DNA of 34,883 nt, taken from positions 1 through 34,883 of the forward strand of contig JAKBCR010000020.1 in NCBI GenBank assembly GCA_021807675.1. The letters are read 5' to 3'. This document shows positions 1 through 34,883 of the stretch, in pieces. A program made the position numbers and the translations under genes. Origin of the DNA: Pseudomonadota bacterium. Its GTDB lineage: Bacteria > Pseudomonadota > Gammaproteobacteria > Steroidobacterales > Steroidobacteraceae. Under the pieces are notes generated by a model, which had not been told where the DNA came from, ran no database searches, and was given only the letters and a program-made list of their open reading frames with translations. The first letter of the stretch is position 1; each line of letters begins with the position of its first letter.

Positions 1-205
1 GGGCGATTTGCTCGGCTCATCCTGAGCCGAGCCCTTCGGGCCGGCTTCGCCGTCCAAAATTGCTCCTGGCAATTTTGTGCGCGGCCGGCCGAGTGACTCT
101 CTCGACCTCGCGGCCCAGGGAGCGGCGTCCCTGAGACCCGCCAATGCTGGAGGAAACGCACCGGGAAACGGCCGCGTACTTGCTTGCGGGCGGCGCACGG
201 ACTGA
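1..205 (+). repeat. Dispersed intergenic repeat, family A, copy 1
   Basis: This stretch holds no gene and is almost entirely one copy of a multi-hairpin repeat seen five times in the window. In order it has a hairpin with arms CTCGGCTCA/TGAGCCGAG around a TCC loop, a GGGCC-rich segment, a second hairpin CAAAATTGC/GCAATTTTG, the 16-base core CGGCCCAGGGAGCGGC at 111-126, an extra segment with GGGAAACGGCCGC, and an ACTTGCTT tail. It matches the inverted copy at 1539-1740 over nearly its full length, including the extra segment that the shorter copies lack. It abuts the 3' end of smpB. The left edge of the copy may lie outside the window. Confidence 0.8.
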
Positions 206-211
206 GCGCGG

Positions 212-679
212 CTAGCGCGATCTGAGCAATCGGGCTTTGTCGCGCTGCCAGTCACGCTCCTTCTCGACCGCGCGCTTGTCGTGCTGCTTCTTGCCCTTGG
301 CGAGACCCACCTCGACCTTCGCGCGGCCATTCTTCCAGTAGAGCTCGAGCGGCACCACGGTGTACCCCTTGCGCTCGACCGCGCCGATGAGCCCGTTGAG
401 CTCGCTGTGATGCAGCAGGAGCTTGCGCGTGCGCACGGGATCGGCAATCACGTGGCTGGAAGTCGAGGGCAGCGGCGAGATGTGCGCCCCGATCAGGAAG
501 GCCTCACCGCCGCGCAGGTAGACGTAGGCCTCCTGGAGCTGGGCACGCCCTGCGCGCATGGCCTTGACCTCCCAGCCCTCAAGCGCAAGCCCGGCCTCGT
601 AGCGATCCTCGATGAAGTAATCGAAGCGCGCCTTGCGGTTCTCGGCGATGAGGCGGGGCGGGGCGGCCTTAGGCTGCAT
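212..679 (-). CDS. smpB: SsrA-binding protein SmpB (trans-translation)
   Basis: SmpB binds tmRNA and brings it to stalled ribosomes, allowing tagging of the nascent chain and release of the ribosome. The 155-residue product has the family's usual length. Family features are visible in order: N-terminal [31 protein letters not shown], a middle [18 protein letters not shown] segment, and the basic C-terminal tail with KGKKQHDKR and [11 protein letters not shown], which inserts into the mRNA channel. The frame is open upstream to 838, but family alignment places the start at the ATG with its A at 679, giving [10 protein letters not shown]. No good Shine-Dalgarno precedes it. It is divergent from ratA, with 94 bp between them. 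The tmRNA gene often lies near smpB but is not in this window. Confidence 0.95.
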
Positions 680-773
680 GGGCGGGGGCGGATGAGGGGA
701 TGGGCCGGGCTTGGGGCTGCCATTGTATTGGGAAGCTTGTCCCCAGGGCGGCGATATTGGGACAATCACGTCC

Positions 774-1226
774 ATGCGAGAGGTCAAGCGCTCGGCGCTC
801 GTCGCCCAGCCGCCGAGCCGCCTGTTCGCGCTCATCAACGATATCGAGAGCTACCCACGCTTCCTGCCGTGGTGCACCCACGCGCGCGTGCAGTCCCGGA
901 CCGCGTGCGAGATCGTGGCGACGATCGGCGTCAAGAAAGGGCCGCTGCACGGTGAGTTCAGCACCCGCAACGAGCTCGAGCCCGACAAGCGCATCCTGAT
1001 GCACCTGGTGGACGGACCCTTCAAGATGCTCGAGGGCCAGTGGGTACTCACGCCCATCGGCCCCGACGGGTGCCGTGTGGAGCTCACCATGCGGTTCGCC
1101 TTCAAGAGCGCTCTCTCGGCCATGATGTTCGACCACATGTTCGCCGAAACCGTGGGCTCTCTGGTCGAGGCGTTCGTGACCCGAAGCCGCATGGTCCCCG
1201 CCGCCGTTGTCTCGCCCAGCCGATAA
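774..1226 (+). CDS. ratA: RatA-type START/Coq10-like ribosome association protein
   Basis: This 150-residue protein is a member of the START/polyketide-cyclase (Coq10-like) family known as RatA/YfjG. E. coli RatA is reported to bind 50S subunits and block 70S association; related proteins bind ubiquinone-like lipids, so the exact role here is inferred. Visible family features are the N-terminal REVKRSALV strand, the [14 protein letters not shown] motif, [13 protein letters not shown] in the middle, and the C-terminal helix [15 protein letters not shown]. Family length (about 145-158) and the MREVKRSA N-terminus set the ATG at 774; an in-frame start at 711 would add unrelated residues. It overlaps the start of rnfH by about 20 bp, and the ratA-rnfH pair is a common gammaproteobacterial arrangement. 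Confidence 0.88.
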
Positions 1227-1509
1227 GCACTGCGTGGTCGCATTCGCCGGTCACGGGCGCCAGTTCCTTTGGCCGGTGGTGCTGCCCGCCGAAGCCACCA
1301 TTGCCGAGGCGATCGAGGCCGCCCGCCGCCAGGCACAGGGTGCCGAGGTTCCCTGGGACAGCGCGCCCGTCGGTGTCTTCGGCGAGCCGCGCACGCGGGC
1401 CGACCGGCCCGCTGACGGCGACCGCATCGAGCTCTACCGGCCCTTGCAGGAGGACCCCCGAACACGCCGCCGCGCCAAATCCGGCCGCCGTCCAAAAGCA
1501 GGTCGATGA
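1207..1509 (+). CDS. rnfH: RnfH family ubiquitin-fold protein
   Basis: This is a small (100-residue) beta-grasp protein of the RnfH/YfjF family. Its biochemical role is unproven; it is often encoded next to ratA, as here. Recognisable parts are the central LPAEATIAEAIEAAR helix region, WDSAPVGVFGEPRTRADRPADGDRIELYRPL near residues 50-80 (the DGDR.E.YRPL motif is diagnostic), and a basic tail. The chosen start is TTG at 1207 inside the end of ratA; GTG at 1234 is the alternative, and no clear ribosome-binding site separates them. The last codons (RRPKAGR) are written in a 17-base sequence repeated 52 bp downstream in the family A element, so the C-terminus may derive from the repeat. Confidence 0.8.
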   Translation: MSRPADKHCVVAFAGHGRQFLWPVVLPAEATIAEAIEAARRQAQGAEVPWDSAPVGVFGEPRTRADRPADGDRIELYRPLQEDPRTRRRAKSGRRPKAGR

Positions 1510-1538
1510 GCTTACCGATCGCGGATATTCAACCGTGC

Positions 1539-1740
1539 GCCGTTCAAAAGCAGGTGACTCAGCGGCCGTTTCCCGGTGCGCTTCCGCCGGCGTTGGCGGG
1601 TCTCCGGGAGGCCGCTCCCTGGGCCGCGAGATCAAAAGCGGTCATATGGCCGCGCTCGCGCACAAAATCGCAGGAGCGATTTTGGACGGCGAAGCCGGCC
1701 CGAAGGGCTCGGCTCAGGATGCGCCGGGCAAATCGCCGGG
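1539..1740 (-). repeat. Dispersed intergenic repeat, family A, copy 2 (inverted)
   Basis: This is an inverted copy of the family A element and fills most of the rnfH-bamE spacer (1510-1758). Read on the minus strand it has the same order as copy 1: GAGCCGAGCCCTTCGGGCCGG, then a hairpin CAAAATCGC/GCGATTTTG, TATGACCGCTTTTGATC, the core CGGCCCAGGGAGCGGC (1611-1626), GGGAAACGGCCGC, and a CCTGCTTTTGAACGG tail. The hairpin arms differ from copy 1 (CAAAATTGC there) but still pair, an apparent compensatory change. A second AATCGC/GCGAT stem follows at about 1731-1746. The spacer lies between convergent genes and holds no gene. Confidence 0.85.
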
Positions 1741-1758
1741 AGCGATCTGCGCCAATCC

Positions 1759-2157
1759 TCAGAAAATCGGGAATTTGTTGATCGGGGGCAGCCGGCCGGG
1801 TCCGAAGGGCCGTCCCTTGGGCACGTGGTACAACACGAAGCGCTGCACCTTGGCTCCCTTGAAGTAGACGATCACCCGGCTCTCGATCGGCCGGCGAACG
1901 TAGCCGCGCTTGAAGTAATAAACGTAGTCCCACCGGTCCGTGTTGAAGACATCCTCCACCATCGGCGTACCCAGCAGGTAGCGCACCTGGCTGCGCGTCA
2001 TTCCCACCTTCAGCTTGCTCACGGTGTGGCCGTCCAGATAGTTTCCCTGCTGAATATCCATGCGATACACGCAGCCGCTCAGCCCGACGCAGGCGGCGAG
2101 CAGGGCGAGCGCGAGCAGGCGCCGGGCGGAAACGTAAATCGAGGGTTGAGATCGCAT
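1759..2157 (-). CDS. bamE: Outer membrane assembly lipoprotein BamE
   Basis: BamE (SmpA) is a lipoprotein of the BAM complex, which folds beta-barrel proteins into the outer membrane. The 132-residue precursor has a signal peptide with a basic start, a hydrophobic LLALALLAACVGL core and a lipobox LSGC with Cys29 as the predicted lipidated residue. The mature part shows family motifs: YRMDIQQGNYLDG, VSKLKVGMTRSQVRYLLGTP and W.YVYYFKRG. The C-terminus, with GRPFGPGRLPP, is longer than in E. coli BamE (113 residues). The frame continues upstream, but the signal peptide fixes the ATG with its A at 2157. It is divergent from fur, a conserved pairing, across a 98-bp spacer. Confidence 0.92.
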   Translation of the reverse strand: MRSQPSIYVSARRLLALALLAACVGLSGCVYRMDIQQGNYLDGHTVSKLKVGMTRSQVRYLLGTPMVEDVFNTDRWDYVYYFKRGYVRRPIESRVIVYFKGAKVQRFVLYHVPKGRPFGPGRLPPINKFPIF

Positions 2158-2255
2158 GAAGGTCCGTCGGAGGAGAAAGTGCGCAATAATGGGCCGATGA
2201 TACCTGATCACGAAGCTGCGGCGGCCGATCCTACCTGCGGCGAGTCGCGTGGGAG
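2158..2255. promoter_or_regulatory. Divergent bamE-fur spacer
   Basis: These 98 bp between divergent bamE and fur must hold at least one promoter for each. On the minus strand a TATCAT and a CATTAT hexamer are possible -10 elements for bamE, but neither has a convincing -35. On the plus strand, TGATACCTGATCA is the only AT-rich stretch. A full 19-bp Fur box was not recognised, so fur autoregulation is not supported by what I can see. GGGAG sits directly against the fur ATG, closer than an ideal ribosome-binding site. Confidence 0.35.
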
Positions 2256-2711
2256 ATGAAGTCCTTGGAAGGCAAGGACCTTCGCAAAGCGGGCCTGAAG
2301 GTGACGCTGCCTCGCCTGAAGATCCTCGAGATCCTCGAGGGTAGCGCGACACGGCATCTGTCAGCCGAGGACATCTACCGCACCCTGCTCGAGTCCAACG
2401 AGGACATCGGGCTCGCGACCGTTTATCGGGTGCTCACGCAGTTCGAGGCCGCCGGCCTCGTGACCCGCCATCATTTCGAGGACGGCATGGCGGTCTTCGA
2501 GCTCAACCAAGGCACGCACCACGATCATATCGTCTGCCTGGACTGCGGTCGCGTCGAAGAGTTCATCGATGCCGGGATAGAAGAGCGTCAGACGGCCGTT
2601 GCGCAGCGGCTGGGCTTCGCGATCCGCGATCATTCCCTGATTCTCTACGGGAGCTGCCGCAAGGCTCACTGTCCCTACCGGCGCGCGCCCAAGCGCCTGC
2701 CCGCTGCCTGA
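2256..2711 (+). CDS. fur: Ferric uptake regulator Fur
   Basis: Fur is a dimeric metal-dependent repressor that senses Fe2+ and controls iron uptake genes. The 151-residue protein has the winged-helix DNA-binding domain (about residues 1-85; LKVTLPRLKILEIL, SAEDIYRTL, IGLATVYRVLTQFE) and the metal-binding dimerisation domain (HHDH at 88-91, then Cys94 and Cys97 in CLDCG). A second cysteine pair, Cys134 and Cys139 (SCRKAHC), matches the structural Zn site of gammaproteobacterial Fur, so this is Fur and not Zur or PerR. Its last 37 bp overlap the 3' end of recN on the other strand. Autoregulation is common in the family, but no Fur box was recognised upstream. Confidence 0.95.
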   Translation: MKSLEGKDLRKAGLKVTLPRLKILEILEGSATRHLSAEDIYRTLLESNEDIGLATVYRVLTQFEAAGLVTRHHFEDGMAVFELNQGTHHDHIVCLDCGRVEEFIDAGIEERQTAVAQRLGFAIRDHSLILYGSCRKAHCPYRRAPKRLPAA

Positions 2712-4366
2712 AGCATCTCGCGGGCGTGCTCGCGCGCCTTCGCGGTGACATCCACGCCACCCAGCATCCGGGCCAGCTCCTCCACGCGATCTCGATCAGA
2801 GAGCGCCGTCAATGACGTGCGGGTGTGCTTGCCGTCCGTCAACTTCGTCACGCGCAAATGATGATGACCCTGCGAAGCGACCTGCGGCAGGTGGGTCACG
2901 CACAATACCTGGCCGCGCTCCCCGAGGGCGCGCAGCTCGCGGCCGACGATCTCAGCCACGGCGCCGCCAATGCCGGAATCGACCTCGTCGAACACCATGC
3001 AGCGTGTCGCCTGCGCGCTCGTTGCAACCTGCACTGCGAGCGACAGGCGCGACAGCTCGCCGCCGGAGGCGATCTTCGCCAGCGCGCGCGGCGGCTGACC
3101 GGGATTGGTGCTGACGCGCAGCTCGATGTCATCGATGCCGTGCTGCGCCGGCTCCGCGGTCCGGCTCTGCGCCACGCCGACCTCGAGACGGCCACCCGAC
3201 ATCCCGAGTGTCTGCATGCGCGCGGTGATCTCCTTGGCGAGCGAGGCCGCGGCAGCGGCTCTTTTCGTGGAAAGCGTCTGTGCCTGCTCGCGATAGCGCC
3301 CCAAGGCCGCCGCCAGCTCTTTGCGCAGCACCGCGAGGTCGACCTCCGCCCGCTCGAGTCCCTCGAGCTCCGTGGCGAGCTGCGCGGCGCGCGAGGGCAG
3401 CTCGGGCGGCGTCACACGATTCTTGCGCGCCAGCTCCTCGATCGCGGCCAGTCGCCTCTCGACCTCGTGTTGGCGCTGGGTGTCGAGCTCGAGGCCCTCG
3501 CCATAGCGCTCGAGCTCTCGCGCGCCCTCGCGGACCTGCACGGCCGCCTCCTCTGCGAGCGCCACCACGGGCGCGAGCTTCGGGTCGATGGCCGACCCCG
3601 CGCGCAGCGACTGGAGGGCGCGGCTGATGCTCGCGTGGGCGTTGCAGTCCTCGGACTGATAAAGCGCGGCAAGCGCCATCTGCGCGGCTTCCGCCAGGCG
3701 CCCGCGGTTCACGAGCCGCGCGCGCTCCTCGGTCAGCCGTGCGACCTCGCCGTCCTCGAGGCTCAGTGCCTGAAGCTCACTCACCTGGTATCTGAGCAGC
3801 TCGAGCTTCGCCTCCCGATCACGCGCGCGGCTTTCGAGCTCGAGAGTACGCTCGAGCATCTCGCGCCAGACCCGATGGGCAATTCCCACCTGGCCGGCCA
3901 GGGGCTCGAGCCGGCCGTAGACATCGAGCAGCTCGCGCTGGGCGGCCGCGCGCGTCAGCGATTGAAATTCGTGCTGGCCGTGAATGTCGATCAGGATGCT
4001 CCCCGTCTCGCGCAGAAGCTGAACGGGAACGGATTGGCCGTTGAGGTATGCGCGGGAGCGGCCGTCGGAGCCCAGAACGCGGCGGACGATGAGCTCATCA
4101 CCCCCGTCGATCGATTGCTCCTCCAGCCAGCGTGTCAGCCCCGCGGGAGCCTTGGCGAGATCGAATGTCGCGGCGACCTCGGCCCGCTCGGCGCCGTGTC
4201 GGATCATCTCTGGTCCCCCGCGGCCGCCGGCGAGCAGCTGCAGGGCATCGACGAGGATGGATTTGCCCGCTCCGGTCTCGCCCGTGAGTACCGTGAGTCC
4301 GGGGCGCAGCGTAAGCTCGAGGGCCTCGATGATGGCGAAATCGCGGATCTGCAGGCGGATGAGCAT
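2675..4366 (-). CDS. recN: DNA repair protein RecN (SMC-like ATPase)
   Basis: RecN is an SMC-like ATPase that acts with RecA in double-strand break repair. The 563-residue product (E. coli about 553) has Walker A GETGAGKS at residues 29-36, long coiled-coil arms rich in Arg, Glu, Leu and Ala, the ABC signature ASGGE at about 433-437, and Walker B MVFDE at about 457-461 followed by VDSGIGG. The ATG at 4366 gives MLIRLQIRDFAIIE, the family N-terminus. nadK lies 39 bp upstream on the same strand, so the two may be co-transcribed. The 3' end overlaps fur convergently by 37 bp. I did not identify a LexA box upstream. Confidence 0.95.
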   Translation of the reverse strand: MLIRLQIRDFAIIEALELTLRPGLTVLTGETGAGKSILVDALQLLAGGRGGPEMIRHGAERAEVAATFDLAKAPAGLTRWLEEQSIDGGDELIVRRVLGSDGRSRAYLNGQSVPVQLLRETGSILIDIHGQHEFQSLTRAAAQRELLDVYGRLEPLAGQVGIAHRVWREMLERTLELESRARDREAKLELLRYQVSELQALSLEDGEVARLTEERARLVNRGRLAEAAQMALAALYQSEDCNAHASISRALQSLRAGSAIDPKLAPVVALAEEAAVQVREGARELERYGEGLELDTQRQHEVERRLAAIEELARKNRVTPPELPSRAAQLATELEGLERAEVDLAVLRKELAAALGRYREQAQTLSTKRAAAAASLAKEITARMQTLGMSGGRLEVGVAQSRTAEPAQHGIDDIELRVSTNPGQPPRALAKIASGGELSRLSLAVQVATSAQATRCMVFDEVDSGIGGAVAEIVGRELRALGERGQVLCVTHLPQVASQGHHHLRVTKLTDGKHTRTSLTALSDRDRVEELARMLGGVDVTAKAREHAREMLQAAGRRLGARR

Positions 4367-4405
4367 GGGGTTTCCTTTGAACCCTGGCAGTCGCGAGCGC
4401 AGGGC

Positions 4406-5302
4406 TCAGCGCTCGGGACTTCCGCGGCCCCAATGGAGCTTCGAGCGCAGCAGGCGGTAATAGTCGTAGCCGTCGGGGTGCAGCAGCGTGATCCGCTCGC
4501 CCGAGGCCTTGACCTCCAATCGATCCCCGGGGGCGATCTCTCCGAGGACGGCGCCGTCACAGGTCACCTGCGCTCGAGTGTCGGGGCGCTGCAAGAGCTC
4601 GATCTCGATCCGTGCGCGAGCGGAAACCACGATGGGCCGGTCGGAGAGGGTATGGGGACAGATCGGCGCAATGACGAGCGCCTCGAGGTGCGGCTCGATG
4701 ATCGGCCCGCCACAGGAGAGCGCGTAAGCGGTCGAGCCGGTGGCGCTCGCGACTACGATCCCATCGCCCGCGTGAGTATTGACATACCGGCCACCGACCC
4801 GAGTCTCGAAGTCGAGCATCCGCCCGGTGGCCAGCTTCTGCAGCACCACGTCATTCAGCGCCAGCGCTTGCGCAACGGTGCCATCCGACTGACGCAGGCA
4901 GGCGGCGAGCAGCGGGCGCTCATCGGCCTCCAGACGGCCCTCCAGTGCGGCATCGACGCACTGGAGCATGTCCTGCGGCATGACGTCCGTGAGGAACCCG
5001 AGCCGTCCGCGATTGATCCCGAGGAGCGGCACCCCATGTCTGGCGACCAGGCGCGCCGCGTAGAGCAAAGTGCCATCGCCACCCACTGCGATCATGAGAC
5101 CGGCACGCCTGCCGAGCTCCTCCTCGGGCACGCGAATGAGCGCTGTCTCGGAATCGGGTAGCGCCGCCGCGCTGCTGACGAACACCGTCACCTGCCGGGT
5201 CACCAGATGCGCCAGCACGGCGTGCGCGGATTCCGCGACGCGCGAGTCCGTGAATCTGCCGACCAGCGCGCACGTGCGGACGGGAAGGGCCATCGGCGGC
5301 AT
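4406..5302 (-). CDS. nadK: NAD kinase
   Basis: NAD kinase phosphorylates NAD to NADP in the cytosol. The product is 298 residues. Diagnostic features are the GGDGTLL motif (GGDGT at about 74-78), GINRGRLGFLTDV near 95-107, ALNDVVL near 148-154 (Asn-Asp where E. coli has Asn-Glu), and the glycine-rich ATGSTAYALSCGGPI substrate loop. The start could be the ATG with its A at 5302 or the one at 5293 (MALPVRTCALVG); neither has a clear Shine-Dalgarno and the second aligns slightly better. The gene is divergent from hrcA, with 75 bp between, and lies upstream of recN, an arrangement found in related gammaproteobacteria. Confidence 0.93.
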   Translation of the reverse strand: MPPMALPVRTCALVGRFTDSRVAESAHAVLAHLVTRQVTVFVSSAAALPDSETALIRVPEEELGRRAGLMIAVGGDGTLLYAARLVARHGVPLLGINRGRLGFLTDVMPQDMLQCVDAALEGRLEADERPLLAACLRQSDGTVAQALALNDVVLQKLATGRMLDFETRVGGRYVNTHAGDGIVVASATGSTAYALSCGGPIIEPHLEALVIAPICPHTLSDRPIVVSARARIEIELLQRPDTRAQVTCDGAVLGEIAPGDRLEVKASGERITLLHPDGYDYYRLLRSKLHWGRGSPER

Positions 5303-5310
5303 CGTAGCAG

Positions 5311-5354
5311 GACGGCCGGGGCCTTGCTTGACGGTCGCCTCGGCCGTCTATAGT
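5311..5354 (+). promoter_or_regulatory. Candidate hrcA promoter with flanking inverted repeat
   Basis: Upstream of hrcA, TTGACG (5328-5333) and TATAGT (5349-5354) resemble sigma-70 -35 and -10 boxes, each 5 of 6 to consensus, but the spacing of 15 bp is short. An 8-bp inverted repeat, GACGGCCG (5311-5318) and CGGCCGTC (5341-5348), encloses the -35 and ends against the -10, a place where a repressor could bind. It is not a CIRCE element (TTAGCACTC-N9-GAGTGCTAA). The same 75-bp spacer must also carry any nadK promoter. Confidence 0.45.
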
Positions 5355-5377
5355 TTGGAGTTCAAGGTTCGAGACTT

Positions 5378-6457
5378 ATGACAGCAGAAGGGCGAGAAGA
5401 GCACCTGAGCGAGCGGGCGCAGCGCCTGCTGCGGGTGCTCGTCGAGAGCTACATCCGCGACGGCCAGCCCGTCGGCTCCCGTTCTCTCTCGCGGGAGTCG
5501 GGGCTGCAGCTTTCCTCGGCGACCATCCGCAACGTGATGGCCGATCTCGAGGAGCTGGGCTTCGTCGCATCGCCGCATACCTCCGCCGGCCGCATCCCGA
5601 CGGACAAGGGGTATCGCTTCTTCGTCGACACCCTGTTGCAGGCACAGCCCGTCGAGCCGGCCGCCGCAGCGCAGATCCGCCGCCAGCTCGAAGGCCGCCT
5701 GCTCGAGGGCGTGCACGAGAGCTCGAAGGATCTCGTCGCCACGGTCTCCCAACTGCTTTCCAGCCTCACGCGCCTCGCCGGGGTGGTGACGCTGCCACGA
5801 TCCGCGGAGGCTTCGATCACCCAGATCGAGTTCGTCGGACTCTCGGAGAGCCGCGTGCTCGTCGTCCTCGTTTACGGCGAGCGCGAGGTGCAGAACCGCA
5901 TCATTCAGCTGGAGCGCTATTACTCGCCCGATGAGCTCAAGCGCGCCTCCAACTTCCTCAACGAACAGTTCCGCGGCCGCTCGCTCGCGCAAGTGCGCCA
6001 GGAGATCCTGCGACAGCTGAGTGAGACGCGTGCTCACATGAATCAGGTCATGCTGGATGCCATCTCGATGGCGCAGCACGTGTTCGAGGCCGGAGCGGCA
6101 GGCGAGAGCCAGCTCGAGTACGTCATCAAGGGCGAGACCAATCTGATGGGTGTCGCGGAACTCTCGAGCGGCGAGAAGCTGCGGCGGCTCTTCGAAGCGT
6201 TCAACGAGAAACGCGATTTCCTGCACCTGCTCGACCAGAGCCTGCGGGCCGAGGGGGTGCAGATCTTCATCGGCCACGAGTCGGGCTATCAGATCCTGGA
6301 CGACTGCAGCGTGGTGACGGCTCCGTACGGCTCACCGGACTCGGTGGTCGGGGTGCTCGGGGTCATAGGCCCGACGCGCATGGCCTATGAGCGGGTGATC
6401 CCCATCGTCGATATGACGGCAAAGCTTCTCGGCGCCGCCTTGAATTCCCGGCGTTGA
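5378..6457 (+). CDS. hrcA: Heat-inducible transcription repressor HrcA
   Basis: HrcA represses groES/groEL and, in many bacteria, the dnaK operon by binding CIRCE; GroEL helps it fold. The 359-residue protein starts with a winged-helix domain (about 1-85) including VGSRSLSRESGLQLSSATIRN and MADLEELGFVASPHTSAGRIPTDKGYR, the most conserved stretch of the family. The GAF-like and dimerisation region follows, with QIEFVGLSESRVLVVLVYG and a C-terminal VVTAPYGSPDSVVGVLGVIGPTRM.Y. It heads the hrcA-grpE-dnaK-dnaJ cluster. I found no CIRCE before hrcA, grpE or dnaK, so its operators are probably elsewhere (for example at groESL) or diverged. Confidence 0.95.
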   Translation: MTAEGREEHLSERAQRLLRVLVESYIRDGQPVGSRSLSRESGLQLSSATIRNVMADLEELGFVASPHTSAGRIPTDKGYRFFVDTLLQAQPVEPAAAAQIRRQLEGRLLEGVHESSKDLVATVSQLLSSLTRLAGVVTLPRSAEASITQIEFVGLSESRVLVVLVYGEREVQNRIIQLERYYSPDELKRASNFLNEQFRGRSLAQVRQEILRQLSETRAHMNQVMLDAISMAQHVFEAGAAGESQLEYVIKGETNLMGVAELSSGEKLRRLFEAFNEKRDFLHLLDQSLRAEGVQIFIGHESGYQILDDCSVVTAPYGSPDSVVGVLGVIGPTRMAYERVIPIVDMTAKLLGAALNSRR

Positions 6458-6470
6458 GGCATTATTCACT

Positions 6471-6576
6471 GGCGCAAAGAGCGGCATCCTGCCGCCTTGC
6501 GCGGCAGCCCCTGTGACTTTATGGGTCCCGCGGCTCAGGGAGCGGCCCTGGGCCGCTGATTTACTTGCTTTCGCAC
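6471..6576 (+). repeat. Dispersed intergenic repeat, family A, copy 3 (short form)
   Basis: This short-form family A element fills the hrcA-grpE spacer. It has a leading hairpin at 6472-6502 with arms GCGCAAAGAGCGGCA and TGCCGCCTTGCGC around a TCC loop, the core CGGCTCAGGGAGCGGC at 6531-6546, which pairs onward as GGCTCAGGG/CCCTGGGCC, and an ACTTGCTTTCG tail. It runs right up to the GGGAGG ribosome-binding site of grpE, so it would lie in the 5' leader of any hrcA-grpE transcript. No separate grpE promoter was recognised. Confidence 0.85.
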
Positions 6577-6588
6577 GGGAGGTTCTTG

Positions 6589-7155
6589 ATGAGTATGGGC
6601 GAAAACGGCGAGCGATCGCGGCCGCAGGGCGCAGAGGCCGGGGCGGCTGCGGAATCGGCATCGCCGCTGGCGGAGCTCGGGCGCCTGCAGCAGGCCCTCA
6701 CGGAGGCCGAGGAGCGGGCACGCAACCACTGGGAGCAGTACCTGCGCGCCGTGGCAGAGCTCGACAATGTCCGCAAGCGCGCACAGCGCGACATCGAGGC
6801 GGCCAATCGCTACGGCCTGGAGAAATTTGCCGCCGAGCTCCTGCCCGTGCGCGACAGTCTGGAGCTTGCCGTGCAGAGCGCCGACACCCAGGAGGCGGAT
6901 GCCCGCAGCCTCAAGCAGGGTCAGCAGGCGACGCTCCAGCTCCTCGCGAAGGCGCTGGAGCGGCTCGGCCTCGTGCCGATCAATCCCGTCGGGGAGGACT
7001 TCGATCCGACCCGGCACGAGGCGATGCTGGCGCAGCCGTCCGCCACTGCGAAGCCCGGCACGGTGCTGCAGGTGGTGCAGACCGGCTACGAGCTCAACGG
7101 GCGGGTCATCCGGCCGGCGCGGGTGATCGTGGCCAAGGCCCCGGCCGAGGGCTGA
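6589..7155 (+). CDS. grpE: Nucleotide exchange factor GrpE
   Basis: GrpE releases ADP from DnaK and so resets the chaperone cycle. The 188-residue protein has an acidic, Ala-rich N-terminus, a long helical region (LAELGRLQQALTEAEERARNHWEQYLRAVAELDNVRKRA), RYGLEKFAAELLPVRDSLE, and the C-terminal beta domain with PVGEDFDPTRHEAM and GYELNGRVIRPARVIVA. These match the family throughout. GGGAGG at 6577-6582 with 6-nt spacing supports the ATG at 6589; an upstream TTG at 6565 is in frame but lacks this support, and a further ATG lies at 6595. Confidence 0.95.
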   Translation: MSMGENGERSRPQGAEAGAAAESASPLAELGRLQQALTEAEERARNHWEQYLRAVAELDNVRKRAQRDIEAANRYGLEKFAAELLPVRDSLELAVQSADTQEADARSLKQGQQATLQLLAKALERLGLVPINPVGEDFDPTRHEAMLAQPSATAKPGTVLQVVQTGYELNGRVIRPARVIVAKAPAEG

Positions 7156-7301
7156 GGCACATGGATGTGCCCCGCCGCCGCAGGGCGAGGCGGTGCCTCC
7201 AGCGAAGCACTGCTTCGCTCCGCCGAGCGAGCTTTGGGCAAAAACCACGCTTTTCGCCCAAAGCCGCGCGGGGCCCGGCAGGAGCCCGGATCCAGCGCTT
7301 C
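7156..7301 (-). repeat. Dispersed intergenic repeat, family B, copy 1 (inverted)
   Basis: Directly after the grpE stop codon comes an inverted copy of a second repeat family. On the minus strand it begins GAAGCGCTGGATCCGG (complement of 7286-7301), identical over 16 bases to the nuoC-nuoD spacer. It ends with CCCTGCGGCGGCGGGG and a small GGCACA/TGTGCC hairpin, closely matching the end of the nuoH-nuoI spacer. Inside are an AGCGAAGCA/TGCTTCGCT hairpin and a GCTTTGGGC/GCCCAAAGC stem with a 16-base loop. The region would be part of the dnaK 5' leader if grpE and dnaK are co-transcribed. Confidence 0.75.
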
Positions 7302-7398
7302 GAAAAGGCGCCATCCGGCCTTGAATCGGCGCCGCGAACACCCAAGAAGTGCATCGACAGCATCCCCCTTTGGAAAGAGATTTCGGCGGAGTAGACAC
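7302..7398 (+). promoter_or_regulatory. dnaK leader with weak sigma-32-like site
   Basis: The rest of the 243-bp grpE-dnaK spacer has a GGCGCC/GGCGCC pair (7307-7312 and 7328-7333) that can form a 6-bp stem. CTTGAA at 7320-7325 equals the sigma-32 -35 consensus, but the best -10 at about 14 nt spacing (ACCCAAGA) matches poorly. GGAG at 7388-7391, 7 nt from the ATG, is the dnaK ribosome-binding site. No CIRCE sequence is present. A separate heat-shock promoter for dnaK is possible but not established. Confidence 0.35.
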
Positions 7399-9354
7399 AT
7401 GGCAAAGGTAATCGGCATCGACCTCGGCACGACCAATTCGTGCGTCGCCATCATGGAGGGCGGCAAGCCCCGTGTGATCGAGAACAGCGAGGGAGACCGT
7501 ACCACCCCGTCGATCGTCGCCTTCACGAAGGACAACGAGGTGCTCGTCGGGCAGCCGGCCAAGCGCCAGGCGGTCACGAATCCGCAGAACACCCTGTTCG
7601 CCATCAAGCGCCTCATCGGACGGAAGTTCGAGGACGAGGTGGTCCAGCGCGACGTGAAGATGGTGCCCTACAAGATCGCGCGTGCCGACAACGGCGATGC
7701 GTGGGTCGATGTGCAGGGCAAGAAAATGGCGCCGCCGGAGATCTCCGCCCGCGTGCTCATGAAGATGAAGAAGACGGCGGAGGACTACCTGGGTGAGCCG
7801 GTGACCGAAGCTGTGATCACCGTTCCCGCCTACTTCAACGACTCCCAGCGTCAGGCCACCAAGGATGCCGGCCGCATCGCGGGCCTCGAGGTCAAGCGCA
7901 TCATCAATGAGCCGACGGCGGCCTCGCTCGCCTATGGGCTCGACAAGCAGGGCGGCGACCGCAAGATCGCGGTGTACGACCTGGGTGGCGGCACGTTCGA
8001 TGTCTCCATCATCGAGATCGCCGAGGTCGATGGCGAGCGCCAGTTCGAGGTGCTCTCGACCAACGGCGACACCTTCCTCGGTGGCGAGGACTTCGACTTG
8101 AGGATCATCAACTTCCTGGCGGAGGAGTTTCAGAAGGAGTCCGGCGTCGACGTGCGCAAGGACCCGCTGGCCATGCAGCGCCTGAAGGAAGCCGCCGAGA
8201 AGGGCAAGATCGAGCTCTCCTCGACCCAGCAAACAGACATCAATCTGCCGTACATCACGGCGGACGCATCGGGACCGAAGCACCTCAACATCAAGCTCAC
8301 TCGGGCGAAGCTCGAGGCGTTGGTGGAGGACCTGGTGCAGAAGACCATTGCGCCCTGCCGCACTGCGCTCAAGGACGCTGGCGTCTCCGCGGGCGACATC
8401 GCGGAGGTCATCCTGGTCGGTGGCCAGACGCGCATGCCTCTGGTGCAGAAGTATGTGAAGGATTTCTTCGGGCGCGAGCCGCGCAAGGACGTCAATCCTG
8501 ACGAGGCGGTCGCCGTCGGAGCAGCCATCCAGGCGGGCGTGCTCGCCGGCGAGGTCAAGGACGTGCTGCTGCTCGATGTGACGCCGCTCTCTCTCGGGAT
8601 CGAGACGCTCGGTGGCGTGATGACCAAGCTAATCGAGAAGAACACCACCATCCCGACGAAGGCATCGCAGACGTTCTCCACGGCCGACGACAGCCAGACG
8701 GCGGTGACCATTCACGTGCTTCAGGGCGAGCGTGATCGCGCCGCGGACAACAAGTCGCTCGGCAAGTTTGACTTGAGCGACATTCCGCCCGCACCGCGCG
8801 GCATGCCGCAGATCGAGGTGTCCTTCGACATCGACGCCAACGGCATTCTCAACGTCTCCGCCAAGGATAAGGCGACCGGACGGGAGCAGAAGATCGTCAT
8901 CAAGGCCTCGAGCGGGCTCAACGAGGACGAGATCAAGCGGATGGTGCGCGACGCCGAGGCGCATGCCGAGGAGGACAAGCGCTTCCGCGAGCTGGTCGAC
9001 ACGCGAAACAAGGCGGACGGGATGATCCACGCCGTCGAGAGGAGCCTGAAGGACCTCGGTGAGAAGGTGGATGCGGCCGAGCGCGCCAAGGTCGAATCGG
9101 CGATTTCGGACCTGCGGACGGCGCTCAAGGGCGATGACCGCAACGTCATCGAGAAGAAGACCGAGGCTCTCGCGCAGGCTTCCGCAGGGATCGCTCAGCG
9201 CGCCGCCGGGCAGGCCGGCCCCGAGGCGCCCGCCGGTGGCGCGGAGGGAGCCTCCTCCGGGTCGGCGGGCGGTGCTTCCGGCCAGAGCGGGCGGGAGGAC
9301 GTGGTCGATGCCGAGTTCGAGGAAGTGAAGGACAAGGGCCGCAAGGCGAGTTGA
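7399..9354 (+). CDS. dnaK: Molecular chaperone DnaK (Hsp70)
   Basis: DnaK is the ATP-dependent Hsp70 that binds exposed hydrophobic segments of clients and works with DnaJ and GrpE. The 651-residue product carries the ATPase motifs [13 protein letters not shown] near the N-terminus, [32 protein letters not shown] and [13 protein letters not shown]. The substrate domain ([35 protein letters not shown]) and the lid follow. A Gly/Ala/Ser-rich linker leads to a C-terminal [12 protein letters not shown], the conserved EEVKD tail, here followed by KGRKAS. GGAG at 7388-7391 supports the ATG at 7399. The frame is open upstream into the repeat, but those residues are not DnaK. Confidence 0.98.
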
Positions 9355-9367
9355 TTAACGAACAAGA

Positions 9368-9436
9368 ACGCCCGGTCCCAGCCGGGCGTGGAAGTGACGT
9401 TGGATGCGCGCGGGCGGAAGCCTCCTTCCGCCCGCG
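9368..9436 (+). other. Strong hairpins in the dnaK-dnaJ spacer
   Basis: The 172-bp dnaK-dnaJ spacer (9355-9526) has two strong stems. ACGCCCGG (9368-9375) pairs with CCGGGCGT (9382-9389) around 6 bases. CGCGGGCGGAAG (9409-9420) pairs perfectly over 12 bp with CTTCCGCCCGCG (9425-9436) around CCTC. Further on, CGCGAC and GTCGCG can pair across about 30 bases. Neither main stem is followed by a T-run, so they are not typical intrinsic terminators. They may protect the dnaK mRNA 3' end or set the dnaK:dnaJ ratio; this role is inference. Confidence 0.6.
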
Positions 9437-9526
9437 GTGTGGCTCGCGACCCGAGAATGAGCGCACCGATACGGAGGGCGTCGCGAAGTGACACACCTGC
9501 GCCGCGAGCTGTGACAGACTAGATCA

Positions 9527-10666
9527 ATGTCAAAGGCTGACTACTACAAGGTACTCGACGTACCCAGAACTGCGACCGAGGCGGAGATCAAGAAGGCCTA
9601 TCGCCGCCTCGCCATGAAGTATCACCCGGATAGAAATCCCAACGACAAGGAGGCCGAGGAGCGCTTCAAGGAAGCGAAGGAAGCCTCCGAGGTGCTCACC
9701 GATTCGCAGAAACGCGCTGCCTACGACCAATACGGTCATGCCGGCGTGGAGGCGGCGGCCGCCAACGCTCGCGGCAGGGCCGGGGGGTTCGGCCCCGGCG
9801 ATGCATTCAGTGACATCTTTGGTGATGTGTTCGGCGACATCTTCGGAACGGCGCGCCGCGGCGGCCGCTCACAGGTGTTTCGCGGCGCGGACCTGCGCTA
9901 TGAGATGGAGCTCGAGCTTCCGCAAGCCGTCTTCGGCCACACGGTGGAGGTCGAGGTTCCCAAGCTTTCGGAGTGCGAGACCTGTCATGGCACCGGGGCG
10001 GCCAAGGGCAGCTCTCCGGCGGCCTGCGACACCTGCGGCGGGGCCGGGCAGGTGCGCATCTCCCAAGGCTTCTTCCAGCTGCAACAGACTTGCCCGCGCT
10101 GCCGGGGCGCCGGCACGATCGTCAAGAATCCTTGTGACACCTGTCTGGGACAGGGTCGCGTGCGCCGCAGCCGCAAGCTCTCGGTCAAGGTCCCCGCGGG
10201 CGTTGATACCGGCGATCGCATCCGTCTCGGCGGCGAAGGTGAGGCGGGGCGCAATGGCGGGCCGCCAGGGGATCTGTATGTCGAGGTTCACGTGCGCGAG
10301 CACGCGATCTTCGAGCGCGATGGAGAGCACTTGAGCTGTGAGGTGCCGATCAGTTTCGCGACAGCGGCGCTCGGCGGAACGGTCGAGGTGCCGACTCTCG
10401 ATGGGGATGTGACACTGAAGATCCCGGCCGAGACCCAGTCGGGACGCGTGTTCCGGCTGCGCGACAAGGGCGTGAAGCCCGTGCGCAGCAACTCGCGCGG
10501 CGATCTCTTCTGCCGGGTCGTCGTGGAGACGCCGGTGCATCTTTCCTCGGAGCAGCGGGAGCTGATCCGGCAGATCGAGGAATCGCTGCAACACGACCGA
10601 CATCGCCACGCGCCGCGCGAGAAGGGATTCTTCGATGGCGTGAAGCGCTTCTTCTCCGGCGCCTGA
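9527..10666 (+). CDS. dnaJ: Co-chaperone DnaJ (Hsp40)
   Basis: DnaJ delivers substrates to DnaK and stimulates its ATPase. The 379-residue protein has all type I features: a J domain with HPD at residues 33-35, a Gly/Phe-rich stretch ([21 protein letters not shown], about 86-106), and four CxxCxGxG zinc motifs at 150-157 (CETCHGTG), 167-174 (CDTCGGAG), 189-196 (CPRCRGAG) and 203-210 (CDTCLGQG). The C-terminal substrate domains follow, with [19 protein letters not shown] and DLYVEVHV. The ATG at 9527 gives [10 protein letters not shown], the family N-terminus, though its ribosome-binding site is poor. dapB begins 12 bp downstream. Confidence 0.97.
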
Positions 10667-10678
10667 GGGCTGGAATCC

Positions 10679-11503
10679 GTGGAGCGGGCGCGGGTCGCGA
10701 TCGTCGGGGTAAGCGGGCGCATGGGCCGGGCGCTGGTGCGCGCGGCATGCGAGATTCCCGCCGTACGAGTCACCGCGGCGGTCGCCTCGGCGCACAGCGC
10801 CAGCCTCGGCCGCGATGCTGGCGTGCTCGCGGGCGTGGAGCCCCTCGGTCTCGAGGTCTCGAGCGACCTGTCCGCGGCGCTCGCTCAAGCGGACGTCGCG
10901 ATCGACTTCTCTCAGCCACAGGCGACTCGCTCCAACCTGGATGCATGCCGCGCCGCACGCAAGCCATTGCTCATCGGGACCACCGGGTTCGCAGATGATC
11001 CGAGCGAAGCGGAGCTCGATGCCGCCGCGCGCGAGATTCCCCTGCTGATCGCGCCCAACACCAGCCTCGGCGTCGCGCTGCTCATGGATCTCGTGCGCCA
11101 GGCAGCCCGGGCCCTGCCGCCGGAATTCGACATCGAGATCATCGAGGCACATCACCGGCTGAAGCGGGACGCGCCCTCCGGCACCGCCCTCGCGCTGGCG
11201 CGGGCGGCTGGCGAGGGGCGGGACCTCTCGCCTCCGCAGGCCCTCTCGGGCAGCTCCGCCGCGCGGATCGGCCCTCGGCGTCAGGGGGAGATCGGGTTCG
11301 CCGTCATCCGTGGCGGCGACATCGTCGGGGAGCACACAGTGCTTTTCGCAGGCCCCGGGGAGGAGCTGCGCCTCCATCACCGGGCGGGGGACCGGGCGAT
11401 CTTCGCCCGGGGGGCGCTCAGGGCGGCGTTGTGGCTGCGGGACCAGCAGCCGGGACGCTATGGCATGCGTGATATTTTACATTATGATCAATCACTTAGG
11501 TGA
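10679..11503 (+). CDS. dapB: 4-hydroxy-tetrahydrodipicolinate reductase DapB
   Basis: DapB reduces the DapA product with NAD(P)H in the diaminopimelate/lysine pathway, feeding peptidoglycan and lysine synthesis. The 274-residue protein has the nucleotide-binding VAIVGVSGRMGRALV near residues 6-20, GTTGF at about 100-104, and the catalytic EAHHRLKRDAPSGTA, with His158 and Lys162 corresponding to E. coli His159 and Lys163. RGGDIVGEHTVLF and a C-terminal RYGMRDIL also match. It starts with GTG at 10679, 12 bp after dnaJ. The order dapB-carA-carB-greA is also known from Pseudomonas. The last codons contain a TATGAT hexamer that may be the -10 of the carA leader promoter. Confidence 0.95.
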   Translation: MERARVAIVGVSGRMGRALVRAACEIPAVRVTAAVASAHSASLGRDAGVLAGVEPLGLEVSSDLSAALAQADVAIDFSQPQATRSNLDACRAARKPLLIGTTGFADDPSEAELDAAAREIPLLIAPNTSLGVALLMDLVRQAARALPPEFDIEIIEAHHRLKRDAPSGTALALARAAGEGRDLSPPQALSGSSAARIGPRRQGEIGFAVIRGGDIVGEHTVLFAGPGEELRLHHRAGDRAIFARGALRAALWLRDQQPGRYGMRDILHYDQSLR

Positions 11504-11543
11504 TTTTGCACGGGATTTTGCGCCAGGCGGTCTCGGGATTTTT

Positions 11544-11606
11544 CATGGACACTCGGGCGCCAGGCCCGTAAAATTTGCCGGTAATCCGTGAACGGGTTAG
11601 TCCATG
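11544..11606 (+). ncRNA. Structured RNA element (three-way junction) upstream of carA
   Basis: The dapB-carA spacer can fold into a compact junction. P1 is CATGGAC (11544-11550) with GTCCATG (11600-11606), 7 bp. P2 is CGGGC (11554-11558) with GCCCG (11564-11568). P3 is TAATCCG (11582-11588) with CGGGTTA (11593-11599) around a TGAA loop, 7 bp including one G-T pair. P3 abuts P1 with no linker, so they could stack coaxially; the P2-P3 linker of 13 bases (AAAATTT inside) is unpaired. A strong terminator begins 4 bases after P1. This is the layout of a riboswitch or attenuator leader, or of a small RNA. A candidate -10, TATGAT, lies at 11483-11488 without a clear -35. I could not match it to a known class and saw no clear antiterminator. 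Confidence 0.55.
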
Positions 11607-11610
11607 CAAG

Positions 11611-11646
11611 GCGGGAGGTGTTCGAGAGAACCCTCCCGCTTTGTAT
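11611..11646 (+). terminator. Intrinsic terminator between dapB and carA
   Basis: GCGGGAGG (11611-11618) pairs with CCTCCCGC (11632-11639); inside, after a one-base bulge, GTTC (11620-11623) pairs with GAAC (11628-11631) around a GAGA tetraloop of the GNRA type. The 12-bp stem is followed by TTTGTAT. It is the clearest intrinsic terminator in the window. It either ends the dnaJ-dapB transcript or acts as the expression platform of the preceding structured element in the carA leader. Confidence 0.8.
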
Positions 11647-11649
11647 ATG

Positions 11650-11757
11650 GGCGCAAAGGGCGGCATCCTGCCGCTTTGCGCGGGCGCGGCCCTATGACCG
11701 CCTTTGATCTCCCGGCCCAGGGAGCGGCCCTGGGCCGCTTGAGGACTTGCTGTTGGC
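11650..11757 (+). repeat. Dispersed intergenic repeat, family A, copy 4 (short form)
   Basis: This short family A element lies between the terminator and carA. It has a leading hairpin at 11651-11681 (GCGCAAAG..CGGCA with TGCCGCTTTGCGC around TCC, one GG bulge), then CCTATGACCGCCTTTGATC, the core CGGCCCAGGGAGCGGC at 11713-11728 within a perfect GGCCCAGGG/CCCTGGGCC hairpin, and a GACTTGCTG tail. It would be transcribed in the carA leader. Copy 3 before grpE is its nearest relative in this window. Confidence 0.85.
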
Positions 11758-11791
11758 GAGTCGCGATAACGACGAACGAGGTTCTTACGAA

Positions 11792-12982
11792 GTGAGCGTA
11801 CCCGCTGTACTGGCTCTGGCGGATGGCACCATCTTCCGCGGCCAGTCGATTGGTGCCAAGGGCAACACCACGGGCGAAGTCGTTTTCAATACCGCATTGA
11901 CGGGGTACCAGGAGATCCTCACCGACCCGTCCTATGCCCGGCAGATCGTTACGCTCACCTGTCCGCACATTGGCAATACCGGCGCCACACCGGAGGACCT
12001 CGAGTCCACTCAGATCTACGCCGCGGGCCTCGTCATCCGCGATCTGCCGCCGCGGGCGAGCAACTGGCGTGCAAGCGAGTCGTTGGGTGAGTTCCTGGAA
12101 CGTGGGCGCGTCGTGGCCATCGCTGGCATCGACACGCGACGCCTGACGCGCATCCTGCGTGAGACCGGCGCGCAGGCCGGCTGCATCATGACAGGCGAGC
12201 AGGTGGACACCGCGGCGGCGGTCAAGGCGGCCCGCAGGTTCCCGGGACTGAAAGGCATGGATCTCGCCAAGGTCGTCACCGCCAAGCGCAGCTTCCAATG
12301 GAACGAGGGCACCGTCTGGCCCGAGAGCTCGCGAGCGCCGATCCGCTCGCATCAGCGGCTCCACGTGGTGGCTTACGACTTCGGCATCAAGCGGAACATT
12401 CTGCGTCTGCTGGCGGATTTCGGCTGCCGCTTGACCGTCGTACCGGCGCAGACGAGTGCCGAGGAGGCGCTGGCGCTCGCTCCCGACGGCATCTTCCTCT
12501 CCAACGGCCCCGGTGATCCCGAGCCTTGTGACTACGCCATCACCGCGACCCGTAAGTTTCTCGAGACGGACATTCCGGTGTTCGGCATCTGCCTCGGGCA
12601 TCAGATTCTCGGACTCGCTTGCGGCGCGCGCACCATGAAGATGAAGTTCGGCCACCACGGGGCCAACCATCCGGTGCAGGACCTGGATTCCGGGCGGGTG
12701 TTCATCACCAGCCAGAATCATGGCTTCGCGGTCGATGAGACGACGCTGCCCGCCAACGTGCGCGCCACGCATCGCTCGCTCTTCGACGGCTCCCTGCAGG
12801 GTCTCGCCCTCGAGGATCGGCCGGCGTTCGGTTTCCAGGGACATCCGGAGGCGAGCCCGGGCCCACACGATATGAAGCCGCTTTTCGAGCGCTTCAATCA
12901 TCTGATGCTGCGGCGGCTTCAGACCCAGCTCCGCCAGGCGGAGGAGCTGGCGCGCCGCCAGAGCCAGACAGCGGTGAGATAA
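11792..12982 (+). CDS. carA: Carbamoyl-phosphate synthase small subunit (glutaminase)
   Basis: CarA hydrolyses glutamine and passes ammonia through a tunnel to CarB for carbamoyl phosphate, used in arginine and pyrimidine synthesis. The 396-residue protein has the N-terminal CarA domain ([21 protein letters not shown]) and a class I glutamine amidotransferase domain with the nucleophile Cys267 in GICLGHQ and His351/Glu353 in [11 protein letters not shown], equal to the E. coli triad. The chosen start is GTG at 11792 ([12 protein letters not shown]), which matches the family; the frame is open to 11747, but those codons lie at the repeat edge. CGAGG at 11776-11780 is a modest ribosome-binding site. 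Its leader carries the structured RNA and terminator described separately. Confidence 0.96.
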
Positions 12983-13052
12983 TGACGATAGCGAGAGCCC
13001 GGCCGCCGCGGACCGCGCCTGACGCGACCCCGTCGCAGGTTGGGCGCAGGCC

Positions 13053-16273
<3,221 letters not shown>

Positions 16274-16277
<4 letters not shown>

Positions 16278-16753
16278 ATCGCACTCCCATGACTCAGCGC
16301 GGCGCCGAGGCGCTGCGCGCCGAGCTCAAGCGGCTGAAGACCGAGGCGCGCCCGAGCGTCATCAAGGCGATCGCGGAGGCGCGCAGCCACGGTGACCTGT
16401 CGGAAAACGCCGAGTATCACGCCGCGCGCGAGCAGCAGGGCTTCATCGAGGGCCGCATCAAGGAGATCGAGACGAAGCTTGCGAATGCCGAGATCATCGA
16501 TCCCAGCAAGCTGACCAACACCGGCAAGGTCGTCTTCGGCGCCGTGGTCGAGCTGGAGGATCAGGACGACGGCAGCCGAGTGGTCTATCAGATCGCGGGG
16601 GAGGATGAGGCTGATGTCCGCGCGGGCCGGATTTCCATCACCTCTCCGATCGCGCGCGCCCTGGTCGGCAAGTCCGAGGGCGACATCGCCGATGTGTCCG
16701 CGCCGGGCGGCATCCGCTCCTACGAGATCGTCGCGGTACGCTTCGAAGGCTAG
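16274..16753 (+). CDS. greA: Transcription elongation factor GreA
   Basis: GreA enters the RNA polymerase secondary channel and triggers cleavage of backtracked RNA. The 159-residue protein (E. coli 158) has the N-terminal coiled coil with the catalytic tip [15 protein letters not shown] (Asp41 and Glu44) and the C-terminal FKBP-like domain ([29 protein letters not shown]). It overlaps carB by 4 bp (ATGA). Its TAG stop overlaps the stop codon of the opposing yhbY in the palindrome CTAG at 16750-16753, so neither mRNA can end before running into the other gene. Confidence 0.97.
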
Positions 16754-17058
16754 TCCGGAATCACGATCCTGGGCAGGTCTGGCCGCGGGCGATAGAGAAC
16801 CGCGACGTGGCCGATTCGATGGACCAGTGCGCTGCCGGTACGCCGGGCCAGCTCCTCGAAGAGCGCATCCCGGGCCTCCCGGTCACCGCCGGGCGCCTTG
16901 ATCTTGATCAGCTCGTGGTCGGTGAGCGCGCGGTCGGCCTCGCGGGCGACCGCGTCCGTCAACCCGGCCGTTCCCAGCCGGACGATTGGCTGAAGCTCGT
17001 GGGCGAGACCGCGCAGGTGGCGGCGCTGGCGCTCGGAAAGCATCTTATGGGGCGACAT
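16750..17058 (-). CDS. yhbY: YhbY/CRS1-type RNA-binding protein
   Basis: This is a small RNA-binding protein of the CRM (CRS1-YhbY) domain family, associated with pre-50S ribosomes in E. coli. Family features are [28 protein letters not shown], the [11 protein letters not shown] segment, and [17 protein letters not shown] near the C-terminus. Length is 102 residues from the ATG with its A at 17058; a start at 17043 ([10 protein letters not shown]) gives 97 and fits E. coli YhbY well. Neither has a visible Shine-Dalgarno. It is divergent from rlmE, 21 bp apart, the usual arrangement, and its stop overlaps that of greA. Confidence 0.88.
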
Positions 17059-17079
17059 GGCGCGATTTTACAGGCAGGC

Positions 17080-17510
17080 ATGGCGAGACGGTCCAAAAGC
17101 AGCGCTCATTGGCTCAGCGAGCATTTCGCCGATCCGTTCGTGCAGCGGGCACAGGCAGAAGGGTGGCGCTCGCGTGCGGTTTTCAAGCTGAAAGAGGTCA
17201 ATCGGCGCGAAAAGCTGCGATATCAGGGCGCGATCTGCCTCGATCTCGGGGCTGCACCGCGGGCGTGGAGCCAGTATGCGCGGCCGCGCCCCGATCGATG
17301 TACTTGGCCAAGCTCGCGCTCGATATGGAGGGCCAGGTCTTGAAGCGCGGGGGGCATGCCCTGATCAAGGTTTTTCAAGGGGCAGGCTTTCAGGAGCTCG
17401 TTCAGGACGCGCGCGGCCATTTCGCCAAGGTGAAGCTGATCAAGCCCGCGGCTTCCCGCGCCCGCAGTCCTGAAATGTATCTGCTGGCCAAGGATTTTCG
17501 CTTGGTGTAG
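17080..17510 (+). pseudogene. rlmE: Broken rlmE/ftsJ, 23S rRNA 2'-O-methyltransferase remnant
   Basis: Intact RlmE methylates U2552 of 23S rRNA late in 50S assembly and is about 209 residues. Here the first 66 codons from the ATG at 17080 match the N-terminus (HWLSEHFADPFVQRAQ, RSRAVFKLKEV, CLDLGAAP.AWSQYA). The match then jumps, in another frame, to the C-terminal part ([40 protein letters not shown]), ending at 17510. About 69 codons are missing near 17280-17292, including the region of the catalytic Asp in the family's SDMAPN motif, and the frame shifts at the joint. The SAM-loop Gly in DLGAAPG is Arg here. The Lys residues in FKL and KVFQG and the Glu in PEMYLLA remain. Position between yhbY and ftsH is canonical. 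An assembly error is possible. Confidence 0.85.
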
Positions 17511-17581
17511 CGTGCTCGAAGCTGGACCAGGTTCAGGAGTACACAAACTGCCGGATGCCGGCAGCGAGGCCGCTTTTGAAG

Positions 17582-19522
17582 ATGAATGATTTGACCAAGA
17601 ACATCCTTCTATGGGTGGTGATCGTCTTCGTGCTGCTGCTGGTCTTCAGCCGCTACATGCCGAGCGTGAGCCAGCAGGAGGAGATCAACTACTCCACCTT
17701 TTTGAACGATGTGAAGGCTCACCAGGTCGACAGCGTCGTCTTCCAGGGAGACATGCTCTACGGAGTGATGAAGGACCACACCCAGTTCAAGACTTACAAC
17801 CCCGAGACCGATTACACGGCGCTGATCGGCACGCTGGAGAAGAACAGCGTCGGCATCAAGGGCGAGCCGCCGAAGCAGCCGAACTTCCTCGCGCAGCTGC
17901 TGCTGCAGCTCGCGCCGGCGCTGCTGCTGATCCTCGTTTTCGTCTACATGCTGCGGCAGATGCAGGGCGCCTCGGGCGGCCGGGGGGCCATGTCCTTCGG
18001 CAAGAGCCGCGCACGCCTGCTCGGCGAGGATCAGGTGAACATTACGTTCGCCGACGTCGCCGGGGTCGATGAGGCCAAGCAGGAAGTCTCGGAGATCGTC
18101 GACTTCCTCAAGGACCCGGGCAAATTCCAGAAGCTCGGCGGCAAGATCCCGAAGGGGGTCCTCATGGTGGGCTCCCCGGGCACGGGCAAGACGCTGCTCG
18201 CGCGCGCCATCGCGGGGGAGGCCAAGGTTCCTTTCTTCACGATCTCCGGCTCCGATTTCGTGGAGATGTTCGTCGGTGTCGGCGCCTCGCGCGTGCGCGA
18301 CATGTTCGAGCAGGCGAAGAAGCACGCCCCATGCATCATCTTCATCGATGAGATCGATGCGGTGGGACGCCACCGTGGCGCGGGCTTGGGCGGCGGCCAT
18401 GATGAGCGCGAGCAGACGCTGAATCAATTGCTGGTGGAGATGGATGGCTTCGAGGGCAACGAGGGCATCATCGTCATAGCGGCCACCAACCGTCCGGACG
18501 TGCTCGATCCGGCGCTTCTGCGGCCCGGCCGCTTCGACCGCCAGGTCGTGGTGCCTCTGCCGGATGTCCGTGGGCGCGAGCAGATCCTGCGCGTGCACAT
18601 GCGGCGCGTTCCGCTGGCCGACGATGTGAAGCCCGGGCTCATCGCGCGCGGTACTCCGGGCTTCTCGGGTGCGGACCTCGCCAATCTGGTCAACGAGGCG
18701 GCGCTCTTCGCCGCGCGCGCCAACCGGCGCATCGTCGGCATGGAGGAGTTCGAGCGCGCGAAGGACAAGATCATGATGGGCGCGGAGCGGCGCTCGATGG
18801 TCATGACCGAGGATGAGAAGCGCATGACGGCTTACCACGAATCCGGCCACGCGATCGTCGGCATGACCGTGCCGGAGCACGACCCGGTCTACAAGGTGAC
18901 GATCATTCCACGCGGCCGGGCGCTCGGCGTGACTCAGTTCCTGCCGGAGCAGGACCGCTACAGCATGTCCAAGCGACGGCTGGAGAGCGCGATCGCGACG
19001 CTCTTCGGCGGGCGCATCGCGGAGGAGCTGATCTTCGGGCCGGAGTCGGTGACGACAGGCGCCTCGAATGACATCGAGCGGGCCACGGAGCTGGCACGCA
19101 ACATGGTCACCAAATGGGGACTGTCCGACAAGCTGGGACCGCTCACCTACTCGGAGGAGACCGGGGAGGTCTTCCTCGGGCGCAGCGTCACGCAGCACAA
19201 GCAGGTGTCGGATGTGACGGCGCACGCAATCGACGAGGAGGTGCGGAGCGTCATCGAGAGCAACTATCAGCGGGCGCGGCAGATTCTGACCAGCTCGCTG
19301 GAGAAGCTGCACATCATGGCGGACGCGCTCATCAAGTATGAGACCATCGGTGAGGATCAGCTGAAGGACATCATGGCGGGGAGGCCACCCAAGCCGCCGG
19401 CGGGGTGGGACGATTCGCTGTCGAATCGGCCGCCTCCGGCGCCTGCAGTGGGGTCGGCTGTGCCGGCTCCTGGCGGCACTCCGATCGGACCGCCTCTTGG
19501 GCCGCCTGCTGGGCAGCACTGA
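17582..19522 (+). CDS. ftsH: ATP-dependent zinc metalloprotease FtsH
   Basis: FtsH is a membrane-anchored hexameric AAA+ protease that degrades LpxC, sigma-32, and unassembled membrane proteins such as SecY. The 646-residue protein has a first membrane helix near residues 6-24 ([14 protein letters not shown]), a periplasmic domain, and a second membrane helix before [10 protein letters not shown]. Walker A is GSPGTGKT at 197-204 (usually GPPGTGKT), with Walker [13 protein letters not shown] and the second region [18 protein letters not shown]. The zinc motif HESGH is at about 419-423. The C-terminus is Pro/Gly-rich. The ATG at 17582 ([11 protein letters not shown]) matches the family; an in-frame ATG at 17555 adds 9 residues. 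Confidence 0.97.
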
Positions 19523-19535
19523 TAAATCACAGTCG

Positions 19536-20360
19536 GTGCTGCACTGCCGGGGACGGGTGCTCGGGCTCGAGCGGCCGGTCGTCATGGGGGTGCTGAACGT
19601 CACACCGGACTCGTTTTCGGACGGCGGGCGGTTTGTGCGACTGGATGATGCGGTTGCGCGGGGCTTGCAGATGGTGGAGGAGGGAGCGGCCATCATCGAT
19701 GTCGGAGGGGAGTCGACGCGGCCGGGGGCGCAGCCGGTGAGCCTGGATGAGGAGCTGCATCGGGTCGTTCCCGTGGTTGCGCGGTTGCGGCCTCGTACGC
19801 GGGCCGTCCTCTCGGTCGATACCAGTAAGCCTGAAGTGATGCACGCTGCCGCAGCAGCGGGTGCGGACATGATCAATGATGTGCGAGCGCTGCGTCAGCC
19901 GGGTGCGCTGGAAGCTGCGGTGCTTTCCGGGTGCTCGGTCTGCCTCATGCACATGCAGGGTGAGCCTCGTACGATGCAGGACTCTCCCAGCTATGAGGAT
20001 GTGGTGGCTGAGGTCCGCGAGTTCCTTGGGCAGCGGGTAGACGCTTGTCTCGCCGCCGGCCTCCCGGCCGAGCGCCTGGTCCTCGATCCCGGTATCGGCT
20101 TCGGCAAAACCCGCGCGCAGAACCTGGAGCTGCTGCGCCACTTGGGCCAGCTGTCGGTCAAAGACCTGCCCATTCTGGCGGGGCTCTCGCGCAAGTCTCT
20201 GGTGGGCGCTCTCACGGGCCGACCCGCCAGTGAGCGGGTTCACGGCAGTGTGGCCCTCGCGGTCATTGCGGCGCTCAACGGCGCGCGTATCCTTCGCGTG
20301 CACGACGTCACCGCGACCGCGGACGCGTTGAAGGTAGTGTCCGCGTTGCAAAACAGCTAG
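19536..20360 (+). CDS. folP: Dihydropteroate synthase
   Basis: FolP condenses p-aminobenzoate with hydroxymethyl-dihydropterin pyrophosphate in folate synthesis and is the sulfonamide target. The product is about 274 residues (E. coli 282). Motifs in order are VMGVLNVTPDSFSDGG near the N-terminus, IIDVGGESTRPGA, LSVDTSKPEV, CLMHMQGEPRTMQ, LDPGIGFGKT, LAGLSRKSLVG and a C-terminal LRVHDV. GTG at 19536 is chosen because VLHCRGRVLGLERPVVMG resembles family N-termini; TTG at 19497 is also in frame and would overlap ftsH by 26 bp. It follows ftsH by 13 bp and precedes glmM, the conserved gammaproteobacterial order. Confidence 0.93.
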   Translation: MLHCRGRVLGLERPVVMGVLNVTPDSFSDGGRFVRLDDAVARGLQMVEEGAAIIDVGGESTRPGAQPVSLDEELHRVVPVVARLRPRTRAVLSVDTSKPEVMHAAAAAGADMINDVRALRQPGALEAAVLSGCSVCLMHMQGEPRTMQDSPSYEDVVAEVREFLGQRVDACLAAGLPAERLVLDPGIGFGKTRAQNLELLRHLGQLSVKDLPILAGLSRKSLVGALTGRPASERVHGSVALAVIAALNGARILRVHDVTATADALKVVSALQNS

Positions 20361-20402
20361 ATCGCAGCGCCGAGCGCCAGCGCACAACACGAGGATTCCT
20401 CT

Positions 20403-21737
20403 TTGGCCCGAAAATACTTTGGCACCGACGGCGTACGGGGCCGTGTGGGTGAGCATCCCATGACCGTGGACTTTGCGCTGACTCTGGCGAGCGCGGCGGG
20501 TCGAGTGCTGGTGCCGGATGGAGGCACGGTCCTCATCGGCAAGGACACCCGCCTCTCCGGCTACATGTTCGAGTCCGCGCTCGAGGCCGGGTTCGTCGCC
20601 TCCGGCGTGAACGTGATGCTGATCGGGCCGCTGCCGACGCCCGGCATCGCATACATGACCAGGCATTTCAACTGCGATTTCGGCGTCGTCATCAGTGCCT
20701 CTCACAATCCGTATGACGACAACGGCATCAAGTTCTTCGACCGCAGTGGGGCGAAGCTCTCCGACGAGCTCGAGGAGCGCATCGAGGCCGAGCTTGCCCA
20801 ACCGGTCGTGACCCGCACCTCTCGCAGTCTGGGAAAGGCCACCCGCGCCGACCGATCGCGCATCCAGTACCAGGAGTTCTGCGCCTCGACGCTCCCGAGC
20901 GGCGTCGACCTCACCGGGCTGAAGATCGTGGTCGACTGCGCCAACGGGGCCGCGTACAAAGTTGGTCCCCGCGTGCTCGCCGATCTCGGCGCCGAGATCG
21001 TCCCGATCGGCTGCTCCCCGAACGGCCGCAATATCAACGATGGTTGCGGCTCCACGGCTCCCGAGCTGCTGCAGCTGACCGTTCCCGGCGTGCGCGCCCA
21101 CGTGGGCCTCGCGCTCGATGGCGATGGCGACCGTCTCATCATGGTCGATCATCTCGGCCGCATTCTCGATGGCGATCAGCTCCTCTACATCATTGCGCAG
21201 GCCCGCCGGGGGAGCGGCTCCTTGCGCGGTCCCGTTGTCGGCACGGTGATGAGCAACCTCGGCCTCGAGGTCGCGCTGCGCGAGAGCGGGATCGAGTTCC
21301 AGCGCGCGCCGGTCGGCGATCGCTACGTGCTGAGCCTCCTGCGCGAGACCGGTGGAGTCCTGGGTGGCGAGACTTCCGGTCATATCATCTGCCTCGACAA
21401 GACGACCACGGGCGATGGCATCGTCAGCGCCCTCCAAGTGCTCGCCGTCATGAAGCAGACGGGCCGTTCCCTCGCCGAGCTCGCCTCCGGCATGCGCAAA
21501 TTCCCGCAGGTGCTGCTCAACGTGAAGGTTGCCGCCCGCTTCGATCCGGCCCAAGTCCCGGCTGTGCGTGACGCGGTGCACAGTATCGAGACGCGCATGA
21601 AGGGAGAGGGCAGAGTGGTTCTGCGCCCGTCCGGGACCGAGCCCGTGATCCGGGTCATGGTAGAAGGCCGTGACGAGAGCGCCACCCGGGCTGCCGCCAC
21701 GGAGCTCGCCGAAGTAGTGCGCGCCGCCGCCGGATGA
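20403..21737 (+). CDS. glmM: Phosphoglucosamine mutase
   Basis: GlmM interconverts glucosamine-6-phosphate and glucosamine-1-phosphate on the way to UDP-GlcNAc for peptidoglycan and LPS. The 444-residue length and motifs match the family: N-terminal ARKYFGTDGVRG, the phosphoserine loop VISASHNPYDDNGIK with active Ser100, the metal-binding ALDGDGDR, the sugar-binding GGETSGH, and the C-terminal phosphate loop LRPSGTEPVIRVM. It starts with TTG at 20403, preceded by GAGG at 20391-20394 with 8-nt spacing, which decides this start. It lies 42 bp after folP. A GC-rich hairpin follows at 21773-21792. Confidence 0.97.
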   Translation: MARKYFGTDGVRGRVGEHPMTVDFALTLASAAGRVLVPDGGTVLIGKDTRLSGYMFESALEAGFVASGVNVMLIGPLPTPGIAYMTRHFNCDFGVVISASHNPYDDNGIKFFDRSGAKLSDELEERIEAELAQPVVTRTSRSLGKATRADRSRIQYQEFCASTLPSGVDLTGLKIVVDCANGAAYKVGPRVLADLGAEIVPIGCSPNGRNINDGCGSTAPELLQLTVPGVRAHVGLALDGDGDRLIMVDHLGRILDGDQLLYIIAQARRGSGSLRGPVVGTVMSNLGLEVALRESGIEFQRAPVGDRYVLSLLRETGGVLGGETSGHIICLDKTTTGDGIVSALQVLAVMKQTGRSLAELASGMRKFPQVLLNVKVAARFDPAQVPAVRDAVHSIETRMKGEGRVVLRPSGTEPVIRVMVEGRDESATRAAATELAEVVRAAAG

Positions 21738-21772
21738 GGATTTGCGCCCTCCCGTTTCGGTGGCTATTATCG

Positions 21773-21792
21773 CGCCCCCGCTCGAGGGGGCG
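21773..21792 (+). other. Hairpin downstream of glmM
   Basis: CGCCCCC (21773-21779) pairs with GGGGGCG (21786-21792) around GCTCGA, 35 bases after the glmM stop. There is no T-run after it, so it is at best a poor intrinsic terminator. It directly precedes the family A element that fills the rest of the glmM-tpiA spacer. Confidence 0.5.
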
Positions 21793-21795
21793 ATA

Positions 21796-21972
21796 GCGCC
21801 GTTCGAAAGCAAGTCACTGAGCGGCCCAGGGCCGCTCCCTGGGGCGTGGGATCAAAAGCATGATTCGGCCGAGCTCGACCGATAAAATCGCTGGGAGCGA
21901 TTTTCGACTGCCGAAGGCAGGCCCGCAGGGCTCGGCGCAGGATTGCGCCGAGCAACCGCCGCAGGCGACTTC
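21796..21972 (-). repeat. Dispersed intergenic repeat, family A, copy 5 (inverted)
   Basis: This inverted family A element is in the glmM-tpiA spacer. On the minus strand it reads GCTCGGCGCA ATCC TGCGCCGAGC, then a GGGCCTGCC segment, the hairpin AAAATCGC/GCGATTTT, TCATGCTTTTGATCC, the core CGCCCCAGGGAGCGGC (complement of 21831-21846), CCTGGGCCGC, and an ACTTGCTTTCGAACGGC tail. It lacks the GGGAAACGG insert of copies 1 and 2 but keeps the AAAATCGC hairpin missing from copies 3 and 4, so it links the two forms. It ends just before the tpiA start, and no promoter or good ribosome-binding site for tpiA is visible. Confidence 0.85.
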
Positions 21973-21985
21973 GGTCCAATAAAAA

Positions 21986-22744
21986 ATGCGCCGCCCCATC
22001 GTCGCCGGTAACTGGAAAATGCATGGGACGCGCAGCGAGAATGCGCGTCTCATCGAGGAGGTCATCTCCCGCTATCCGGCGGATCCGGCAGCGGAGTGCA
22101 TCGTCTGCCCGCCGTACGTCTACCTGCAGGAGGTCGGCCGGCTGTTGCGCGACTCCGCGGTCCTCCTCGGCGCGCAGGATGTCTGTGCCGAGGCGCAGGG
22201 CGCATTCACCGGCGAGGTCTCGGCTACGATGCTCAAGGATGTCGGCTGCCAGCACGTCATCGTCGGGCATTCGGAGCGGCGGCTCCTCAACCGCGAGAGC
22301 GACCAGCTCGTCGCCCGCAAGTTCGCGGCCGCCCAGGGCAAGGCACTGGTACCGATCCTCTGCGTCGGCGAGCAGCTGACGGATCGGGAGAGCGGCCGCA
22401 CCCGCGAGGTGGTGGCCCGCCAGCTCGATGCGATTCTCGAGCTTTGCGGCGTGCGCTCGTTGGCGAGTGCCGTGATTGCGTACGAGCCCGTGTGGGCGAT
22501 CGGAACCGGCCGCAACGCCGCACCGGAGCAGGCGCAGGAGGTCCACGCGTTCATCCGTGCCCGCATTGCCGCCCGGGATGCTACAATCGCGGCGGTAGCC
22601 CCTATCCTCTACGGCGGCAGCGTCAAGGCGAGCAATGCAGCGGAACTCCTTGCCATGCCTGACGTCGATGGCGGCCTGATCGGCGGCGCTTCGCTCAAAG
22701 CGGACGAATTCCTTGCGATCCTGGCCGCGGCCGGATCGCGGTAG
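21986..22744 (+). CDS. tpiA: Triosephosphate isomerase
   Basis: TpiA interconverts dihydroxyacetone phosphate and glyceraldehyde-3-phosphate in glycolysis and gluconeogenesis. The 252-residue protein has the catalytic Lys11 (AGNWKM), electrophile His95 (VIVGHSERR), base Glu167 ([11 protein letters not shown]), the mobile loop immediately after it, and the phosphate-binding [10 protein letters not shown] and GGLIGGASL motifs. The ATG at 21986 follows AATAAAA with no Shine-Dalgarno, next to the family A repeat. secG starts 5 bp after its stop, a widely conserved pair. Confidence 0.97.
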
Positions 22745-22749
22745 TTTTT

Positions 22750-23142
22750 ATGTTGCATGCATTTCTGGTAGTCATTCAGATCATCTCGGCGCTCTGCATC
22801 CTCGTGCTCGTGATGCTGCAGCGCGGCAAGGGCGCGGAGGCCGGCGCAGGTTTCGGCGCGGGCGCCTCCGGCACCGTTTTCGGCGCGCGCGGCGCGACTA
22901 CTGCATTGTCGCGCGCAACAGCCATCTTCGCCGCCATCTTCATGCTCAACAGTCTGGCGCTGACGTATCTCAGCACGCGCTCGCACGAGCAGAGGACGAC
23001 GATTCTGGATATCGCGGGCCAGACCCAGGCCCCGGCGGCGGGGGCTTCCCGCCGGTCCAACTTGGCACCGCCGCCCGCGCCGCACGGCGCGCCAGCCGCG
23101 GCGCCTGGCGGCGGCTCCGCGCCGCCACAGCCGCAGAAGTAA
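22750..23142 (+). CDS. secG: Preprotein translocase subunit SecG
   Basis: SecG is the small accessory membrane subunit of SecYEG. The 130-residue protein has the first membrane helix (AFLVVIQIISALCILVLVMLQ), the conserved loop QRGKGAEAGAGFGAGASGTVFGARG, a second helix (ATAIFAAIFMLNSLALTYL) and a long Pro/Ala-rich C-terminal tail, common in related species. It starts 5 bp after tpiA with a poor ribosome-binding site, which suggests translational coupling. tRNA-Leu follows 164 bp downstream. Confidence 0.93.
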   Translation: MLHAFLVVIQIISALCILVLVMLQRGKGAEAGAGFGAGASGTVFGARGATTALSRATAIFAAIFMLNSLALTYLSTRSHEQRTTILDIAGQTQAPAAGASRRSNLAPPPAPHGAPAAAPGGGSAPPQPQK

Positions 23143-23159
23143 TTCCGCGGCTGCATGCT

Positions 23160-23290
23160 CGAGACGAAATGAATCGCCGGGAGCGATTCATAGCGACGCG
23201 CAGTGCGTGGCGGTTCCGGCGGGAGCCGGGGCGAGGGCCGGGGAACCCTCTGAGACCCGCGTGCGCGAGAATGTGGGTTTCAGGAAACGG
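23160..23290 (+). repeat. Possible degenerate family A-like element before tRNA-Leu
   Basis: The secG-tRNA spacer has a hairpin TGAATCGC/GCGATTCA (loop CGGGA) resembling the AAAATCGC/GCGATTTT stems of family A. Further on, CCTCTGAGACCCGC and GGAAACGGACC resemble CCCTGAGACCCGC and GGGAAACGGCC of copies 1 and 2. The 16-base core is missing. It may be an eroded copy. It must also contain the tRNA promoter, which I could not place with confidence. Confidence 0.4.
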
Positions 23291-23306
23291 ACCGAGGATT
23301 GACGTT

Positions 23307-23391
23307 GCCGACGTGGTGGAATTGGTAGACACACTAGCTTGAGGGGCTAGCGCCGCAAGGTGTGGGAGTTCGAATCTCCCCGTCGGCACCA
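23307..23391 (+). tRNA. tRNA-Leu (anticodon GAG)
   Basis: An 85-base class II tRNA. Acceptor arms GCCGACG (23307-23313) and CGTCGGC (23381-23387) pair over 7 bp, followed by discriminator A and an encoded CCA (23389-23391). The D region has GGTGGAATTGGTAGACAC; the anticodon stem CTAGC/GCTAG encloses TTGAGGG with anticodon GAG, which reads CUC and CUU. A variable arm and the T arm GGGAGTTCGAATCTCCC are complete. It lies between secG and nuoA, a position also seen in related gammaproteobacteria. Confidence 0.97.
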
Positions 23392-23410
23392 ACAAAATCG
23401 TCTCGAGCGC

Positions 23411-23419
23411 TGCTATAAT
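23411..23419 (+). promoter_or_regulatory. Extended -10 promoter of the nuo operon
   Basis: TGCTATAAT at 23411-23419 is a perfect sigma-70 -10 box with the TGn extension. No good -35 is seen about 17 bp upstream (AACAAA at the tRNA end), as is common for extended -10 promoters. Transcription would start near 23426, giving a roughly 73-base leader before nuoA. The box overlaps an upstream in-frame ATG at 23418, which rules that ATG out as the nuoA start. This is the only convincing promoter seen for the whole nuo cluster. Confidence 0.7.
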
Positions 23420-23498
23420 GGGCGGCTTACAGCGGGAGTGGTTGCGGGCGCGACTCGCTGACCTCGCCGAGACACCTTTTGTTCGGGCGACAGAGGCA

Positions 23499-23867
23499 AT
23501 GCTGACCAATTATTTGCCGATACTGATCTTCCTCGTCATCGCGACAGGACTCGCGCTGCTCCTCCTCACGCTCGGCACCGCTATCGGACGGTTCTTTTCC
23601 CGCAATCCTCACGACCGCGACAAGCTCTCCGCGTACGAGTGCGGCTTCGAGGCGTTCGAGGACAGCCGCATGAAGTTCGACGTGCGCTACTACCTCGTCG
23701 CCATCCTCTTCATCGTGTTCGACCTCGAGATCGCCTTCCTCTTCCCGTGGGCGGTGGCACTCGGGAAGATCGGCACGGCGGGACTCATCGCGATGGGTGT
23801 ATTTCTCGCCATCCTCATCGTCGGTTTCATTTACGAGTGGAAGAAAGGGGCGCTGGAGTGGGATTAG
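23499..23867 (+). CDS. nuoA: NADH-quinone oxidoreductase subunit A
   Basis: NuoA is a three-helix membrane subunit at the junction of the peripheral and membrane arms of complex I. The 122-residue protein shows helix 1 ([18 protein letters not shown]), the conserved loop [44 protein letters not shown], which holds the conserved Cys of the quinone-site region, and helix 3 before a KKGALEWD end. The ATG at 23499 has AGAGG just 2 nt upstream, tight spacing, but it is the only start that leaves the promoter outside the gene. It overlaps nuoB by 10 bp. Confidence 0.95.
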
Positions 23868-24349
23868 ATCCAGAGGGCGCCGAAGGCTTCGCGCAGCGCG
23901 GCTTTCTCACCACGCAGGTCGATAATCTCCTCAACTGGGCGCGCACCGGCTCGCTCTGGCCCATGACCTTCGGACTGGCCTGTTGCGCGGTGGAGATGAT
24001 GCACGCCGGCGCTGCGCGCTATGACCTGGATCGCTTCGGTGTCGTATTTCGTCCGAGCCCGCGGCAGTCGGACGTGATGATCGTCGCCGGGACCCTGGTC
24101 AACAAGATGGCCCCGGCCCTGCGCAAAGTCTACGACCAGATGGCCGAGCCGCGCTGGGTCATCTCCATGGGCTCGTGCGCCAACGGTGGCGGCTACTATC
24201 ACTATTCCTACTCCGTGGTGCGCGGCTGCGACCGGATCGTGCCTGTGGATGTCTACGTTCCGGGCTGCCCGCCGACGGCCGAGGCGCTGGTGTACGGCAT
24301 CATCCAACTGCAGAAGAAGATCGCGCGCACCAGCACGATCGCCAGGTAG
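23858..24349 (+). CDS. nuoB: NADH-quinone oxidoreductase subunit B (cluster N2)
   Basis: NuoB holds the terminal [4Fe-4S] cluster N2 that reduces quinone. From GTG at 23858 the protein is 163 residues. Cluster ligands are Cys42 and Cys43 (LACCAVEM), Cys107 ([10 protein letters not shown]) and Cys137 (VPGCPPT). Other family motifs are [12 protein letters not shown] and [12 protein letters not shown]. The start is set by AAAGGGG about 8 nt upstream and by the length of related NuoB proteins. It overlaps the nuoA 3' end by 10 bp. nuoC starts 21 bp downstream. Confidence 0.96.
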
Positions 24350-24370
24350 ACACTCCAGGCAGACCCGAGA

Positions 24371-25111
24371 ATGGCAGAACCGACTCCCCCGCCGGACGAG
24401 AAGGCCGCGGACGGCGCGAGCCCGATTGCGTCCGAGCTGTCACGCAGCATCGAGGCGACGTTGCAGGATGCCGTACAGCGCCTGCCGTCGCTCCCGGCCG
24501 ATCTTGCATACGAAGTGAAGCCGGAAGCGCTCCTGACCGTCTGCCGCACGCTGCGGGACACGCCGCAGCTGCGGTTCGAGATGCTGATGGATGTGGCCGG
24601 CGTCGATTATCTGCACCATGGCCGTGACGACTGGCAGACGGAAACGGCGACCCGAACCGGCTTCAGCCGGGGCAGGGTGGCGCGAGCGAGCACGCCGGAT
24701 CCGAACATGCCGGGCCGCTTCGCCGTCGTCTATCAGCTGCTGTCGATCACGCACAATGCGCGCCTGCGGCTGCGGGTGAAATGCCCCGATACGCAGGAGC
24801 CGACTGTCGATTCCGTAACCGACGTCTGGGCAAGCGCCAACTGGTTCGAGCGCGAGGCCTTCGATCTCTACGGCATCCTCTTCCGCGGCCATCCGGACCT
24901 GCGCCGCATCCTCACCGACTACGGTTTCATCGGGCATCCGTTCCGCAAGGACTTCCCGCTCATCGGCAATGTCGAGGTGCAGTACGACCCGGAGAAGAAG
25001 CGCGTCGTCTATCAGCCCGTGAGCATCGTGCCGCGGGTGCTCGTGCCGAAGGTGATCCGCCACGACCATCGCTACGAGCCGGAGCTGAAAGATCCGGAGG
25101 CACCCGGCTAG
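24371..25111 (+). CDS. nuoC: NADH-quinone oxidoreductase subunit C
   Basis: NuoC (30-kDa subunit) is part of the peripheral arm next to NuoD and the quinone site. The 246-residue protein has a variable Ala/Pro-rich N-terminus, [21 protein letters not shown], an Arg-rich insert ([16 protein letters not shown]) in the middle, and the signature [27 protein letters not shown] followed by [15 protein letters not shown]. It is separate from nuoD; the two are fused in E. coli. After its TAG stop comes a 101-bp spacer filled by a family B repeat, unusual for an otherwise compact operon. Confidence 0.95.
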
Positions 25112-25200
25112 TATGAAGCGCTGGATCCGGTCATTGCGCTGCGCGGTCCCTGCTGCGCGCAAGCCCGGGGTGGCCGTCCGTGGCCACCCCTGTGTCTCCA
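25112..25200 (+). repeat. Dispersed intergenic repeat, family B, copy 2 (in nuo operon)
   Basis: The nuoC-nuoD spacer starts TATGAAGCGCTGGATCCGG immediately after the TAG stop. Sixteen bases (25115-25130) equal the inverted copy before dnaK; the TAGTATGAAGC start is shared with the nuoH-nuoI spacer. Within are GCGC-rich arms and a 9-bp hairpin GGGGTGGCC/GGCCACCCC, then CCCTGTGTCTCC, matching the CCCTGTGCC end of copy 3. It lies in the transcribed operon upstream of nuoD. Confidence 0.75.
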
Positions 25201-25212
25201 TGAGCCACTGAT

Positions 25213-26481
25213 ATGGCGATCAACTCGATGTCAGAGATCCGCAATTACACTATGAACTTCGGCCCGCAGCACCCGGCCGCTCACGGCGTGCTGCGCCTCG
25301 TGCTGGAGATGGACGGCGAGGTCATCCAGAAGGCCGATCCGCACATCGGCCTCCTGCACCGGGCGACGGAGAAGCTTGCGGAATCCAAGCCCTTCAACCA
25401 ATCGATCGGCTACATGGACCGGCTCGACTACGTCTCGATGATGTGCAACGAGCACTCTTATGTGCTCGCCATCGAGCGGCTGCTCGGCATCGCGCCGCCG
25501 GAGCGCGCGCAGTACATCCGCGTGATGTTCGACGAGATCACCCGGATCCTGAACCATCTCATGTGGCTCGGCGCGCATGCGCTCGACATCGGGGCCATGA
25601 CGGTGTTTCTCCTCTGCTTCAAGGAGCGCGAGGAGTTGATGGACGTGTACGAGGCCGTCTCCGGCACGCGCATGCACGCCACGTATTACCGGCCCGGCGG
25701 CGTCTACCGCGACCTGCCGGACGCGATGCCGAAGTACCAACCGTCGAAGTGGCGCTCCCAGAAGGAGGTCGACCGTCTCAACGAAGCGCGCTCGGGCACC
25801 CTGCTCGACTTCATCGAGGCGTTCACCCGGCGATTCCCGACCTCCATCGACGATTACGAGACGCTGCTCACCGATAACCGTATCTGGAAGCAGCGCACGG
25901 TCAACATCGGTGTCGTCTCGCCCGAGCGGGCGCAGCAACTCGGGTTCTCGGGACCGATGCTGCGCGGCTCGGGCATCGTGTGGGACCTGCGCAAGAAACA
26001 GCCGTACGAGGTCTACGATCGCATGGACTTCGACATTCCTGTCGGGGTCAACGGCGATTGCTACGATCGCTATCTCGTGCGTGTGGAGGAGATGCGCCAG
26101 TCGAACCGCATCGTCCGCCAGTGCGTGGACTGGCTGCGCAAGAACCCCGGCCCGGTGATGATCGATGACCGCAAGGTCCGCCCGCCGCGGCGCGAGCACA
26201 TGAAAGGCGACATGGAATCGCTCATCCACCACTTCAAGCTCTTCACCGAGGGCTACGAGGTGCCCGAGGGCGAGACCTACGCCGCGGTGGAGGCGCCGAA
26301 GGGTGAGTTCGGCATCTACCTCGTCTCCGACGGCGCCAACAAGCCGTACCGGTTGAAGTGCCGCGCACCGGGATTCGCGCATCTGGCCTCGCTCGAGGAA
26401 ATGATTCGCGGCCACATGCTGGCGGACGTGGTCGCGGTGATCGGCACACAGGACGTCGTCTTCGGGGAAATCGACCGTTGA
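25213..26481 (+). CDS. nuoD: NADH-quinone oxidoreductase subunit D
   Basis: NuoD (49-kDa subunit, hydrogenase-like fold) forms the quinone-binding cavity with NuoB. The 422-residue protein has [18 protein letters not shown], with the conserved HxxxH near residues 20-24, [16 protein letters not shown], the [11 protein letters not shown] motif with the quinone-site Tyr, GGVYRDLP, and the C-terminal [21 protein letters not shown] at 25213 gives [16 protein letters not shown] at 25228 (MSEIRNYT, 417 residues) fits the usual length equally well and neither has a strong ribosome-binding site. Its TGA stop overlaps the TTG start of nuoE. Confidence 0.96.
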
Positions 26482-26999
26482 GCAACGAGACCCAGGGCGC
26501 CGCGAGCGCCGACGCCACGACACTCCTTTCGGAGCACACCCGGCACGAGATCGATCATTGGGTCGCCAAATTCCCGCCCGGCAGGCAGCGCTCCGCGTGC
26601 ATCGCGGCGCTGCGCGCCGCCCAGGAGCAGAACCAGGGCTACCTGACGCCGGAGCTGATGAACGCGGTTGCCGCGTATCTGAAGCTGCCGCCCATTCAGG
26701 TCTACGAAGTCGCGAGCTTCTACTCCATGCTCGAGACGCACCCCTGTGGACGCCACCACGTCAGCATCTGCACCAACGTCTCCTGCATGCTGAACGGCGC
26801 GGAAGACCTCGTCGCGCATGCCGAGCGCAAGCTCGGCATCACGCTCAACGAGAGCACCCCCGACGGGCGCATATTCCTCAAGCGGGAGGAGGAGTGTCTT
26901 GCGGCCTGCACCGGCGCGCCGATGCTGATGGTGGATCACGTGTTTCACGAGCATCTCACCCCGGAGAAGCTCGATCAGATTCTCGATGAGCTGAAATAG
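26478..26999 (+). CDS. nuoE: NADH-quinone oxidoreductase subunit E
   Basis: NuoE (24-kDa subunit) carries the [2Fe-2S] cluster N1a in the NADH dehydrogenase module. From TTG at 26478 the protein is 173 residues. The thioredoxin-like domain holds the cluster ligands Cys98 and Cys103 (CTNVSC) and Cys140 and Cys144 ([11 protein letters not shown]). Family segments [13 protein letters not shown] and [11 protein letters not shown] precede it. No ATG lies near the N-terminus; GGGGAA at 26464-26469 with 8-nt spacing and the TTGA overlap with the nuoD stop decide the start. It ends 4 bp before nuoF. Confidence 0.93.
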
Positions 27000-27003
27000 C
27001 GCC

Positions 27004-28320
27004 ATGGCGATCAGCCCCGACACAATGAACCTCGCCGTGTTCGAGCCGCTGCGGCTCGAGCGCTCCTGGGAGCTTCCGACCTACCGCAAGATCGGCGGTT
27101 ACGAGGTGTGGGAGAAAATCCTCGCCGAGAAGCCGCCGCGCGAGCAGATCATCGACGCCGTGAAGGCGTCGGGCCTGCGCGGCCGCGGCGGAGCCGGCTT
27201 TCCCACGGGCACCAAGTGGAGCTTCATGCCACGCAACTCGCCGGTGCAGAAGTACCTGGTCTGCAACTCCGATGAGAGCGAGCCCGGCACCTGCCACGAC
27301 CGCGACATCCTGCGCTACAACCCTCACGCGCTCATCGAGGGTCTCGCGATCGGCGGTTACGCGACCAACTCCACCGTCGCCTACAACTACATCCGGGGCG
27401 AGTTCCTCGGCGAGCCGGTGCCGCGCTTCGAGGCGGCGCTGAAGGAGGCCTATGCCGCGGGCCTCCTCGGCAAGAACATCCGCGGCACCGGGATCGACTT
27501 CGACATCTACACCTTCGTCGGAGCCGGCGCCTACATCTGCGGCGAGGAGACGGCGCTCCTCGATTCTCTCGAGGGCAAGCCCGGCAAGCCGCGCTTCAAG
27601 CCGCCGTTTCCGGCCAACTTTGGCCTGTACGGCCAGCCGACCACGATCAACAATACCCAGAGCTTCGCCTCGGTCCCCACCATCCTGAGGAAGGGGCCGC
27701 AGTGGTTTGCCTCGCTCGGACCCGCCAACTCGGGCGGCACGGTGATCTTCTCCGTCTCCGGCCACGTCGAGAAGGCCGGCAACTTCGAGCTGCCCCTCGG
27801 AGTCCCGTTCAAGGACCTGCTCGAGCTCGCGGGCGGAGTTCGCGGCGGCCGGCGCCTGAAGGCGGTGATTCCGGGCGGCTCGTCGGTCCCGGTCGTGCCG
27901 GGCGAGGTGATGCTCAGGACCAACATGGACTACGACTCCCTGCGCGCGGCGGGCTCGGCGATCGGCTCCGCGGCCGTCATCGTCATGGATGAGACCACCT
28001 GCATGGTGCGGGTGCTCGAGCGCATCTCGCGCTTCTACATGTCGGAATCGTGCGGCCAGTGCACCCCTTGCCGCGAGGGCACGGGCTGGATGAACCGGCT
28101 GCTGAAGCGGATTCTCGCGGGCCACGCGCGGCGCGAGGAGCTGTCGCTCCTCGTCGATGTCGCCAACCGCATCGAGGGCCACACCATCTGCGCGCTCGGG
28201 GATGCGGCGGCTTGGCCGGTGCAGAGCTTCATGAAGCACTTCCGGCACGAGTTCGAGTACATGATCGATCACGGTGGCCGCAGCATCGTCGCGGACCAGC
28301 TCGGAGCGCGGGCGGCATAA
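27004..28320 (+). CDS. nuoF: NADH-quinone oxidoreductase subunit F
   Basis: NuoF (51-kDa subunit) binds NADH and FMN and takes the first electrons into complex I. The 438-residue protein has the nucleotide-binding GLRGRGGAGFPTGTKW near residues 58-73, CNSDESEPGTCHDRDI, and the GAGAYICGEETALL segment. The [4Fe-4S] N3 ligands are Cys350, Cys353 and Cys356 (SCGQCTPCREG) plus Cys396 (HTICALGD). The ATG at 27004 gives MAISPDTMNLAVFEP; a second ATG at residue 8 cannot be excluded. nuoG follows 1 bp after its stop. Confidence 0.97.
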   Translation: MAISPDTMNLAVFEPLRLERSWELPTYRKIGGYEVWEKILAEKPPREQIIDAVKASGLRGRGGAGFPTGTKWSFMPRNSPVQKYLVCNSDESEPGTCHDRDILRYNPHALIEGLAIGGYATNSTVAYNYIRGEFLGEPVPRFEAALKEAYAAGLLGKNIRGTGIDFDIYTFVGAGAYICGEETALLDSLEGKPGKPRFKPPFPANFGLYGQPTTINNTQSFASVPTILRKGPQWFASLGPANSGGTVIFSVSGHVEKAGNFELPLGVPFKDLLELAGGVRGGRRLKAVIPGGSSVPVVPGEVMLRTNMDYDSLRAAGSAIGSAAVIVMDETTCMVRVLERISRFYMSESCGQCTPCREGTGWMNRLLKRILAGHARREELSLLVDVANRIEGHTICALGDAAAWPVQSFMKHFRHEFEYMIDHGGRSIVADQLGARAA

Positions 28321-28321
28321 C

Positions 28322-30523
28322 ATGGCTGAAGAATTCGTCAACGTCGAGATCAACGGCAAGCCGGTCAAGGCCCGCAAGGGCGAGATGATCATTCGCGTCA
28401 CCGACGCGAACGGCACCTACGTGCCGCGCTTCTGCTATCACGACAAGCTGTCCGTCGCGGCCAACTGCCGCATGTGCCTCGTGGAGGTGGAGAAGGCGCC
28501 GAAGCCCATGCCGGCCTGCGCGACGCCCGTCGCCGAGGGCATGAAGATCTTCACCGACTCGCCACGCGCCATCGGCGCGCAGCGCGCGACCATGGAATTC
28601 CTGCTGATCAATCATCCGCTCGACTGCCCGATCTGCGATCAGGGCGGGGAGTGCGAGCTGCAGGACCTGGCGGTCGGCTTCGGCCGGGACGCCTCCCGCT
28701 ATACCGAGCGCAAGCGCTCGGTGCAGGACGAGAACTTGGGTCCCCTCATCGCCACCGACATGACGCGGTGCATCCACTGTACACGCTGCATCCGCTTCAC
28801 CGAGGAGATCGCCGGGATCCAGGAGCTCGGCATGATCGGCCGCGGCGAGCAGATGAAGGTGCGCACGTACGTCGAGAGTACCGTGCACCACGAGCTCTCG
28901 GGCAACGTGATTGATCTCTGTCCCGTCGGGGCGCTCGTCTCCAAGCCGTACCGCTTCACCGCCCGTGCCTGGGAGATGACGTCCGTCCCGCTCGTCTCGC
29001 CGCACGATGGCACGGGCAGCAATCTCTTCGGACACGTGCTGCGCGGCCGGCTCATGCGTGTGGTGCCGCGGGAGAACGAGGCGATCAACGAGACCTGGAT
29101 CGCCGACCGGGATCGCTTCAGTTACGAGGGCATCTACAGCGAGGACCGGCTGCAACGCCCCATGATCCGCAAGGGCGGCGCCCGCGATGGAGAGTGGGTG
29201 GAGACCGATTGGGAGACCGCGCTCGCCAAGGCGGCAGAGGGACTGCGCGGCCGCGGGGAGGGTCTCGGCGTGCTGGCGAGTGCCTCGGGAACACTCGAGG
29301 AGCTGTACCTCGCCGGGCGCATCGCGCGCGGACTGGGAAGCGGCAACATCGACTCACGGCTCCGTCAACACGACTTTCGCGACCAGGGAGCGGATCCCCT
29401 CTATCCGAGCCTCGGGCTGCGCATCGCGGACATCGACTCCCTGCAGGGGCTGCTGATCGTCGGCGCGAATCTGCGCCGCGAGGCGCCGATCCTGGCGCAT
29501 CGCGTGCGCAAAGCCGCGCGGCGAGGCGCCAAGGTGGCGCTGCTCAATCCGGCAGTCTTCAACTACTACTTTCCGGTGGCGGCATACTTGGCGTCGGCGC
29601 CGGCCGCCCAGGTCGCCGATCTTGCGGCCATCCTGCGCGCGGCAGCGGAAGCGGCGGGTACCCCGGTTCCGGCCCATCTCGATCAAGTCATCGCCGGCGC
29701 GCAAGTCACCGATCAGCATCGCGCCGCAGCCGCGGCGCTCGCCTCGGGGGACGCGGACGCCAGGCGCGCCGTGTGGCTGGGTGCCCTGGCGCTTCGGCAT
29801 CCGCGCTTTGCCGATCTGCGGGCGCTCGCCGCCGCCCTTGCGCGGGTGACCGGGGCCTCGCTCGGAATCCTCGCGGAAGGCGCGAATGCCGCGGGGGCTT
29901 ACCTCGCCGGCGCCGTGCCCCATCGCGAGGCGGGAGGGAAGCCCGTCGGCTCCCCGGGCCTCACGGCGGCCGACATGCTGGCGCGGCCGCTGAAGTCCTA
30001 CCTGCTGGTCGGCGGCATCGAGCCCTGGGTCGATGCGCCGGGCACCGATGCGGAGCGTGCTCTGCGCCAGGCGGAGCTCGTCGTGGCCATCACACCGTTT
30101 GCGAGCGAGACGCTGCGCAAAGTCGCCCACGTGCTCTTGCCCGCCGGCACGTTTGCCGAGACTTCCGGGACTTATGTCAATCTGGAAGGCGTTTGGCAGA
30201 GCCAGACCGGCGCGGCCGCTCCGGTCGGGGAGTCTCGCCCCGGGTGGAAGATTCTGCGCGTGCTGGGCAATCTGCTCGGCCTTTCCGGCTTCGAGTACCA
30301 GTCCTCGGAGGATGTCCGCGCGCAGCTGCTGGCGCTCCTCGGCGCATCGACAGCCTATTCAGCCCCGGCATATTCGGGGCAGCACGCGGTCGGGCGCGAT
30401 ACGACAGCCCGGTCCGGGCAGATCGTCGTCGACATCCCGATGTACCAGGTCGACGCGCTGGTGCGTCGAGCTCCCTCCCTGCAAAAGACCCGCGAGGGCC
30501 GCACAGCCGCGGTGACGTACTGA
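28322..30523 (+). CDS. nuoG: NADH-quinone oxidoreductase subunit G
   Basis: NuoG (75-kDa subunit) passes electrons through three clusters in the peripheral arm. The 733-residue product has [2Fe-2S] N1b ligands Cys38, Cys49, Cys52 and Cys66. N4/N5-type ligands follow: His98, Cys102, Cys105 and Cys111, then Cys150, Cys153, Cys156 and Cys200 (CPVGAL). The extra N7 cluster cysteines found in E. coli NuoG (908 residues) are not present after the CPVGAL motif. The C-terminal molybdopterin-oxidoreductase-like domain is short and diverged. The ATG at 28322 gives MAEEFVNVEINGKPV. A 124-bp spacer with hairpins precedes nuoH. Confidence 0.96.
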   Translation: MAEEFVNVEINGKPVKARKGEMIIRVTDANGTYVPRFCYHDKLSVAANCRMCLVEVEKAPKPMPACATPVAEGMKIFTDSPRAIGAQRATMEFLLINHPLDCPICDQGGECELQDLAVGFGRDASRYTERKRSVQDENLGPLIATDMTRCIHCTRCIRFTEEIAGIQELGMIGRGEQMKVRTYVESTVHHELSGNVIDLCPVGALVSKPYRFTARAWEMTSVPLVSPHDGTGSNLFGHVLRGRLMRVVPRENEAINETWIADRDRFSYEGIYSEDRLQRPMIRKGGARDGEWVETDWETALAKAAEGLRGRGEGLGVLASASGTLEELYLAGRIARGLGSGNIDSRLRQHDFRDQGADPLYPSLGLRIADIDSLQGLLIVGANLRREAPILAHRVRKAARRGAKVALLNPAVFNYYFPVAAYLASAPAAQVADLAAILRAAAEAAGTPVPAHLDQVIAGAQVTDQHRAAAAALASGDADARRAVWLGALALRHPRFADLRALAAALARVTGASLGILAEGANAAGAYLAGAVPHREAGGKPVGSPGLTAADMLARPLKSYLLVGGIEPWVDAPGTDAERALRQAELVVAITPFASETLRKVAHVLLPAGTFAETSGTYVNLEGVWQSQTGAAAPVGESRPGWKILRVLGNLLGLSGFEYQSSEDVRAQLLALLGASTAYSAPAYSGQHAVGRDTTARSGQIVVDIPMYQVDALVRRAPSLQKTREGRTAAVTY

Positions 30524-30552
30524 AAAGCCAATGAGCGCCATTCAGAAAGTAA

Positions 30553-30634
30553 GCGGGCGACAGCCGCCCCTCACCCGCGGGATCAACAAAGCCACGTCAG
30601 ATGCACGGTCAAGCCGCCGCGGGCGGCTTTGACC
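30553..30634 (+). other. Hairpins in the nuoG-nuoH spacer
   Basis: The 124-bp spacer has two foldable regions. GCGGG (30553-30557) pairs with CCCGC (30574-30578), or alternatively GGGCG (30555-30559) with CGCCC (30565-30569). A 12-bp stem with one bulged A follows, from GGTCAAGCCGCC (30607-30618) with GGCGG..TTTGACC (to 30634). The second stem ends 13 bases before the nuoH ATG and there is no Shine-Dalgarno in between. It is not recognisably family A or B. Confidence 0.5.
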
Positions 30635-30647
30635 CAATGAACCCATA

Positions 30648-31718
30648 ATGCCGCAAACTCTCGCAACTGCCTGGGCGTCGCTTCCGGGGACCGCCCGGAC
30701 GACGGTGTGGATCGTGATCATCACGGTCGTGCTCATCCTCTGCGTCGCCCTCCTGACGCTCTGGGAGCGCAAAGTCATCGGTTGGATGCAGCTTCGCCGC
30801 GGACCGAACCGGGTGCGCATCTTCGGTCTTTTTCCGGGGCTCGGACAGCCCTTCGCCGACGTGTTCAAGCTCCTGACCAAGGAAGTGGTCATCCCGACGA
30901 ATGCCAACAAGCTGCTCTTCTGGGTGGCGCCGATGATCGCGCTCATTCCGGCATTCGCGGCCTGGGCGGTGATTCCACTCTCGCCGGACCTCGTCCTCTC
31001 GCAGGCCAATGCCGGGCTGCTCTATCTGCTCGCGCTCACCTCGATGGGCGTGTACGGGGTCATTCTCGCCGGCTGGGCGGCCAACTCGAAGTACGCGTTT
31101 CTCGGAGCTTTGCGCTCGGCGGCGCAAATGGTCGCATACGAGATCGCCATGGGCTTCGCATTGGTGGGCGTGCTGATGGCCTCGGGTAGCATGAACCTCG
31201 GCACCATCGTGCGCACCCAGGAGGGCGGCTTTCTCTCCTGGAACTGGTTCTGGCTGTTTCCGCTTCTCATCGTCTACTTCATCTCCGGAGTCGCCGAGAC
31301 CAACCGCGCACCGTTCGACGTCGCCGAGGGTGAGTCGGAGATCGTCGCGGGTTTCCATGTCGAGTACTCGGGGATCGCCTTCGCGCTCTTTTTCCTCGCC
31401 GAGTACGCCAATATGATCCTGATCTCGGCCCTGACGGCCGTCTTTTTCTTCGGCGGGTGGCTCTCGCCATGGCAGGGCTGGCCGGGTATCGGCGCGACCC
31501 TCCTCGGCGCGCCGAGCTTCTTCTGGCTGGCCTTGAAGATCTTCGCGTTCCTCTTCGTATTCCTGTGGCTGCGGGCCACCTTCCCGCGCTACCGCTATGA
31601 CCAGATCATGCGCCTCGGCTGGAAGGCGCTGATTCCCGTGACGCTGGTATGGATCGGGGTGGAGATGGTGCTCGAGCACTATCACATCGGCCCCTGGGCC
31701 CGGCCCTGGTTCCAATAG
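30648..31718 (+). CDS. nuoH: NADH-quinone oxidoreductase subunit H
   Basis: NuoH is the membrane subunit that forms the quinone entry tunnel and links the peripheral arm to the proton-pumping subunits. The 356-residue protein has about eight hydrophobic helices and the family signatures [19 protein letters not shown] near residues 39-57, [47 protein letters not shown] with conserved acidic residues, and a C-terminal [18 protein letters not shown]. The ATG at 30648 has no visible Shine-Dalgarno. It follows a hairpin-bearing spacer. Confidence 0.96.
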
Positions 31719-31826
31719 TATGAAGCTCGGGATCGGACATCCTGTCGCGACCCTCGCTGCGGCGAGCAAAAGGCGCGACTTTTGCCCGCCGCTCGCCGCC
31801 TGCGGCGGCGGGCACTTCCCTGTGCC
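31719..31826 (+). repeat. Dispersed intergenic repeat, family B, copy 3 (in nuo operon)
   Basis: The nuoH-nuoI spacer begins TATGAAGCTCGGGATCGG directly after the nuoH TAG, as copy 2 does after nuoC. It contains a GACA/TGTC stem with a TCC loop, AAAAGGCGCGACTTTTG, a GCCCGCCG/CGGCGGGC hairpin, and ends CCTGCGGCGGCGGGCAC..GTGCC, almost the same end as the inverted copy before dnaK. The nuoI ribosome-binding site AAGGAGG (31832-31838) follows 5 bases later. Confidence 0.75.
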
Positions 31827-31844
31827 TGGATAAGGAGGCAAGCG

Positions 31845-32324
31845 ATGGCCAATCCGCTCAAGACATTCCTCATGCCGGAGCTCATCAAGGGACTCTCGGT
31901 CACCGCGCGCACCTTCTTTACGCGCAAGTACACGCTCAATTACCCGGAGGAGAAGACTCCCCAGTCGCCTCGGTTCCGAGGTCTGCATGCGCTGCGCCGT
32001 TATGCCAACGGGCAGGAGCGCTGCATCGCCTGCAAGCTGTGCGAAGCGGTTTGCCCGGCGGTGTGCATCACGATCGACTCGGATGTTTCCGAGGACGGCA
32101 CGCGGCGCACCAGCCGCTACGACATCGACCTCTTCAAATGCATCTACTGCGGCTTCTGCGAGGAGGCCTGTCCGGTGGATGCGATCGTGCTCACCCGCAT
32201 TCACGAGTACCACATGGAGCACCGCGGCGAGAACATCATGAGCAAGGACAAGCTGCTCGCGGTCGGGGAGCGCTACGAGGCCATGATCGCTGCCGACAAG
32301 GCTGCGGATGCGCCGTACCGGTGA
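31845..32324 (+). CDS. nuoI: NADH-quinone oxidoreductase subunit I
   Basis: NuoI (23-kDa subunit) carries the two [4Fe-4S] clusters N6a and N6b that feed N2. The 159-residue protein has two ferredoxin-like motifs: Cys60, Cys63, Cys66 and Cys70 ([11 protein letters not shown]) and Cys99, Cys102, Cys105 and Cys109 ([11 protein letters not shown], followed by PVDAI). An N-terminal amphipathic stretch precedes [22 protein letters not shown] at 31832-31838 with 6-nt spacing clearly sets the ATG at 31845; it is the best ribosome-binding site in the operon. Confidence 0.97.
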
Positions 32325-32346
32325 GGCGGCGCGCAAGGCGTAAACC

Positions 32347-32952
32347 ATGCTAGTGCAGATCCTTTTCTACATCTTCGGCACGCTGCTCGTCGCCTGCGCG
32401 CTCGGCCTGATCACCGCGCGCAATCCGGTGTACTCGGCGCTGTTCCTCGTGCTGTGCTTCTTCAATTCCGCGGTGATCTGGCTGCTTACCGGGGCGGAGT
32501 TCCTCGCCATCGTGCTCGTGCTCGTCTACGTGGGCGCGGTGATGGTGCTCTTCCTCTTCGTGGTGATGATGCTCGACATCAACCTCGCGGAGCTGCGGCG
32601 CGGCTTCACGCGCTTCGCCTGGCTCGGCTGGATCACCGCCCTGGCGGTGATCGCGGAGATCGTCGGCGTCGTCTGGTCGCGCGGACCCACCGGTCTCGAT
32701 GTCACGCGCGCTCCGGTGCCGGAGCCTGCGAGCTACAGCAACACGGCGGCGCTCGGGCAGGTCATCTACACGCGGTATGCCTACCCGTTCGAGCTCGCTG
32801 CGGTGCTGCTCCTCGTGGCGATCGTGGCGGCCATCGCGCTCACCATGCGGCACCGGCAGGGCCTGAAGGTCCAGGATGTCTCGCGCCAGGTATCGGTGCG
32901 GGCCGCCGATAGGGTGCGCATCGTCAAGGTACAGGCGGAGAAGCGCACGTGA
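32347..32952 (+). CDS. nuoJ: NADH-quinone oxidoreductase subunit J
   Basis: NuoJ is a five-helix membrane subunit whose third helix takes part in coupling. The 201-residue protein has helix 1 ([31 protein letters not shown]), the conserved [27 protein letters not shown] segment (helix 3), and helix 5 near residues 140-160 ([18 protein letters not shown]) before a basic tail. It follows nuoI by 22 bp. Its TGA overlaps the GTG start of nuoK (32949-32952). Confidence 0.95.
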
Positions 32953-33266
32953 TCACGCACTCGATAACCCTGGCGGACCTCCTCACCCTGTCGGGGGTGC
33001 TCTTCGCGCTGGCCGTGGCCGGCATCTTCCTGAACCGCAAGAACGTCATCCTGCTCCTCATGTGCGTGGAGCTGTTGCTGCTCGCCGCCAACTTCAATTT
33101 CATCGCCTTCTCGCGGGTGTTGGGCGACCTCAACGGCCAGGTGTTCGTATTCTTCGTGCTCACCGTGGCGGCGGCGGAGTCGGCCATCGGGCTCGCCATC
33201 GTGGTCGTGCTCTTCCGCGACCGGCGCAGCATCAACGTCGAAGACCTGAATACCCTGCGAGGCTGA
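32949..33266 (+). CDS. nuoK: NADH-quinone oxidoreductase subunit K
   Basis: NuoK is a three-helix membrane subunit related to MnhC of Na+/H+ antiporters. The 105-residue protein has helix 1 ([21 protein letters not shown]), the [23 protein letters not shown] segment with the functional Glu in helix 2, and helix 3 with [22 protein letters not shown], holding the second conserved Glu. It starts with GTG inside the nuoJ stop (GTGA), indicating coupling. nuoL starts 6 bp after its stop. Confidence 0.96.
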
Positions 33267-33272
33267 CGCCGC

Positions 33273-34883
33273 ATGAATCCGCACCTGCTGATCGCCATTC
33301 CCTTGCTGCCGCTCGTGGCCGCCGTCATAGCGGGCCTGGGCGGGCGCGTCATCGGGCGTGCGGGCGCGCACACCCTCACCATCATCGGTGTCGCGGTCTC
33401 CTGCGCCCTGTCGATGTACGTCCTCAGGCAGCTCTACGCGGACGGCGTCCCGACCTTCAACGGGCCTGTGTACACCTGGGCGCTGACCGACGGCGTGCAC
33501 ATCGACGTGGGGTTCCTGATCGACCGCCTCAGCGCGCTCATGATGGCGGTGGTCACCTTCGTGTCGCTCTGTGTGCACGTCTACACCATCGGGTACATGC
33601 GCGACGACCCGGGCTATACCCGCTTCTTCAGCTACATCTCGTTGTTCACCTTCTCGATGCTGATGCTCGTGATGTCGAACAATTTCATGCAGCTGTTCTT
33701 CGGCTGGGAGGCCGTCGGCACGGTCTCATACCTGCTCATCGGGTTCTGGTACACCCGGCCGAGCGCCGTCTTCGCCAACCTCAAGGCCTTCATCGTCAAT
33801 CGGGTGGGGGACTTCGGCTTCGTCATCGGCATCGCGGCCGTGTTCTCCTACACGGGCTCGCTCTCCTACGACGCAGCTTTCGCGGCGGCCCCGCACCTCG
33901 CGCATGCGGTCATTCCGATCACCGCGGGAACCAGCTGGAACGCGCTCACCCTCATCTGCATCTGCCTCTTCATCGGCGCGATGGGCAAGTCGGCGCAGGT
34001 GCCGCTGCATGTCTGGCTGCCCGATTCGATGGAAGGCCCGACGCCCATCTCGGCACTGATCCACGCGGCAACCATGGTCACGGCGGGCATCTTCATGGTG
34101 GCCCGGATGTCGCCGCTGTTCGAGTACTCGGACACGGCGCTGTCCTTCGTGCTGGTCATCGGGGCTACGACGGCGTTCTTCATGGGGCTGCTGGGTGTCG
34201 TGAACAACGACATCAAGCGCGTCATCGCCTACTCGACGCTCTCGCAGCTCGGATACATGACTGCGGCGCTCGGCGTATCAGCCTACAGCGCGGCGATCTT
34301 CCACCTGATGACCCACGCCTTCTTCAAGGCGCTGCTCTTCCTGGCGGCAGGCTCCGTGATCATCGGCATGCATCACGAGCAGGACATGCGCAAGATGGGC
34401 GGCCTCGCCAAGTACATGCCGATCACCGCTATCACCTGCTGGATCGGGGGACTCGCGCTCGTCGCGACACCGTTCTTTTCCGGCTTCTATTCCAAGGACG
34501 CGATCATCGAGGCGGTGGGCGCCTCACACCGTTGGGGCGCGACGTACGCCTACTGGTGCGTGCTGCTCGGCGCGTATGTCACCTCTCTCTACACGTTCCG
34601 GCTGCTCTTCATGACCTTCCACGGAGAGGAGCGCTTCCGCCACGTGGCGGCGGCTGACGACCATGAGGGCTCGAGGACGGTCGGACACGAGGAGGAGCAG
34701 CAGCAGGAGCCGAGTGCGCACGGTCACGTGCCGGAAGATGTGCACGGCGGCCCGGCATATGCGCACGCCAATGTGGCGGCGCATCCGGCAGAGCATGGCC
34801 ATCATCCCGTCGAGCCCCACGAGAGTCCATGGGTGGTCACCCTACCGCTCATCGCTCTGGCCATTCCGTCGCTCCTCGTCGGC
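33273..34883 (+). CDS. nuoL: NADH-quinone oxidoreductase subunit L (partial, cut by window edge)
   Basis: NuoL is the distal antiporter-like proton-pumping subunit with the long lateral helix. The 537 codons present (E. coli NuoL has 613 residues in all) are in frame to the window edge without a stop, so the C-terminus and lateral helix are missing here. Family features include LFFGWEAVGTVSYLLIGFW with the key Glu, GAMGKSAQVPLHVWLPDSMEGPTPISALIHAATMV with conserved Lys, and AYSTLSQLGYM. The ATG at 33273 gives MNPHLLIAIPLLPL. Residues 450-519, between transmembrane helices, form an unusually long His- and Glu-rich loop before PWVVTLPL. Confidence 0.96.
   Translation, partial: MNPHLLIAIPLLPLVAAVIAGLGGRVIGRAGAHTLTIIGVAVSCALSMYVLRQLYADGVPTFNGPVYTWALTDGVHIDVGFLIDRLSALMMAVVTFVSLCVHVYTIGYMRDDPGYTRFFSYISLFTFSMLMLVMSNNFMQLFFGWEAVGTVSYLLIGFWYTRPSAVFANLKAFIVNRVGDFGFVIGIAAVFSYTGSLSYDAAFAAAPHLAHAVIPITAGTSWNALTLICICLFIGAMGKSAQVPLHVWLPDSMEGPTPISALIHAATMVTAGIFMVARMSPLFEYSDTALSFVLVIGATTAFFMGLLGVVNNDIKRVIAYSTLSQLGYMTAALGVSAYSAAIFHLMTHAFFKALLFLAAGSVIIGMHHEQDMRKMGGLAKYMPITAITCWIGGLALVATPFFSGFYSKDAIIEAVGASHRWGATYAYWCVLLGAYVTSLYTFRLLFMTFHGEERFRHVAAADDHEGSRTVGHEEEQQQEPSAHGHVPEDVHGGPAYAHANVAAHPAEHGHHPVEPHESPWVVTLPLIALAIPSLLVG

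Follow-up and report, generated by a model that had tools for sequence, protein, structure and literature searches.

A probable transcription attenuator in the carAB leader of a Steroidobacteraceae genome, with a hairpin shared by Beta- and Gammaproteobacteria

The product of carA acts where arginine and pyrimidine synthesis begin, and in the sources available to us attenuation by a stem-loop in the carAB leader has so far been described for Pseudomonas only; a search of the open-licence literature found no description of this carA leader element outside that genus. In Pseudomonas aeruginosa the leader RNA, P32, is about 80 bases long, and the stem-loop is reported to be necessary for the response to pyrimidines and not for the response to arginine (PMC4997734). 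In P. syringae carA has one start site and an RNA end lies right after the terminator, fusions rise when the stem-loop is disrupted or removed, uracil lowers the full-length fusion, and arginine raised the fusions; expression of carA does not require P32, and qRT-PCR with arginine plus uracil recorded no change (PMC4997734). The same paper reports a leader peptide in P. aeruginosa and none found in P. syringae, suggests that P32 may possibly act in trans, and refers to an earlier prediction of carA attenuation (PMC4997734). In Xanthomonas citri uracil and arginine suppress a carAB promoter fusion, in a paper whose main text contains no word of the form "attenuat-" (PMC4619228).

The carA locus and its promoter

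We analysed the spacer between dapB and carA in a genome of the Steroidobacteraceae (assembly GCA_021807675.1), where the genes follow the order dnaK-dnaJ-dapB-carA-carB-greA. The window is the whole stretch of DNA that was analysed, 34,883 nucleotides of contig JAKBCR010000020.1, and the positions of the features discussed below are collected in Table 1. A first-pass annotation had placed in this spacer a riboswitch-like three-way junction of stems P1, P2 and P3, followed by a terminator. We consider it probable that the region comprises the carAB promoter and a leader transcription attenuator that controls carA-carB-greA.

Table 1. Features of the dapB-carA spacer and its neighbouring genes, in window coordinates.
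Feature	Position	Strand	Evidence
dapB (4-hydroxy-tetrahydrodipicolinate reductase), upstream gene	10679..11503	+	TIGR00036, E 6.4e-75
carA promoter -35 box, TGGACA, coinciding in part with the 5' arm of P1	11546..11551	+	pattern scan and genus alignment
-10 box TAAAAT of the carA promoter	11569..11574	+	pattern scan and genus alignment
P3, small hairpin TAATCCG-TGAA-CGGGTTA at the predicted transcript 5' end	11582..11599	+	folding and pair counts
Putative attenuator hairpin, terminator-like, CAAGGCGGGAGG..CCTCCCGCTTTG (12 bp plus inner GTTC/GAAC)	11607..11643	+	
Tail TATATG after the hairpin, behind which relatives often carry TCTG or CTGC	11644..11649	+	
Dispersed intergenic repeat copy with two hairpins, ends approximate	11650..11770	+	genome searches
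carA (carbamoyl-phosphate synthase small subunit), GTG start	11792..12982	+	TIGR01368, E 1.8e-141
carB (large subunit)	13053..16277	+	NF003671, E 0
greA, next in the same cluster	16274..16753	+	NF001264, E 8.9e-72

The segment 11534-11650 or its core is present in one copy per genome in 50 of 57 other genomes of the same genus (99 genomes were searched). In the remaining seven there is no carA match extending to the N-terminus at that place, and the element was missed because the region upstream of carA is not there to see. A set of 50 loci, consisting of the window's own and 49 others, was assembled with the genus match G013 left out; dapB lies beside the element in 50 of 50 and carA in 49 of 50, and the sequence of locus L007, judged by eye, stops inside carA. 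One further locus, L122, failed the pattern and was omitted from both genus alignments, reducing the 50 loci to 49. A search of a plasmid database gave no match.

The promoter pattern TGGACA-17/18-TArrnT is kept in 49 of 49 aligned same-genus loci, with a spacer of 17 bases in 29 and of 18 bases in 20, and with TAAAAT (22 loci), TAGAAT (16), TAAACT (9) or TAAGAT (2) as the -10 box. In 14 Pseudomonas-type loci the corresponding promoter reads TRGACC-17-TArGCT. Judged from this promoter, transcription of carA would start near 11580-11583, and the transcript would lack the 5' arm of P1 as well as P2 and would retain P3 and the terminator-like hairpin. The first-pass annotation also allowed for a dapB 3' UTR; since the hairpin lies beyond the carA promoter, this is unlikely to be the main function of the element.

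Downstream of the hairpin, spacer sequence between about 11643 and 11765 is multi-copy, both in the window's genome and in five related genomes. The repeat is about 115 bp long and has at least 41 matches in the window's genome (40 of 80 candidates were scored), four of them within the window. A close relative, L003, has no repeat copy at this place, and its spacer measures 168 bp. On the evidence of these genome searches, most of the spacer after the attenuator is an inserted copy of the repeat, and the other hairpins predicted in 11650-11770 belong to the repeat, not to the leader.

The terminator-like hairpin and its relatives

The terminator hairpin is the dominant structure of the predicted transcript (11582-11652), which folds with z = -7.86 and is equalled by 0 of 200 shuffles. 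Its 12-bp stem is paired in 98.4% of cells among 26 sequences from the genus, with little variation to test. Of the GNRA-capped terminator annotated here, the 12-bp stem is conserved but the GNRA loop (GAGA in the window) is not.

The tail after the hairpin, TTTGTATAT, contains no perfect U-run, and a simple pattern scan listed no terminator at the hairpin. On the + strand a terminator score of the d'Aubenton-Carafa type was above zero in 48 of 49 genus loci; on the - strand it was negative for the window's site and for one Pseudomonas locus. Two of eight comparison hairpins, one betaproteobacterial (L061) and one from Woeseiaceae (L036), scored negative on the + strand, and thus not all of them resemble strong terminators. 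The motif TCTG, which was picked after looking, occurs in 12 of 39 tails (from 39 of the 45 aligned hairpins described below) compared with a shuffled mean of 2.1 and a maximum of 8 in 2000. The annotation had remarked on a missing antiterminator, and by eye neither the leaders of the genus nor those of Pseudomonas offer an antiterminator or an alternative pairing. One candidate partner, the CCGCC that follows the -10 box, was rejected: it varies, and the likely start site falls at or after it.

Ahead of carA, stems resembling (A)GCGRGA..TCYCGCT(T) occur in Woeseiaceae, Pseudomonas, Halomonas, Marinomonas, Haliea and Microbulbifer, and also in Thiolinea, Rhodocyclaceae and other Betaproteobacteria. 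In Pseudomonas, Halomonas and Marinomonas longer T-runs stand where the window has its weak tail. No such hairpin was seen by eye before carA in Vibrio, Aeromonas, Massilia, Caballeronia, Dyella, Moritella or Kangiella. Generic hairpin scans were noisy, and 60 representatives were therefore chosen by eye, with near-identical Pseudomonas loci left out. From these, 45 hairpins were aligned; the 15 omitted as redundant, over-long or atypical (L066, L068, L079, L081, L090, L096, L104, L109, L137, L144, L145, L147, L151, L152 and L156) make for a selection that favours a clean alignment.

RNAalifold predicted nine pairs in the 45 hairpins, seven of them with compensatory changes. The 12-pair stem is paired in 90.4% of cells in these hand-picked gamma- and betaproteobacterial sequences compared with 82.3% after shuffling, double changes are found in 9 of the 12 pairs, and double-change cells number 51 against a shuffled mean of 17; none of the three values is reached by any of 500 shuffles. 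Sliding one partner by 1-3 columns lowers the pairing to 47-56%. As the set was hand-picked, the figures demonstrate covariation where the stem exists and not the frequency of the stem. Judged from this alignment, the terminator hairpin is real and old, and the terminator-like hairpin that had been annotated upstream of carA holds up as conserved, covarying in the wider set, and a probable attenuator.

A covariance model, the construction of which the first-pass annotation had recommended, matched this site in the window's genome with E = 2.5e-6 and its reverse strand with E = 0.05; the 150 candidates scored, out of 1994, included no other locus below E 1. Of 113 further genomes sampled from the class, 54 have a match at E ≤ 0.1, and 25 of the 113 have a same-strand match whose end lies 9-52 bases ahead of the carA match; the seed of the model and the sample may share genomes, and the counts are only partly independent of the model. 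These matches before carA and the covarying stem suggest that a related leader hairpin precedes carA in many Beta- and Gammaproteobacteria.

Matches at E ≤ 0.1 that are not upstream of carA number 51. At E ≤ 0.001 the sample contains seven matches at carA, six on the same strand and one the reverse of a site already counted, and two elsewhere. Twenty of the 51 off-carA matches were examined, namely all 19 at E ≤ 0.01 and one more, and for 11 of the 20 a same-strand frame ends no more than about 100 bases upstream, as with ordinary terminators as far as frames alone can tell. With regard to a regulon, no pyrimidine or arginine synthesis family was present among ten scanned neighbour proteins, which matched bioA, PBP1A-type, NapC/NirT-type, SRP54-type and rotamase families or, in five of the ten, no family.

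Probable attenuation and its alternatives

We propose that RNA polymerase would start at the sigma-70-type promoter (11546-11574), make about 25 bases of leader containing the small hairpin P3, and then reach the GC-rich terminator-like hairpin. Under ample pyrimidine supply a large share of transcripts would terminate at this point and yield a short RNA of about 65-70 bases, and under scarcity the polymerase would read through into carAB. The promoter, a likely start just before P3, the hairpin and carA are steps supported by the sequence; that premature termination would lower carAB expression under pyrimidine excess is supported by homology to Pseudomonas, and we infer by analogy that the window's organism may behave as Pseudomonas does. 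The element is an ordinary but well-supported one, most likely the carAB leader attenuator and not a new riboswitch; it is new for this genus and wider in range than in the Pseudomonas work consulted.

Several observations run counter to attenuation. The U-run is weak compared with the longer T-runs of Pseudomonas, and the pattern scan called no terminator; no antiterminator is apparent by eye and no leader peptide is kept in all loci; some carA upstream regions, such as those of the first five genera listed above, have no hairpin by eye; and in P. syringae P32 is dispensable for carA expression, with the unchanged qRT-PCR and the rise of the fusions with arginine mentioned above (PMC4997734). 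It is conceivable, if on balance unlikely, that the terminator shared by Beta- and Gammaproteobacteria senses pyrimidines by an undescribed route, for example through a protein or a nucleotide acting on the hairpin or on the polymerase. That terminator has a sequence-constrained (A)GCGRGA stem and a recurring TCTG tail, but neither a visible antiterminator nor a universal leader peptide. The alignment offers a basis for testing the signal-sensing step.

The hairpin could alternatively act as a 5'-end stabiliser or a processing signal of the carA mRNA, with constitutive read-through. The weak U-run in the window's genus, the negative terminator scores of L036 and L061, and the conservation of the 5'-terminal stem P3 within the genus would all agree with such a role, but we regard it as unlikely given the longer T-runs that Pseudomonas, Halomonas and Marinomonas have there and the published 3' end and fusion data from Pseudomonas (PMC4997734).

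A further explanation, which seems to us rather improbable, is that a DNA-binding regulator has its site in the conserved GTTAGTCC, which comes shortly after the likely start. The motif has been duplicated twice in the genus, as a 21-bp tandem in one subclade and as an 8-bp duplication in L022 and L023, and its downstream copy is unchanged in the 23 sequences compared. It also overlaps P3, however, and was seen outside the genus in L032 and L033 only, and an operator would leave the covarying hairpin unexplained. The upstream copy of P3 appears degraded by eye in L127-L129.

It is doubtful that the short RNA acts in trans as a small RNA, with its position in the carA leader secondary. The length of P32 in P. 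aeruginosa and its suggested role in trans (PMC4997734) are in line with this idea, whereas the part common to the different families is the terminator-type stem adjoining carA.

A translation-coupled attenuator, in which a ribosome on a GTG frame running from P3 into the hairpin would hold the hairpin open, would be one possible sensing route within the carAB attenuator that we favour, and in itself it is very unlikely. The frame opens within P3 in 34 of 49 genus loci, in 15 loci it has 13 codons with a stop inside the hairpin, and P. aeruginosa is reported to have a leader peptide (PMC4997734). Against this, 15 of the 49 loci lack the GTG, 18 have a frame that runs on past the hairpin and one has a frame that stops short of it, no Shine-Dalgarno sequence is visible by eye, the GTG stands about six bases past the likely start, and nucleotide conservation alone would also yield the frame. 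The frame carries two Arg codons at the base of the hairpin.

The three-way junction has to be weighed against the pairing in related loci. P1 (7 bp), P2 (5 bp) and P3 (7 bp) do fold as annotated when 11544-11606 is folded alone (MFE -24.5 kcal/mol, z = -2.56), and 4 of 200 shuffles are equally good. With the terminator hairpin included (11540-11650), z is -5.24 and 0 of 200 shuffles are as good. The whole of 11483-11792 also folds better than shuffled sequence (z = -4.36, 0 of 100), but its MFE structure lacks P1. In the 26 genus sequences used for the pair counts, P2 is paired in only 60.8% of cells and is thus not a conserved stem. P3 is paired in 99.5% of cells, with little variation to test and no compensatory changes among the 26. 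P1 is paired in 94% of cells; four of its seven pairs are invariant, and nine sequences leave the next-to-outermost pair open.

TGGAC and GTCC are invariant across the 49 aligned genus loci, and the P1 core is uninformative within the genus because it never varies. Among the 14 Pseudomonas-type loci, the -35 box reads TGGAC in eight, with an exact partner, and TAGAC in six, with none; these six lose one of the five core P1 pairs, uncompensated, because the downstream GTCC stays the same. An exact P1 partner is present in 12 of 49 promoter-pattern loci outside the main set, which are patterns and not mapped promoters. As read from these alignments, P1 is a promoter element together with a conserved GTCC of another meaning.

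The stems are able to form and the terminator-like hairpin is kept, but the closed junction, with its supposedly conserved and covarying aptamer stems, is not supported by the pair counts or by the uncompensated -35 changes in Pseudomonas. A riboswitch with P1-P3 as a ligand-binding junction preceding the terminator is hardly credible: the fold of the window sequence and the invariance of TGGAC and GTCC would favour it, against the poor pairing of P2, the open outer pair of P1, a P1 5' arm that doubles as the -35 box with the -10 box correctly spaced, the core pair lost in Pseudomonas-type loci, and transcripts that would lack the P1 5' arm and P2, both upstream of the predicted start.

Comparison with described leaders

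No known Rfam family reaches its gathering score in 11483-11792, where a search returned six chance-level matches (E 1.1 to 8.8). The only family at gathering score in the window is a tRNA elsewhere. Rfam P31 (RF01676), which has no match at or above its gathering score in the window, maps to the corresponding position in the Pseudomonas loci L050 and L071, where its best match is on the strand opposite the published leader RNA and covers the hairpin and the gap to carA; its + strand match in Pseudomonas scores 33.1 bits, under the cut-off of 40.

The rimP leader is similar in layout: its terminator, found in many species, combines a G-rich 5' arm and a C-rich 3' arm with a T-stretch behind them, but it precedes another gene (PMC2965389). 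In Escherichia coli the same operon is under pyrimidine and arginine control, in this case through two promoters, protein factors and reiterative transcription, and the summary given in the Pseudomonas paper mentions no leader terminator (PMC4997734).

The closest likeness is to the Pseudomonas P32 leader. The window differs in its weaker U-run, in the sequence of P3, in the extra repeat inserted before carA, and in belonging to a genus with no leader peptide kept in all loci. In both, the element lies in the dapB-carA spacer with carA, carB and greA downstream. Pseudomonas likewise has a single promoter with a T(G/A)GAC -35 box and a 17 bp spacer, a small hairpin ahead of the terminator (by eye), and an AAGCGGG-type terminator stem between the start site and carA. 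In the window, too, a terminator-type hairpin separates the carA promoter from carA, and one alignment and one covariance model, built from both and hence not independent of either, fit the two hairpins with covariation.

A dispersed intergenic repeat

A repeat of about 115 bp, comprising two hairpins and bearing CTTGCTTTCG at an end, is dispersed through the genome, with at least 41 matches when 40 of the 80 candidates were scored. Several copies are also present in five close relatives.

Coordinates of repeat copies and Rfam matches
Feature	Sequence	Position	Strand	Remark
Repeat copy	window	11643-11765	+	between probable attenuator hairpin and carA
Repeat copy	window	6471-6557	+	
Repeat copy	window	1610-1662	-	
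Repeat copy	window	21808-21859	-	
RF01676 (P31)	L050 (Pseudomonas)	2420-2501	-	Rfam
RF01676 (P31)	L071 (Pseudomonas)	2405-2481	-	Rfam
gyrA RNA, upstream	L050 (Pseudomonas)	208-295	+	Rfam

Variation in the carA leader

Within the genus, the leader of one subclade (loci L028-L030, L112-L121 and L123-L130) carries a 21-bp tandem duplication, GATCCGTGTGCGGGTTAGTCC, the upstream copy of which is decaying in some loci; L022 and L023 have a separate 8-bp duplication of GTTAGTCC. A short frame opened by GTG inside P3, the small hairpin at the predicted 5' end of the leader transcript, occurs in 34 of 49 same-genus loci (among L001-L030 and L111-L130). It would often encode V-x-G-L-V-H/Q-A-R-R-E, and the terminator stem has two Arg codons at its base.

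Leaders beyond the genus

Of 39 tails of hand-picked gamma- and betaproteobacterial carA leader hairpins, 12 contain TCTG, a motif chosen after inspection, within 18 bases 3' of the stem. Over the Pseudomonas carA leader region, the RF01676 (P31) match is on the antisense strand, whereas the published leader RNA, P32, is sense.
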